This document shows, one piece after another, positions 1-64,000 of a stretch of DNA of 64,000 nucleotides. The DNA lies in contig NZ_LZOZ01000003.1 of NCBI RefSeq assembly GCF_001679485.1, forward strand, positions 1-64,000. The letters are read 5' to 3'. The position numbers and the translations under genes were made by a program. The notes beneath the pieces were generated by a model. That model was not told the origin of the DNA and did no database searches. It saw only the letters and a list, made by a program, of their open reading frames with translations. The stretch is from Haemophilus sp. CCUG 60358. Lineage in GTDB: Bacteria; Pseudomonadota; Gammaproteobacteria; Enterobacterales; Pasteurellaceae. Positions within the stretch are counted from its first letter, which is position 1, and the number at the start of each line of letters is the position of its first letter.

Positions 1-20
1 GTAGGACACCGCCAGGTACT
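1..20 (+). rRNA. rrf: 5S rRNA, 3' end only (cut by window start)
   Basis: The first ~20 bases match the conserved 3' strand of bacterial 5S rRNA (GUAGG-ACACC-GCCAGG). The rest lies outside the window. A complete second 5S gene begins about 50 bases downstream, so this rRNA operon appears to end in tandem 5S genes. Confidence 0.7.
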
Positions 21-68
21 TTTTATTTTGTTAGTTTATTTTTAGAGTAAATTAACAAAATAAAAATT

Positions 69-181
69 TTGGCAGCAACAGTGCAATGGTCCCACCTGAA
101 TCCATATCGAACTCAGAAGTGAAACATTGTTACGCCGATGGTAGTGTGGGGCTTCCCCATGTGAGAGTAGGTCACTGCCAA
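69..181 (+). rRNA. rrf: 5S ribosomal RNA
   Basis: This is a complete 5S rRNA gene. The conserved loop text CGAACTCAGAAGTGAAAC and the CGCCGATGGTAGTGTGGGG segment are present. The termini pair perfectly (TTGGCAG at 69-75 with CTGCCAA at 175-181). Several normally conserved positions differ from the textbook gamma-proteobacterial sequence (GAATCCATATCG instead of GACCCCATGCCG). Helix II is kept by compensating changes (CAATG pairs with CATTG), so the gene looks functional although diverged. It is followed closely by tRNA-Asp and tRNA-Trp. Confidence 0.9.
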
Positions 182-197
182 TTATACCTCATTTAGC

Positions 198-274
198 GGA
201 GTGGTAGTTCAGCTGGTTAGAATACCTGCCTGTCACGCAGGGGGTCGCGGGTTCGAGTCCCGTCCATTCCGCCA
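198..274 (+). tRNA. tRNA-Asp (anticodon GTC)
   Basis: A 77-nt cloverleaf with acceptor GGAGTGG pairing CCATTCC, anticodon loop CTGTCAC giving anticodon GTC, the T-loop GTTCGAGTC and an encoded CCA end. It lies 16 nt after the 5S gene, a common distal rRNA-operon arrangement, and is probably co-transcribed with the rRNAs. Confidence 0.97.
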
Positions 275-289
275 ATTCTTAATACCAAT

Positions 290-365
290 AGGGGCGTAGT
301 TCAATTGGTAGAGCACCGGTCTCCAAAACCGGGTGTTGGGAGTTCGAGCCTCTCCGCCCCTGCCA
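290..365 (+). tRNA. tRNA-Trp (anticodon CCA)
   Basis: A 76-nt tRNA nearly identical to enterobacterial tRNA-Trp: acceptor AGGGGCG, anticodon loop TCTCCAAAA with anticodon CCA, T-arm GTTCGAGCC and an encoded CCA end. It is 15 nt from tRNA-Asp and is the last gene of the rRNA operon. Confidence 0.97.
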
Positions 366-404
366 TTATTCCATATCAAATTATCTCTAATTTTTGTAAG
401 AATA

Positions 405-432
405 TTGTCTATTTTGCTATTCGTTTTATACT
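405..432 (+). promoter_or_regulatory. Probable sigma-70 promoter of mazG
   Basis: TTGTCT at 405-410 and TATACT at 427-432 are separated by 16 bases. They lie 33 bases before the mazG start in the tRNA-mazG gap, where no clear terminator is visible. This is a match to consensus only. Confidence 0.45.
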
Positions 433-464
433 AATCGCATTTTTAGTATTTCAGAGATATTCTT

Positions 465-1253
465 ATGCATTATTCCATTCAAGATTTTATTCAATTAATT
501 GCGCAATTACGTAATCCTAATGGCGGTTGTCCTTGGGATCTTAAACAAAATTATGAATCAATGATTCCCTGTTTAACAGAAGAAACTTATGAAGTCATTG
601 ATGCCATCCAAAAGAAAGACATTGCTAATTTAAGGGAAGAGCTTGGAGATCTTTTATTACAGGTTGTATTTTTTAGTCAGCTTGCTTCTGAAGATGGTTA
701 TTTCACATTTGATGATGTTCTTAATGATATTTCTAAAAAGATTGTGCGTCGTCATCCTCATGTGTTTGGTGATGCAACAGCTGGAAATGAAGAAGAAGCG
801 TTAGCTCGTTGGAATAGTATCAAAGCACAAGAGAAATCAGTTCAAGAAAAACGTTCTATTTTAGATGATATTCCGAACGCTTTTCCTGCATTGTTAAGAG
901 CACAAAAAATGCAAAAACAATGTTCAAAGATTGGGTTTGATTGGGACGAACTTGAACCTGTATTAGCAAAAGTTGAAGAAGAATTGCAAGAAGTTCAGGA
1001 TGAAATCAATCAAACACCTCGTAATCAGGAAAAAATAGAAGAGGAAATCGGGGATTTATTTTTCGCAACGGTTAATTTGTCTCGACACCTCAAATGTAAT
1101 GCAGAAGAAGCTTTGCGTAAGGCGAATAATAAATTTGAACAACGTTTTCGTAAAGTAGAAGAAAAAGCATTGGAACGAGGTTCATCAGTTAACGATCTTT
1201 CTTTAATTGAAATGGATATCCTATGGGATGAAGTGAAAAGAGAAGAAAAATAA
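465..1253 (+). CDS. mazG: MazG nucleoside triphosphate pyrophosphohydrolase
   Basis: Cytoplasmic house-cleaning enzyme that hydrolyses NTPs and dNTPs to NMP and pyrophosphate. At 262 residues it matches E. coli MazG (263). It carries two MazG repeats with the Mg-binding acidic motifs: EETYE near 39-43 with EELGD near 58-62, then a second set (EEELQE, EEEIGD) in the C-terminal half. It reads alone after the rRNA/tRNA block and is closed by a strong terminator. The start is the first ATG after a weak AGAG ribosome site. In E. coli this protein also limits ppGpp during starvation; here that is inferred by homology. Confidence 0.95.
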
Positions 1254-1260
1254 TTGAAAT

Positions 1261-1291
1261 GGCAGAGGGCGTTTTCCTCTGCCATTTTTTT
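1261..1291 (+). terminator. mazG terminator
   Basis: Perfect 8-bp stem GGCAGAGG (1261-1268) / CCTCTGCC (1276-1283) followed by a run of T. It starts 7 bases after the mazG stop. Confidence 0.9.
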
Positions 1292-1320
1292 ATTTTATAG
1301 CATGAATAAGTAACATATAG

Positions 1321-1638
1321 GCACTGATCACCAATAAATATCATCGTATAGGTACAAGGGAAAATTTAACTCAGCAACCTTTAACAGAGATTGTGTTTTC
1401 CAGTAAACAACAGCAATTCGGTTTAGAGAAATCACAAAAATTGACCGTACTTTGCCGTCATTGTGAGTTTCGTAAACTCTGTTATGGCGGTTGCCCGAAA
1501 CATCGTTTTGTTTCTCTCGAAAATGAACCCAATCCACATAATTATTTATGTGCCTCTTACCGTTATTTCTTTGAACAAACAGCGCCTTATATGCAAGCCA
1601 TGGCTCGTCAAATTCGGTTACATCCATCCGCCGCTTAA
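1321..1638 (+). pseudogene. Remnant of anaerobic sulfatase-maturating enzyme (C-terminal SPASM part)
   Basis: The open frame after the TAG at 1318-1320 encodes only the tail of a radical-SAM sulfatase maturase. It has the KQQQFG segment, then the SPASM iron-sulfur motif CRHCEFRKLC followed by GGCPKHRF, and ends LHPSAA. The N-terminal radical SAM half (CxxxCxxC) is absent: upstream lies the mazG terminator. A GTG at 1393 could start an 81-residue protein but there is no ribosome site. I read it as a deletion remnant, not an active enzyme. No sulfatase gene is in the window. Confidence 0.75.
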
Positions 1639-1675
1639 GGTAGAATAGCGTTTTCTACTTTACGTTTTGATTGAT

Positions 1676-2005
1676 ATGAATCCTTGGACATTACTCGCTA
1701 TTTCGATTTGCCTTGAAATTGTGGCAACGAATTTATTAAAAGTCAGCGATGGCTTTACCAAACTTTTACCTACAATAGGCTCATTAACCTTATATGCCAT
1801 TTCGTTTTATTTTGTCTCTCTTGTGTTTCGCACGCTTTCCGTGGGCTTGGTTTACGCCATTTGGTCGGGTGTCGGCATTGTTTTGACGGCCATTGTGGCG
1901 TATTTCGCTTTTGGTCAGAAAATCGATACCGCTGGCCTGATTGGTATGGCATTGATTATCAGCGGTGTTTTAGTGATTAACTTATTTTCTCAAACAGGAC
2001 ATTAA
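1676..2005 (+). CDS. emrE: EmrE-like small multidrug resistance transporter
   Basis: A four-helix SMR-family proton/drug antiporter of 109 residues (E. coli EmrE has 110). The essential membrane-embedded Glu14 is present, as are Tyr60 and Trp63 in the AIWSGVG signature, and a typical ending GVLVINLFS. The family exports quaternary ammonium compounds and other lipophilic cations as dimers. I start at the ATG 1676, which gives MNPW as in EmrE; an in-frame TTG at 1667 would add three residues. It stands alone, downstream of the maturase remnant. Confidence 0.9.
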   Translation: MNPWTLLAISICLEIVATNLLKVSDGFTKLLPTIGSLTLYAISFYFVSLVFRTLSVGLVYAIWSGVGIVLTAIVAYFAFGQKIDTAGLIGMALIISGVLVINLFSQTGH

Positions 2006-2015
2006 TCCTCCAAAT

Positions 2016-2090
2016 GAAATGTGATCAAGCTCACAAATTTTATTTTTCTTCAAAATAAAATTATGTCAGCAATCGATTCACCGCTATAAT
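2016..2090 (+). promoter_or_regulatory. CRP site and promoter of the nucleotidase gene
   Basis: AATGTGATCAAGCTCAC at about 2018-2034 is a near-consensus CRP palindrome. A perfect -10 box TATAAT lies at 2085-2090 with a weak TTATGT -35 at 2061. The CRP centre is about 68 bases before the expected transcript start, which suits class I activation. An uptake signal (2106-2114) sits just before the ribosome site. Confidence 0.65.
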
Positions 2091-2137
2091 TCTCCGGCAT
2101 TTTTAACCGCACTTTGTGCAACTTTAAAGGAAATTTT

Positions 2138-3802
2138 ATGAAAAAATTACTTTGCTCATTATTTGCGCTTTCTGCTGTTAGCACAGCAATGGCACAAGAA
2201 GTAAATATTAAAATATTGGGTACCTCTGATATTCATGGTCGCGTTGTACCTTGGAGCTATGGCGCAGACGTAGAAGATAAATCTGGTTCTTATGCGCAAA
2301 TCGCAACTTATGTGAAAGATGTGCGTAAAAACAACAAAAACGTGGTGTTAGTGGATGTGGGCGATGCGATCCAAGATAACCAAGTCGATGTGTTCGCAAA
2401 AGATAAAAAATATTACAAAGATCACCCAATTCCAAAAGTATTAAATGAAATGAAATACGACGTTTTCGTACTTGGTAACCACGAGTTTAACTTTGGGATG
2501 AAAGCATTAGATGAAATCTTAAAAGACATCAAAGCGAAAAAATTAACCGCAAACTTCTATTATAAGAAAAATGATAAACGTTATATTGATGCAACAACCA
2601 TCATCGAAAAAGATGGCGTGAAATTAGGTATTATCGGTTTAAGTACCCCAATGTCAGCAAAATTTGAAGAAGACACGGGCAACTTAAAAGACATGAAATT
2701 TACTTCACCAACGGAAGAAGCACGTACACAAGTTGAGAAGTTAAAAGCGAAAGGTGTCGATGCAATTATTGTTATCGCTCACATGGGTATCGACAATGAA
2801 AACAAGATTCCTGACACCGGTATGCGTGATGTCATCAATGCAGTAGACGGCATTGATGTAGTCATCGCGGGTCACATGCACAAAGATGTACCAAGTGAAA
2901 CTATTAAAAATACACTAATCACTGAACCACACCGTTACGGTACCGTGGTATCTGAAGTGGATCTCACTTTTGATATCAACGATAAAAAAGAAGTGAAATT
3001 GGTGAAGAAAGAATCCAAAACTGTTCCAGTTAAAGAACTTGAAGCGGATAAGAAAATTGCCGAAATCTATAAACCTTATCATGAGAAATTACGTGAATTA
3101 AACAATGTGGTGATTGGTCAAACCGAAAATGAAATGGTGCCACAAGAGACCAAACACGGTGTATCTGCTGCATTCTCAAAAGATACCGGTTTATCTTCAT
3201 TTATTAATGATGTTGAACAACATTACAGCGGTGCAGATGTGGTGACTTTCTCTTTCGACCATCAAAAAGCACGTATGGATAAAGGCGATATCAAGAAAAA
3301 AGACATCATCTTTAACTATCGTTATGCTGGCGGCGATGTCACCGTTTATGAAATGACCGGTAAACAATTGAAAGAATATATGGAATGGTCTGCGAACTAC
3401 TTCGATACCATCCAACCAGGTGACACCGAATATCGTTACAATGCGGAACGTAAAAAATCAAAATATGTGACTTACGACATTTTCGGTGGCGTAAATTACA
3501 AAATTGACTTACGTAATCCACAAGGTAGCAAAATCGTTGGTTTAACCCTTGCTGACGGCAAACCGGTAACGGACGATATGAAATTAAAAGTGGGTATGAA
3601 CTCATATCGTTTCGCTCAATTAAACGGCAAAGGTGGTATTTGGGAAGGCCAACAAATTCCAGTACTTTGGGAATCTAAAGTGGCAATGGGCCGTGAAAAA
3701 GGCACGATCCAAAATATGATGATCGATTACATCACGAATGTGAAAAAAGGCAAAATTGATGGTCTATCTCACAATCGTTGGGAAATCATTGGATTAAACT
3801 AA
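2138..3802 (+). CDS. Periplasmic 5'-nucleotidase / UDP-sugar hydrolase family metallophosphatase
   Basis: Exported two-metal phosphoesterase (554 residues). Residues 1-19 form a signal peptide ending AMA-Q. The metallophosphatase motifs follow in order: TSDIHG (Asp31, His33), VDVGDAIQDN, GNHEFNFG and AGHMHKD. The 5'-nucleotidase C-terminal domain fills the second half. The likely role is releasing nucleosides and phosphate from host nucleotides outside the inner membrane, which would feed NupC and DeoD encoded in this window. The MKK start at 2138 has an AAAGGA ribosome site; an earlier in-frame TTG lacks one. It is distinct in length and sequence from NadN/NucA-type enzymes, so exact substrates are unknown. 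Confidence 0.85.
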   Translation: MKKLLCSLFALSAVSTAMAQEVNIKILGTSDIHGRVVPWSYGADVEDKSGSYAQIATYVKDVRKNNKNVVLVDVGDAIQDNQVDVFAKDKKYYKDHPIPKVLNEMKYDVFVLGNHEFNFGMKALDEILKDIKAKKLTANFYYKKNDKRYIDATTIIEKDGVKLGIIGLSTPMSAKFEEDTGNLKDMKFTSPTEEARTQVEKLKAKGVDAIIVIAHMGIDNENKIPDTGMRDVINAVDGIDVVIAGHMHKDVPSETIKNTLITEPHRYGTVVSEVDLTFDINDKKEVKLVKKESKTVPVKELEADKKIAEIYKPYHEKLRELNNVVIGQTENEMVPQETKHGVSAAFSKDTGLSSFINDVEQHYSGADVVTFSFDHQKARMDKGDIKKKDIIFNYRYAGGDVTVYEMTGKQLKEYMEWSANYFDTIQPGDTEYRYNAERKKSKYVTYDIFGGVNYKIDLRNPQGSKIVGLTLADGKPVTDDMKLKVGMNSYRFAQLNGKGGIWEGQQIPVLWESKVAMGREKGTIQNMMIDYITNVKKGKIDGLSHNRWEIIGLN

Positions 3803-3830
3803 TCAGCCCTTTTTAAATACGATAAAAACC

Positions 3831-3873
3831 AACCGCACTTTGAGGTAATTGAATCAAGTGCGGTTATTTTTTT
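3831..3873 (+). terminator. Terminator from inverted uptake signals
   Basis: AACCGCACTT (3831-3840) and AAGTGCGGTT (3856-3865) form a 10-bp stem followed by a T run after the nucleotidase gene. It is two uptake signals in inverted orientation. Confidence 0.85.
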
Positions 3874-3965
3874 CTTTGTTTTCAGCTAAAACTTGTAAAT
3901 AATCAAGGTAAAATTTAGCCTAACGTAGTAAACTACAAGCACTTTTATCCTTTAGGAGATGACAA

Positions 3966-4637
3966 ATGAAACCTTATTTAATCGCCCCTTCTATTCTTTC
4001 TGCAGATCTTGCTCGTCTTGGTGATGATGTGCAAAACGTGTTGAATGCCGGTGCGGATGTGATTCATTTTGATGTAATGGATAATCACTATGTGCCAAAT
4101 TTAACCTTTGGCCCAGCCGTGTGTAAAGCTTTGCGTGATTATGGCATTAAGGCACCCATTGACGTGCATTTGATGGTAAAACCGGTCGATCGTATTATTC
4201 CTGATTTTGCCAAAGCGGGTGCGGATTATATTACATTTCATCCTGAAGCCAGTGAACATATTGACCGCTCGTTACAGCTCATTCGTGATCACGGCTGTAA
4301 AGCGGGTTTAGTGTTTAATCCTGCCACACCATTAAGTTATTTGGATTATGTATTAGATAAGGTGGATGTGATTTTGTTAATGTCCGTGAATCCAGGATTT
4401 GGTGGACAATCGTTTTTACCTTCAACATTGAAAAAATTACAACAGGCACGTCGTCTGATTGATGAAAGCGGTTTAGATATCCGTTTAGAAGTTGATGGTG
4501 GGGTAAAAGAGGATAATATTGCAGAAATCGCCGCAGCCGGTGCAGATATGTTCGTGGCAGGCTCAGCGATTTTTGGCAAACCAGATTATAAACAAATCAT
4601 TGATCAAATGCGTGCGCAGTTAGCTTCAGTTAAATAG
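3966..4637 (+). CDS. rpe: Ribulose-phosphate 3-epimerase
   Basis: Interconverts ribulose 5-phosphate and xylulose 5-phosphate in the pentose phosphate pathway. A 223-residue TIM barrel with the family signatures [13 protein letters not shown] at the N-terminus, [12 protein letters not shown] with the metal/catalytic Asp, [14 protein letters not shown] and LEVDGGV. Ribosome site TAGGAG precedes the ATG. The downstream gph gene follows directly, so the two form an operon, as in enterobacteria (rpe-gph). Confidence 0.97.
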
Positions 4638-4649
4638 ATGGTAGTAAGA

Positions 4650-5324
4650 ATGAAGACCCAATTTAAAGTTATCGGTTTTGATTTAGACGGTACGCTTGTG
4701 AATAGCTTGCCGGATTTAGCGTTATCTGTGAATTCTGCTTTAGCAGACTTTGGTTTACCTCAAGCACCAGAAGAGTTAGTGTTAACTTGGATTGGTAATG
4801 GGGCACCTGTATTGATTGCACGAGCTTTAGAATGGGCAAAAGGGCAAATAGGTAAAGACTTTTCAGATGCAGAAATGGAGCAAGTGAAAGAGCGTTTTAA
4901 TGTGTATTACGCGGAGAATCTTTGCAATGTGAGTCGTTTATATCCAAATGTGAAAGAAACATTAGAAACTTTGAAAGCTCGTGGTTATACCTTAGCCGTG
5001 GTAACGAACAAACCAACTCGCCATGTTCAGCCAGTATTGGCGGCATTTGGCATCGATCATTTATTCAGTGAAATGCTTGGAGGACAATCATTACCCGCGA
5101 TTAAACCACATCCAGGCCCATTATATTATTTATGCGGTAAATTTGGCGTAGAACCTCGCCAAGTGTTGTTTGTAGGTGACTCTCGAAATGACATTCTCGC
5201 CGCACATTCAGCAGGTTGCCCGGTTGTGGGATTAACTTACGGATACAACTACAACATTCCAATTGCGGAATCAAATCCAGATTGGGTGTTTGATGACTTT
5301 GCGAAGTTATTAGAGATTCTTTAA
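4650..5324 (+). CDS. gph: Phosphoglycolate phosphatase
   Basis: HAD-superfamily phosphatase (224 residues) removing 2-phosphoglycolate, a by-product of DNA 3'-end repair. Motif I is FDLDGTLVNS, motif II the VVTNKP region, and motif III the KPHPGP...GDSRND region. It follows rpe without a gap: an ATG directly abuts the rpe stop at 4638, but the ATG at 4650 is preferred because it gives the usual MxTQF beginning and has an AGTAAG ribosome site. Translational coupling to rpe is likely. Confidence 0.95.
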   Translation: MKTQFKVIGFDLDGTLVNSLPDLALSVNSALADFGLPQAPEELVLTWIGNGAPVLIARALEWAKGQIGKDFSDAEMEQVKERFNVYYAENLCNVSRLYPNVKETLETLKARGYTLAVVTNKPTRHVQPVLAAFGIDHLFSEMLGGQSLPAIKPHPGPLYYLCGKFGVEPRQVLFVGDSRNDILAAHSAGCPVVGLTYGYNYNIPIAESNPDWVFDDFAKLLEIL

Positions 5325-5340
5325 TCTATCTTAAAGCGTA

Positions 5341-5366
5341 AAATGCGGTCAAAAATGACCGCATTT
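5341..5366. terminator. Bidirectional terminator between gph and the methyltransferase
   Basis: AAATGCGGTC (5341-5350) / GACCGCATTT (5357-5366), an uptake-signal-like inverted pair carrying A instead of G at the third base, with T runs usable on both strands. It separates two convergent genes. Confidence 0.8.
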
Positions 5367-5370
5367 TTTC

Positions 5371-6168
5371 TTAAACCTCCCACCAAATCAACGCCCATTT
5401 TCGTTGTCCGTGTTTTATCGGTTCATTGTTTATTTGTTTTTGTTGATAGAAGTGAGCTAAATTTTGTTTTTCTTTTTCAGTGAGATTGCCGAGAGAAAAC
5501 TCCACAGAATTTAATAAATCCTCAAAGGTTTCACCTTGGAAATGGCCTGATTCACTTTCAATAAAACTTACATTAGCGTGAATGCCTTTTTGGTAAAGGC
5601 GATTGACTAAATAAATATAAGTTGGAAAGCCCACATCATCACGACCAATGGCTTCAAATACATCTTCATCGAGAAAATGGCGTTGTGTCACTGAGGTTAA
5701 AAAGACGCGTTTTTTTGCCTTGCTTTGCAGCTTTTCAATCATGTCATCCAAATCATCCACAAGCGTCGAGCGAGAGGCGAGTATCACATCCGCTTGAGGA
5801 ACATCATCCCAGTTATCCGACCATGATTTATGTAGAAGCGTAATATTATTCAGTTGATGCTTTTCTTTATATTGCTGAACCATCTCTAACATACCTTGGC
5901 TGTAATCGAGGGCATACACAGCTTGGCATTGTTGGGCTAAAGGAATCACAAAGGTACCGGGGCCACAGCCGATATCTAATACGGTTTCATTGGGTTGCAC
6001 ATTCATGGCTTTAAGCAAGGTTTCGTTATAGCGGCTTGGCTTGCCCACTAAATTCTCAGCCATTTTAGGGGCTTTTTTATCCCATTTTGTCGGTGGAAGA
6101 TTATAGTGATTACAGGCTTTTAGATGTTGTTGGTAGAGATCGTTGAAATTGATGTCGTTGATGATCAT
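5371..6168 (-). CDS. Class I SAM-dependent methyltransferase, substrate unknown
   Basis: A 265-residue Rossmann-fold methyltransferase. Motif I is VLDIGCGPGTF (about residues 63-73), followed by YALDYSQGML with the acidic motif II residue and a motif IV-like ADVILASRS. The ~50-residue N-terminal extension (CNHYNLPPTKWDKKAP) is typical of a small Pasteurellaceae family whose substrate I do not know. It is transcribed alone, convergent to gph and divergent from purL. An uptake signal at 6181-6189 lies immediately upstream of its start. Confidence 0.75.
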   Translation of the reverse strand: MIINDINFNDLYQQHLKACNHYNLPPTKWDKKAPKMAENLVGKPSRYNETLLKAMNVQPNETVLDIGCGPGTFVIPLAQQCQAVYALDYSQGMLEMVQQYKEKHQLNNITLLHKSWSDNWDDVPQADVILASRSTLVDDLDDMIEKLQSKAKKRVFLTSVTQRHFLDEDVFEAIGRDDVGFPTYIYLVNRLYQKGIHANVSFIESESGHFQGETFEDLLNSVEFSLGNLTEKEKQNLAHFYQQKQINNEPIKHGQRKWALIWWEV

Positions 6169-6263
6169 AGTGACGCCTTAAAGTGCGGTTAGTTTTTGGA
6201 TTGTTTTTGAATTTGCTTGATGATTATATGCTTTCTCTTACCTAAAATCATTGAAAATGATTG

Positions 6264-6301
6264 ACGCAAACGTTTTCGTTTTGGTGTTTTTCCTTTATAA
6301 T
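6264..6301 (+). promoter_or_regulatory. PurR operator and promoter of purL
   Basis: ACGCAAACGTTTTCGT at 6264-6279 matches the PurR consensus almost perfectly. A TATAAT -10 box lies at 6296-6301, placing the operator over the -35 region, where PurR with hypoxanthine or guanine would block transcription of purL. The purR gene is not in the window. Confidence 0.85.
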
Positions 6302-6343
6302 AGCCCGCGATTTTTACCTCAAACATAACTCAAAGGTACCCGT

Positions 6344-9300
6344 ATGTTTCAAACTTTTCGTGGCTCACCCGCCCTTTCTGAATTCCGTATTCAAGGCTTA
6401 ATGCAAAAATTCCAACAAAATCAATTACCAGTAAAATCGGCTTATGCGGAATATTTGCATTTTGTGGAATTAAATCGACCGCTTGTTAGCGAGCAGGAAG
6501 CAAAACTAAAAGCATTGTTACATTATGGTCCAACTCTGGCTGAACATGAAGCCAAAGGTGAAACCTTTATCGTGATTCCACGCGTTGGCACGATTTCTTC
6601 TTGGTCTTCTAAAGCAACGGATATTGCGCATAACTGTGGTTTAAGTGAAGTGGAGCGTATTGAGCGTGGTTTGGCGTATTATTTTGAGTTAAGCCAACCG
6701 ATTGATGAAAAAACAACAGAAAAATTGACCGCACTTTTACACGACCGAATGATGGAAACCGTGGTGCGCAATCCGCAAGATGCTGAGATCTTATTCCGTC
6801 ATCAAGATCCGAAACCGTTTAAAACCGTGGATATTTTAAAAGGCGGACGTGAAGCGTTGGTGACAGCCAACGTAGAATTAGGTTTGGCACTGGCAGAAGA
6901 TGAAATTGATTATTTGGTGGAAAACTTTACTCAATTAGGGCGCAATCCGCACGATATTGAACTTTATATGTTCGCGCAAGCCAACTCTGAGCACTGTCGC
7001 CATAAAATCTTTAATGCCGATTGGATTATTGATGGCAAAAAACAGGATAAATCCCTGTTTAAAATGATTAAGAATACCTTTGAGAAAACCCCTGATTTCG
7101 TGCTTTCAGCCTATAAAGATAATGCTGCAGTAATGGAAGGCTCAAAAGTCGGTCGTTTCTTTGCAGACCAAGATGGGCAATATCGTTATCACAATGAAGA
7201 TGCACATATCTTAATGAAAGTGGAAACCCACAACCATCCAACCGCAATTTCACCATTCCCGGGTGCTGCAACAGGTTCAGGCGGTGAAATTCGCGATGAA
7301 GGTGCAACGGGTCGTGGGGCAAAGCCAAAAGCAGGTTTAACCGGTTTCTCGGTATCTAACTTAGTGATCCCAAACTTTGAACAACCTTGGGAAAATCCAC
7401 TCTCCAAACCAAACCGTATTGCTTCAGCCTTAGATATTATGATTGAAGGCCCATTAGGTGGTGCAGCATTTAACAACGAGTTTGGTCGTCCTGCGTTATT
7501 GGGGTATTTCCGTACCTATGAAGAGAAAGTCAATAGCTTCAATGGTGAAGAAGTGCGCGGTTATCACAAACCGATTATGTTAGCGGGCGGTATCGGTAAT
7601 ATTCGTGGCGAACACATTCAAAAAGGCGAAATTCCAGTTGGTGCTAAATTGATCGTCTTAGGCGGCCCAGCGATGAACATCGGTTTAGGCGGAGGGGCAG
7701 CGTCTTCTATGGACAGTGGTAAATCAAAAGAAGATTTAGATTTTGCCTCAGTTCAACGCGAAAACCCAGAAATGGAACGCCGTTGCCAAGAGGTGATTGA
7801 CCGATGCTGGCAATTAGGCGCAGAAAACCCAATCCTCTTTATCCACGATGTGGGCGCGGGCGGTTTATCCAATGCGATGCCTGAATTGGTGCACGATGGC
7901 GAACGTGGCGGTAAATTTGACTTACGTTCCATCCTTTGTGATGAAAAAGGCATGTCACCATTGGAAATTTGGTGTAACGAATCGCAAGAACGTTATGTCT
8001 TAGCGGTTGCGCCAGAAAAACTCGAATTATTTACCGCACTTTGTGAACGTGAGCGTGCACCGTTTGCGGTCATTGGTGAGGCAACGGAAGAGAAACATTT
8101 AACCTTGCACGATAGTCATTTCGACAATAATCCAATTGATTTGCCAATGAATGTATTATTAGGCAAAACCCCGAAAATGACGCGTGAGGTTTCGTCAAAA
8201 ACTGTCGAAAATCAACCGCTTGCAACAGAAAATATTCAATTAAAAGAAGCCTTCCATCGCGTATTACGCTTACCGGTGGTGGCAGAAAAAACTTTCTTAA
8301 TCACCATTGGTGACCGTTCGGTAACGGGTATGGTAGCGCGCGATCAAATGGTCGGCCCATGGCAAATTCCGGTGTCTGATGTGGCCGTCACAACTGCATC
8401 ATTAGACAGCTATCACGGCGAAGCTATGGCAATGGGTGAACGTGCACCTGTGGCATTATTAGACTTTGGGGCTTCTGCACGTTTAGCGGTGGCTGAATCT
8501 ATTACTAACATTGCGGGCACCAATATTGGCGATATTAAACGCATCAAACTGTCTGCAAACTGGATGTCTGCAGCGGGTCATGGTGGTGAAGATGCAGGCT
8601 TATATGAAGCGGTAAAAGCGGTAGGTGAAGAACTTTGCCCTGCGTTAGGCATCACCATTCCAGTGGGTAAAGACTCTATGTCGATGAAAACCACTTGGGA
8701 AGAAAATGGCGAGAAAAAATCCGTAACAGCTCCGCTTTCTTTAGTGATTTCATCTTTTGCGCGCGTGGAAGATGTCCGCAAAACCGTGACACCTCAATTA
8801 CGCACAGACAAAGGCGCAAGCCGTTTATTATTGATTGATTTAGGCGAGAGAAAAAATCGCTTAGGTGCGACCGCACTTGCGCAAGTGTATAAACAATTAG
8901 GTGACAAACCGGCTGATGTGGTGAATGTTACTAAACTGAAAAACTTCTTTGATGCGATGCAGGCATTGGTGGCAGAACGTAAATTATTAGCTTATCACGA
9001 CCGTTCAGACGGTGGTTTAATTACCACACTTGTAGAAATGGCGTTTGCGGGTAACTGCGGTGTGGATGTGGATATTTCTGCATTAGGCGATAATGATTTA
9101 TCCGTGTTATTCAATGAAGAATTAGGTGCGGTGATCCAAGTATCAGAAAGTGAATTAAGCGCCGTGCGTGAGGTATTAAAAGCCCATGACTTGCTTGGCT
9201 TAACTTATGAACTCGGTTCTGTCAGCTTAGAAGATCGTTTTGAAATCACTCGAGGCAGCAAAAAACTATTAAGCGAAAAACGCTCTGAATTACGTAGTAT

Positions 9301-10237
9301 TTGGGCAGAGCTCACTCACCAAATGCAACGCTTACGTGATAATCCAGAATGTGCTGACCAAGAATTTGAAGCGAAAAAAGCAACAGACAACAAAGGTTTA
9401 TCCGCTCACTTAACCTATGATGTGAATGAAGATATTGCCGCGCCGTACATCAGCAAAGGCGTGAAACCAAAAGTGGCAGTATTACGTGAACAAGGCGTAA
9501 ACAGTCATGTTGAAATGGCTGCGGCTTTTGACCGTGCAGGTTTTGCCGCAATTGATGTTCACATGAGCGATTTAATGGCGGGTCGTTACAACTTAAACGA
9601 CTTCAACGCGATGGTAGCTTGTGGTGGTTTCTCTTACGGTGACGTATTAGGTGCAGGTGGTGGCTGGGCGAAATCCATTTTATTTAACCCACAATTACGC
9701 GATCAATTCAGCCAATTCTTCGCCAATGAAAACACCCTTTCATTAGGCGTATGTAACGGCTGTCAATTTATCTCCACCCTTGCGGAAATCATCCCAGGTG
9801 CAGAAAATTGGCCTCGTTTCGTGCGTAATAAATCAGAGCGTTTTGAAGCGCGTGCCGCGATGGTGAAAATCAACGACACCAACTCATTATGGTTTAAAGG
9901 CATGGCAGGTTCACATATGTCGATTGCGGTTTCTCATGGTGAAGGTCGCGTAGAATTCAAAACACTTGAGAATTTGACCGCACTTCAAGCGCAAAACTTG
10001 ATTGTGGCGCAATATATCGACAGCCATTTAAACGTGACTGAAACTTATCCTGCCAACCCGAATGGTTCGGTATTAGGGATTACTGCAATTTCTAACGTAG
10101 ATGGTCGTATCGCTGCGATGATGCCACACCCTGAGCGTGTATTCCGTGCCGTGAGCAACTCATGGTACCCAGAAGATTGGTCTGAAGATGGCGCTTGGAT
10201 GCGAATTTTTAGAAATGCGAGAGTGAATTTTAAATAA
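6344..10237 (+). CDS. purL: Phosphoribosylformylglycinamidine synthase
   Basis: The large single-chain FGAM synthase (1297 residues, as in other gamma-proteobacteria), fourth step of purine synthesis: FGAR + glutamine + ATP to FGAM. The N-terminal synthetase half has the [20 protein letters not shown] motif. The C-terminal class I glutaminase has the nucleophile Cys1137 in GVCNGCQF and the His/Glu pair in MPHPERVF. It contains uptake signals at 6728, 8033, 8870 and 9977. A diverged copy of its last ~95 codons recurs at 11151-11436. PurR control is indicated by the upstream operator. Confidence 0.98.
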
Positions 10238-10253
10238 TGTGAGATTGCTCACA
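10238..10253. promoter_or_regulatory. Perfect CRP-type palindrome directly after the purL stop
   Basis: TGTGA-N6-TCACA starts on the base after the purL stop codon. It is conserved in the second purL tail (11437-11452), with one change in the spacer. Its role at this copy is unclear because the purL terminator and ~185 bases separate it from the next gene. Confidence 0.5.
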
Positions 10254-10270
10254 GAAAATTAATTAAAAAT

Positions 10271-10303
10271 AAGAGATACAACTAAATTGGTATCTCTTTT
10301 TTA
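10271..10303 (+). terminator. purL terminator
   Basis: AAGAGATAC (10271-10279) pairs GTATCTCTT (10290-10298) and is followed by T residues. Confidence 0.85.
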
Positions 10304-10454
10304 TTGCATAAATTTTAGTAATAAAAAATGCCAACAATATTAGCGAGTAATATTGTAAATGGTTTATATAAATATTTTATATAAAAATTCTTGGGCATAT
10401 GCCCGTAATATCAATTGAACTATATGAGGAGTTCTACATGAGTGCATCGTTACA

Positions 10455-11066
10455 TTGCTAGCTAATATTGTTGCGCCATTGCAACGTCAATTTATTAACT
10501 TTATCCGCATTGCGATTTGTGTGGTGATGGTTTGGATTGGAGGTTTAAAAGTTTGCCAATATGAGGCAGATGGTATTGCACACTTTGTGTCAAATAGTCC
10601 TTTCTTAAGCTTCCTTTACAAAAACGGCGCAAATGAAGTGACAAATGATAAGGGTGTTTTAGTGAAAGAATATACCTTATATAAAAACCCTGAAGGCAAA
10701 ATGGTTGCAAAAAATATTGAATGGCATAAAGCCAACGGCACCTATACCGCTTCTTATATTATAGGCGCAATTATTGTGACAATTGGTATTTTAGTATTAG
10801 CAGGAATTTGGTCTCCGACACTCGGACTATTTGGAGGCTTGCTCACGTTTGGTATGTCGATAGTCACGCTGTCGTTCCTGATATTTACGCCAGAAACCTG
10901 GGTGCCGAATTTAGGTGGAGACTTCCCAACACCTAATTATGGCTTCCCATATCTCTCAGGTGCTGGCCGACTCGTGATTAAAGATATTATTATGATGGCA
11001 GGCGGCTTAGTTGCTGCAGCAGAATGTGCGAAACGTTATTTAGAGAATAAAAAGCAATTTGCTTAA
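10455..11066 (+). CDS. YkgB/DUF417-family inner-membrane protein, start region probably frameshifted
   Basis: About 203 residues with four hydrophobic segments and the family landmarks MVWIGGLKVCQYEADGI, NSPF, TLSFLIFTPETWVP and GFPYLSGAGRLVIKD, as in E. coli YkgB. The function of the family is unknown; relatives are linked to chlorine/redox stress in E. coli. The start is odd. A good AGGAG site and ATG (10438) open a different frame that stops after seven codons, and the conserved frame can begin only at a TTG (10455) too far from that site. One missing base near 10453-10457 would explain this. It lies between the two purL tails. Confidence 0.6.
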   Translation: MLANIVAPLQRQFINFIRIAICVVMVWIGGLKVCQYEADGIAHFVSNSPFLSFLYKNGANEVTNDKGVLVKEYTLYKNPEGKMVAKNIEWHKANGTYTASYIIGAIIVTIGILVLAGIWSPTLGLFGGLLTFGMSIVTLSFLIFTPETWVPNLGGDFPTPNYGFPYLSGAGRLVIKDIIMMAGGLVAAAECAKRYLENKKQFA

Positions 11067-11078
11067 TTGCGTTATTTT

Positions 11079-11114
11079 AAAAGGCTTGCTGAGATAAATG
11101 GCAGGCCTTTTTGT
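11079..11114 (+). terminator. Terminator after the YkgB-family gene
   Basis: AAAAGGC ... GCCTTTT imperfect hairpin with a TGC/GCA inner stem, followed by TTTTTG. Confidence 0.65.
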
Positions 11115-11150
11115 TATTAAGAGATACAAACCAATAACAAAGAAAAGAAA

Positions 11151-11436
11151 TAGAATTCAAAACTCTTGAAAATTTGACCGCACTTCAAGCTAAAAACTTG
11201 ATTATGGTACTGTATATCGACAGCTATGTAAATGTAACTGAGACCTATCCAGCCAACCCGAATGGCTCGGCATTAGGTTTACCGCGATTTCTAACGTGGA
11301 CGGTCGTATTGCCGCGATGATGCCTCACCCAGAACGAGTATTCCGTGCCGTGAGTAACTCATGGTATCTGGAAGATTGGTCTGAAGATAGCGCGTGGATG
11401 CGAATTTTTAGAAATATGAGAGTGAATTTCAAATAA
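11151..11436 (+). pseudogene. Diverged partial copy of the purL 3' end
   Basis: The segment aligns base for base with 9951-10237 of purL at about 85% identity by hand count. That covers the last ~95 codons, and the match runs on about 25 bases past the stop through the CRP-type palindrome. Differences are mostly at third positions, and a one-base deletion near 11280 breaks the frame. The retained uptake signal (11177-11185) matches purL 9977-9985. It has no start and cannot encode a working enzyme. It abuts the DUF262 gene, as the true purL end would in a different genome arrangement. Confidence 0.93.
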
Positions 11437-11486
11437 TGTGAAATTGCTCACAGAAAATTTAATAAAAAATAGATAATATGTCCCCT
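11437..11486 (+). promoter_or_regulatory. Putative CRP class II promoter of the DUF262 gene
   Basis: TGTGA-N6-TCACA at 11437-11452, inherited from the purL tail, is followed by a TAATAT -10-like box at 11474-11479. A start near 11486 would put the CRP centre at -41.5. A short AGATA/TATCT stem with a T-rich tail (11471-11499) may instead be the donor purL terminator. The promoter reading is inference. Confidence 0.4.
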
Positions 11487-11514
11487 ACTATCTGTTTTTA
11501 TTGGAGAATATATA

Positions 11515-13278
11515 ATGAATTTTAATGCGGAACCTAAAATTATACAGGATATCTTAAGTTTAGAGAGAGAGTATGTTGTACCAAGATATCAAAGAGAATA
11601 TTCTTGGGAGGAAGAAGAACAGATCCAGGAATTTTGGGAGGATATTAATGAACAGATTGATTATGAATGTACCCCATTCAAAGCTAAGGAATATTTTATA
11701 GGGTCATTAGTTTTAATAAAAGATACAGATTCAAAATATTATATTATTGATGGGCAACAAAGAATTACAACGATAACTATCTTTTTATCTGCTTTGGTTA
11801 ATATTGGAGATGAATTGGCTAAAACAGCGCAAAATGGAAAGGAATACGAAAAATTCAGTAATACCTGTTATAGATACATCGAAGGAAAAGATACAAATGA
11901 TGATCCATTTTTCAAATTAAAAAGTGAAAACAATAGTGAATTCTTTCCTAATGAAATACAATTTAGAAAAAAGAATAAAGCATCTAAACATAGTATTGAT
12001 CTTTCGCCTCTTGAAAATAAGAGGTTACATAAGGCCTATAATTTCTTTTATAATAAAATTAAAGATGAAATAGCAAATGGCAATGGAAAAAATGACCCTT
12101 TGGTTTTTTTGCAGGTTTTACGAGAGCAGTTAAAGCTGTGTGAAACAATTTATATCACGGTAGACAATAAGAAAGATTCACAAAAGATATTTCAAACTTT
12201 GAATGCTAAAGGAAAAAATTTAGAGTATATTGATCTTATAAAAAATGAATTATTTTCTGTTTTAGATTCTACTCATCCCAATGATTTTGCAAAGGAAAGT
12301 TGGATTAGTATAAAAGAAAATATTCAGAGTATTAAAAATGAAACATTAACCTACTTTTTCTATCAGTATTGGAATGCAAAGTACAAGAGAGCTTCTGAGT
12401 CTGATATTTATGGAAGTTTTCTAGATGAGGTGGAATGCAGTGAAGAAAAATATAATGAGTTTTTGCTTGACTTATTAGATTCGTCACAACAGTATCTAAA
12501 GATAGCATTACCTAATAAAGAAGACTGGAAGAATTTGGAGCATAAGGAGATTTATGAATCGCTAAAAAAATTAGAGGTTTTTAATATTAAAATAGCAAGA
12601 CCGTTAATTCTTGTGTTGATTCAGTTGTGGAATAATAAAAGAATCAGTTTAAAAAATTTAAAAGATATTCTGAATAAAATATCAATATTTCATTTTATTC
12701 ATTCTGGAATAACATCCTCTCCTAAATCAGGTCTAGAAAGAAGCTATGCTACATATGCCAGAAGAATTTATAAATGCACTGGAGATAATAAAGAAATAGT
12801 AACAATTATAAGAGAGTTAGAGGAGAAACTTAAAGAAAAACTAAAACTAATACCAGAATCTCTTGTTTTAGATAAGTTTACGAAACTCTCTTTCTTGAAA
12901 GATAAAGAAACGATTAACCTCATATTTATGTATCTTGAGATGTTTGTGTATCGAAATACTGGAGAATTATCTATAAACAATATGAGTTTAGAGCATATTA
13001 CTCCGCAATCTCAAATAAAAGGAAGTACTAAGAAAGCTTGGGAGCATAAAATAGGTAACCTTATACCCTTAGGACCAGAAATCAACTCAAAATGTGATTC
13101 GAAAGGTTTTAAAGCTAAATTAAAATTATTTGAAGAGTCAGAATTAGAGATGGTTAGAGATTTTGTTTCTAAGTATAGAAATAGTGCAGTTTGGGATCAG
13201 AAATCTTCTGAAAAACGAGCAAAAGAGTTGGCTAGTCTGTTTTATAATTCTATTATTGCTACTTTTGGCATGAAGTAG
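11515..13278 (+). CDS. DUF262-DUF1524 protein, GmrSD/SspE-like candidate defence nuclease
   Basis: A 587-residue protein in two parts. The N-terminal DUF262 (ParB/sulfiredoxin-like NTPase) part has VPRYQREYSW (22-31), IGS (62-64), DGQQR (79-83, nucleotide binding) and IFQTLNAKGK (225-234). The C-terminal DUF1524 His-Me-finger nuclease part has EHITPQ (493-498), GNL (514-516) and Asn524. This architecture is that of type IV modification-dependent enzymes (GmrSD) and phosphorothioate-sensing SspE. No modification genes lie nearby, so the trigger is unknown. Ribosome site GGAGA at 11503. The gene is clearly richer in A and T than its neighbours, suggesting transfer. Confidence 0.8.
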   Translation: MNFNAEPKIIQDILSLEREYVVPRYQREYSWEEEEQIQEFWEDINEQIDYECTPFKAKEYFIGSLVLIKDTDSKYYIIDGQQRITTITIFLSALVNIGDELAKTAQNGKEYEKFSNTCYRYIEGKDTNDDPFFKLKSENNSEFFPNEIQFRKKNKASKHSIDLSPLENKRLHKAYNFFYNKIKDEIANGNGKNDPLVFLQVLREQLKLCETIYITVDNKKDSQKIFQTLNAKGKNLEYIDLIKNELFSVLDSTHPNDFAKESWISIKENIQSIKNETLTYFFYQYWNAKYKRASESDIYGSFLDEVECSEEKYNEFLLDLLDSSQQYLKIALPNKEDWKNLEHKEIYESLKKLEVFNIKIARPLILVLIQLWNNKRISLKNLKDILNKISIFHFIHSGITSSPKSGLERSYATYARRIYKCTGDNKEIVTIIRELEEKLKEKLKLIPESLVLDKFTKLSFLKDKETINLIFMYLEMFVYRNTGELSINNMSLEHITPQSQIKGSTKKAWEHKIGNLIPLGPEINSKCDSKGFKAKLKLFEESELEMVRDFVSKYRNSAVWDQKSSEKRAKELASLFYNSIIATFGMK

Positions 13279-13378
13279 TCTACAATGTGACTTGTAAAAG
13301 CTCTGTTTCTTTACATATGATTAGCCACGAATTCATGCAGAGAAGCATGCATTATTAATTTGATAAAGGAATATAGAA

Positions 13379-13420
13379 AAAGCGGCCAAAAATCACAACG
13401 AATTTTGACCGCTCTTTTTA
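13379..13420. terminator. Convergent terminator between the DUF262 gene and glpQ
   Basis: AAAGCGGcCAAAAAT ... ATTTTGACCGCTCTTT hairpin, a degenerate uptake-signal pair with T tracts on both strands. The 100 bases between the DUF262 stop and this hairpin (13279-13378) show no gene, only a short ATGC/GCAT inverted repeat. Confidence 0.7.
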
Positions 13421-13437
13421 TTACTTTTACTTACGTA

Positions 13438-14523
13438 TTATTTTTGTTTTTTCAAAAACTCAACGCCAGTGTCTGGGAAGTCGGTGAATACACCAGTTGC
13501 GCCAGATTTATTCAATAACGCATCGTACATTTGATTTACGTCAGTGAAGAATTCAGGTAACGCATCTTTACGTACGGTGTATGGGTGTAATTCCACTTTG
13601 TATTGTGCGAGTTCTTTCACTAATGGGGTGTACACGATGTTGCCTGGTTTAGATTTTTCTTTATCTACTAACATGTACCAGCCTGGACCAACGCCATCAG
13701 CATATTTTACCACTTCTGCCATTGCACCTGGTTTGAACATCCAATCGTAATCGTAGTTCACCCATTTGCCTTTCGCATCTTTTTCTTCAGTCTCATGCCA
13801 GTCGGTGTATGCCACTAATTGAACAAGTTTTAAATCCATGCCCATTTTTGGTAGCAATTCGTTTTTGATACGTTTTAACTCATTGAAGTCGAAGGTTTGT
13901 AAGTAAACCATGTCAGATTTCTTGTCGTAACCGTATTTTTTCAATACTTTAAGGGTTTCAACTGCAATGTCTTTGCCATTTTGGTGGTGGAACCAAGGGG
14001 CTTTGATTTCAGGATAGATACCTACTTTTTTACCAGTCGATTTTTCTAAACCTTGGATAAATTCCAATTCATCTTCAAAAGTATGGATTTTGAAGTGTGA
14101 TTTCCAAAGTGGGAAACGGCCCGGATATACTGCAACTTGTTTACCGTCTTTAGTTTCAAAGTTTTCAGTCATATTTAAACTTTGAATTTCTTTTAAGGTG
14201 AAGTCGATTACATAGTAACGACCATCTTTACGATGACGATTTGGGAATTTTTTCGCCACGTCAGTTAAGCCGTCTAAGAAGTGGTCATGGATAACAACTA
14301 AACGACCATCTTTTGTCATCGCTAAGTCTTGTTCTAAGTAGTCTGCATGTTGTGCAAATGCAAGCGCTTTAGACTCAAGTGTATGCTCTGGTAAGTAACC
14401 ACTTGCACCACGGTGAGCAATGATAATTTTGTCTGATTTCATAGTGTCCACAGAAGAGTGTGCGCTACATCCTGCAAGTACGCCTGCAGCTAATAAAGAA
14501 AGCGCTAAAGTTTTGAGTTTCAT
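13438..14523 (-). CDS. glpQ: Glycerophosphodiester phosphodiesterase, protein D lipoprotein
   Basis: Hydrolyses glycerophosphodiesters such as glycerophosphocholine to sn-glycerol 3-phosphate. It has a lipoprotein signal with lipobox LAGC (Cys19) and the GDPD motifs AHRGASGYLPEHT (His37-Arg38), LEQDLAMTKDG and HDHFLDGLT. At 361 residues it is close to H. influenzae protein D (Hpd, 364), a surface lipoprotein that supplies choline for phosphorylcholine decoration and serves as a vaccine carrier. It is the promoter-distal gene of a run with the propeller protein gene and glpT, so its product GlcP feeds the GlpT transporter. Confidence 0.97.
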   Translation of the reverse strand: MKLKTLALSLLAAGVLAGCSAHSSVDTMKSDKIIIAHRGASGYLPEHTLESKALAFAQHADYLEQDLAMTKDGRLVVIHDHFLDGLTDVAKKFPNRHRKDGRYYVIDFTLKEIQSLNMTENFETKDGKQVAVYPGRFPLWKSHFKIHTFEDELEFIQGLEKSTGKKVGIYPEIKAPWFHHQNGKDIAVETLKVLKKYGYDKKSDMVYLQTFDFNELKRIKNELLPKMGMDLKLVQLVAYTDWHETEEKDAKGKWVNYDYDWMFKPGAMAEVVKYADGVGPGWYMLVDKEKSKPGNIVYTPLVKELAQYKVELHPYTVRKDALPEFFTDVNQMYDALLNKSGATGVFTDFPDTGVEFLKKQK

Positions 14524-14540
14524 TGTGTGTTCTCCTTGAT

Positions 14541-15452
14541 TTACTTATTACATCTTGGTTTCATGTCGTAAAAATAGATCTCACTAATTTCACGGTCATA
14601 TCCTGGATAAAATCCTTTTGGCATCCCTAGCACAATTTGTTTGCCTCGGTTTGCATGGACAAGCAGTTGTTTCGTTTTCGGATTCACATTCAAGCCTTCG
14701 ACTTCGCCGACATCTCGAATGTCATTTAATGTTTTTTCTAAAACGACGCGAGCTTCATTATTTTTATCTGAAATTTCTACACGATAAATATGATCGGGTT
14801 CTTTTTCATCTGCCGTACCATCATCAGATGTGACGTAGAGATCACCGTTGTAGGCATAAACGCCTTGAATCCATTGTGGAACAGGTTGTAAATGCACTTT
14901 ACGTTTATATTTACCCGTTGAAAGATCGTATTCATATAAATAACGGCCACTTTCCTCACCAACCCAAGATGCCATCCAAACTGAATTGTGAACGGTATCT
15001 ACGGTGATGCCGGAAACTTCGACTTGACCTGACTCAGGATTAAAATCAACTGATCTTTTTAATGCGAGGGTTTCTGGATCGTGAATTGCAATTTGAATAT
15101 TTTTACCTACGCCAGCATCAAACCATTCAGAAGAAACATAAAGTTCATTGTTGTAGATATCAATGTCGCCAATGTGATTGGCTTCCTTTTGGTAGCCGAC
15201 AAAAGGATCTTTATTTTCTTTAATCAGTTTTCCATCCATATCATATTTAGATAGAGTTTTACTGCCTGATACATATAAATATTTACCATCAGTGGTAATG
15301 CCTTGACGTCCGTTGACTTCGAGCACTTTGTCTAATTTATAAGTATAAGCGGGGAGTGCTGAACGATAGGGCGCTTCACAAGTTTGATTTGCTAATGCTG
15401 CATTTGCCATAACTGCCGCGCCTAACATAATGGTTAATTTATTCAATTTCAT
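14541..15452 (-). CDS. Periplasmic beta-propeller-like protein of the glp cluster, function unknown
   Basis: A 303-residue exported protein. The signal peptide ends ALA-NQ (about residues 1-21). The mature part is made of repeated short strands (DGKYLYVSG, NNELYVSSE, VSGITVDTVHNSVWMASW, YNGDLYVTSDD, VEGLNVNPK) as in SMP-30/NHL-type propellers. Its only two cysteines are Cys25 and Cys301 near the two ends of the mature chain, so a ring-closing disulfide is plausible. It lies 17 bases before glpQ and 94 bases after glpT. I start at ATG 15452, after AGGAG; GTG 15455 would add one Met. A role in glycerophosphodiester use is inferred from position only. Confidence 0.7.
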   Translation of the reverse strand: MKLNKLTIMLGAAVMANAALANQTCEAPYRSALPAYTYKLDKVLEVNGRQGITTDGKYLYVSGSKTLSKYDMDGKLIKENKDPFVGYQKEANHIGDIDIYNNELYVSSEWFDAGVGKNIQIAIHDPETLALKRSVDFNPESGQVEVSGITVDTVHNSVWMASWVGEESGRYLYEYDLSTGKYKRKVHLQPVPQWIQGVYAYNGDLYVTSDDGTADEKEPDHIYRVEISDKNNEARVVLEKTLNDIRDVGEVEGLNVNPKTKQLLVHANRGKQIVLGMPKGFYPGYDREISEIYFYDMKPRCNK

Positions 15453-15504
15453 CACATTATCTCCTTTTAAAGTGCGGTTAAAAATTCAGTTGTTTTTGTA
15501 ATAA

Positions 15505-15537
15505 AAAAGGCGGCAAGCCTTCGCCTGTCGCCTTTAA
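15505..15537 (-). terminator. Hairpin after glpT
   Basis: AAAGGCG ... CGCCTTT with an extended imperfect stem and a T run on the minus strand. It may make glpT transcription partly independent of the two genes downstream. An uptake signal sits at 15470-15478. Confidence 0.7.
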
Positions 15538-15545
15538 TTTATAGA

Positions 15546-16985
15546 TTATTTACCGTAGGTATCGCCTAATTTAGCTTTATGTTTACCTTCTTCAACCATT
15601 ACGATGAAGAGTAATAACACCGCTAAGATACCACCGCCGATCATGACGTAGAAACCGCCGTCCCAGCCGTAGTGTTGAGCTGCCCAACCGATAACAGCTG
15701 AAGCTGATACAGTACCACCTAAGTAACCGAATAAACCGGTGAAACCTGCTGCTGTACCTGCTGCTTTTTTCGGTGCAAGCTCAAGCGCGTGTAAGCCGAT
15801 TAACATTACAGGACCGTAGATTAAGAAACCGATTAAGGTCATTAAGATGAAGTCAGTTAATTGATATGGGTTTTCATACCAAGCTGAGTAGTTTGCAAGC
15901 TCAGCTTCTGGTGTAGCTGGGTTCATCCAGTATGCTACAACTGCTGCGGTAGTTAAGATCATGAAGATGAAACCGGTTAAACCACGTTTACCTTTGAAGA
16001 CTTTATCAGATACCCAACCACATAATAATGTACCAGGAACTGCTGCTAATTCATAAATGGTGTAAGCCCATGCAGTACCTTTGATGTTGAAGTGTTTTAC
16101 TTCACTTAAGTAAACCGGAGACCATTTCAATACGCCGTAGCGGATTAAGTATACGAATACGTTAGCAATCGCGATGTACCATAACAATTTGTTTTTCAAT
16201 ACATAAGTTACGAAGATTTCTTTTGTACTTAAATCGTTTTCGTAAGTTTTTTCGTTATAGTCATCTGGGTAGTCATTACGCCATTTTTCGATTGATGGTA
16301 AACCACAAGATTGTGGAGTATCACGCATCACGAAGTAAACTGGAATTGCACAGATCATTGCAGCAATACCCGGATAGTAGAGGGATTGTTGCCAAATGTC
16401 TTTTGCTTGTGCTTCGATACCATGAGTGCTGAAGAACACGGCACTTGCTAATAGCACCATTGCACCCGGCATCATACCACCGATGTTGTGCGCGGTATTC
16501 CAGATAGATACGATAGTACCGCGTTCTGATTTAGACCACCAGTGTACCATTGTACGACCACATGGAGGCCAACCCATACCTTGGAACCAACCATTTAAGA
16601 AGATCATTACCCACATGATGGCAACGCCAGAGGTTGCCCATGGGAATAAACCCATCATGGTCATACAAAGACCAGAAAGCAATAAACCAAATGGTAAGAA
16701 TACGCGAGGGTTCGAACGGTCAGACATACCTGCCATTACGAACTTAGATAAACCGTAGGCAAGACCAGCCGCCGAGCCGATAACACCTAGTTGCGCTTTT
16801 GTGTACAAGCCCTGTTGAATTAAACCGGGTTGTGCTAAGTCAAAGTTTGCACGTACAAAATAGTAAGCGGCATAACCAAAGAAGATCCCTGCAAACACTT
16901 GCCAACGTAAGCGTTTATACGTGGAATCAATTTTCTCCGCTGGAAGTTCCGCAATATGCGGAGCGGGTTTAAATGGTCCAAACAT
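15546..16985 (-). CDS. glpT: Glycerol-3-phosphate:phosphate antiporter GlpT
   Basis: Twelve-helix MFS carrier (479 residues, OPA family) that brings G3P into the cytoplasm in exchange for phosphate. Family signatures include [18 protein letters not shown] near the start, [26 protein letters not shown] and the C-terminal [19 protein letters not shown]. It is divergent from glpABC across a 291-base control region with two perfect CRP palindromes. Substrate is produced outside by GlpQ and oxidised inside by GlpABC. Confidence 0.97.
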
Positions 16986-17276
16986 AATTTCTCTCCAAAA
17001 TCATTTTAATTATGAGTCCACCCCGACAATGGGGATAGCGTGCATGATAAAATAAAAATAGAAATTAAAAAGAGAAATAATTCAAAAATGTGATGTATTT
17101 CACAAAAAAAAATTTAACAAATGAGCGAATACGAAAATTATGTGATCTGCTTCACAAAATGGCTTTCTTTTTCGCTCAAAATGTTGTGAATTTAAGCGCT
17201 CTCCCATACAATAGCCATGGAATTTGTAACAGTTTTTACGTTTCTTTTTATTAATATTTTGGCTTTGGGGGTAACA
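16986..17276. promoter_or_regulatory. glpT-glpA divergent control region with two CRP sites and a GlpR-like operator
   Basis: Two exact TGTGA-N6-TCACA palindromes lie at 17089-17104 and 17141-17156, 52 bases apart. Between them, AATGAGCGAATACGAAAATT at 17120-17139 resembles the GlpR operator (ATGTTCGATATCGAACAT), and TTTTTCGCTC at 17169 could be a further half site. The layout fits cAMP-CRP activation and GlpR repression of both divergent units. Confidence 0.7.
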
Positions 17277-18968
17277 ATGGGATTATCGCCTAATATGTAT
17301 CGTGATGTGGGTGATTTTTCACCTATCTCGACGGATGTGATTATCATTGGTGGCGGTGCAACAGGTGCGGGGATTGCTCGTGACTGTGCATTGCGTGGAA
17401 TTAACTGTATTTTATTAGAGCGTCGTGATATTGCGACAGGCGCAACAGGTCGTAACCACGGTTTGTTACATAGTGGTGCGCGTTATGCCGTGAACGATCA
17501 GGAATCAGCAGAAGAATGTATTAAAGAAAATAAAATTCTGCGCAATATCGCTCGTCACTGTGTGGATGAAACAGAAGGTTTATTTATCACCTTACCTGAA
17601 GATTCCCTTGATTATCAAAAAACCTTCATCGAAAGTTGTACCAAATCTGGTATTGAAGCTGTCGCCATTGATCCTAAACTTGCCCAAATTATGGAACCAT
17701 CGGTAAACCCAGATTTAGTTGGGGCCGTTGTGGTGCCTGATGGTTCAATCGATCCTTTCCGTTTAACCGCCTCCAACGTGATGGATGCCACCGAAAATGG
17801 CGCGAAAATGTTCACTTATTGCGAGGTGAAAAACTTAATTCGCGAAGGTGGCAAAGTAATCGGTGTAGATGTTTACGATCACAAAAATCGCGTAAACCGT
17901 AAATTCTTTGCGCCATTAGTTGTTAATGCAGGCGGTATTTGGGGACAAGGCATCGCAGAATATGCGGATCTCAAAATCAAAATGTTCCCAGCAAAAGGCG
18001 CATTACTTGTCATGGGTCACCGTATCAACAAAATGGTCATTAACCGTTGTCGTAAACCGGCAGATGCGGATATTCTTGTACCGGGTGATACTATTTGCGT
18101 TATCGGTACAACCTCTAGTCGTATTCCTTACGATCAAATCGACAATATGGAAGTGACCCCAGAAGAAGTGGATATCTTATTCCGTGAAGGGGAAAAACTA
18201 GCCCCTAGCTTGCGTCATACTCGTGTATTACGTGCTTATGCTGGTGTGCGTCCATTAGTGGCGTCTGATGACGATCCATCAGGTCGTAACGTAAGTCGCG
18301 GTATCGTGTTACTTGATCACGCAGAGCGTGATGGCTTAGAGGGCTTTATCACAATCACTGGCGGTAAATTAATGACTTATCGCTTAATGGCTGAATGGGC
18401 AACGGATCTTGTTTGTAAAAAACTCAACAAAACAGCACGTTGTACGACAGCTGTACGTCCATTGCCAGGTTCAACCGAAAGCCGAGCAGAAACCAATCAG
18501 AAAGTCATTTCACTTCCAAGTACGATTCGTTATTCAGCCGTGTATCGTCATGGTTCTCGTGCAACTCGTTTATTAGATAAAGAACGTCTTGATCGTTCAA
18601 TGGTGTGTGAATGTGAAGCAGTAACAGCGGGTGAAGTACGTTATGCTATTGATGAATTAAATGTGAATAACTTAGTGGATTTACGTCGCCGTACTCGTGT
18701 GGGTATGGGGACTTGCCAAGCTGAGCTTTGTGCATGTCGTGCAGCAGGTTTAATGCATCGTTTTGAAGTAGCAACGCCTCGCCAATCTACCACACAATTA
18801 ACCTCTTTCATGGAGGAACGTTGGCGTGGTATTGAGCCTATTGCATGGGGTGAAGCGATTCGTGAAGCCGAATTTACTTCGTGGATGTATGGCAGTGTGT
18901 TGGGCTTAAATGATGTTCAACCGCTTGAAACTGACAAACAGCAAGGGACGGATAGCAATGAATTTTGA
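17277..18968 (+). CDS. glpA: Anaerobic glycerol-3-phosphate dehydrogenase subunit A
   Basis: Catalytic FAD subunit of GlpABC, oxidising G3P to dihydroxyacetone phosphate and passing electrons to menaquinone. The N-terminal dinucleotide fold is [16 protein letters not shown] (21-36) and the substrate/FAD region [17 protein letters not shown]. The C-terminal BFD-like domain has cysteines in [10 protein letters not shown] and CQAELCAC. At 563 residues from ATG 17277 (GGGGG ribosome site) it matches the H. influenzae protein; an upstream ATG (17217) would add 20 hydrophobic residues and lies in the promoter region. It overlaps glpB by 11 bases. Confidence 0.97.
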
Positions 18969-20247
18969 TATAGTGATTATTGGTGGCGGCCTTGCAGGTT
19001 TAACTTGCGGCATCGCCCTACAAGAACAAGGCAAACGTTGTGTCATTATCAATAATGGCCAAGCAGCGATTGATTTTGCGTCTGGCTCATTGGATTTATT
19101 AAGCCGTTTACCAAATGGTACGTTTGTTAAAAATATTCCTGAAAATTTGACCGCACTTGCCGCTCAATTACCACAACACCCTTATAGTATTATGGGTGCT
19201 GAACGTGTATTAGCGAAAGCACAAGATTTCGAAAAATTAGCAGCATCGTTAAATTTAGATTTAATTGGTTCAACTGCAGAAAATCATCTTCGCGTAACCG
19301 GTTTAGGCAGCTTGCGTGGTGCATGGCTTTCACCAAATAGTGTGCCAACGGTACAAGGCGAAACTGCATTCCCGTATAAAAAAATTGCGGTTTTAGGCAT
19401 TGAAGGCTATCACGATTTCCAGCCAGAATTATTGGCGGATAACCTCACGCTTAATCCACAGTTTGCACATTGTGAAGTAAAAACAGGCTTTTTAAATATT
19501 CCAGAATTAGATCAGTTACGTGCAAACTCTCGTGAGTTCCGCAGTGTGAACATTGCGCAGGTTTTAGAATATAAACTGAAATTTGATGATCTTGTGGCTG
19601 AAATGAAAGAAGCGGCACAAGGCACAGAAGCGATTTTCTTACCAGCTTGTTTCGGTCTAGAAAATCAAGAATTTATGGAGTCACTTCGTAAAGCAACTGG
19701 CTTACCATTATTTGAATTACCAACCTTACCGCCTTCTTTATTAGGTATGCGACAACGTATTCAATTACGTCGTCGTTTTGAGAAATTAGGTGGACTCATG
19801 ATGAATGGTGATAGTGCATTAAAAGCGCATTTTCATGGCAACAAAGTTCGTGCTATTCAAACGCGTTTGCACGAAGAGGAAGAAATCACAGCAGAGCATT
19901 TCGTATTAGCGTCAGGTAGCTTCTTCAGTAAAGGTTTAGTTTCTGAATTCGATAAAATCTACGAACCCGTATTCCATTCGGACATCATTGGTGTGGAAGG
20001 CTTTAACGATACCGATCGTTTTACTTGGACAGATCACCGTTTCTCAAATCCACAACCGTACCAATCTGCAGGTGTAGCGATTAATGCGCAATGCCAAGTG
20101 CAAAAGGGCGGTCAATTTTTAACGAATTTATATGCGGTCGGTAATGTGATTGGTGGTTTCAATGCACTAGAACTCGGTTGTGGTTCTGGCGTGGCAGTGG
20201 TAACAGCTCTTGCGGTTGCCGATGAAATTCTTCACAACACACATTAA
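18958..20247 (+). CDS. glpB: Anaerobic glycerol-3-phosphate dehydrogenase subunit B
   Basis: Flavoprotein subunit (429 residues) thought to link GlpA with the iron-sulfur subunit GlpC. The N-terminus [19 protein letters not shown] is a nucleotide-binding fold and the C-terminal [19 protein letters not shown] is typical. The ATG overlaps the end of glpA by 11 bases, showing translational coupling; a longer in-frame start at 18910 lies inside glpA and is not needed. An uptake signal lies at 19150-19158. Confidence 0.96.
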
Positions 20248-20256
20248 GGAGGCGTT

Positions 20257-21534
20257 ATGAACATTCAACAATTAATTGAAAATGCAAAACAATCCCTTAA
20301 TGCACCACAACATCATCATGCTTTTGATGAAAGCTTTGAGAGCTGCATTAAATGTACGGCGTGTACAGCAGTGTGTCCGGTTTCGCGTCAAAATCCAAAC
20401 TATCCGGGTCCAAAACAATCAGGCCCAGATGGTGAGCGTTTACGCTTAAAATCAGCCGAACTTTATGATGAAGCATTGAAATACTGCACTAACTGTAAAC
20501 GTTGTGAAATTGCGTGTCCGTCTGATGTGAAAATTGGTGACATTATCGTTCGCGCAAGAAACAAATACCTTGCTCAACAACACAAACCGACCGTGCAAAA
20601 ATTACGTGATGCAATTTTAAGTAACACCGATATTATGGGTTCACTTAATACACCGCTTGCGCCAATTGTGAATACGATTACGGGCTTGAAAGCGACAAAA
20701 TTTGTGTTGGAAAAAGCATTGAAAATTAGCCGCCATCGTACGTTACCAAAATATTCCTTTGGTACGTTCCGCAGCTGGTATATGAAAAAAATGGTGGAAA
20801 ACCAACAAAAATTCGAACGCAAAGTGGCGTATTATCACGGTTGTTATGTGAACTACAATAATCCACAATTGGGTAAAGAATTTATTCAAGTGTTCAATGC
20901 CATGGACATTGGTGTGGTGTTATTGGAAAAAGAAAAATGTTGTGGCTTGCCATTAAGCGTGAACCAATTCCCAGAACGTGCGAAGAAAATAGCTCAATTT
21001 AACACCGATTACATCAGCAAAATGGTGGATGAAAATGGCTTAGATGTGATCAGTGAAGCATCAAGTTGCTCCCTAAATTTACGTGATGAATATCATCATA
21101 TTTTAGGTATCGACAATGCGAAAGTTCGTCCGCATATTCACATGGTGACACCATTCTTATATCAACTCTTTAAAGAAGGTAAAACCTTACCGCTTAAACC
21201 ATTGAAATTGCGAGTGGCTTATCACACCGCATGTCACGTGGATAAAGCGGGGTGGGCACCATACACCTTGGAAGTGTTAAAACAAATTCCAGGCTTAGAA
21301 GTGGTGATGTTACCATCACAATGTTGCGGTATTGCAGGAACATACGGTTTCAAAGAAGAAAACTACGAGGTTTCTCAATCTATCGGTAAAAACTTATTCG
21401 ATAACATCAATGCAGGCGGATTTGATTACGTGATCTCTGAATGCCAAACTTGTAAATGGCAGATCGATATGTCATCTAACGTGACTTGTATCCATCCATT
21501 GACGTTATTGTGTATGTCGATGAATCAAGCTTAG
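20257..21534 (+). CDS. glpC: Anaerobic glycerol-3-phosphate dehydrogenase subunit C
   Basis: Membrane-anchoring iron-sulfur subunit (425 residues). Two [4Fe-4S] motifs are near the N-terminus: CIKCTACTAVCPVS and CTNCKRCEIACPSD. Two CCG (heterodisulfide-reductase type) motifs follow: CCGLPLS and CCGIAGTYG. It starts 9 bases after glpB with an AAGGAGG ribosome site and closes the operon. Electron transfer to the quinone pool is the known role of the family. Confidence 0.97.
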   Translation: MNIQQLIENAKQSLNAPQHHHAFDESFESCIKCTACTAVCPVSRQNPNYPGPKQSGPDGERLRLKSAELYDEALKYCTNCKRCEIACPSDVKIGDIIVRARNKYLAQQHKPTVQKLRDAILSNTDIMGSLNTPLAPIVNTITGLKATKFVLEKALKISRHRTLPKYSFGTFRSWYMKKMVENQQKFERKVAYYHGCYVNYNNPQLGKEFIQVFNAMDIGVVLLEKEKCCGLPLSVNQFPERAKKIAQFNTDYISKMVDENGLDVISEASSCSLNLRDEYHHILGIDNAKVRPHIHMVTPFLYQLFKEGKTLPLKPLKLRVAYHTACHVDKAGWAPYTLEVLKQIPGLEVVMLPSQCCGIAGTYGFKEENYEVSQSIGKNLFDNINAGGFDYVISECQTCKWQIDMSSNVTCIHPLTLLCMSMNQA

Positions 21535-21537
21535 TGA

Positions 21538-21575
21538 AAAGAGCGGAAACTGATAAAAAAGTGACCGCTCTTTTT
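21538..21575 (+). terminator. glpABC terminator
   Basis: AAAGAGCGG ... CCGCTCTTTTT hairpin 4 bases after the glpC stop. Confidence 0.85.
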
Positions 21576-21604
21576 GTTATTCAATCCAATATGGAGAATT
21601 AATT

Positions 21605-22696
21605 ATGCAAAAAATCTTCAAGATTTCCTTACTTGCTGTGCTTTCATCTCTTGCAGTAAACAGCTTCGCCAGCACTGCAGAAGTGAAAGTGCTTGAGCCT
21701 CAATTAAATTACCAACAACTTCTTACTCAAAGACAGGTTGTGGATGAGTTGCTTGAACAAGCGGTGAAAATTCAAAACTCACCGGCTCGTGTTTCAAATG
21801 CAGGTTTTACCGCGAAACTTCCTTCTAATATGGAGCGTATTGCGGATCTTTTATTAGAAGCGTATAAGCTTGAGCCTTATCGTGTGGATTTTTTGTTTGG
21901 TGCAGCGAATGCCAATATTTATAACGGCAATACCGATAAAGCTATTGAGCTTTACCAAAAAGTACTTGATGTCGCGCCAGATGATGTGAAAGCACATACT
22001 TACTTAGCTGCATGGAATCGTTTTAAAGGCAACCAAGCGGAAGCGACAAAACATTTAGATCGCTTAAAACAACTTTCCCCAGAAAGCGCAAGCAAATTAG
22101 AAAAAGTCTTTGCAGTGATTGATAAAGCGGCTAATCAGCCAATTACCGATAAACTCGAAACTAAGTTACCGGCACAATCAGCGATTATTACATTGGGCTA
22201 CGCTTTAAATCCAGATGGCAGCATGCATGATATTTTGGTGCAACGTTTAGAGAAAACCTTAGAAATTGCGAATCAAAATCCAGATGCGTTAATTATTGTG
22301 ACAGGCGGAGTGCCACAAAACAATAAAACCGAAGGGGATTTAATGAAGCAATGGTTGATTGAGAAAGGCGTTGATGCAAGCCGTATTTATTCGGATAACT
22401 ATGCGCGTTCAACAGTCGAAAATGCGCTTTTCTCTCGTTACTCTTTAGCGAAACACAAAATCAAACATGCCGTGTTGATTAGTTCAGGTAGTCATGTTCG
22501 TCGCGGACAAGCATTATTTGAAATTGCGACGCAAGAATCCGGTCCACAAGGTCTTGTGATTGAAACCGTAGCAGCGTTAGATAAACCGTTAGATCAGTTA
22601 CAAAAAATTACGGAGAAAGACTTGCTGGGTATTTATCGCGATAGCTTAAAAACAATGGGATTGCCAATGTTTAACAGTGGGGCATTACAAGATTAA
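21605..22696 (+). CDS. Exported DUF218 (YdcF/ElyC-like) protein with TPR segment
   Basis: A 363-residue protein with a signal peptide (ends SFA-STA). A tetratricopeptide-like stretch follows (LEPYRVDFLFGAANANIYNG, AIELYQKVLDVAPDDVKAHTYLA, about 90-150). The C-terminal DUF218 domain has AIITLGYALNPDG, VTGGVPQNNKTEGDLMKQWL and SSGSHVRRGQALFE. DUF218 proteins (SanA, YdcF, ElyC) affect the cell envelope, but no reaction is established for this type. Here the domain follows a cleavable signal, so it should be periplasmic. Single gene with its own ribosome site (GGAG) and terminator. Confidence 0.75.
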   Translation: MQKIFKISLLAVLSSLAVNSFASTAEVKVLEPQLNYQQLLTQRQVVDELLEQAVKIQNSPARVSNAGFTAKLPSNMERIADLLLEAYKLEPYRVDFLFGAANANIYNGNTDKAIELYQKVLDVAPDDVKAHTYLAAWNRFKGNQAEATKHLDRLKQLSPESASKLEKVFAVIDKAANQPITDKLETKLPAQSAIITLGYALNPDGSMHDILVQRLEKTLEIANQNPDALIIVTGGVPQNNKTEGDLMKQWLIEKGVDASRIYSDNYARSTVENALFSRYSLAKHKIKHAVLISSGSHVRRGQALFEIATQESGPQGLVIETVAALDKPLDQLQKITEKDLLGIYRDSLKTMGLPMFNSGALQD

Positions 22697-22712
22697 TTAA
22701 TTTCCTAAAAAC

Positions 22713-22744
22713 AAAAGTGCGGTGAAATTTCACCGCACTTTTTA
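22713..22744. terminator. Bidirectional terminator (uptake-signal pair)
   Basis: AAAAGTGCGGTGAAA / TTTCACCGCACTTTT, a near-perfect palindrome between the convergent DUF218 gene and asnA. Confidence 0.88.
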
Positions 22745-22757
22745 TTTTCTCTTTCGA

Positions 22758-23750
22758 TTAAAGAATATGTTGATATTGTTCTAACATTTCTTTTGGCCAT
22801 ACGCTTGATTGCACTTCACCGATGTGTTTTTTGTGAAGTAAAAGCATTGCCATACGAGATTGACCGATACCACCACCGATAGTGAGAGGTAATTTGCCGT
22901 TTAATAAATCTTGGTGCCAATCCATTTTTAAGCGATCTTCATCACCGGTTAAACCAACTTGTAAACGTAATGCAGATTCATCCACACGAATACCCATTGA
23001 AGAAAGTTCAAACGCTTTACCTAACTCAGCGTTCCATACCAAAATATCGCCGTTTAAACCTTTGTAGCCGTTTTCTGATTCAGTTGTCCAGTCATCGTAG
23101 TCTGGTGCACGACCATCATGTGGTTTACCGTCTGATAATTTGCCACCGATACCAATTAAGAACACGGCACCATATTCTTTACAAATGGCGTTTTCACGCT
23201 CTTTGCTTGAAAGATCGGGGTAGCGTTTTACTAAATCTTCACTGTGAACGAAGGTGATTTCTTTTGGTAAGCTTGATGGGATGTCAAAGCGAGCTTCTAC
23301 GGCTAATTCAGTTAAACGGATTGCACGATAGATAGAGCGTACAGTTTCTTTTAAATAAGCAAAGTTACGACGACCTTCAGGAATCACTTTTTCCCAGTCC
23401 CATTGGTCCACATAAACAGAGTGAGTTTGATCCAATGAATCTTCATCTGGACGTAATGCTTTCATATGAACAAATAAGCCTTCACCTTCTTTAAAGTGGA
23501 AACGTGCGAGAGTATGGCGTTTCCATTTAGCCAATGAGTGAACGACTTCATAAACGGCGTTTGGGATACATTTCACGTTTACTTGAACAGCTTTCTCAAT
23601 GCCTGATAAGTTATCTTGCATACCGTTGCCAACTTCACTAAGGATTGGACCTTGTACTTCGATAATGCCAAGTTGTTCAATCAAGTTTTGAGTAAAGGTG
23701 TTCTTCACAAAGCTGATTTCTTGTTGTTGTAAAATAAACGTCTTTTTCAT
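22758..23750 (-). CDS. asnA: Aspartate-ammonia ligase (asparagine synthetase A)
   Basis: ATP-dependent amidation of aspartate with ammonia (AMP-forming). At 330 residues it equals E. coli AsnA. A class II synthetase-like fold is indicated by [21 protein letters not shown] and the C-terminal [20 protein letters not shown] start at MKKTF (23750) with an AAGGAT ribosome site; a longer open frame upstream has none. It is divergent from asnC, whose product activates asnA when asparagine is scarce in E. coli. Confidence 0.97.
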
Positions 23751-23906
23751 ATTTATCCTTCTTTTTATAATAACTGGTAAGATTTGTTGTGCATTATTCA
23801 ATAAAAATGCAATTTTTTTCAAGTAATTTCTTTACATTGTTTTAAATGTTGAATATTATCAAAAATAAATAAGATATTTTGAAAAAGATCTAATAAGGAG
23901 TGTTTT

Positions 23907-24359
23907 ATGAACAATATCGATACACTTGATCGCCAAATTCTCCGTGTACTGACTAAAGATGCTCGTACACCTTATGCAGAAATGGCCAAAAACTTTGGCG
24001 TAAGCCCGGGTACAATTCATGTTCGTGTAGAGAAAATGCGTCAGTCTGGCCTGATTGAAGGGACAAAAGCGATTATTGATGAGCGTAAGTTGGGTTACGA
24101 TGTGTGTTGCTTTATTGGCATTATTTTGAAAAGTGCAAAAGATTATGAAAAAGTGATTAAAAAGCTAGACACCTTTGATGAAGTGGTGGAAGCCTATTAT
24201 ACCACGGGTAACTATTCGATTTTTATTAAAGTGATGACACATACGATTGCTGAATTACATTCCGTGCTGGCGACTAAAATTCAGCTAATTGATGAAATTC
24301 AATCGACGGAAACCTTGATTTCCATGCAAAATCCTATTTTACGAGACATTAAACCTTAA
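23907..24359 (+). CDS. asnC: AsnC transcriptional regulator
   Basis: Lrp/AsnC-family regulator (150 residues). The N-terminal helix-turn-helix contains YAEMAKNFGVSPGTIHVRVEKM, and the C-terminal RAM ligand domain contains DVCCFIGI and VVEAYYTTGNYSIFIKV. Divergent placement 156 bases from asnA and the residues GTIHVRVEKMR identify AsnC rather than Lrp. It probably activates asnA and controls itself. Confidence 0.95.
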   Translation: MNNIDTLDRQILRVLTKDARTPYAEMAKNFGVSPGTIHVRVEKMRQSGLIEGTKAIIDERKLGYDVCCFIGIILKSAKDYEKVIKKLDTFDEVVEAYYTTGNYSIFIKVMTHTIAELHSVLATKIQLIDEIQSTETLISMQNPILRDIKP

Positions 24360-24374
24360 TGTTATCGAAACAAT

Positions 24375-24406
24375 AAAGGCGTGTTTGATACACGCCTTTT
24401 GTTTTT
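24375..24406. terminator. Terminator between asnC and the FAD oxidoreductase
   Basis: AAGGCGTGT (24377-24384 region) pairs ACACGCCTT, followed by TTTTG and TTTTTT. It serves asnC and possibly the convergent gene. Confidence 0.85.
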
Positions 24407-24409
24407 TAA

Positions 24410-25705
24410 TTAACGATAACGATCGAGGAATTTGTAATAGAGTACGCCGATCTTGGTGGCTAAGTTTTTAAGATATTTTCCACCGTAAAACGATGGGACT
24501 TTTAATTCTTCAAAAATTCTCAAACGTTCGTCATTGCCTAAAATCGCTTCAGCAATAATGCGTCCCGCAAGCCCTGTTAGTGCGACGCCATGCCCAGAGT
24601 AACCTTGTGCAAAGTAAATATGCGGTGAGATACGACCAAAATGCGGGCTTGCATTCAGTGTCATATCAATCGGCCCTGCCCAGCCATAGTCAATTTTGAC
24701 ATTTTCTAACTGTGGGAAAACATGCAACATATTGTCACGCATAATTTGCACCATATCTTTTTCTGAGCTTGAGTCACTACCAAATAACAAACGGTTATCC
24801 GCACTCAAACGATAATAATCGAGCAAAATATTGTTATCACAAACAGACATGCCATTATTGATAACCGAATCCGCTGTAGCTTGATCTAAGGGTTCAGTCG
24901 CAATAATAAAGCTCTCGACCGGTAAGATTTTTCGATTAATACCATGATGAATAGATTTTGGTAGTGCATCAATATAAGCGTTGGTCGCTAAAATAACATC
25001 CTGAGAAATGACCGCACTTTTATCGGTTTTCACTTCAATGCAGCCTGATTTTTCCACTAAATCCACAGCTGGGGATTGTTCGTAAATCTGCACGCCTAAA
25101 TCTAAGCAGGCTTTTGCTAAGCCTAAGCAATAGTTTAATGGGTGTAAGTGGCCTGAATTGCTATCGTATAAACCGCCCACATAAATATCACTGCCTAAAT
25201 GTTGTTTAAGTTTGGCTTTATCCCAAAGTTGCATCTTGTCATAGCCAAAAGTCGCGTGGCTGGCTTTTTCCATTTCAATGAGATCGTCCATACGACGTTC
25301 ATTTAACGCCAATGTGGCATAGCCTTTTTTCCAATCACATTGAATGCCATATTTCGCAATGCGTTCATCAATAATATCAATGGCTTCTAGCGACATATCC
25401 CAAAGTTTTTTCGCTTTATCAAAGCCCACTTGAGCAATATATTCATCAATGCCTTCTTCAAAACCATTGATAGCTTGACCGCCACTTCTGCCGGATGCGC
25501 CAAATCCTACTCTTGCGCCTTCTAATACAATGACTTTTTTGCCTTTTTCTGCTAATTCAAGGGCGGCAGATAAACCGAAGAAACCCGCACCAATAACACA
25601 AACATCCGCTTCTTCTTGCTGAGTGAGAGGCGGCAGTTCAAAGGTTTGATTTCGACTATCGAGATAATAAGATTTGACGTGTTCTTGATGAGCAAATTCG
25701 AGCAT
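24410..25705 (-). CDS. FAD-dependent amine/amino-acid oxidoreductase (DadA/PuuB-like)
   Basis: A 431-residue DAO-superfamily flavoenzyme: dinucleotide fold DVCVIGAGFFGLSAALELAEKGKKV near residues 35-60, then GFGASGRSGGQAINGFE, which is characteristic of the PuuB/OrdL branch (gamma-glutamylputrescine oxidase), and C-terminal YFAQGYSGHGVALTGLAG. It is divergent from a PotD-like polyamine-binding protein gene 158 bases away, which supports an amine substrate, but no other puu genes are present and the substrate is not proven. The ATG at 25705 has a poor ribosome site. An uptake signal lies at 25011-25019. Confidence 0.75.
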   Translation of the reverse strand: MLEFAHQEHVKSYYLDSRNQTFELPPLTQQEEADVCVIGAGFFGLSAALELAEKGKKVIVLEGARVGFGASGRSGGQAINGFEEGIDEYIAQVGFDKAKKLWDMSLEAIDIIDERIAKYGIQCDWKKGYATLALNERRMDDLIEMEKASHATFGYDKMQLWDKAKLKQHLGSDIYVGGLYDSNSGHLHPLNYCLGLAKACLDLGVQIYEQSPAVDLVEKSGCIEVKTDKSAVISQDVILATNAYIDALPKSIHHGINRKILPVESFIIATEPLDQATADSVINNGMSVCDNNILLDYYRLSADNRLLFGSDSSSEKDMVQIMRDNMLHVFPQLENVKIDYGWAGPIDMTLNASPHFGRISPHIYFAQGYSGHGVALTGLAGRIIAEAILGNDERLRIFEELKVPSFYGGKYLKNLATKIGVLYYKFLDRYR

Positions 25706-25788
25706 AGTTGATGATTGATTAACATAAAATAGAGATGAGAGAAATCTTACCCTGATGGGAAAATATGTCAAACCTTTTGCAAAAAAGG

Positions 25789-25866
25789 TGCTATACTCCC
25801 CAAGTTTACATAGGTAAACGATTACTTAAGGTTTATTTTGATTGTCCTGAGGAGGTCAATAAATTG
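25789..25866 (+). promoter_or_regulatory. Extended -10 promoter and leader of the PotD-like gene
   Basis: TGCTATACT at 25789-25797 is an extended -10 element. Transcription would begin near 25804, at a small hairpin (GTTTAC 25804-25809 / GTAAAC 25814-25819). A strong GAGGAGG ribosome site then lies 8 bases before a TTG start codon at 25864. Confidence 0.5.
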
Positions 25867-26919
25867 AAAAAAAATGCTGTTCAATACATTAAATCACTTT
25901 GTCTGTCTGCCGTCGCATTCGTCGCAACCTCTGTGGCATTTGCTGCTGAAAAACTTTATGTTTATAACTGGACTGACTATGTGCCATCTAATTTGGTTGC
26001 GGAATTTACCAAAGAAACCGGCATTGAAGTGATTTATTCGACATTTGAAAGTAATGAAGAAATGTATGCTAAATTAAAGCTGACCTCTAGTACCGGCAGT
26101 GGTTATGATTTAGTTTTCCCATCAAGCTATTACGTCAATAAAATGGCGAAAGAAGGCATGTTGCAAGAGCTTGATCACAGCAAATTAAGTAATTTTAAAC
26201 AAATTCCAGCAAATTTATTAAACAAGGAATTTGACCCAAATAACAAATATTCTCTGCCTTACGTTTATGGCTTAACTGGTATCGGTGTGAACGCGGATGA
26301 TATTGACCCAAGCAAAATTACGAGTTGGGCTGATTTTTGGAATCCAGAATACAAAGGCAAAGTGTTATTAACCAGTGATGCGCGTGAAGTGTTCCACATT
26401 GCATTACTTTTAGATGGTAAATCACCGAACACTAAGAATGAAGAAGACATTAAAGCCGCTTATGAGCGCTTACTGAAATTGTTACCAAATGTAGTGACCT
26501 TTAACTCTGATTCGCCAGAAGTGCCGTTTGTTCAAGGTGAAGCTTCTATCGGTATGTTATGGAATGGTTCAGCTTATTTAGCACACAAAGAAAATCCAAG
26601 TATCCAATTTGTGTATCCAAAAGAAGGCGCAATTTTCTGGATGGATAACTACGCGATTCCAAAAGGTGCGAAAAATACAGAGGGCGCTTATAAATTTATC
26701 GACTTCTTACTTCGCCCTGAAAATGCGAAATTAGTGGTTGAAAAAATGGGCTTCTCAATGCCAAATGAAGGCGTGAAAGCGTTACTTTCACCTGAAATGG
26801 CGAATAACCCAACCTTGTTCCCATCTGCTGAAAACATTGAAAAAGGCATTATGCAAGGCGATGTGGGCGAAGCAGTGGACATTTACGAAAAATATTGGAA
26901 TAAATTAAAAACCAATTAA
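25864..26919 (+). CDS. potD: Polyamine (spermidine/putrescine) ABC transporter binding protein, PotD-like
   Basis: Periplasmic solute-binding protein (351 residues). From the TTG start it has a clean signal peptide ending AFA-AEK, then [14 protein letters not shown], the hallmark opening of PotD/PotF proteins, [12 protein letters not shown], and the ligand-pocket segments [10 protein letters not shown] and YGLTGIGVN. No permease or ATPase genes (potABC) are adjacent, so it is an orphan binding protein in this window. A longer frame beginning at 25765 would start upstream of the likely transcript start. Whether it binds spermidine or putrescine cannot be told. Confidence 0.88.
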
Positions 26920-26932
26920 TCAAATATTGATG

Positions 26933-26962
26933 AAAAGTGCGGTGAATTTGACCGCACTTTTG
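26933..26962 (+). terminator. Terminator after the PotD-like gene
   Basis: AAAAGTGCGGT (26933-26943) / ACCGCACTTTT (26951-26961), an inverted uptake-signal pair; the T tract is short. Confidence 0.75.
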
Positions 26963-26980
26963 CTTTGTAAAGGATGACAA

Positions 26981-27394
26981 ATGAGTTTTCTTGAGCGGCT
27001 TTTTCATGCAATCTTGTTTGAAACCACGGTTGTGTTGCTTTCTGTTTTCGCTTTGTATTTCTTTACAGAAGAAAGTGTTTCTATTCTCTTTGGGTCCATG
27101 GTACTGGTTTCCTTAACCGCCATGCTATGGAACCTCGTTTTTAATTATTTTATTGATAAAGTCTTTACGGGGCCGCGAGAAAAGCGAGGTGTCATATTTC
27201 GTACTTTACATGCCATTTCATTTGAGGGCGGTTTACTTATTTTCACCGTGCCGATCATTGCTTACTTTTTAAAAGTGGATTGGATTACAGCTTTTATGAT
27301 GGATTTCAGCTTAACGGTGATGGTAACCGTTTATACCTTTATTTTTAATTGGGTGTATGATCACGCACGATTGCTATTTATTAAGCGTGAATGA
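26981..27394 (+). CDS. PACE-family multidrug (biocide) efflux protein
   Basis: A 137-residue protein with four membrane helices arranged as two repeats, as in AceI. Each repeat opens with the motif RxxHAxxFE (RLFHAILFE near 6-14; RTLHAISFE near 75-83). Each also has a second-helix motif: WNLVFNYFID in repeat 1 and FNWVYDHARL in repeat 2. Family members export chlorhexidine and other cationic biocides by proton exchange; the native substrates are probably polyamines, in keeping with the polyamine-related genes just upstream. Glu14 in the first motif is the expected proton-coupling residue. Confidence 0.9.
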   Translation: MSFLERLFHAILFETTVVLLSVFALYFFTEESVSILFGSMVLVSLTAMLWNLVFNYFIDKVFTGPREKRGVIFRTLHAISFEGGLLIFTVPIIAYFLKVDWITAFMMDFSLTVMVTVYTFIFNWVYDHARLLFIKRE

Positions 27395-27422
27395 TGAAAC
27401 GGGAAATAGTAAAAAAGAATAA

Positions 27423-27471
27423 AAAGTGCGGTCAAAATCTCTAGTGTTTTGACCGCACTTTGATTTTTTAG
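27423..27471. terminator. Bidirectional terminator (uptake-signal pair)
   Basis: AAGTGCGGTCAAAA (27424-27437) / TTTTGACCGCACTT (27447-27460), a perfect 14-bp stem followed by T-rich sequence, between convergent genes. Confidence 0.88.
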
Positions 27472-27497
27472 GGCATAAAAAGATGCTCTTTTATTTA

Positions 27498-29505
<2,008 letters not shown>

Positions 29506-29645
29506 TGGGACTATAGATTGTAAGTTGTAGAAATTTTGGGCGTAATATAGCATTTTTACACATTGTTTTGAACTCAATCATTAAAAAACGCCCTATCTTT
29601 TGTTATCATAGCGCCAATTCAGTTTACAGAATGAAAGGATAACCA

Positions 29646-30650
29646 ATGACAAAACCAATTGTATTCAGTGGCGTGCAGCCTTCCGGCGAATTAACTATCG
29701 GGAATTATTTAGGTGCACTTCGCAACTGGGTGAAAATGCAAGAAGATTATGAGTGTATTTTCTGCGTGGTGGATTTACATGCCATCACGGTACGTCAAGA
29801 CCCTGCGGCACTTCGCAAGGCAACGCTTGATGTGCTCGCCCTTTACTTAGCTTGTGGCATTGATCCGAATAAAAGCACGATCTTCGTGCAATCTCATGTA
29901 CCAGAACATACTCAACTAAGCTGGGTATTAAACTGCTACACCTATTTTGGTGAAATGAGCCGTATGACTCAATTTAAAGATAAATCAGCACGTTATGCCG
30001 AAAATATTAACGTGGGTTTATTTGATTACCCGGTTTTAATGGCAGCAGATATCTTACTTTACCAAGCGAAAAGCGTGCCGGTAGGGGATGACCAAAAACA
30101 ACATTTAGAAATCACTCGCGATATTGCCGCTCGTTTTAATGCTCTTTATGGTGATATTTTCACGATTCCTGAAATTTTCTTAGGCAAAGCAGGCGCGCGT
30201 ATTATGTCTTTACAAGATCCTGATAAAAAAATGTCAAAATCAGATGATAACCGTAATAACGTGGTGACCTTGCTTGAAGATCCAAAATCGGTGGCGAAAA
30301 AAATTAAACGTGCGGTAACAGATTCTGATGAACCACCTGTTGTACGTTATGACGTAAAAAACAAAGCGGGCGTGTCTAACTTATTAGATATCCTTTCTGC
30401 AGTAACTGATAAATCTGTGGCAGAACTTGAAAAAGAATTTGAAGGTAAAATGTACGGCCACTTAAAAACAGCCGTTGCAGATGAAGTGTCAAACTTACTT
30501 GCTGGTTTACAAGAACGTTTCTATCAATATCGTAATGATGAAGCACTTTTAGACGAGATTTTACGTCAAGGTGCGGAAAAAGCCCGTGCAAGAGCAAAAG
30601 CAACCCTTGACAAAGTGTACGAAGCCGTAGGCTTTGTTGCAGCAAAATAA
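29646..30650 (+). CDS. trpS: Tryptophanyl-tRNA synthetase
   Basis: Class I aminoacyl-tRNA synthetase (334 residues) charging tRNA-Trp. The HIGH-like motif [12 protein letters not shown] is near residue 17 and the KMSKS loop is present as KMSKSDDN. Ribosome site AAAGGA. It is separate from rpe-gph here, unlike the dam-rpe-gph-trpS operon of enterobacteria. Confidence 0.98.
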
Positions 30651-30663
30651 TTTTAAACTTAAT

Positions 30664-30689
30664 AAGCCGTGTTCTGTCACGGCTTTTTT
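30664..30689 (+). terminator. trpS terminator
   Basis: AAGCCGTG (30664-30671) / CACGGCTT (30678-30685) with a run of T. Confidence 0.88.
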
Positions 30690-30705
30690 AGATAAGGAGA
30701 AAAAT

Positions 30706-30996
30706 ATGGCTATTCAAACTGAAAAACCAATTGAATGTGTAGGTTGTAATACTTTCGATATGAAATCATTGTTTGATAACAGCGATTGTAGTTTACCTAT
30801 CGAACAGTTTTACGCCACTCGTCAAGATGCAGAAGGTGCATTGGAATATTTCACGTTAAAAGCACGTGATATCGAAAGTGAACCTTGTCAAATTCAGTCT
30901 GAAATTCAACAGGTTGAAGAGGGATATGTACTTAAAGCGGTTTTCACATTCTGCTGCCAAGCGGAATTAGTGATTTTCCAAATGAAACTTTCGTAA
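30706..30996 (+). CDS. YfcZ/YiiS-family (DUF406) small protein
   Basis: A 96-residue acidic protein with [15 protein letters not shown] near the N-terminus and [13 protein letters not shown] at the C-terminus, the pattern of the enterobacterial YfcZ/YiiS family, whose function is unknown. Cysteines are conserved-looking (Cys11, Cys14, a Cys-Cys pair near the end). Start chosen at ATG 30706 after AAGGAG. Confidence 0.8.
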
Positions 30997-31028
30997 GTGA
31001 TGACTTACTCTAGAAAACAGCGTTTTTT

Positions 31029-31817
31029 GTGACCGCACTTTCAGATATTTATGTTCCCCTGCATCGTATTATTCCTTTTTCTAATGTTGAAGGGCAGGGG
31101 AATCGTACCAGTATTTTCTTACAAGGCTGTAAGCTAAACTGCCTTTATTGCCATAATCCAGAAACTATTCCTCGTTATACGGAAGGGGCTCATCAAGTCA
31201 GTCTGCAGTATTTGTATGAGCAAGTAATGGATGCAGTACCTTTCATTCGTGGTGTGACGGTTTCCGGCGGGGAACCCACCATTCACCATAAAAAGCTCGT
31301 TCCGTTGTTTAAAAAGCTACGTGAGGAAGGGCTAACTTGCTATTTAGATAGCAGTGGTTTCTTTGAATTTGAAGCAATTCGACCTTTAATTGATGTGACA
31401 GACAAATTTCTCTTTGACCTGAAAGGAGAAGGGCTTGGCTTACAAAGTTTGTGCTTTGATAGACAAAATCGCCAAGGCATTGTCCCTCAAAACATCATTC
31501 CTACTCATCAACATATCAAGCAAGAAAATTTAGATCGCAATTTGAAGAATTTGGCGCAATTATTACCATTAAATAAAGTGGAAGAAGTGCGGTTAGTTTA
31601 TGTGACGAATTTTTTTGATGCAGAACAGTTAGTGGAAAAAGTCGCTTCTTTATTGAAAAATTATCAGGATGTTTTGTTCAAAATTATTCGAATGCACACA
31701 AAAGGTGCACGAGACGCTGAAGGGCTCAGCCCTTATGTCCCAACTGTTGAGCAGACCCAAGAACTTGAAAACTATGCGAAATTTTGTGGTCTGACCAAAA
31801 TTGTGACCATTTTATAA
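31029..31817 (+). CDS. yjjW: YjjW-like glycyl-radical-enzyme activase (radical SAM)
   Basis: A 262-residue radical SAM protein with the cluster motif CKLNCLYCHNPET (near residue 34), the SAM-binding VSGGEPTIH and a PflA-type fold; the ferredoxin insert is missing, as in YjjW. In E. coli YjjW pairs with the glycyl radical enzyme YjjI, but no such gene is adjacent here: upstream lies the YfcZ-family gene. The start is a GTG at 31029 that runs straight into an uptake signal (31032-31040), with no good ribosome site, so the exact start is uncertain. Confidence 0.82.
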   Translation: MTALSDIYVPLHRIIPFSNVEGQGNRTSIFLQGCKLNCLYCHNPETIPRYTEGAHQVSLQYLYEQVMDAVPFIRGVTVSGGEPTIHHKKLVPLFKKLREEGLTCYLDSSGFFEFEAIRPLIDVTDKFLFDLKGEGLGLQSLCFDRQNRQGIVPQNIIPTHQHIKQENLDRNLKNLAQLLPLNKVEEVRLVYVTNFFDAEQLVEKVASLLKNYQDVLFKIIRMHTKGARDAEGLSPYVPTVEQTQELENYAKFCGLTKIVTIL

Positions 31818-31923
31818 GCAAACATATCGAAAAGTAGCAAAAATATTCCGACTTTTTACCGAAAAACAAGTAGAATAGGACAATTTTATTCACTTACTTA
31901 TCTAACCAACCTAGGGGAAAAAA

Positions 31924-33171
31924 ATGGGTATTTTAGGTAGCGTTTTAGGCATTGTCGTATTACTGGTCATTGCCGTATTATTTTCAAATAATCGTAAGGC
32001 GATTAATTTACGTACTGTATTAGGGGCTTTGGCGATCCAAATCGGATTTGCGGCCCTTATTTTGTATGTGCCGTATGGCCGTGATGCATTACAAGCGACA
32101 GCAAATGGAGTGTCAAATGTTATTGCGTATGGTAACGAAGGGATTAATTTCGTCTTTGGTGGATTAGCAGATCCTTCAAATGTCGGCTTTATCTTTGCGG
32201 TGAAAGTTTTACCAATCATCGTCTTTTTCTCCGGTTTAATTTCTGTGCTTTATTACTTAGGTATCATGCAAGCCGTCATCAAAGTGATCGGTGGTGCATT
32301 ACAAGCGGCATTAGGCACATCAAAAGCAGAATCAATGTCTGCTGCAGCGAACATCTTCGTTGGTCAAACAGAAGCACCGTTAGTGGTTCGTCCTTACATT
32401 AAAAACATGACCCAATCTGAATTGTTCGCCATCATGGCGGGTGGTACAGCCTCTATCGCGGGTTCTGTAATGGCGGGTTATGCAGGAATGGGCGTGCCGT
32501 TGACTTACTTAATTGCCGCATCTTTCATGGCTGCACCTGCAGGTTTATTATTTGCGAAAATTTTATTCCCACAAACTGAACAATTTAACGATAAACAACC
32601 TGAAACGGATGATAGCGAAAAACCAACCAACGTGCTTGAAGCAATGGCAGGTGGTGCGAGTGCAGGTATGCAATTAGCGTTAAACGTCGGTGCGATGTTA
32701 ATCGCATTCGTGGGTTTAATCGCTTTAGTTAACGGTATTTTAGGTGGTGTAGGCGGCTGGTTCGGTTACGCTGACTTAACGTTACAATCAATCTTTGGTT
32801 GGATCTTCAAACCATTAGCGTACTTAATCGGTGTATCTTGGGATGAATCTGCCATCGCCGGTCAAATGATTGGTATGAAATTAGCTGTTAACGAATTCGT
32901 GGGTTACTTAGAGTTCGCGAAATACTTACAACCAGATACAGCAGTTGTATTAAGTGAAAAAACTAAAGCAATTATTACTTTCGCATTATGTGGTTTCGCT
33001 AACTTCAGCTCTATCGCAATCTTAATCGGCGGTATCGGTGGTATGGCACCAAATCGTCGTGGTGATGTTGCGCGCTTAGGTTTAAAAGCAGTTGTAGCGG
33101 GTACATTAGCTAACTTAATGAGTGCGACTATCGCAGGTTTATTCATCGAGTTAAGCGGCGTAGCAATGTAA
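31924..33171 (+). CDS. nupC: Concentrative nucleoside transporter NupC
   Basis: CNT-family Na+ or H+/nucleoside symporter (415 residues) with family motifs [37 protein letters not shown] and [14 protein letters not shown]. It is followed by deoD 128 bases downstream: the two supply nucleoside uptake and cleavage. Ribosome site AGGGGAAAA directly before the ATG. Confidence 0.96.
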
Positions 33172-33207
33172 TTAAAATGTGGTGAATTTTGACCGCACTT
33201 TATCTCT

Positions 33208-33263
33208 CAACACCACGAATCATTCGTGGTGTTGTACTTTAAAGCAAGCGAAAACGTTTGCTT
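33208..33263 (+). promoter_or_regulatory. Strong hairpin and PurR-like operator upstream of deoD
   Basis: CAACACCACGAAT (33208-33220) is repeated inverted at 33222-33234, a 13-bp near-perfect palindrome without a T run. AAGCGAAAACGTTTGCTT at 33246-33263 reads on the other strand as GCAAACGTTTTCG, the same core as the purL operator. PurR control of deoD is inferred. Confidence 0.65.
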
Positions 33264-33299
33264 AAATGACTTTTTATTTATCAACAAGAGGAAAAAACA

Positions 33300-34016
33300 A
33301 TGACTCCACATATTAACGCTCCTGAAGGCGCATTTGCAGATGTTGTATTAATGCCAGGCGATCCGCTTCGTGCAAAATATATTGCTGAAACATTCTTAGA
33401 AGATGCGAAAGAAGTGACTAACGTTCGCAATATGTTGGGTTACACCGGTACTTATAAAGGTCGTCGTATCTCTGTTATGGGTCACGGTATGGGTATCCCA
33501 TCTTGCTCAATTTATGCGAAAGAATTAATTACTGAATACGGCGTGAAAAAAATCATCCGTGTTGGTTCTTGTGGTGCCGTACGTATGGACGTTAAATTAC
33601 GTGATGTAGTTATCGGCCTTGGTGCATGTACTGATTCAAAAGTAAACCGTATCCGTTTCAAAGATAACGATTTTGCTGCAATTGCTGATTTTGATATGGC
33701 ACAAGCAGCGGTTCAAGCAGCGAAAGAAAAAGGTAAGCAAGTTCGCGTAGGGAATCTCTTCTCTGCAGACTTATTCTATACGCCAGATTTCGAAATGTTT
33801 GATGTGATGGAAAAATACGGCATCTTAGGCGTAGAAATGGAAGCAGCGGGTATCTATGGTGTAGCAGCAGAATATGGTGCAAAAGCACTTTGTATCTGTA
33901 CCGTTTCAGACCATATTCGTACACACGAACAAACTACTGCAGAAGAACGTCAATTAACCTTCAATGATATGATTGAAATTGCGTTAGAGTCCGTATTAAT
34001 TGGTGATAAAGCATAA
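33300..34016 (+). CDS. deoD: Purine nucleoside phosphorylase DeoD
   Basis: Hexameric PNP (238 residues) that cleaves purine (deoxy)nucleosides with phosphate. Signatures: MTPHINA start, [13 protein letters not shown] phosphate loop, [22 protein letters not shown] and SDHIRTHE with the catalytic Asp. Ribosome site AAGAGG. It works downstream of NupC and the periplasmic nucleotidase. Confidence 0.98.
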
Positions 34017-34036
34017 TTTATCCGATTGATAAAATA

Positions 34037-34072
34037 AAAAAGAGCGGTTAATTTGACCGCTCTTTTGTTTTT
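34037..34072. terminator. Bidirectional terminator between deoD and greB
   Basis: AAAAGAGCGGT / ACCGCTCTTTT hairpin with T runs on both sides. Confidence 0.85.
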
Positions 34073-34080
34073 TATACTTG

Positions 34081-34557
34081 CTATTTTTCATACCAAATTC
34101 GGTTCACATAGAGCACGACTTTACCAGAGGGTGTTTCCACATGGATTTCATCATCAACTCCTTTCCCGATTAAAGCGCGCGCGACGGGAGAATCAATGGA
34201 GATCCAGTTTTTAGCGGGATCGAATTCATCGCAGCCGACAAGGCGGTATTGCTTCACTTCGCCTTCTTCATCTTCTAGCTCAACCCATGCACCGAAAAAC
34301 ACTTTGCCTTCTTGTTTCGGGTGGTAATCCACGATTTGTAACACTTCTAAGCGCTTGGAAAGGAAACGCACACGGCGATCAATTTCACGTAAACGACGTT
34401 TACCGTAAATATATTCTGCGTTTTCACTGCGGTCACCAAGCGCGGCAGCATCTGAAACCGCTTGGGTAACTTTGGGGCGTTCTTCTTTCCACAAAAATTT
34501 AAGTTCTTGGTCAAGGGCAAGCCAGCCTTGACGAGTAATGTAATTTGATTTTGCCAT
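34081..34557 (-). CDS. greB: Transcription elongation factor GreB
   Basis: Transcript-cleavage factor (158 residues) that rescues backtracked RNA polymerase. The N-terminal coiled coil carries the acidic tip (DAAALGDRSENAEYIYGKRRLREIDRRV), and the C-terminal FKBP-like domain ends in TPSGKVVLYVNRIWYEK. GreB rather than GreA is indicated by the basic patch around KRRLREID and by being adjacent and divergent to tex, a recurrent arrangement. Confidence 0.95.
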   Translation of the reverse strand: MAKSNYITRQGWLALDQELKFLWKEERPKVTQAVSDAAALGDRSENAEYIYGKRRLREIDRRVRFLSKRLEVLQIVDYHPKQEGKVFFGAWVELEDEEGEVKQYRLVGCDEFDPAKNWISIDSPVARALIGKGVDDEIHVETPSGKVVLYVNRIWYEK

Positions 34558-34663
34558 AATGAAAATAAAAGAAATTTTTTTGAATTATATTTGAGCCTGT
34601 TGTCTAAAACCAGTATTCTATTCTCGTTTTTATCGAATCCTTTAATAACAAAGAAGTATGACA

Positions 34664-36976
34664 ATGTTAAATCAACAAATTAGCCAAATTATTGCGGCAG
34701 AATTAACCGTTCAACCCCAACAAATCCTCGCCGCCATTCAATTATTAGATGATGGCAACACCATTCCATTTATCGCCCGTTACCGTAAAGAAGCCACAGG
34801 TGGCTTAGATGACACTCAACTTCGTCATTTTGAAACCCGTTTAATTTATTTACGTGAATTAGAAGATCGTCGTCAAACCATTTTGAAATCTATTGAAGAG
34901 CAAGGGAAATTGACCGATGAATTGCGTGAAAAAATCCATGCAACACAAAGCAAAACCGAATTAGAAGATTTGTATTTGCCATATAAACCGAAACGTCGTA
35001 CGAAAGGGCAAATTGCGATTGAAGCCGGTCTTGAGCCATTGGCTGATTTACTTTGGAACGAGCCGAAGAATGATCCTGAAACGGCAGCAGCTGAATTTGT
35101 GAATGCTGATAAAGGCGTAACAGATACTAAAGTCGCACTTGATGGCGCACGCTATATTTTAATGGAACGTTTTGCTGAAGATGCTGGCTTATTAGCGAAA
35201 GTCCGTGATTATTTAGCGAAAAATGCCGTTATTGTATCCAAAGTGATCGAAGGCAAAGAGACGGAAGGCGCAAAATTCCAAGATTATTTCGATCACCAAG
35301 AATTATTGAAAAATGTGCCTTCTCACCGAGCATTAGCCATGTTCCGTGGACGTAATGAGGGCATTTTACAATTAAGCTTAAATGCGGATCCTGATGCGGA
35401 AGAGGGAAGTCGCCAAAGTTATTGTGAAGAGATTATTCGTGATTATTTAGATGTCCGTTTCACGGGGCAGCCTGCAGATAAATGGCGTGAGCAAGTGATT
35501 GCGTGGACATGGAAAATCAAAGTCTCGTTGCATTTAGAAACGGAATTAATGGCAAGTTTACGTGAAAAAGCGGAAGAAGAGGCCATTGATGTTTTCGCTC
35601 GAAATCTGACCGCACTTTTAATGGCAGCACCGGCTGGCGCGAAAAGCACCATGGGCTTGGACCCAGGCTTACGTACGGGAGTTAAAGTTGCCGTAGTAGA
35701 TAACACAGGTAAATTATTAGATACCACCACCATTTATCCACACACGGGCCGTGAAGCCGAAGCGCAAGTGGCGATTTTCAGCTTGATCCGCAAACATAAC
35801 GTGGAATTAATTGCTATTGGTAATGGTACCGCTTCTCGTGAAACCGAACGTTTTGCGAAAGAGGTGATTAAAGAAATCAAAGAAAATAAACCGCAAACCG
35901 TTGTAGTGAGCGAAGCGGGGGCGTCCGTTTATTCTGCTTCTGAATTTGCCGCAAATGAATTCCCGAATTTAGATGTCTCTTTACGTGGTGCAGTATCTAT
36001 CGCCCGTCGTTTACAAGATCCATTGGCGGAATTAGTGAAAATCGAACCGAAAGCCATTGGTGTAGGGCAATATCAGCACGATGTAAACCAAACCCAACTT
36101 GCGCGTAAACTTGATGCGGTGGTGGAAGACTGTGTAAACGCAGTAGGTGTGGATTTGAATACAGCATCCGCGCCATTGCTTGCTCGCGTGGCGGGGATGA
36201 CAAAAACCTTAGCGCAAAACATTGTGGAATATCGTGATGAAAATGGTCGTTTTGAAAGCCGTAGTGAATTGAAAAAAGTGCCGCGTTTAGGACCAAAAGC
36301 CTTTGAGCAATGTGCAGGCTTTATGCGTATTGCAGACGGGAAAAATCCACTTGATGCTTCAGGTGTTCACCCAGAAGCGTATCCTGTGGTCGAAAAAATC
36401 TTGCAAGCCACCGCGCAATCTATCCAAGATTTAATGGGCAATGCGGGTGTGGTTCGTCAGCTTGATGCGAAACAATTCATTGATGAGCAATTTGGTTTAC
36501 CGACCGTTCAAGATATTTTCAAAGAGTTGGAAAAACCGGGGCGCGATCCGCGTGGTGAATTTAAAACCGCTGTATTCGCGGAAGGCGTGGAAGAAATCAC
36601 CGATTTAAAACCAGGTATGATTTTAGAAGGTACCGTCACCAATGTGACCAACTTCGGCGCATTTGTGGATATTGGTGTTCACCAAGACGGTTTAGTACAC
36701 ATTTCATCATTAAGTGATAAATTCGTAGAAGATCCACATCAAGTGGTGAAAACTGGCGATATCGTGAAAGTGAAAGTATTAGAAGTAGATGTACCGCGTA
36801 AACGTATTGCGTTGACGATGCGATTAGATGAAAGTGCGGTCAAAAATGACGGCAAATCTGACCGCACTTTAAGTGCAAAACCAAGAAGTAATGCACCTCG
36901 CCAAGATCGCAATCCAAGAGGAAATAGTGCGATGGGGAATGCTTTTGCCGATGCGTTGAAAAATTGGAAAAAATAA
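34664..36976 (+). CDS. tex: Tex RNA-binding transcription accessory protein
   Basis: A 770-residue Tex/YhgF protein. Order: N-terminal helical part ([21 protein letters not shown]), YqgF/RNase H-like domain ([17 protein letters not shown]), helix-hairpin-helix pair ([36 protein letters not shown]) and C-terminal S1 RNA-binding domain ([20 protein letters not shown]). The tail after S1 is coded by two inverted uptake signals (36834 and 36862). I prefer ATG 34664 (AAGAAG seven bases before) over ATG 34658. Role in transcription is known only loosely. Confidence 0.95.
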
Positions 36977-37020
36977 TTTCGTCATTTAGATGAACATTGT
37001 GGCCAAATAGGCGTACAATG

Positions 37021-37056
37021 AGGGGGATTTGGTCAATCATCCAATCCCCTTTTTTA
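37021..37056 (+). terminator. tex terminator
   Basis: GGGGGATTtGG ... CCaATCCCCT hairpin followed by TTTTTT. Confidence 0.8.
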
Positions 37057-37078
37057 TTTCAACGAAAGGAATATTCTT

Positions 37079-37462
37079 ATGGAAAAAGGTATTCTTGGAC
37101 CGCATGAAGGCAAGGAGCTGGAATTAATGTTAAGGGGCGAAAAGCAAGTGGCATTATTCAATCAGGAGCTTGGTATTCCTGATGCCTTTCTCCCTTATCT
37201 TGAGCTAGGAATGCTTCATTCAAAAACGGTGCAACGTCATGTAAATGATGTTTGCTTAACTGATTTTATTGTCTATTTACCTCAATCTCTTGCACTCGCT
37301 GAACAAATGGAAGTGTTACTTCCTGCAAGTACAGTGAATGGTTTTGATCCAAAAGTGGAACGTGAAATCGGCCGAATTCTTGGTTACCGAGAAAAAGATA
37401 TCGACTACTATATTCAGCATTTTCAAGATAATTTAGAGAAGTATCGGCAGCAGTATAGTTGA
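37079..37462 (+). CDS. Conserved small cytoplasmic protein, function unknown
   Basis: A 127-residue soluble, acidic protein that I do not recognise as a named family, though tex-adjacent homologues exist in Haemophilus. It has a GPHEGKELELMLRGEK opening, a GIPDAFLPYLELGML segment and a helical end (VEREIGRILGYREKDIDYYIQHF). No signal peptide, membrane segment or cysteine-rich motif is visible beyond one Cys. A good AAAGGAA ribosome site and normal codon use suggest a real gene, transcribed separately from tex. Confidence 0.7.
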   Translation: MEKGILGPHEGKELELMLRGEKQVALFNQELGIPDAFLPYLELGMLHSKTVQRHVNDVCLTDFIVYLPQSLALAEQMEVLLPASTVNGFDPKVEREIGRILGYREKDIDYYIQHFQDNLEKYRQQYS

Positions 37463-37522
37463 TTGATGAAGTAATTTAAAAGCCTCCTAACTTTATAATT
37501 TATTATGTTATAGGATGAATTT

Positions 37523-37771
37523 GTGATTATGAATGTTGAGAGATATATTGAAGTATATAGTAATGAAACAGATGAGTTGCTTTATTCTTATAAAATAACA
37601 ATTCCTGATCATCTAGTTATTGAAATAGTTTCACCTGATGAGGATGATGAATTTGCACTTTTTTCATATATACTGACTCAGGAAAAAGTTATTTCTCTAG
37701 GCGGTAGGCATATTATAGATGAATATCATAACAAAGATGTTGGATATTATGTTGCCTGTTATCAAGCATAG
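37523..37771 (+). CDS. Small acidic protein, unknown (DUF7683-like?)
   Basis: About 82 residues, very acidic (IVSPDEDDEFALF), AT-rich compared with its neighbours. GTG 37523 has AGGAT at a good distance; ATG 37529 is the alternative. The size and charge resemble immunity-type or orphan accessory proteins, possibly the DUF7683 group, but no partner toxin gene is nearby and I cannot assign a function. Confidence 0.5.
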   Translation: MIMNVERYIEVYSNETDELLYSYKITIPDHLVIEIVSPDEDDEFALFSYILTQEKVISLGGRHIIDEYHNKDVGYYVACYQA

Positions 37772-37790
37772 GATATATAGATACCAAATA

Positions 37791-37831
37791 AAAGTGCGGT
37801 CAAAAACATAAGCGATTTTGACCGCACTTTA
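37791..37831. terminator. Bidirectional terminator (uptake-signal pair)
   Basis: AAAGTGCGGTCAAAA (from 37791) / TTTTGACCGCACTTT (to 37830), a perfect 15-bp stem between the small gene and convergent glpK. Confidence 0.88.
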
Positions 37832-37848
37832 TTATTGGCTAGGAAGGA

Positions 37849-39360
37849 TTATTCCGCGTCTTCTTTCGCCCATTCTAATGAGCGTTTAACCGCTTTTTTC
37901 CAACCTTTATAACGACGTTCACGTTTTTCTTCATCGTTGTCTGGTGTGAAGGTACGTTCTACACGTGCTTTGTCGTGAAGTTCATCTAAATCTTTCCAAA
38001 AACCGACCGCAAGACCGGCAAGATAAGCCGCACCAAGTGCAGTCACTTCTTTCACCACTGGACGTTCTACGTTCACATCTAAAATATCCGCTTGGAATTG
38101 CATTAAGAAGTTATTGTTGGTTGCGCCGCCATCAACACGTAAATATTGTAAGCGTTGACCTGAGTCAGATTGCATTGCTTCTAATACATCACGAGTTTGG
38201 TAAGCGATAGATTCAAGGGTTGCGCGTACAATATGGTTACGGTTAGAACCACGAGAAAGACCGAAAATTGCACCGCGTGCATACGGATCCCAATAAGGCG
38301 CACCTAAACCAGTGAATGCTGGCACGACATATACCCCGTTGCTATCAGGGACTTTTTGTGCGAAGTATTCGGAGTCATGGCTGTCATGTACGATTTTGAG
38401 TTCATCACGTAACCATTGGATTGAAGCGCCAGCGATAAACACAGAACCTTCAAGTGCGTATTCAGGTTCACCTTTAGCGTTACATGCAATGGTGGTTAAT
38501 AGACCATTTTTAGAGGTAATGGCTTTATCACCGGTGTGAAGCAACATAAAGCAGCCTGTACCATAGGTATTTTTCGCTTGGCCTGCGCGGGTGCAAAGAT
38601 GGCCGTAAAGTGCCGCTTGTTGGTCACCCGCAATACCCGCAACAGGAATACGTACGCCGCCTTTACCCCCGATGTTGGTTTGGCCATACACTTCGGAAGA
38701 ATTACGTACTTCAGGCAACATAGAACGTGGAATATTTAATAATTCCAACATTTTATCATCCCATTTTTTCGTATGGATGTTAAATAGCATGGTACGGGAT
38801 GCGTTGGTGTAATCCGTTACGTGAACACGGCCCTGGGTTAATTTCCACACAAGCCAGGTATCTACGGTACCGAATAGAAGCTCACCGCGTTCCGCTTTTT
38901 CACGAGCACCTTCTACATTGTCCAAAATCCATTTCACTTTTGTCCCCGAGAAATAGGGGTCCACCACTAACCCCGTGGTGTTGCGGATATAGTCTTCGTG
39001 ACCATCCGCTTTAAGTTTGTCTGTAATATCTGCAGTACGACGGCATTGCCACACAATTGCGTTATAAACCGGTGTGCCGGTTGCTTTTTCCCACACAATG
39101 GTGGTTTCACGTTGGTTAGTAATACCAATTGCCGCAATTTCATCTGAGGTAATGCCTGCTTTTGCAACCACTTCGTTTAATGTTGAACTTTGTGTTGCCC
39201 AAATTTCCATTGGATTATGTTCCACCCAGCCTGCGCGTGGATAAATTTGTGTAAATTCACGTTGGGCGATTTCAACAACATTCGCATTGTGATCTAATAA
39301 TACTGCACGAGAGCTTGTGGTACCTTGGTCCAAAGCGATGATGTATTTTTTGTCTGTCAT
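37849..39360 (-). CDS. glpK: Glycerol kinase
   Basis: FGGY-family kinase (503 residues) converting glycerol to G3P with ATP. The N-terminal phosphate-binding loop is [13 protein letters not shown], and other signatures are [23 protein letters not shown] and [12 protein letters not shown]. The start at 39360 (MTDKKY) has AAGGAA; upstream in-frame residues are not needed. A 7-bp hairpin lies just before its ribosome site. It is divergent from the glycerol channel gene. Confidence 0.97.
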
Positions 39361-39732
39361 GGTTCTATTCCTTAGAGTGCTTGGCACTCTCATTAAATGA
39401 ATGAAGAAATTTTGAGCTTAAACGAACAAATTGCGCGCCTAACTTAATTGAATTCGAACTTAATTGGAATAAGCAATGTTTGGTTTTGTGATAAGTATCA
39501 CAGATTTTTTTATTAAAATATATAAACGATTGCGTTAACGCACAAAATAATGTGATCGCTCTCTCATTTTTAGAAAATAGATCGGTTTCATCTATTGAAT
39601 TAATTGGTCAAAACTAGATAATGAGGCCACTCACTTTGAGTATCTCAATATTTGATCAGACAACGAAACGAATTGCAAAGCAAGATTTCTTTAATGAAAT
39701 CATTAAGTTAATCATTATTTGGAGATTCTCTT
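39361..39732. promoter_or_regulatory. glpK-glpF divergent control region
   Basis: This 372-base gap contains no gene. It holds an exact CRP palindrome TGTGA-N6-TCACA at 39487-39502 and a second with one mismatch at 39551-39566. It also has GCGTTAACGC at 39532-39541, a stem AATAGAT/ATCTATT near 39580-39598, and AGAGTGC (39374-39380) / GCACTCT (39384-39390) directly before the glpK ribosome site on the minus strand. The CRP sites fit catabolite control of glycerol use. Confidence 0.6.
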
Positions 39733-40476
39733 ATGAATGCCTATTTTGCAGAATTTTTTGGCACGGCACTCTTAATCCTGTTAGGTAACGGTGTGGTGGC
39801 TAACGTATGTTTAAATAAAACGAAAGGGCAAAGTTCTGGTTGGATTGTGATTACTACCGCGTGGGCATTTGCAGTGTATGTGGCCGTCGTTGTGACAGGT
39901 CCTTACAGTGGGGCACACTTAAATCCCGCGGTAACACTTGGTGTGGCAATGAAAGGTGCATTTGCTTGGGAACTGGTCCCTGGCTACATCGCGGCACAAG
40001 TTGTGGGGGGCATGGTAGGTGCGTTGTTGGTTTACGTTATGTATAAAGATCACTTTGCAGCGACCGAAGAAGAGGGCTTAAAACGCGCTTGTTTCTGTAC
40101 TGAACCCGCAATTCGTAACTATCCAATCAACTTAGTGAACGAAATTGTTGGTACCTTCGTACTTGTCTTCGTAATTTTCTACCTTGCAGGGGCAAATATT
40201 ACGTTACCTGGCACAGCAGAAAGTACGCCAATTGGTTTAGGCTCTATCGGAGCATTACCAGTAGCGATTCTAGTTTGGGCAATTGGTTTGAGCTTAGGTG
40301 GAACAACTGGCTATGCGATTAACCCCGCTCGAGATCTTGGTCCACGTTTAACCTTGGGTCTTTTCCTTGGGGGCACATTAAAGGCCAAAGCAGACTGGGG
40401 ATACAGTTGGGTTCCTGTTGTAGGTCCGTTTATCGGTGCGACATTAGCAGCAGTATTCTATAATGCGATTATGTAA
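39733..40476 (+). CDS. glpF: MIP-family glycerol facilitator / aquaporin
   Basis: A 247-residue six-helix channel with both half-helix NPA motifs: SGAHLNPAVTLG and GYAINPARDLGP. The Asp after the second NPAR marks the aquaglyceroporin (GlpF) subgroup, and glpK next door supports glycerol as substrate. The sequence begins MNAYFAEFFGTALL and differs widely from the GlpF I recall in H. influenzae Rd, looking more like forms of low-GC Gram-positives and Bacteroides. Ribosome site GGAGA. Confidence 0.88.
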   Translation: MNAYFAEFFGTALLILLGNGVVANVCLNKTKGQSSGWIVITTAWAFAVYVAVVVTGPYSGAHLNPAVTLGVAMKGAFAWELVPGYIAAQVVGGMVGALLVYVMYKDHFAATEEEGLKRACFCTEPAIRNYPINLVNEIVGTFVLVFVIFYLAGANITLPGTAESTPIGLGSIGALPVAILVWAIGLSLGGTTGYAINPARDLGPRLTLGLFLGGTLKAKADWGYSWVPVVGPFIGATLAAVFYNAIM

Positions 40477-40489
40477 TTTATTCAAATAG

Positions 40490-40532
40490 AAAGAGCAGTC
40501 AAAATTCATGATATTTTTTGACTGCTCTTTTT
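40490..40532. terminator. Terminator after glpF
   Basis: AAAGAGCAGTCAAAA / TTTTTTGACTGCTCTTT hairpin with T run, between glpF and the convergent ABC transporter genes. Confidence 0.85.
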
Positions 40533-40548
40533 ATATTTAGAGGTTTGA

Positions 40549-41319
40549 TTAAATACAATAATCTTCGAATTCCATTGGCATTTTAGCTTGTAATAGGAAT
40601 TGTTTGGTGCGATCTTGCTGTGGACGACTGAAGAATTCAACCGCTGTATTTTGTTCAACAACTTGACCATTTTCCATGAGAATCACACGATCAGCCACGT
40701 CTTTGGCAAAATTCAACTCATGGGTGACAATAATCATTGTCCAACCTTCTTGTGCGAGCATTTTGAGTGCCTGTAACACTTCACCAACGAGCTCTGGATC
40801 GAGGGCAGAAGTGGGCTCATCTAATAAGATAATATCGGGTTTAACTGCTAAAGCTCGGGCGATCCCGACACGTTGCTGTTGACCACCAGACAGTTGAGAG
40901 GGATATAAATCCGCTTTTGCTTTTAAACCAACTTTTTCCAATAATGCCAATGCTTTTTCACGTGCAGTTTCTTTCGGTTGTTTTTGCACAACCACCATGC
41001 CCTCCATCACATTTTCGAGTGCAGTGCGATGGGGAAATAGATTGTATTGTTGGAACACCATTGAGGAACGTCGACGCAATTTTAGTTCATCGGATTTGCT
41101 GATCTTCTTGCTGAAATCAATAGTTAAGCTTCCATCAGTAAATGCTAATACACCTTTTTCCGGGCGTTCGAGTAAATTTAAACAGCGTAAAAAGGTCGTT
41201 TTGCCTGAACCTGACGGACCCAGAATGGCAACAACTTCACCTTTATTAATTTTAAAATCAATGCCTTTTAATACATGGTGGCCATTAAAACTTTTCTGAA
41301 TATTCGTGACTTTTAACAT
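40549..41319 (-). CDS. Cystine-type amino acid ABC transporter, ATP-binding protein
   Basis: ABC ATPase (256 residues) of the polar amino acid uptake family: Walker A GPSGSGKT near residue 34, signature LSGGQQQR, Walker B IILLDEPTSALD, H-loop VTHEL. It ends the three-gene operon, 10 bases after the permease. Adjacent cysK and cysZ point to cystine or another sulfur amino acid, as in TcyN/YecC. Confidence 0.9.
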   Translation of the reverse strand: MLKVTNIQKSFNGHHVLKGIDFKINKGEVVAILGPSGSGKTTFLRCLNLLERPEKGVLAFTDGSLTIDFSKKISKSDELKLRRRSSMVFQQYNLFPHRTALENVMEGMVVVQKQPKETAREKALALLEKVGLKAKADLYPSQLSGGQQQRVGIARALAVKPDIILLDEPTSALDPELVGEVLQALKMLAQEGWTMIIVTHELNFAKDVADRVILMENGQVVEQNTAVEFFSRPQQDRTKQFLLQAKMPMEFEDYCI

Positions 41320-41328
41320 AACCAGTCC

Positions 41329-42045
41329 TTATAAATGGCGAGAAAGGCGTTTTTCTAAACGGGTTTGCCCCATTGACAGCACAAAACAGAATACCCAATA
41401 AATGAGAGCCGCTTCACTATAAATTAAAATAAATTCGTAGTTTTCAGCCGTGATGTTTTGCGCCACACGGAATAACTCCGCAATCCAAACAAGTGATGCC
41501 AGAGACGTATCTTTCACTGTGCTAATGAAGGTGTTTGACAGCGAAGGGACGGAAATACGTAAAGCTTGCGGCATAATGGTACGCACGAAAGCTTGTGTGT
41601 AATTCATGCCTATCGCATAAGAGGCTTCCCATTGACCTTTAGGAATAGCAAGAATAGAGGCTCTCACTGTTTCTGCTGCATAAGCACCAATATTAATGGA
41701 GAATGCAATAATTGCAGTTGGGAAAGGCTCAAGTTTGATGCCAACTTCAGGTAAACCGTAGAAAATAATGAAGATCTGCACCAACATTGGCGTGCCACGA
41801 ATAATTGAAATATAAGTGCGGCAAATGCCCTGCAGAATTTTGGTCATTAAATTGGGATGCGGTAATGTGCAAATCACAGCCACGATAACCGCAATGAATA
41901 AACCACAAAAGAAGGAAATGACCGCTAGGGGAATCGTATATAAAATTGCTCCTTCCATCATAGGCCAAAACGAGCTGATTACATAATCAGCTCGTTCTGT
42001 GGTCATAAATGGAAGGCTTGCTAACCAATTATTGAGTAATGTCAT
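41329..42045 (-). CDS. Cystine-type amino acid ABC transporter, permease
   Basis: His/Glu/Gln/Arg-type permease (238 residues) with about five helices and the EAA loop region [26 protein letters not shown]. Its ATG (42045) overlaps the end of the binding-protein gene by 17 bases; TTG 42051 is an alternative. It is co-translated with its neighbours. Confidence 0.88.
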
Positions 42046-42802
42046 CGCCAAACCATTTGATTGAAATTTGTTTTAAAGTTCCGTCTTTGCGTAGTTCTTC
42101 AAGTGCTTGGTTTACTTTCTCAATAAGCGGTTCTTCACCTTTCAAGAAAGCAAAACCGGTCGGGATTTTTTTATCACTTTCTACGGCAATTTTTAAGCCT
42201 GCATTAGGTTGTTTTTTGAAGTAATCTAATACTGCTAATTTATCGTTTACTGTGGCATCAACACGACCTTGCTTTACTGCTTCAAGGTTTTGCGCCAAGC
42301 TATCAACGGTCACAATAATTGCACCATTATCACGAGCATCTTTGCTCCAGTTACTGGTTGCAGATTGTGCAGATTTTTTACCTTTTAAATCAGGGAATGA
42401 TTTAATGCTATCGTTATCGGCTTTCGTCACGATGACGCCAGCTGAGTAGTTATAAGGTGCACTGTAATCATATTTTTTTAAACGTTCTGAGCTTGGATTG
42501 GTTTGGTTCGCAATAACATCAAAGCGTTTTGCATTTAAACCTGCATACATGCCATCCCAAGCGGTTTCTTTAAATTCAACTTTCCAACCTAATTTTTGCG
42601 CAACTTTTTCGATAATTTCTACATCAAAACCAGTTAACTTGCCATCTTTGTTGTGGAAAGTGAATGGTGCGTAAGTTCCCTCAGTACCGACTAATAAGGT
42701 TTTAGTTTGTTCAACGCGATCAGCAATTTCACCTGCGTTAGCAAAAGTAGAAAGGGCTAATCCTGCCGCTAAAAGTGCGGTGCTAAAAAATGATTTTTTC
42801 AT
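42029..42802 (-). CDS. Cystine-type amino acid ABC transporter, periplasmic binding protein
   Basis: Family 3 solute-binding protein (257 residues) with signal peptide ending ANA-GEI. Ligand-domain motifs are [20 protein letters not shown] and [21 protein letters not shown]. It resembles TcyA/FliY cystine-binding proteins. First gene of the operon. An uptake signal (42773-42781) codes for part of the signal peptide region. Cystine is inferred from similarity and the cys neighbours. Confidence 0.88.
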
Positions 42803-42937
42803 AAGTATTCCTTTTTTAGATAAATAACGAAAGTGAGATGAATTATAAGAAGCGAAAAAGAAAAGAAAAGTATTATTTATTTATGAATTATTTCCTTTAG
42901 TTATATTAAATGAAGATTGTTTAATTAATAAACAAAA

Positions 42938-42959
42938 AGGTCTGTAAAAACAGACCTTA
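42938..42959 (-). terminator. cysK terminator
   Basis: AAGGTCTG / CAGACCTT with a six-base loop; on the minus strand it is followed by TTTTTGTTT. Confidence 0.85.
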
Positions 42960-42983
42960 GATAGAATGAATGAAATTAATAGA

Positions 42984-43934
42984 TTAAGCTTCAATACCTT
43001 CGAATAATGCCGTACTTAAATAACGTTCAGAGGCAGAAGGTAAGATCGCGACGATTAATTTATCTTGGAATTCTGGTAGTTTTGCTAAGCGGTCAGCCGC
43101 TGCCACAGCCGCACCAGAAGAAATACCCGCAAGAATACCTTCTTCAGCCATTAAGCGACGAGCGGTTGCAATTGCAGTATCGCTATCTACAGTTTCCACG
43201 CGATCAATTAATGATAAATCTAAGTTTTTCGGAATGAAGCCCGCACCGATACCTTGAATTTTGTGTGGACCTGGTTTCACTTCTTGACCAGCAAGGGTTT
43301 GGCTAATAACGGGTGATTCTGTTGGCTCAACCGCCACAGAGGTAATTTTTTTACCGTGATCTAATTTGATCGCACGAGAAATACCGGTAATTGTACCACC
43401 GGTACCCACACCAGCAACCACAACATCGACTTTACCTTCCGTATCTTTCCAAATTTCTTCACCGGTAGTTTGACGGTGAATGTCAGGGTTAGCCGGGTTT
43501 TCAAATTGTTTTAGCATCACATAATGATTTGGATTAGACGCCACAATTTCTTCTGCTTTAGCGATCGCACCTTTCATCCCTTTTGAGCCTTCAGTGAGCA
43601 CAAGATTGACGCCCAAACCACGTAATAAACGTTTACGTTCAAGACTCATGGTTTCAGGCATGGTTAAGGTGATTTTATAACCACGTGCAGCAGCTACATA
43701 AGCTAAAGCAATACCGGTGTTACCGCTGGTTGCATCTACAATTTCTTTACCTGCCGTTAAAATGCCATCTTTTTCTGCTTGCCAAATCATATTGGCACCA
43801 ATACGGCATTTCACGCTAAAGCTTGGGTTGCGACCTTCAATTTTTACGACAACGTTGCCATTGTGTCCGAAGTGTTTTAAACGAACTAATGGCGTATTAC
43901 CGATTGAGTATGAGTTATCTGCATAAATTGTCAT
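42984..43934 (-). CDS. cysK: Cysteine synthase A (O-acetylserine sulfhydrylase)
   Basis: PLP enzyme (316 residues) making cysteine from O-acetylserine and sulfide. The PLP lysine lies in [15 protein letters not shown] (about residue 42), the phosphate cup is TSGNTG, and the glycine loop is [10 protein letters not shown]. It stands between the cystine transporter and cysZ, all on one strand but with its own terminator. Confidence 0.97.
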
Positions 43935-44034
43935 CTTACTGTCCTTTTATATTTTGGAATTATTTGATGCAATAGTTATAACACCAGCTTTTAAATTCAA
44001 AAAATAGTTAGTAGCTATATTTTATAACTAAATG

Positions 44035-44880
44035 CTATTTATTCACGATGCTGTTTCCTGAAGGCTTAATTTCCGTACTTGTGGAGCCAGTCACAATTTG
44101 TGTTGAACCTGAAGTGCGGTCAAAATTCATATCAAATTTTAATTGTGAGCGATAATTTTCGACCCACATTACGGTCGCGCCACAGACTGCAACGGGAATA
44201 ACGACTAAATTCACAATCGGTAATGCGGTACAAAGGGTGATTAATGCTCCGAATGTCAGGCTTTGTGTGCGTCTTTCGCCTAATGCATTTTTCATGATGC
44301 CAAAGGAAATCTTGTGGTTATCAAACGGATAGTCACAATATTGAATTGCCATCATCCAACAGGTAAATAAGAATGTCAGCACAGGAATAATGGTTTGTCC
44401 GATAACAGGGATAAAACTCAATAAGAACAAGCCTACAAATTTCGGTAAGCTATACCATAGTTTTTGCCATTCACGATTTAGCATACGTGGCACATCTTTC
44501 ATAATTTCGGCAAAACCATCATCATTAACTGCTTCACCAGTTAGCATTTTTTCGATTTTTTCTGCTAATAATCCATTAAACGGCGCGGCAATAAAGCCTG
44601 AAAGCGTTGTAAAGGCAAAATAGAAAAATAAGAGAATTGAGCCAATAGACAACACAAGCAAAATCACGCTTAAAAAGCTTAGCCAATCTGGAATAAAGCT
44701 CATCACCCAGTCAATCATCGTGGAGATTTGTGAGACAAATAGCCAGAATAAGCCTGTAAGCAGAACGACGTTAAGTAAAATCGGCATAATCACAAAACGG
44801 CGTAGGCCTTTTTGCGTAATAAAATGCCAACCCATTACGAAATGATTGAAAGCAGATTTTATTTCATTTTGATCGATCAT
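44035..44880 (-). CDS. cysZ: Sulfate transporter CysZ
   Basis: Inner-membrane sulfate permease (281 residues) supplying assimilatory sulfate. It has the family N-terminus [27 protein letters not shown] and C-terminal [25 protein letters not shown] ~35-residue Ser/Thr-rich tail follows, longer than E. coli CysZ (253), and an uptake signal (44113-44121) falls within it. Start chosen at the second ATG (44880), six bases from AGGA; ATG 44883 is possible. It is divergent from zipA. Confidence 0.93.
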
Positions 44881-45049
44881 CATTGTTCCTTTAAATTGAA
44901 AAGTAAAAATACAAAATGTCACAGAAAGACAATATTTTTTGAGAAAAATTCCATCTCATCCCTTTTAATATCTTGTTTGCTTTCCTATTTTTTCACCTGT
45001 GGAAATGTGATAGGATTAGCAAAAATCATTGCGTTAAGGAGCAACAAGA

Positions 45050-46084
45050 ATGGATTTAAATACCATTTTGATTATTTTAGGGGTAATCGCTTTAATTGCC
45101 TTAGTGGTACACGGATTATGGTCAAATCGCCGTGAGAAATCAAAATATTTTAAAAGCGCGAACACATTTAACCGTACTTCTAAAAACGGTGAGGTCAATC
45201 CTTTTTCGCAAGCTGCTGATCCTAATGCGGATATTTGTTTAACACATCGTGCTCAAGCAGCACAGCCTGTACAACAGCATGTTCAACCTAAAGTAGCACC
45301 GCAGGCGGCAAACCAACAGCAATTTAATTTTGATGAGCAGCGCGTTCAAGTGGATGCGCGTCAAATAGAAAAAAGCGTGGACGATATTAAAATCTCCTTA
45401 CCAAATCAGCCGGTTTATGAGATGAATACAACGCAACCTGCTCCTGCGCCAAAAACTGAGCCAGTGGTTTATCCTGAAACGAATGTACAGCCGAAACCAA
45501 GTGTAGCAGAAATGACAATCGAAGAACTAGAAGCACAAAGCAATGATTTTGACGGTGTGAATTCTTCTTTGCCTGAACTGCGTGAGCAATTAGCTGAGAT
45601 GTCATTAAATCCAACTCAAGAACCTACTCATGAGAACGTGCATTTTAACTATCACGAACCAGTAGAAGTAGAAAAACCAAAACAAACCACGGGTTTTGTT
45701 CAACTTTATGTGATTTCAAATCAAAATCGTGAATTCTATGGTCCACAATTATCCCAATCTTTAGAAAATCTCGGTTTTATTTTTGGCGAGCGTCAAATGT
45801 ATCACCGCCATTTTGATTTAAGTGTGGCAAGTCCGGTGTTATTTAGTGTGGCAAACATTGAACAACCAGGTACATTTGATTATTACAATATGGCCGAGTT
45901 TTCAACCATGGGTGTGGTGCTCTTTATGCAGCTACCATCACCAGGTAATAATTTGGCAAACTTGCGCATGATGATTCGTGCAGCGAAAACCATCGCAGAA
46001 GATTTAGGTGGCGTGGTATTGACTGATCAGCAAGAGATTTTTGATGATATGGCTGAGCAGGATTACTTATCTCGCATCGCATAA
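45050..46084 (+). CDS. zipA: Cell division protein ZipA
   Basis: FtsZ-anchoring division protein (344 residues). It has an N-out single membrane helix (residues ~3-23, ILIILGVIALIALVVHGLW), a basic stretch, a long Pro/Gln/Glu-rich linker (about 60-210) and a C-terminal FtsZ-binding domain (GFVQLYVISNQNREFYGPQL to the end). It sits upstream of ligA, as is usual in gamma-proteobacteria. Ribosome site AAGGAG. Confidence 0.96.
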   Translation: MDLNTILIILGVIALIALVVHGLWSNRREKSKYFKSANTFNRTSKNGEVNPFSQAADPNADICLTHRAQAAQPVQQHVQPKVAPQAANQQQFNFDEQRVQVDARQIEKSVDDIKISLPNQPVYEMNTTQPAPAPKTEPVVYPETNVQPKPSVAEMTIEELEAQSNDFDGVNSSLPELREQLAEMSLNPTQEPTHENVHFNYHEPVEVEKPKQTTGFVQLYVISNQNREFYGPQLSQSLENLGFIFGERQMYHRHFDLSVASPVLFSVANIEQPGTFDYYNMAEFSTMGVVLFMQLPSPGNNLANLRMMIRAAKTIAEDLGGVVLTDQQEIFDDMAEQDYLSRIA

Positions 46085-46094
46085 AACGCACTAA

Positions 46095-48176
<2,082 letters not shown>

Positions 48177-48193
48177 TTAAACGGTTAGAAAAT

Positions 48194-48228
48194 AAAATGG
48201 GGCGTAGATGAATACGCCCCATTTTTTA
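48194..48228 (+). terminator. ligA terminator
   Basis: AAAATGGGGCGTA / TACGCCCCATTTT, a 13-bp stem followed by T residues. Confidence 0.9.
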
Positions 48229-48259
48229 TCTCAAAAACACGCTCAAAATTGACCGCACT

Positions 48260-49480
48260 TTAACCCGCTACTGCAGGTAAATAGCCTGCTTGAATTAAGA
48301 ATGGTACGATCATAATGATTACGCCAATTACTAAGGCTATCACTAAGGTTACGTTTCCACCGATTACACGATAAGGCAGATTTGGATTTGCTTGACGTGT
48401 TTTCCATGCGAGACCAATAGGCAAAATCAAGCAGTAGAACGCACAGAGTAAACCCGCATAGCTTAATGCAGCGATAAAGCCTTCAGGATAATATAAGGCA
48501 AACGCAAGTGGTGGAGTAAAGGCTGCAACGGTAAGTGTTAACCGGTTGTGTGGCAATTTGTAACGTTTGAATAAATCGCCTAAACCTTCAAATACCCCTA
48601 GCATCACACCTAGGAAAGAAGTGATTAATGCAAGTGCAGAGAACACACGTACGATTTCGCCCATGATGTGGGAGTTCGTGATTTGACGTGTTGCATTGAC
48701 CAAGCCGTTAAGCGTTGGATCCGCTTGGAGTACTTGCACGAATTCATTTTGGCTTAATACACCGTGAGTCGCTAATTGCCACACTAAATAAGCTACAAGT
48801 GGAATCGCTGTACCAATTAAAATCGCTTTACGGAATTGAGTAACACTACCATCTAAATAGCTGTTTACGCTGCCCATGATGATGTGGAAGCCAAAGGAGG
48901 TAAAGAAAATTGGTGCCGCAGAGATCACGAAAGCATAATTTAAAGGTAAGGCCATCAGGTTATCGACAGATACTTTTGGTAACATCATGAACAACACAAA
49001 AGCAAAGGCAATTAATTTACCGATGAACAGAATACGGGTGGCACCATCAACGCCTCTTGTACCTACAACCACAAAGGCACCGAGTACGACGGTAAATAAA
49101 ATGATTGAAAGTTCGGAGGAAAGACTTTCAAAGCCAAAAGCGGTTGGTAAACCCGATAATAATGAACCGCCCCCGGTGATGTAGGCCGCAGAAAGAGCAT
49201 AAAGTAAAATGAGCAAACTAAAGGTGGCTAAGACACGTCCAGTGATGCCGAAGTATTTTTCAGCGAGAGTCGCCACGCCATCATTTAATCGATCTGCAGT
49301 TTGATACACTTCAACAAAAAGTAAACCGCTGTAAACCAAAAGCGCCCATAAGCCGACTAATAAGAAAACGGTGTAACCAAAACCAATACCGGCAGAGGTT
49401 AATGGCATCGCGAGCATTCCCGCCCCGATGGTCGTGCCGGCAATGATTAAGGCACTGCCGAATGTTTTGTTTTTTAGCAT
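48260..49480 (-). CDS. tyrP: Tyrosine-type aromatic amino acid permease
   Basis: HAAAP-family proton symporter (406 residues, about 11 helices) with the opening FGSALIIAGTTIGAGMLAMPL and FTSFGFHIIMGSVNSYL typical of TyrP. Tyrosine is the likely substrate by family; tryptophan (Mtr/TnaB) members are related. It is the last gene of the tsaD-membrane protein-tdk-tyrP run. An uptake signal (48252-48260) lies at its end. Confidence 0.9.
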   Translation of the reverse strand: MLKNKTFGSALIIAGTTIGAGMLAMPLTSAGIGFGYTVFLLVGLWALLVYSGLLFVEVYQTADRLNDGVATLAEKYFGITGRVLATFSLLILLYALSAAYITGGGSLLSGLPTAFGFESLSSELSIILFTVVLGAFVVVGTRGVDGATRILFIGKLIAFAFVLFMMLPKVSVDNLMALPLNYAFVISAAPIFFTSFGFHIIMGSVNSYLDGSVTQFRKAILIGTAIPLVAYLVWQLATHGVLSQNEFVQVLQADPTLNGLVNATRQITNSHIMGEIVRVFSALALITSFLGVMLGVFEGLGDLFKRYKLPHNRLTLTVAAFTPPLAFALYYPEGFIAALSYAGLLCAFYCLILPIGLAWKTRQANPNLPYRVIGGNVTLVIALVIGVIIMIVPFLIQAGYLPAVAG

Positions 49481-49516
49481 AAAATTGTTCTCCGAGTATA
49501 AAATTGAAAAACGAGG

Positions 49517-50098
49517 TTAAAGCTGACCGCACTTTTCTTTGTAATGATAGCGGCAAACCGAAAGATAAGAGTCGTTTCCACCAATTTGGATTTGTTCCCC
49601 TTCCTTAATGACTTCACCTTGTTCATTTAAACGTAAAACGAAATTGGCTTTACGTCCACAATAACAGATTGTTTTTAATTCTTCTAGTTGATCTGCCCAA
49701 GCAAGTAGATACTTACTACCTTCAAATAGCTCAGCTTGGAAGTCGGTACGCAAGCCATAACAAAGCACAGGAATCTTCAGTTTATCTACGACATCACTTA
49801 ATTGATATACTTGTTGTTTCGTTAAAAACTGGGCTTCATCAACTAAAACACAATGAATTTTTTCTTGTTGTAAACGTTGGCTCACTTCAGCAAAAAGGTC
49901 ACTCGTTGACGTAAATAAATTGGCGTCTTCATGAATACCAATACGTGACGTGACTTTGCCTAATCCAAAGCGGTCATCAATGGCTGCCGTATAAACCATG
50001 GTGTTCATATTGCGTTCACGATAGTTATAGGAAGACTGCAGCAACGTGGTTGATTTGCCCGCATTCATCGTAGAGTAGTAAAAATAGAGTTTTGCCAT
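49517..50098 (-). CDS. tdk: Thymidine kinase
   Basis: Type II thymidine kinase (193 residues), salvage of thymidine to dTMP. The P-loop is STMNAGKST near residues 9-17, Walker B is VLVDEAQFL, the lasso region is CYGLRTDFQ, and the structural zinc ligands are in CYCGRKA and CRYHYKEKC. The ATG overlaps the stop of the upstream small membrane gene (TAATG), indicating coupling. Confidence 0.97.
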
Positions 50099-50334
50099 TA
50101 TTTAATCACCCATTTCCAGAAATAATAGGCAATAAATCCTGCAACAGGTGGACTGGCTGCTAGCATAAAGGTGCCGTAAGTTGCACCACCGCCAACCATT
50201 TTTCCGGCAGCTGAAAGCGCGCTAACGATATCACCACTTGGTGTGGTAAAAATCCATGCGCCAATAATCGCGAGCACTAAGAAACAAGCGATACCGGCTG
50301 CACGCATAGCTCTTACTTTAATCATATTTTCCAT
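50098..50334 (-). CDS. Small inner-membrane protein, function unknown
   Basis: A 78-residue protein with two hydrophobic helices (about 12-30, and 55-76), a Gly/Ser-rich link and a basic N-terminus. AAGGAAA precedes the ATG. It lies 9 bases after tsaD and its stop shares a base with the tdk start. I recognise no family beyond a small conserved Haemophilus membrane protein. Confidence 0.7.
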
Positions 50335-50343
50335 ATTTTTTCC

Positions 50344-51372
50344 TTAAATTGCAGGGAGTTCAGTCATTGCCCAACGAGGTTTAACATCAATGGCGAGATC
50401 GCTATGCTGACCTTGTTTTAAGCGTAAAAAGCCCGTATAGGCAATCATGGCACCATTATCGGTACAAAATTGAGGTTGCGGATAAAATACTTCACCACCA
50501 AGATTTTTCATCATTGTGCCAAGGGTTTCACGTAATTTTTTGTTTGCACTCACCCCGCCAGCAATCACTAAACGCTTATAGCCGGTTTCTTTTAAGGCAC
50601 GTTTACATTTGATTGCGAGTGTATTCACGACGGAATCTTGGAAGGCAAAGGCAATATCTGCTTTGGTTTGTTCGGTTAATTCGCCTTCTTGTTTGATTGC
50701 CTGATTAATGGTGTTAGCCGCTGAGGTTTTTAAACCTGAAAAGCTAAAATCAAGGCCAGGGCGATCCGTCATTGGGCGTGGAAATACAAAACGATCTGGT
50801 GATCCTTTTTCGGCTAAACGTGAAAGTGCCGCACCGCCAGGATAATCTAACCCTAATAATTTCGCGGTTTTATCAAAGGCTTCACCTGCCGCATCATCAA
50901 TAGATTCTCCAATGACTTCATATTTTCCTACGCCATCAACGCGCACTAATTGCGTATGTCCACCTGAAACTAAGAGGGCAATAAATGGAAAGTGTGGTCG
51001 ATTTTCATCAAGCATTGGCGCAAGTAGATGACCTTCCATATGGTGTACGCCAATAGCGGGCACATTCCAGGCATAAGCCAGTGAACGCGCGATCGTTGCG
51101 CCCACTAATAATGCGCCCACTAACCCTGGGCCACTTGTATAGGCGATACCATCAATTTGATCAGCGGCTAAATTGGCTTCTTCTAATGCGGCTTTAATTA
51201 ATGGCGCCGTTTTGCGAATGTGATCGCGGGAAGCCAGCTCTGGCACTACACCACCGTAATCCGCATGCAAGGCAATTTGCGTGTAAAGCTGATTAGCAAT
51301 TAAGCCTTTGTCTTCATCATAAATCGCGACACCTGTTTCATCACAGGAGGTTTCGATCCCTAAAATACGCAT
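50344..51372 (-). CDS. tsaD: tRNA threonylcarbamoyladenosine biosynthesis protein TsaD
   Basis: Transfers the threonylcarbamoyl group to A37 of ANN-decoding tRNAs, together with TsaB and TsaE. A 342-residue ASKHA-fold protein with metal ligands His111 and His115 in [17 protein letters not shown] at the N-terminus and [12 protein letters not shown]. It is divergent from rpsU, a widely conserved arrangement. Confidence 0.97.
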
Positions 51373-51463
51373 TTTCTTCTCATTTTATTAAAAAAATTGG
51401 CAAGGATTTTACCTTGTTTAGCCCGCTTAAACCAGTTCAAACGCCAAATTTTCAGCAAATAGG

Positions 51464-51536
51464 CGATCTTTCCTTTGCTTTTGCAGGGAAGATCGATTAG
51501 AATTGCGTCCTTTATTGAATTTGCCGTTCATTCGGC
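51464..51536 (+). promoter_or_regulatory. Hairpins in the tsaD-rpsU intergenic region
   Basis: CGATCTTTCC (51464-51473) / GGGAAGATCG (51486-51495) makes a ten-pair stem with one G-T pair, and TGCCG / CGGCA lies near 51522-51536. They could be leader RNA of rpsU or an intrinsic terminator-like element against tsaD; no promoter is obvious. Confidence 0.45.
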
Positions 51537-51590
51537 AGTAATAAAAATTTAAAATTGCAATTAAATTAAACTCATTGAGGTGATTGGCTT

Positions 51591-51806
51591 ATGCCTGTAA
51601 TTAAAGTACGTGAAAACGAATCATTTGACGTAGCTTTACGTCGTTTCAAACGCTCTTGCGAAAAAGCTGGTATTTTAGCAGAAGTTCGCGCTCGTGAATT
51701 CTATGAAAAACCAACTACAATCCGTAAACGTGAAAAAGCAACGCTTGCTAAACGTCACGCTAAACGTAATGCTCGCGAAAACGCGCGCAATACCCGTTTA
51801 TACTAA
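51591..51806 (+). CDS. rpsU: 30S ribosomal protein S21
   Basis: A 71-residue basic ribosomal protein, with [26 protein letters not shown], needed for translation initiation. First gene of the macromolecular synthesis operon rpsU-dnaG-rpoD. Ribosome site GAGGTGA. A terminator hairpin follows and should reduce dnaG expression relative to rpsU. Confidence 0.98.
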
Positions 51807-51836
51807 TTTGTAGTATTTTCTAACTCGAGTTAAGAC

Positions 51837-51870
51837 AAACCGTGAAACCTTTTGGGTATCACGGTTTTGT
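51837..51870 (+). terminator. Attenuating terminator between rpsU and dnaG
   Basis: AAACCGTGA (51837-51845) / TCACGGTTT (51859-51867) followed by TGTTG. It occupies the position of the classical rpsU-dnaG terminator of E. coli. Confidence 0.8.
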
Positions 51871-51943
51871 TGCTTTAAATTCATCGAAAAAAAGTCACGC
51901 AAAATCAACCGCACTTTCGCATCGTATTCAAGGAGGCAAGGCA

Positions 51944-53728
51944 ATGAAAGGCTCAATTCCACGCCAATTTATTGATGATCTGCTCACAAAATCGAATATT
52001 GTCGATGTGATTAATGCGCGCGTGAAACTCAAAAAAGCAGGACGAGATTATCAAGCTTGTTGTCCGTTTCATCACGAAAAAACACCCTCCTTTACGGTAA
52101 GTGAAAAAAAACAATTCTATTATTGCTTCGGCTGTGGCGCGAAAGGTAATGCCATTTCATTTTTAATGGATTATGACAAATTAGAATTTGTTGAAGCCGT
52201 TGAAGAACTTGCCGCTTCGGCAGGGCTTGAAGTGCCTTATGAAAAACGCCCAAACCAATTCGGTAATAAACCGGATGTGAGCTATCAGACAAAACGTAAT
52301 TTATACGATTTGATGCAAGAGATTGCATCGTTTTATCAAGCTCAACTCCCGCTAAGTATTCCTGCTCAAAGCTATCTTCAGCAACGCGGTTTATCGCCAG
52401 AAATTATTGCTCGTTTTCAAATTGGTTATGTGCCCAATGCGATGGATACGGTGTTGCGTCAATTCGGCAAAAATCGAGAAGAACAGAAAAAACTGTTTGA
52501 TTTAGGTATGCTTTCTCGAAACGATCGTGGCAGTGTGTACGATAAATTCCGTAATCGTATTATGTTTCCGATTCGGGATAAACGTGGTCGTACGGTTGCC
52601 TTTGGTGGACGTGTTTTAACGGATGAAAAACCTAAATATCTAAACTCCCCCGAAACCATTACATACCATAAAGGTAATGAACTTTATGGTTTGTATGAAG
52701 CCTTGCAAATCAATGATGAGCCAGAAAAATTGCTGGTGGTTGAAGGCTACATGGATGTGGTGGCATTAGCACAATTTGGAGTCAATTATGCCGTGGCATC
52801 CCTTGGAACATCGACGACCTCGGAACAAATTCAATTATTGTTCCGTTCAACAGAGCAGGTAATTTGCTGCTACGATGGTGATAGAGCGGGGCGTGATGCC
52901 GCTTGGCGCGCACTTGAAAACGCCTTACCTTATCTGGAAGACGGGCGACAAATTAAGTTTATTTTCCTGCCTGATGGAGAAGATCCGGATACTTATATTC
53001 GTCAATACGGTAAAGAAAAGTTTGAAGAATATATTGAGCAAGCCCAGTCTCTCACAGAATTCTTATTCGCGCATTTAAGTCCGCAGGTAGATTTCTCGAC
53101 ACAAGAAGGGAGAGGAAAATTAGTCGCACTCGCGGCGCCTTTAATTCGTCAAATTCCTGGTGATATGTTGCGCTTGTCATTACGCAATATGTTGGCGCAA
53201 AAGCTTGGGATCTTTGATCAATCACAGCTTGAAAGCTTAATTCCAAATCAAATAGATAAGGCTGAACCAAAACCTAAAACGCCACAAAAAACCATTAAGA
53301 AAACGCCAATGCGTGTGGTGATTTCGCTGTTATTACAGAATTCACAATTAGTGAATCGTATTTCGGATGTGGGGTTGCAAGCCTTAAAGCATGAAGCAGG
53401 TTACGAATTACTAGCAAAATTGACCGCGCTTTGCCGTGAACGAGAAGGCATTACAACAGGGCAAATCTTAGAATATTTTCGTGATACAGAATTCAGTAAG
53501 CCCCTTGAAATATTGGCGTCTTGGGATCATCTATTAGACGACTTAGAAATCATTAATGCATTCTCTCAAAACTACCGTCGATTGAATATTCAAGCAATTG
53601 AACGTGATATTGAGATGCTTATCGCCAAAGAAAGGGCGGAAGGCTTAACTGATCAAGAACGAGCAATTTTAGTGAATTTGCTCAAGGGAAAAGAAGAGCA
53701 GAAAAAACAGTTAGTTAATCCGTCATAA
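51944..53728 (+). CDS. dnaG: DNA primase
   Basis: Synthesises RNA primers at the replication fork (594 residues). CHC2 zinc site Cys40, His43, Cys61 and Cys64, as in E. coli; TOPRIM motifs VVEGYMDVVAL and YDGDRAGRDAA; C-terminal helicase-binding domain from about 450. ATG 51944 has a perfect AAGGAGG site; the longer open frame covers the terminator and an uptake signal at 51909-51917 and is not coding. Confidence 0.97.
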   Translation: MKGSIPRQFIDDLLTKSNIVDVINARVKLKKAGRDYQACCPFHHEKTPSFTVSEKKQFYYCFGCGAKGNAISFLMDYDKLEFVEAVEELAASAGLEVPYEKRPNQFGNKPDVSYQTKRNLYDLMQEIASFYQAQLPLSIPAQSYLQQRGLSPEIIARFQIGYVPNAMDTVLRQFGKNREEQKKLFDLGMLSRNDRGSVYDKFRNRIMFPIRDKRGRTVAFGGRVLTDEKPKYLNSPETITYHKGNELYGLYEALQINDEPEKLLVVEGYMDVVALAQFGVNYAVASLGTSTTSEQIQLLFRSTEQVICCYDGDRAGRDAAWRALENALPYLEDGRQIKFIFLPDGEDPDTYIRQYGKEKFEEYIEQAQSLTEFLFAHLSPQVDFSTQEGRGKLVALAAPLIRQIPGDMLRLSLRNMLAQKLGIFDQSQLESLIPNQIDKAEPKPKTPQKTIKKTPMRVVISLLLQNSQLVNRISDVGLQALKHEAGYELLAKLTALCREREGITTGQILEYFRDTEFSKPLEILASWDHLLDDLEIINAFSQNYRRLNIQAIERDIEMLIAKERAEGLTDQERAILVNLLKGKEEQKKQLVNPS

Positions 53729-53797
53729 CAATGGTAAAATCTCCTGTTCAAAACAAGGGCTTTTATCTTCCAAAAATAACGCAAAACGGGAATAAAA

Positions 53798-55687
53798 ATG
53801 GAACAAAATCAACAATCTACCGCAGAGCAATATTCAGAACAAATTGAACAGCTTATGGAATTGGGTCGTACGCAAGGTTATTTAACCTATGCGGAGATTA
53901 ATGACTTACTTCCAGAAGATGTGGTCGATCCAGAGTATTACGATAAGTTGTTGCAGACTTTACAGCATGATGCGGGTATTCCGGTTCTTGATGAGGCGCC
54001 GGAAAGTGACGAAATGATGTTGAATGACACGATTCCGGATGAAGATGCAGTGGAAGAAGCAACACAGATTTTATCCAATGTGGAATCTGAAATCGGTCGT
54101 ACGACCGATCCTGTGCGTATGTATATGCGTGAAATGGGTACCGTTGATCTCCTTACCCGTGAAGATGAAATCAGCATTGCAAAACGTATTGAAGAAGGGA
54201 TCGATGAAGTCCAAACTGCGATTGCAGCTTATCCAGAAGCGTTAACTGAATTATTAGATAATTATGACCAAGTTGAAGCGGGCAATTATCGTTTAGCAGA
54301 TTTAATTACTGGTTTTGTAGATCCAAATGTTGTTGAAGAGGATGCTGCAAATATTGATGAGAATTTTGCTGAAGAAGAGGAGAGTGTTGAAGCCGCTGCA
54401 GATGTTGATGATGAGAGTGATGAGGAAGATGAAAGCGATAGTAGTTCAAGTTCAGATGACAGCGATTCAGATAATAGTATCGATCCTGAAGTGGCGCGTG
54501 AAAGATTTGCTGCATTAAGAGAGCAATATACTAAAACATTAGCGACCATTGCAAAACACGGTCGAAGTGGTAAGCGTACAAAAGATCAAATTGCTCAACT
54601 CGCCGATATTTTTAAACAATTCCGTTTAGTACCAAAACAATTTGATACGCTTGTTTTATCAATGAAGAATATGATGAAACGTGTACGAGCAGAAGAGCGT
54701 CAACTACAAAAAGTATTAGTTGATATCACAGGTATGCCAAAAGATGAATTTGAGGCACTGATTATTGCTAATGGTAGCAGTGATGCATGGGTAGCAAAAG
54801 CATTAAAATCAACGAAAGCTTGGGCAAAACGTTTACCAAAATATGAAGAGCGTATTCGTTTATCTTTAGATAACTTAGCGAATATTGAACAGCAAACTAA
54901 TCTTACCATCCAACAAATGCGTGAGATTTGCGATGCGGTGTCTCGTGGTGAACAAAAAGCTCGCCGTGCGAAAAAAGAAATGGTTGAAGCCAACTTACGT
55001 TTGGTCATTTCTATTGCGAAAAAATATACTAACCGAGGTTTACAATTCTTGGATTTAATTCAAGAAGGGAATATCGGTTTGATGAAGGCGGTAGATAAAT
55101 TTGAATACCGTCGTGGTTATAAATTCTCCACCTATGCAACCTGGTGGATTCGTCAGGCCATTACTCGTTCGATTGCGGACCAAGCACGTACAATTCGTAT
55201 TCCTGTTCATATGATTGAAACGATTAACAAATTAAATCGTATTTCTCGTCAAATGTTACAAGAAATGGGTCGCGAAGCGACGCCAGAAGAGCTTGCTGAA
55301 CGCATGGGAATGCCAGAAGATAAGATTCGTAAAGTGCTTAAAATTGCGAAAGAACCTATTTCTATGGAAACCCCAATTGGCGACGACGATGATTCACATT
55401 TAGGTGACTTCATCGAGGATTCAACCCTTGAATTGCCATTAGATTCTGCAACCGCACAAAGCTTAAAAGTAGCAACTCATGAAGTGTTAGAAGGTTTAAC
55501 TCCTCGTGAAGCAAAAGTATTACGTATGCGTTTTGGTATTGATATGAATACCGACCATACCCTTGAAGAAGTGGGTAAACAATTTGATGTAACCCGTGAG
55601 CGTATTCGTCAGATTGAAGCTAAGGCATTGCGTAAGTTACGTCATCCAAGCCGTTCTGAAACATTAAGAAGTTTCTTGGATGAGTAA
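53798..55687 (+). CDS. rpoD: RNA polymerase sigma-70 factor RpoD
   Basis: Primary sigma factor (629 residues). Region 1.1 at the N-terminus, region 1.2 [21 protein letters not shown], then an acidic/Ser-rich non-conserved segment about 180-228, region 2 [27 protein letters not shown] split in my reading as core and -10 recognition, and region 4.2 with [20 protein letters not shown] for -35 recognition. Last gene of the rpsU-dnaG-rpoD operon. Confidence 0.98.
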
Positions 55688-55708
55688 TTATTCAGTAATA
55701 TAAAAAAG

Positions 55709-55735
55709 AAAAGGCAGAGAACTCTGCCTTTTTTA
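55709..55735 (+). terminator. rpoD terminator
   Basis: AAGGCAGA / TCTGCCTT with a short loop followed by TTTTTT. Confidence 0.9.
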
Positions 55736-55820
55736 TTTGATTAAATTTAGTTATTTACCACGAAATCACATTCCTTTAAAATACGCGACTTTCGTCATTT
55801 AAAAACAAAAAAGGAACTTT

Positions 55821-56237
55821 ATGGAAGAATCTCAAGAACTAGAAAAACTGCCTCGAGTAGTGACTGGTGTATTAAAAGTAGTATTAAGTTTTTCACTTAT
55901 TGCTTTGGCTTTAGTGTTGATTATTGCTTTAGCTAAAATCACGTACACTTTAGCGATTATGGTATTTAATACATCAAGCGTAGTGCCTTATGAAGTCGCT
56001 GAACAAGCCGTCATGTTTTTCTTATACTTCGGTTTTATTGGCCTTATCGTGCAATATTTTAAAAGTGGCTATCACTTTCCTTTGCGCTATTTTATTTACG
56101 CGGGGATTACCGCCATGTTGCGCCTGATTATTGTGAATCATGAGAGCTCAGTTGATACCATCTTATTCGCTGGCGCGATTTTAATTATGGTGATTGCACT
56201 TTGTTTAGTGCTGTATTCCAATAAAATTAAAATTTAA
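55821..56237 (+). CDS. psiE: PsiE-family inner-membrane protein
   Basis: A 138-residue protein with four hydrophobic segments and the PsiE pattern (FLYFGFIGLIVQYFKSGYHFPLRYFIYAGITAMLRLIIV). E. coli PsiE is induced by phosphate starvation; its function is unknown. Its end overlaps an uptake signal (56238). Ribosome site AAGGAAC. Confidence 0.85.
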   Translation: MEESQELEKLPRVVTGVLKVVLSFSLIALALVLIIALAKITYTLAIMVFNTSSVVPYEVAEQAVMFFLYFGFIGLIVQYFKSGYHFPLRYFIYAGITAMLRLIIVNHESSVDTILFAGAILIMVIALCLVLYSNKIKI

Positions 56238-56272
56238 AAGTGCGGTCATTTTGACCGAGATTTTGGAATGGA

Positions 56273-57118
56273 TTATTCCAGCACAATCCATTCCACTGTC
56301 CAACTTCCCGTACCTTCAGGGACGAGCGTTTGGGTCAAATAAGGCAAAATAGATTTCATTTGCTGTTCTAATTGCCAAGGTGGATTAATCACCACCATTC
56401 CACTTGCGGTCATACCTCGTTGATCACTATCAGGGCGAACAGCCAATTCAATTTTCAAAATTTTACGAATTCCCGTTGCTTCTAATCCTTTAAAAATGCG
56501 TTTTGTTTGTTGACGTAGAACCACTGGATACCAAATCGTATAAGTGCCTGTCGCAAAGCGTTTATAACCTTCTTCGATCGCTTTAACCACCAAATCATAA
56601 TCTTCTTTTAATTCATAAGGCGGATCAATAAGCACTAAACCACGGCGTTCTTTTGGTGGAAGCGTCGCTTTGAGTTGTTGGAAACCATTTTCTGATTTTG
56701 TGGTGATATTTTTAAATTCTTTGAAATTATTGCGCAATAATGGAAAATCGCTCGGGTGTAATTCTGTCAGTAATGCACGATCTTGAGGACGCAATAATTG
56801 TGCAGCAATCATTGGTGAACCCGCATAATAGCGTAATTCTTTACCGCCATAATTGACCTTTTTAATGAGATCCACGTAGCGAGCCACTTCTTCGGGTAAA
56901 TCTGTTCTTTCCCAAAGTCTCCCAATTCCCTCTTTGTATTCGCCGGTTTTTTCTGATTCGTCAGAACTTAAACGATAGCGTCCGACCCCAGAATGGGTAT
57001 CGAGATAGTAAAAACCTTTTTCTTTCAGCGAAAGATTTTCCAATATCAGCATTAATACAACATGCTTTAATACATCAGCATGATTGCCTGCATGGAAACT
57101 GTGACGATAACTTAACAT
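56273..57118 (-). CDS. rlmJ: 23S rRNA (adenine-2030-N6)-methyltransferase RlmJ
   Basis: Methylates A2030 of 23S rRNA (281 residues). The N-terminal YRHSFHAGNHADVLKH, the SAM region YLDTHSGVGRY and the catalytic LIDPPYE (DPPY) motif are all present. It lies downstream of ponA on the same strand, separated by a terminator. E. coli and H. influenzae rlmJ mutants are affected in use of extracellular DNA or competence-linked traits. Confidence 0.95.
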   Translation of the reverse strand: MLSYRHSFHAGNHADVLKHVVLMLILENLSLKEKGFYYLDTHSGVGRYRLSSDESEKTGEYKEGIGRLWERTDLPEEVARYVDLIKKVNYGGKELRYYAGSPMIAAQLLRPQDRALLTELHPSDFPLLRNNFKEFKNITTKSENGFQQLKATLPPKERRGLVLIDPPYELKEDYDLVVKAIEEGYKRFATGTYTIWYPVVLRQQTKRIFKGLEATGIRKILKIELAVRPDSDQRGMTASGMVVINPPWQLEQQMKSILPYLTQTLVPEGTGSWTVEWIVLE

Positions 57119-57138
57119 GATTTGTCCTTTTGACGTAA

Positions 57139-57168
57139 AAAAGTGCGGTCAAAATTAACCGCACTTTT
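57139..57168 (-). terminator. ponA terminator (uptake-signal pair)
   Basis: AAAGTGCGGT (from 57140) / ACCGCACTTTT (57158-57168), inverted uptake signals with a T run on the minus strand. Confidence 0.85.
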
Positions 57169-57184
57169 AGTATTTAAATCAGGG

Positions 57185-59797
57185 TTAGAATAATTCTTCT
57201 GGTTGTGTTGCAGGAATCGCGTCTTTGGTTTTACCTGTTCCGCCATTCAAGCGTTGTTGCAACTCTGGTGGAACATAATAACCACGCTCTTTCATTTCCG
57301 CAATGTAAGTACGTTTAGGCTCGGTACCAACGATAAAGTATTCTTTACGGCCACCACCTTCAGAAAGTAAACCAGAGTTACTGTCAATGGTTTTCTCTAT
57401 GATATTTGGTGGAAGATCAAGTTGACGTTCTGGTACATCAGAAAGTGCCGCTTTCATATAAGCGACCCAGGCTGGCATTGCGGTTTTCGCACCTGCTTCA
57501 CCTCTACCTAATACACGCTTGTTATCATCAAAACCGACATAGGTCGTGGTCACTAAGTTAGCACCAAAGCCTGCATACCAAGCAACTTTCGCGCTATTGG
57601 TTGTACCGGTTTTACCACCTATATCACTACGCTTAATACTTTGCGCGATACGCCAGCTGGTACCTTTCCAACCGAGACCTTGTTCACCATAAATCGCAGT
57701 ATTTAATGCACTACGAATTAAGAAGGCTAATTCGCCGCTAATCACACGAGGCGCATATTCTTGTTTCGCCACGCCGTCTTTCGCATCAGCCATTAAATCA
57801 ACAGAACCATCGTTTAATGCTGATGTTTGAAGTTCTGGTAAGTCAGGTACGTTCTCAGGTTGTTGATCGCCTTCTTCCGTATCCGTGTTGTTATTACCTT
57901 GCGCTGATTTTAGGTTATCTGGATTAGCCACTTCTGCAACATCTTTAAAACCATCAATTTTATCTTTGGTTTCACCATAAATCACAGGAATGTCATTACA
58001 AGTGATACAAGCAATTTTCGGGTTAGCAATAAATAAATCTTTACCCGTGTTATCTTGAATTTTTTCGATGAGGTAAGGATCAATCAAGAAACCACCGTTA
58101 TCAAAGACTGCATAAGCACGCGCCATTTCAAGCGGTGTGAAAGAAGCCGCACCTAATGCAAGCGCTTCACTCGCAAAATATTGGTCACGCTTGAATCCAA
58201 ATCGTTGTAAGAATTCAGCGGTGAAATCAACACCCGCAGTTTGTAACGCTCTGATCGCAATCATGTTTTTAGATTGGCCTAAACCCACACGTAAACGCAT
58301 TGGACCGTCATAACGATCAGGTGAGTTTTTCGGTTGCCACAAAGGTTGTCCTGGTTTTTGAATGGAGATAGGACTATCTTGCAATACGCTTGAAAGGGTT
58401 AAACCTTTTTCTAATGCCGCAGCATAAATAAATGGTTTAATCGAAGAACCTACTTGCACTAAAGATTGGGTTGCACGGTTAAATTTACTTTGTTCGTAAC
58501 TAAAACCACCCACCATGGCCTCAATTGCACCATTATCTGAGTTTAATGAAACTAATGCAGAGTTAGCTGCTGGAATTTGGCCTAACACCCACTCACCGTT
58601 ATCACGTTTACGAATCCAAATCTGTTCGCCCACTTTAACGGGTGATTTACCAGCCCAACGCATTGCATTTGAAGAAAGCGTCATTGTTTCATTATTAGCT
58701 AAAAGTAATTCCGCGCCATTTTTACCCAATGCGGTTACCGCTGCTGGAATAAAAGGTTCTGAATCAGGTAATTTTTTCAAGAAAGCGACAATGCGCTCGT
58801 TATCCCATACAGCTTCACCTTTTTTCCATAGTGGCGCGCCACCACGCCAGCCATGACGCATATCATAATCGATCAGGTTATTACGTACGGCTTTTTGTGC
58901 TTCGGCTTGATCTTTTGACAGTACAGTTGTGAAGACTTTATAACCTTTGGTGTAAGCATCTTCCTCACCAAAACGTTTCACCATTTCTTGACGAACCATT
59001 TCAGTCACATAGTCTGCACGGAATTCAAATTTTGCACCGTGATAACTCGCGACGATTGGCTCTTTGATGGCTGCATCATATTCTGCTTTGGTGATTTTGT
59101 TTTCATCCAACATACGACCTAATACCACATTACGGCGTTCTTCCGCACGTTTTGGTGAATATAATGGGTTCATTGTTGAAGGTGCTTTTGGCAAGCCCGC
59201 AATCACAGCCATTTCAGAGAGCGTTAATTCATCTAAGTTTTTACCAAAGTAGGTTTGTGCAGCGGCTGCGACACCATAAGAACGATAGCCTAAGAAAATT
59301 TTATTCAAATAAAGCTCTAAAATTTCCTGTTTGCTCAAGGTATTTTCAATTTCAACCGCTAATACCGCTTCACGTACTTTACGAATAAGTTTTTTTTCTG
59401 GGGTTAAGAAGAAGTTACGCGCAAGCTGTTGTGTAATGGTACTTGCACCTTGAGAGGCTCCACCATTACTGACTGCAACATAAATTGCACGGGCAATACC
59501 AATTGGGTCTAAACCATGATGGTCATAAAAACGACTATCTTCCGTTGCTAAGAAAGCATCTTGCAAACGTTGAGGCACATTTTCTAATTTCACCGGAATA
59601 CGGCGTTGTTCACCCACTTCACCGATTAATTTGCCATCAGCCGTATAGATTTGCATTGGTTGCTGCAATTCAACGGTTTTTAAGCTTTCTACCGACGGTA
59701 AGGAGGATTTTAAGTGAAAATAAAACACTCCACCGGCAACTAATCCCAGTATACATATCGTAAATAGGGTACTTAATATTAATTTTGCGATCCGCAT
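57185..59797 (-). CDS. mrcA: Penicillin-binding protein 1A
   Basis: Bifunctional class A PBP (870 residues; also called ponA). N-terminal membrane anchor, GT51 glycosyltransferase with ATEDSRFYDHHGLD, GASTITQQLARNFFL and KILELYLN-type motifs, an OB-like domain, and transpeptidase motifs GSSIKPF (catalytic Ser in SxxK) and GGKTGTTN. Its start codon lies within the CRP-S site that serves the divergent com operon. Confidence 0.96.
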   Translation of the reverse strand: MRIAKLILSTLFTICILGLVAGGVFYFHLKSSLPSVESLKTVELQQPMQIYTADGKLIGEVGEQRRIPVKLENVPQRLQDAFLATEDSRFYDHHGLDPIGIARAIYVAVSNGGASQGASTITQQLARNFFLTPEKKLIRKVREAVLAVEIENTLSKQEILELYLNKIFLGYRSYGVAAAAQTYFGKNLDELTLSEMAVIAGLPKAPSTMNPLYSPKRAEERRNVVLGRMLDENKITKAEYDAAIKEPIVASYHGAKFEFRADYVTEMVRQEMVKRFGEEDAYTKGYKVFTTVLSKDQAEAQKAVRNNLIDYDMRHGWRGGAPLWKKGEAVWDNERIVAFLKKLPDSEPFIPAAVTALGKNGAELLLANNETMTLSSNAMRWAGKSPVKVGEQIWIRKRDNGEWVLGQIPAANSALVSLNSDNGAIEAMVGGFSYEQSKFNRATQSLVQVGSSIKPFIYAAALEKGLTLSSVLQDSPISIQKPGQPLWQPKNSPDRYDGPMRLRVGLGQSKNMIAIRALQTAGVDFTAEFLQRFGFKRDQYFASEALALGAASFTPLEMARAYAVFDNGGFLIDPYLIEKIQDNTGKDLFIANPKIACITCNDIPVIYGETKDKIDGFKDVAEVANPDNLKSAQGNNNTDTEEGDQQPENVPDLPELQTSALNDGSVDLMADAKDGVAKQEYAPRVISGELAFLIRSALNTAIYGEQGLGWKGTSWRIAQSIKRSDIGGKTGTTNSAKVAWYAGFGANLVTTTYVGFDDNKRVLGRGEAGAKTAMPAWVAYMKAALSDVPERQLDLPPNIIEKTIDSNSGLLSEGGGRKEYFIVGTEPKRTYIAEMKERGYYVPPELQQRLNGGTGKTKDAIPATQPEELF

Positions 59798-59801
59798 CGT
59801 A
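59786..59801 (+). promoter_or_regulatory. CRP-S (competence regulatory element) of the com operon
   Basis: TGCGA-TCCGCA-TCGTA matches the TGCGA-N6-TCGCA consensus of Sxy-dependent CRP sites with one mismatch. It is ~96 bases before comA and overlaps the ponA start codon (59795-59797). Known biology: com genes in Haemophilus need both CRP and Sxy. Confidence 0.8.
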
Positions 59802-59896
59802 AAATTCTCTCTGGTTTAATGAATATTCAAAAAATCAAAATTATGATTTTGGCTGCTAAGTATAAAAGATTAATCCCTTAAAGAATAGGAAAGAAT

Positions 59897-60739
59897 ATGG
59901 GAATTGCCAATAGAAAGCAGCGAAAACAACAAATTGGTGTGAGTAAACAACAAGATAACCTCTATTTTGTTTGGCTAGATGAATTACACAAAGTTCAATC
60001 TATTTGTTTAAATACGCAACAAAAAGATATTTTTTCCCAGTTATTGCCTCATTTGCCACAAAAAAACAGTCAATGCTGTTTTGTTGGCGCCATTTCGCCC
60101 CACTTAACTTGGTCTAAAACGCTCATTCTACCACAAACACTCAATGCCCAGGAATGTGAACAACAATGTCGTTTTATTTTGCAAAAAGAATTACCGATTC
60201 CTTTGGATGAATTATGGTTTGATTATCTTACCACGCCATTAAAACAAGGTTTTCGTTTGGATATAACGGCTATTCGACAAGAAAGCGCCAATGCAGAATT
60301 AGCAAAATATCTACCGTTAAAATTGACCGCACTTGATTTACTGAATCACAGTATTTTACGCGCATTTTATGCCATTTTAGGTCAAGAGCCGATTAACACC
60401 TTATTTTTATATCAAGATCAACAAGGATGTCTCGCCGTTTGTGAACGCTTACAACAACGACAAGTTTTGCAATCTCAAGGTGATTTATCTGAACTTTATC
60501 AACAGTTTATTCAACGCTTTTCCGAAACGATAGAACAGGTTTATGTGTATCAAACGCCCGATATGTTGAATTCACACACAATCGAATTACAGCCTAAGGA
60601 TTGGCAGCGTATCGAAACAGATTTTCCTTTCATTGCTTTAGGTAATGCACTTTGGCAAACCGATTTAAAGCTAGTGGATTTATCTTTAAAACCACCCGCA
60701 CTTTTGCCTTTAGTTAATCGGGAGAGTGGTGATGTTTAG
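59897..60739 (+). CDS. comA: Competence protein ComA (PilM-like)
   Basis: First gene of the DNA-uptake operon comABCDEF. A 280-residue actin-fold PilM-type protein expected to form the cytoplasmic part of the type IV pilus-like uptake machine; sequence conservation is low, so the call rests on operon position and the FVWLDE / LTALDLLN type segments. Ribosome site AGGAAAG. It overlaps comB by 8 bases and carries an uptake signal at 60326-60334. Confidence 0.9.
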   Translation: MGIANRKQRKQQIGVSKQQDNLYFVWLDELHKVQSICLNTQQKDIFSQLLPHLPQKNSQCCFVGAISPHLTWSKTLILPQTLNAQECEQQCRFILQKELPIPLDELWFDYLTTPLKQGFRLDITAIRQESANAELAKYLPLKLTALDLLNHSILRAFYAILGQEPINTLFLYQDQQGCLAVCERLQQRQVLQSQGDLSELYQQFIQRFSETIEQVYVYQTPDMLNSHTIELQPKDWQRIETDFPFIALGNALWQTDLKLVDLSLKPPALLPLVNRESGDV

Positions 60740-61244
60740 CCTTAATTTATTGCCTTGGCGCTTAGAACAACATCAAAAGGCCTTTCGTCGTTTTATGTGG
60801 CAAGGTTTTATTTGGCTAGCTTGTTCAGTTTTGATTGTTGTTGGATTGAACCAATTCAATGAACAACAAGCGCAAACCCTAAATCAGACAAAAGAAAAAC
60901 TGACACAAATAACTCATCAAGTCCATCAGAAACGCATTCAGGTTCAGCAACTACAAAGTAGTCTGAAAGAAATGAATGAGCTGACAGAAATGGATACAGA
61001 ATATGTGTATCGCTTGCTTAATTTATTAAGTGAGCTGCCATTAAAACAGGGCGAGTTAGATGAATTTACGCTCAATGCTAAGCAAATTGTCCTTTCAGGC
61101 ATGACAGAAAGCCAACAAGAGTTTGAGGAGATACATCAATTTCTCAAACGCCATTTTACAGAGGTTAACTTAACTAAGTTTCAGCCAGTGCAACAGCAGT
61201 TATTTTTTCAATTTGATATTCATTTATCGGAGTCTGTGCAATGA
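60732..61244 (+). CDS. comB: Competence protein ComB (PilN-like)
   Basis: A 170-residue bitopic inner-membrane protein: FSLNLLPWRLEQHQK N-terminus typical of PilN, a hydrophobic helix (~20-40), then a coiled coil rich in Gln/Glu (about 43-85) and a small periplasmic domain. ATG 60732 has GGAGAG five bases before it and overlaps comA; GTG codons at 60726 and 60729 are less likely. It overlaps comC by 4 bases (ATGA). Confidence 0.9.
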   Translation: MFSLNLLPWRLEQHQKAFRRFMWQGFIWLACSVLIVVGLNQFNEQQAQTLNQTKEKLTQITHQVHQKRIQVQQLQSSLKEMNELTEMDTEYVYRLLNLLSELPLKQGELDEFTLNAKQIVLSGMTESQQEFEEIHQFLKRHFTEVNLTKFQPVQQQLFFQFDIHLSESVQ

Positions 61245-61783
61245 GGAACTTTATCAATGAGCTTGTTCAAAAAAGTGCACAAAGTTGGTTTGGGAGATGG
61301 CTTCGATTACCTCAAATGGTCCATACTGCCTTTTGGTTGAGTGCATTAAGTGCGGTCATCTTTTTACCTGTTTTTCATTACGTTGAAAATAGCAACGAAC
61401 GACATCGGCTTGACGCAGAATTGAGTTTGCAGCAGCAAGAGTGGGATAAACAGGAAAAGATTTTACAAACCTTAAGGCAAAAGTCAGACAGCCGACAACT
61501 TTCTCCAGAATTAGCTAATTCTGTGTTGCCGATTAATCAGCATGTACAGGCGTTACTAAATGGGCGACTTCGAGCGTTGGATTTACGTTGGGATTTTTCT
61601 CAACATACGTTGTTGCATTTGTCATTGCAAGGCTATTTTGTCGATTTACAGCAATTTTTGACCGCACTTTTAAACGATGTTCCTACACTTTCTTTAACTC
61701 AATTAAACATTGAGAAATTAGATGAAGAGGAAAATGCTTCTATTACATGTGAGTTAATTTTCCAATTAAATAAGGACAAATAA
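61241..61783 (+). CDS. comC: Competence protein ComC (PilO-like)
   Basis: A 180-residue bitopic protein with one membrane helix (~30-48), a coiled coil and a periplasmic PilO-like domain; it should pair with ComB. Joined to comB by an ATGA overlap and to comD by a one-base stop/start overlap. Uptake signals at about 61349 and 61660. Confidence 0.9.
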   Translation: MRNFINELVQKSAQSWFGRWLRLPQMVHTAFWLSALSAVIFLPVFHYVENSNERHRLDAELSLQQQEWDKQEKILQTLRQKSDSRQLSPELANSVLPINQHVQALLNGRLRALDLRWDFSQHTLLHLSLQGYFVDLQQFLTALLNDVPTLSLTQLNIEKLDEEENASITCELIFQLNKDK

Positions 61784-62166
61784 TGAAAAAGCTTTTCTTA
61801 ATCTTGATAGCGTTTTTTTCTGTATCAGCATTTTCGCAAGATCCTTTTGATCGTAAACAAAGAGAACAAACCGAATATCCAAAAGAGGGGCTCACCCTAC
61901 CGCCGGTGTTGGCTTGCGTGTATTCGGAGCCGAGACTGGCGGAGGAACGCCCATTGGCTCAGCTACATATTGTGGGAGTCGTGCAATATGGTAAACAGGC
62001 AGAAGTGTTATTTAATGATGATGGGCATATTCTGTCTGTTCAAATCGGGCAGAGGATTGGAAAGGAAGGCTATTTAATCGAAAAAGTGAGTAAAAACAGC
62101 GTGGCGCTTCAAAGTTATAAAGCAGGGCAATGTGAACAAACGACCTCAATCATAATGAGATTTTAA
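61783..62166 (+). CDS. comD: Competence protein ComD (PilP-like)
   Basis: A 127-residue exported protein (signal peptide ending AFS-QDP) with a PilP-like beta domain (LPPVLACVYSEPRLAEERPL, HILSVQIGQRIGKEGYLIEKVSKNSV). PilP proteins link the inner-membrane alignment complex to the secretin. Unlike typical PilP it has no lipobox cysteine at the cleavage site. Confidence 0.88.
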   Translation: MKKLFLILIAFFSVSAFSQDPFDRKQREQTEYPKEGLTLPPVLACVYSEPRLAEERPLAQLHIVGVVQYGKQAEVLFNDDGHILSVQIGQRIGKEGYLIEKVSKNSVALQSYKAGQCEQTTSIIMRF

Positions 62167-62167
62167 A

Positions 62168-63550
62168 ATGATAAAGCAGAAAATAAAAACAAAGTGCAGT
62201 CAGTTTTTAATGTGTTTTTTGATCCTATGGACAACTTACTCAGCGGCAGAAAATCGCGTATTTTCACTTCGCTTAAAGCAAGCTCCCATGGTGGCGACAC
62301 TCCAACAACTTGCTCTTGAGCAAAATGCTAATTTAATGATTGATGATGAGCTAGAAGGAACGCTTTCATTACAATTAGATAACGTAGATTTTGATCGTTT
62401 ATTGCGTTCTGTCGCAAAAATCAAAGGGCTCTCTTTTTATCAAGAAAATAATATTTATTATTTGGGTAAGCCTTCTCAACATGAACAATATGCAGAGAAA
62501 ATGACAGAACCTATGGCGATTAGTGGGGAAAGTTTGCCTAGTGAAACACCACTTGTGAGTACAACGATTAAACTGCATTTTGCCAAGGCCTCTGATGTGA
62601 TGAAATCTTTAACAACTGGTAGTGGTTCTTTGCTTTCACCTAGCGGCACAATTACATTTGATGATCGAAGCAATGTGTTACTGATTCAGGATGATGCACG
62701 TTCTGTCAAAAATATTAAAAAATTGATTGCAGAACTGGATAAACCCATTGAGCAAATTGTCATTGAAGCACGTATTGTGACGATTACCGATGAAAGCCTA
62801 AAAGAATTAGGTGTGCGTTGGGGTATTTTTAATCCTACTGAGGCTGCACATCGAGTAAGTGGAAGTCTAGATGCAAATGGCTTTAGTCATATCAGTGATA
62901 ATTTAAACGTGAATTTTGCGACAACGGTCACGCCGGCCGGCTCATTAGCACTTCAAGTGGCTAAAATTAATGGCCGATTATTAGACTTAGAATTGACTGC
63001 ACTTGAACGTGAAAATAATGTAGAAATTATTGCGAGCCCTCGCTTACTCACGACTAATAAGAAAAGCGCAAGCATTAAACAAGGGACAGAAATTCCTTAT
63101 GTGGTGACGAATGGGAAAAATGATACACAGTCAGTAGAGTTTCGCGAGGCTGTCTTAGGATTGGAAGTTACGCCGCATATTTCTAAGGATAATAATATCT
63201 TATTGGATTTATTAGTCAGTCAAAATTCTCCGGGAAATCGTGTGGCTTACGGGCAAAATGAAGTCGTATCCATTGATAAACAAGAAATTAATACGCAAGT
63301 GTTTGCCAAAGATGGCGAAACGATTGTATTGGGGGGGGTATTCCACGATACGATCACGAAAGGTGTCGATAAAGTGCCATTATTAGGGGATATCCCGGGT
63401 ATTAAACGCTTATTTAGTAAGGAAAGCGAACGTCATCAAAAGCGAGAGCTTGTAATTTTTGTAACCCCTCATATTTTGAAACAAGGTGAAAGAATGGAAA
63501 TGGCTAAGAAAGAAAAGCATTTTAAGCAAATTGAAAAAGCGAAAAAATAA
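62168..63550 (+). CDS. comE: Competence secretin ComE (PilQ-like)
   Basis: Outer-membrane secretin (460 residues) forming the DNA/pilus channel. Signal peptide, an N-domain with FSLRLKQAPMVATLQQLALEQN, a KH-like N1 domain (KLHFAKASDVMKSL), and the C-terminal secretin domain (IVIEARIVTITDESLKELGVRWG; VPLLGDIPGIKRLFS; ELVIFVTPHIL). It starts one base after comD. Confidence 0.95.
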   Translation: MIKQKIKTKCSQFLMCFLILWTTYSAAENRVFSLRLKQAPMVATLQQLALEQNANLMIDDELEGTLSLQLDNVDFDRLLRSVAKIKGLSFYQENNIYYLGKPSQHEQYAEKMTEPMAISGESLPSETPLVSTTIKLHFAKASDVMKSLTTGSGSLLSPSGTITFDDRSNVLLIQDDARSVKNIKKLIAELDKPIEQIVIEARIVTITDESLKELGVRWGIFNPTEAAHRVSGSLDANGFSHISDNLNVNFATTVTPAGSLALQVAKINGRLLDLELTALERENNVEIIASPRLLTTNKKSASIKQGTEIPYVVTNGKNDTQSVEFREAVLGLEVTPHISKDNNILLDLLVSQNSPGNRVAYGQNEVVSIDKQEINTQVFAKDGETIVLGGVFHDTITKGVDKVPLLGDIPGIKRLFSKESERHQKRELVIFVTPHILKQGERMEMAKKEKHFKQIEKAKK

Positions 63551-63570
63551 AAGAGCGGTCAATTTCTCTC

Positions 63571-64000
63571 ATGTTTTCTCATTTTTTTCAATTTAGCTGT
63601 GTGCATTGCAAGCGAACTATTCATCTTGGTCGAAATGGATTGTGTAGTCGATGCCAAAAGAAAGTTAAAACTTTCCCTTATTGTGGGCGATGTGGTTCCC
63701 CCTTGCAGCATTATGCAATGGGCTGTGGACATTGTTTGAGAAATGAACCCGCTTGGGATCGTATTGTGATTATTGGGCATTATCTCGAACCACTTTCTTC
63801 ACTTATTCATCGTTTTAAATTCCAAAAACAGTTTTGGTTAGATCGCAGTTTATCGCGTTTGCTTTATCTTGCGGTGCGAGAGGCAAGACGAACACATGGA
63901 CTCCCTCTACCACAAGCGATTATCCCCGTACCACTATATCATTTTCGACAGTGGCAACGTGGCTACAACCAGGCTGATTTATTAGCGAACTGGTTAAGTC
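63571..64000 (+). CDS. comF: Competence protein ComF (phosphoribosyltransferase-like), cut by window end
   Basis: The visible 143 codons begin MFSHFFQF and have a zinc-binding cysteine set (CVHCK, CSRCQ, CGRCGSPL, CGHCLR) and IIPVPLYHFRQWQRGYNQAD, the ComF/GntX signature; the PRPP motif lies beyond the end. ComF is cytoplasmic and needed for DNA to cross the inner membrane or be processed. It is separated from comE by 20 bases holding a GAGCGGTC uptake-like remnant. Confidence 0.92.
   Translation, partial: MFSHFFQFSCVHCKRTIHLGRNGLCSRCQKKVKTFPYCGRCGSPLQHYAMGCGHCLRNEPAWDRIVIIGHYLEPLSSLIHRFKFQKQFWLDRSLSRLLYLAVREARRTHGLPLPQAIIPVPLYHFRQWQRGYNQADLLANWLS

Follow-up and report, generated by a model that had tools for sequence, protein, structure and literature searches.

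For described relatives of the GmrSD superfamily, published work points to DUF262 as the part that senses DNA modification and hydrolyses NTP and to DUF1524 as the nuclease (PMC11411939, PMC10952713, PMC8565348), and in TgvAB alteration of the DUF262 NTP site, or of the nuclease His or Asn, abolishes protection (PMC11411939). The company that these genes keep differs from system to system. HEC-06, a GmrSD-like candidate in PADLOC that was named from genes embedded in Hma clusters, is reported to function independently (PMC11411939), whereas TgvA and TgvB each carry a DUF262 domain and neither works alone (PMC11411939); BrxU (HEC-05) is embedded in a BREX island, SspE is linked to ssp genes, and DndI is transcribed together with dnd genes and turns toxic where its mark is missing (PMC11662687). 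PFLU4242 of Pseudomonas fluorescens, which has both domains, is a lone chromosomal gene known for plasmid cost; when it is deleted, two megaplasmids cease to be costly and SOS gene levels go back to the ancestral state (PMC8544851). As to location, E. coli defence systems are described as lying mostly on mobile elements at hotspots (PMC10121019), and in both the E. coli hotspots and cDHS1 and cDHS2 of P. aeruginosa core genes stand beside changing defence cargo, sometimes without a clear mobile element (PMC10250203, PMC10121019).

The window analysed here, a stretch of 64,000 nucleotides from Haemophilus sp. CCUG 60358, carries at 11515-13278 on the forward strand an ORF for 587 aa that starts with ATG and has a GGAG 9 bases upstream. 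The host is probably a Haemophilus of the parainfluenzae group: G001, the nearest of the genomes compared, has 32% of 31-letter words in common with the window, and the uptake signal described below points the same way. A sequence-only reading had recognized in it the motifs DGQQR, EHITPQ and GNL and assigned DUF262 and DUF1524 from them, and Pfam recovers both domains above its curated cut-offs: DUF262 (GmrSD_N, PF03235), by family the sensor and NTPase, at 11542-12255 (residues 10-247, E 7.7e-40), and DUF1524 (GmrSD_C, PF07510), the His-Me finger nuclease domain, at 12886-13236 (residues 458-574, E 3.4e-12). The putative NTP site DGQQR (11749-11763, residues 79-83) is invariant in 60 of 60 aligned homologue rows, as are H494, the catalytic-type His of EHITPQ (12991-13008, residues 493-498), and, downstream of it, N515 within GNL (residues 514-516), N524 and K535; the QR at residues 26-27, F226 and N230 of DUF262 are also invariant in the alignment. 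The same reading had proposed a structure comparison, and the predicted model, two domains joined by a helical linker, matches DndI, SspE and BrxU, the first two most closely and BrxU farther off. Judged from its sequence, the protein is a further Haemophilus member of a known and well-studied nuclease superfamily, with which it shares QR, DGQQR and FxxxN in DUF262, H...N...N in DUF1524 and the two-domain fold with its helical linker; GmrSD itself (Eco94GmrSD) and BrxU are distant, at 13-14% identity in structural alignment. The gene is AT-rich, as had been noted, with a GC content of 0.289 against 0.399 for the whole window and 0.39-0.44 in the neighbouring purL, rclC-like and glpQ genes, but the description of its product as compact does not hold, 587 residues being a normal length among 120 listed homologues, which span 565-605 residues save for two shorter ones (392 and 496).

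Among the closest known systems is HEC-06, the PADLOC profile of which (PDLC04157) matches over the full length (residues 11-575, 268.7 bits, E 2.4e-80), with both domains and a similar length. HEC-06 genes were named from Hma clusters, whereas the window gene stands alone between core-type genes: on its left a DUF417/RclC-like membrane protein gene (10455-11066, forward; Pfam DUF417, 2.2e-72; NCBIfam RclC score 252 bits, under the 275-bit cut-off), and on its right, read in the other direction, a glpQ-like gene (13438-14523, reverse; named by eye), which keeps this place throughout the genus. Because these are the neighbours, and there is no Hma cluster, we call the gene only HEC-06-like. Its description as lone thus holds locally, and among window ORFs of at least 150 aa we recognized by eye no dnd, ssp or glucosyl-modification genes, as the sequence-only reading had stated, and likewise no BREX or restriction-modification genes. 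Our preferred reading, to which we assign a probability of roughly 0.7, is that the gene encodes a stand-alone, HEC-06-like GmrSD-superfamily nuclease that senses a foreign mark and occupies a one-slot defence locus anchored on purL. Given the roles of DUF262 and DUF1524 in the relatives, we infer a sequence of steps in which the DUF262 domain would bind NTP at DGQQR and inspect incoming DNA; a foreign mark, most likely a modified base, would then provoke NTP hydrolysis and a shift of the domain arrangement, and the C-terminal His-Me finger (H494/N515/N524) would cut or nick the marked DNA. Several points speak against this reading: no phage of this host is known to us to carry modified DNA; DndI and SspE, both linked to phosphorothioates, are closer in fold than BrxU is; and some distant relatives have possible partners by eye (Fic-like, PIN-like or Sir2-like). 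The broken H. quentini copy and the cargoes with no defence-model match, both described below, also count against it.

The fold favours instead a phosphorothioate-sensing effector of the SspE or DndI type that makes use of dnd or ssp genes elsewhere in the genome. DndI (9JFL) and SspE are the closest folds of the predicted model, the EHITPQ region aligns with the DndI stretch EHI...GN...N, and Y25 aligns with Y25 of DndI, a reported phosphorothioate sensor (PMC11662687). However, 41 of 60 aligned rows have Phe at that position, and Y25 was not accepted as demonstrating that the protein senses phosphorothioates. SspE is longer (771 aa against 587 aa), and the best SspE profile match spans about the N-terminal 123 residues; the flanks of the window gene are not dndBCDE, no dnd or ssp gene was recognized by eye in the window, and the DndC model TIGR03183 matched 0 of 21 relatives, a negative of little weight as no control genome rose above the cut-off either. 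Since DndI is harmful in cells without its mark (PMC11662687), a lone DndI-like enzyme without dnd genes would be self-destructive, and a DndI-type logic, with protection by the self-mark and toxicity where it is missing, is unlikely to apply to a gene that stands alone. We therefore regard a phosphorothioate-sensing effector as distinctly improbable.

The gene was found at this site in none of the 11 other genus genomes compared, one genome per species, although distant DUF262 relatives occur away from the site in three of them (G003, G004 and G009). A profile search found a match at E <=1e-20 in 26 of 140 Pasteurellaceae genomes. The sequence-only reading had held that universal vertical presence with no defence-island links would refute a defence role; the gene is instead absent at the site in 11 of 11 genomes, and some of the cargo found there is of defence type. 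Taken with the family models, the fold and the invariant residues, this sporadic distribution supports the proposal of a candidate anti-phage gene related to GmrSD and SspE, one that would protect against phage.

The surroundings of nine more distant relatives were inspected by eye. A relative with 44% identity (G012) lies between uvrB- and nrdA-like genes, that of G105 is flanked by core-type genes, and that of G031, 26% identical to the window protein, lies straight behind purL and ahead of rpsL-like genes; two are within polysaccharide clusters (G095, G098), two adjoin a Fic-like gene near valS (G070, G097), one adjoins a PIN-like gene (G065) and one has Sir2-like genes nearby (G128). The Fic-, PIN- and Sir2-like neighbours, together with the mutual dependence of TgvA and TgvB, might suggest that the protein is half of a two-protein, TgvAB-like system whose partner is elsewhere or lost, but the window neighbours are unrelated core-type genes, the 44% relative too lies between core-type genes, and a 28% relative is found on a plasmid of 5.6 kb, so that we consider a missing partner very improbable.

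Plasmids bear on another alternative, in which the protein is an anti-plasmid or mobile-DNA conflict nuclease of the PFLU4242 kind, triggered by a feature of a plasmid or foreign replicon and causing DNA breaks and the SOS response. The lone architecture is common to PFLU4242 and the window gene, and the effects of the PFLU4242 deletion argue for such a role, but the likeness seen here is one of architecture, and homologues are present in 187 plasmid records, every one below 60% identity, which argues that the family does not exclude all plasmids. A conflict nuclease of this kind is in our view rather unlikely. In K. pneumoniae a 5640-bp mobilizable plasmid carries the 28% DUF262-DUF1524 homologue, which overlaps the end of the replication gene. 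The best match on a plasmid (34%) lies beside portal and terminase genes on an Enterobacter plasmid with P2-like phage genes, where the annotation divides it into three genes.

The sole named genome found with a copy more than 90% identical is that of H. quentini K068, in which the DNA is 96.8% identical over 11460-13417 and lies on the same side of rclC. This copy carries two frame breaks, which may be sequencing errors, because purL of that draft is broken too. Its 3' side has an IS-like fragment and psiE/hemYX-like genes (by eye) and no glpQ, and the purL-rclC flank is only 91.8% identical to the window against 96.8% for the gene, a difference that would fit transfer between lineages. The frame breaks and the turnover of the site's contents between species would also suit a decaying relic or harmless passenger that has no present function. 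In the window, however, the frame is intact and all of the conserved residues are kept, a metagenome copy (P0001, 32 member sequences) is 97% identical over the full 587 aa, and dN/dS over the C-terminal two thirds of the gene is 0.23-0.33 by two methods, well below 1; a relic is thus hardly credible.

The preferred reading places the nuclease in a locus with changing contents, and the interval between rclC and glpQ has 11 different lengths, from 995 to 2844 bp, in the 11 genus genomes. In all of them the left flank matches the window up to about 11108-11159, near a terminator-like hairpin of the rclC-like gene (11079-11111, forward), with the match running on into a purL remnant in G010 (to 11423) and G007 (to 11323), and on the right the match resumes at 13369-13402, where a glpQ-side terminator-like hairpin, a dyad with uptake-signal-like arms (13378-13420; fold z -5.3 for 13360-13430), forms the border. 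Between these borders the cargo changes: a Schlafen/AlbA_2 protein with HATPase (G010), a DUF262 protein with a 245-aa partner (G008), a retron II-A-like pair with the reverse transcriptase split over two frames (G007), a membrane protein with an OmpA domain (G009), membrane proteins related to each other at 34% (G001 and G006), a 284-aa protein with a weak CorA-like match (G011), a SIMPL protein that is not defence-like (G004), a cold-shock-domain protein with an IS3-like element by eye (G005), and proteins with no family match (G002 and G003). Six further purL-rclC loci hold a TIGR04141 protein (G111), a cold-shock protein as in G005 (G119), a 145-aa cupin-like protein (G112 and G117, by eye) or a transposase-like gene (G155 and G156, by eye). 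The cargo of G001, G002, G003, G006 and G111 had no PADLOC match. One cargo ORF of G002 (2359-2898, 179 aa) has by eye a caspase/CHAT-like look (LATHG ... GTCETG) and no Pfam, NCBIfam or PADLOC match.

As a control, ten adjacent-gene intervals, rclC-glpQ among them, were measured in the genus genomes; several values are missing, and two intervals are negative in some genomes, presumably through duplicate or overlapping matches. In five of the other intervals the measured lengths differ by no more than 18 bp, glpB-glpC shows one 17-bp difference, purL-rclC is 146-221 bp long with one artefact set aside, and the interval from glpC to the gene at 21605 is 70-71 bp or a negative artefact. The rclC-glpQ interval resembles a core defence hotspot in having conserved flanks with differing cargo. 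A second variable site lies between the genes at 4638 and 5371, where the interval 5325-5370 is 1.2-2.2 kb longer in four of nine measured genomes.

The signs of recombination that the sequence-only reading had mentioned prove to be sharper than claimed. At 11151-11471 (forward) there is a decayed duplicate of the purL 3' end, which copies the final 287 bases of purL and 34 bases past its stop, is 87% identical to 9951-10271 and has a one-base gap that breaks the frame; purL itself (6344-10237, forward, 1297 aa; named by eye) is a core gene, the C-terminal 217 aa of which were matched in 131 of 140 Pasteurellaceae genomes, and the rclC-like gene is present in 11 of 11 genus genomes and 60 of 140 Pasteurellaceae. 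We considered the copy as a mark of the DUF262 gene's own arrival and rejected this, as a second purL tail behind rclC also accompanies unrelated cargo in 7 of the 18 other purL-rclC loci (G002, G003, G007, G008, G010, G112 and G117) and no such tail goes with the gene in H. quentini. For the same reasons the scar is most likely a trace of the insertion of the rclC-like gene. The simplest reading would be that cargo first lay directly behind purL and that the rclC-like gene was then inserted between them with a duplicated tail; the DUF262 gene begins 62 bp past the purL tail, similar to direct purL-cargo junctions elsewhere. In G007 both purL tails are remnants and the true purL is at another place, and in G024, whose purL flank is not AT-rich, the gene is immediately followed by a repeat (87%) of 130 bases that span its 3' end.

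A perfect TGTGAN6TCACA palindrome abuts the purL stop (10238-10253) and is followed by a hairpin and a run of T; we take it to resemble a CRP site. A second copy lies inside the remnant (11437-11452), 62 bp upstream of the DUF262 gene, and the palindrome is seen in most purL-rclC loci. As a general integration target or regulator it was rejected, since in the survey described below it occurs, with at most one mismatch, in only 4 of the 46 AT-rich loci and in none of the 57 others.

The DUF262 gene right behind purL in G031 led us to survey purL flanks across the family, scoring a flank as AT-rich if its first 1.3 kb include a 600-bp stretch below 30% GC, a definition that does not imply foreign origin. 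Among 20 genomes hand-picked for genus spread the purL flank was AT-rich in 12, or in 11 of 19 without G031, which was chosen after its cargo had been seen; in the same genomes the flanks of four control genes (by eye ligA, mrcA, tex and dnaG) were AT-rich in 0/19, 1/19, 0/20 and 0/20, that is in 1 of 78 (2 of the 80 control loci were too short), and in 1 of 58 when dnaG, which is in an operon with a constrained 3' flank, is left aside. The larger survey took 107 purL loci, including these 20, of which 3 were too short; 47 of 104 were AT-rich, or 46 of 103 after G068 was dropped for masked bases, with 57 of 103 not AT-rich. It covered all of the 131 purL-matching genomes except 24, which comprise 5 contig ends, 1 broken purL and 18 purL-rclC loci that were treated apart (G001-G011, G017, G111, G112, G117, G119, G155 and G156).

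The cargo is diverse and small. Ninety-one proteins (75 cargo ORFs of at least 100 aa, 15 genus cargo ORFs of at least 130 aa and the window protein) form 66 clusters, a few of them not defence-like, and in 24 of the 45 loci that contain cargo ORFs exactly one ORF reaches 100 aa. Several kinds of cargo are common to the rclC-glpQ site and the direct purL flank elsewhere, namely retron II-A (G007 and G029), the DUF262 pair (G008 and G066), the cold-shock protein (G005 and G018, 73%), DUF262-DUF1524 (window and G031, 26%) and the 284-aa family, which is found in two genera at 79% identity (G011 and G079) and is a good candidate for a new defence gene. At 1e-5, 268 PADLOC models matched 76 cargo proteins (26,148 aa; the 75 ORFs of at least 100 aa, with GC <0.32, and the window protein), while 60 proteins adjoining the control genes (15,730 aa) drew matches from 8. 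These figures count models, many overlapping, and not proteins: reverse transcriptases match dozens, and the window protein alone matches 23. Prominent among the best 25 of these 268 models are HEC-06, AbiU, PDC-S71, PD-T4-2 and Orf5, each with at most four members, and among the best 25 of 48 Pfam families for the 76 proteins are GmrSD_N (6), AIPR (4), NACHT (3) and reverse transcriptases (3), with single cargo ORFs matching DUF417 and a glycosyltransferase. The site holds cargo enriched in defence families over the control loci, and since some cargoes have no defence-model match or are not defence-like, to speak of a defence slot is to make a statement on enrichment.

We put at about an even bet the broader proposal that the purL 3' end is a family-wide, one-slot defence locus of the Pasteurellaceae with no integrase of its own, in which small, AT-rich and often single-gene cassettes are swapped by flank recombination where hosts are naturally transformable, with duplicated purL tails left behind in some cases. 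The window nuclease would be its present occupant. The cargo includes known types (retron II-A, AbiU-, AIPR-, NACHT- and HEC-06-type) as well as many unnamed families, which would harbour undiscovered defence systems. The nearest published concept is that of core defence hotspots in P. aeruginosa, for which flank recombination via phage transduction has been proposed (PMC10250203); within that single species, however, the median length of cDHS1 is 26 kb (PMC10250203), as against 1.0-2.8 kb in the genus here, often with one ORF, and unlike cDHS1 and cDHS2 the anchor here is one gene end, the purL 3' end, across a family. Among the matches listed in the open-licence literature there is no report of a Haemophilus or Pasteurellaceae defence hotspot or of a purL insertion site; neither 'purL' nor 'hotspot' occurs in the main text of the paper on the A. 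pleuropneumoniae defensome, and the main texts of the E. coli (PMC10121019) and P. aeruginosa (PMC10250203) hotspot papers do not have 'purL'.

Lone forms of the superfamily are often without defined triggers. The site matters more than the protein. A slot of 1-3 kb behind one housekeeping gene, reused across a naturally transformable family, offers a simple address for new defence genes, and would allow a test of whether immunity is reshuffled through competence instead of mobile elements. The AT-rich cassettes would replace one another in hosts capable of DNA uptake, homologous recombination within the conserved flanks being the probable means, with transformation as the route of exchange that we infer. 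The sequence AAGTGCGGT, presumably the Haemophilus-type uptake signal, occurs 38 times in the window against 0.5 expected, and a com-type competence operon with DNA-uptake pilus genes (by eye) lies at 59897-63550, which fits natural transformability.
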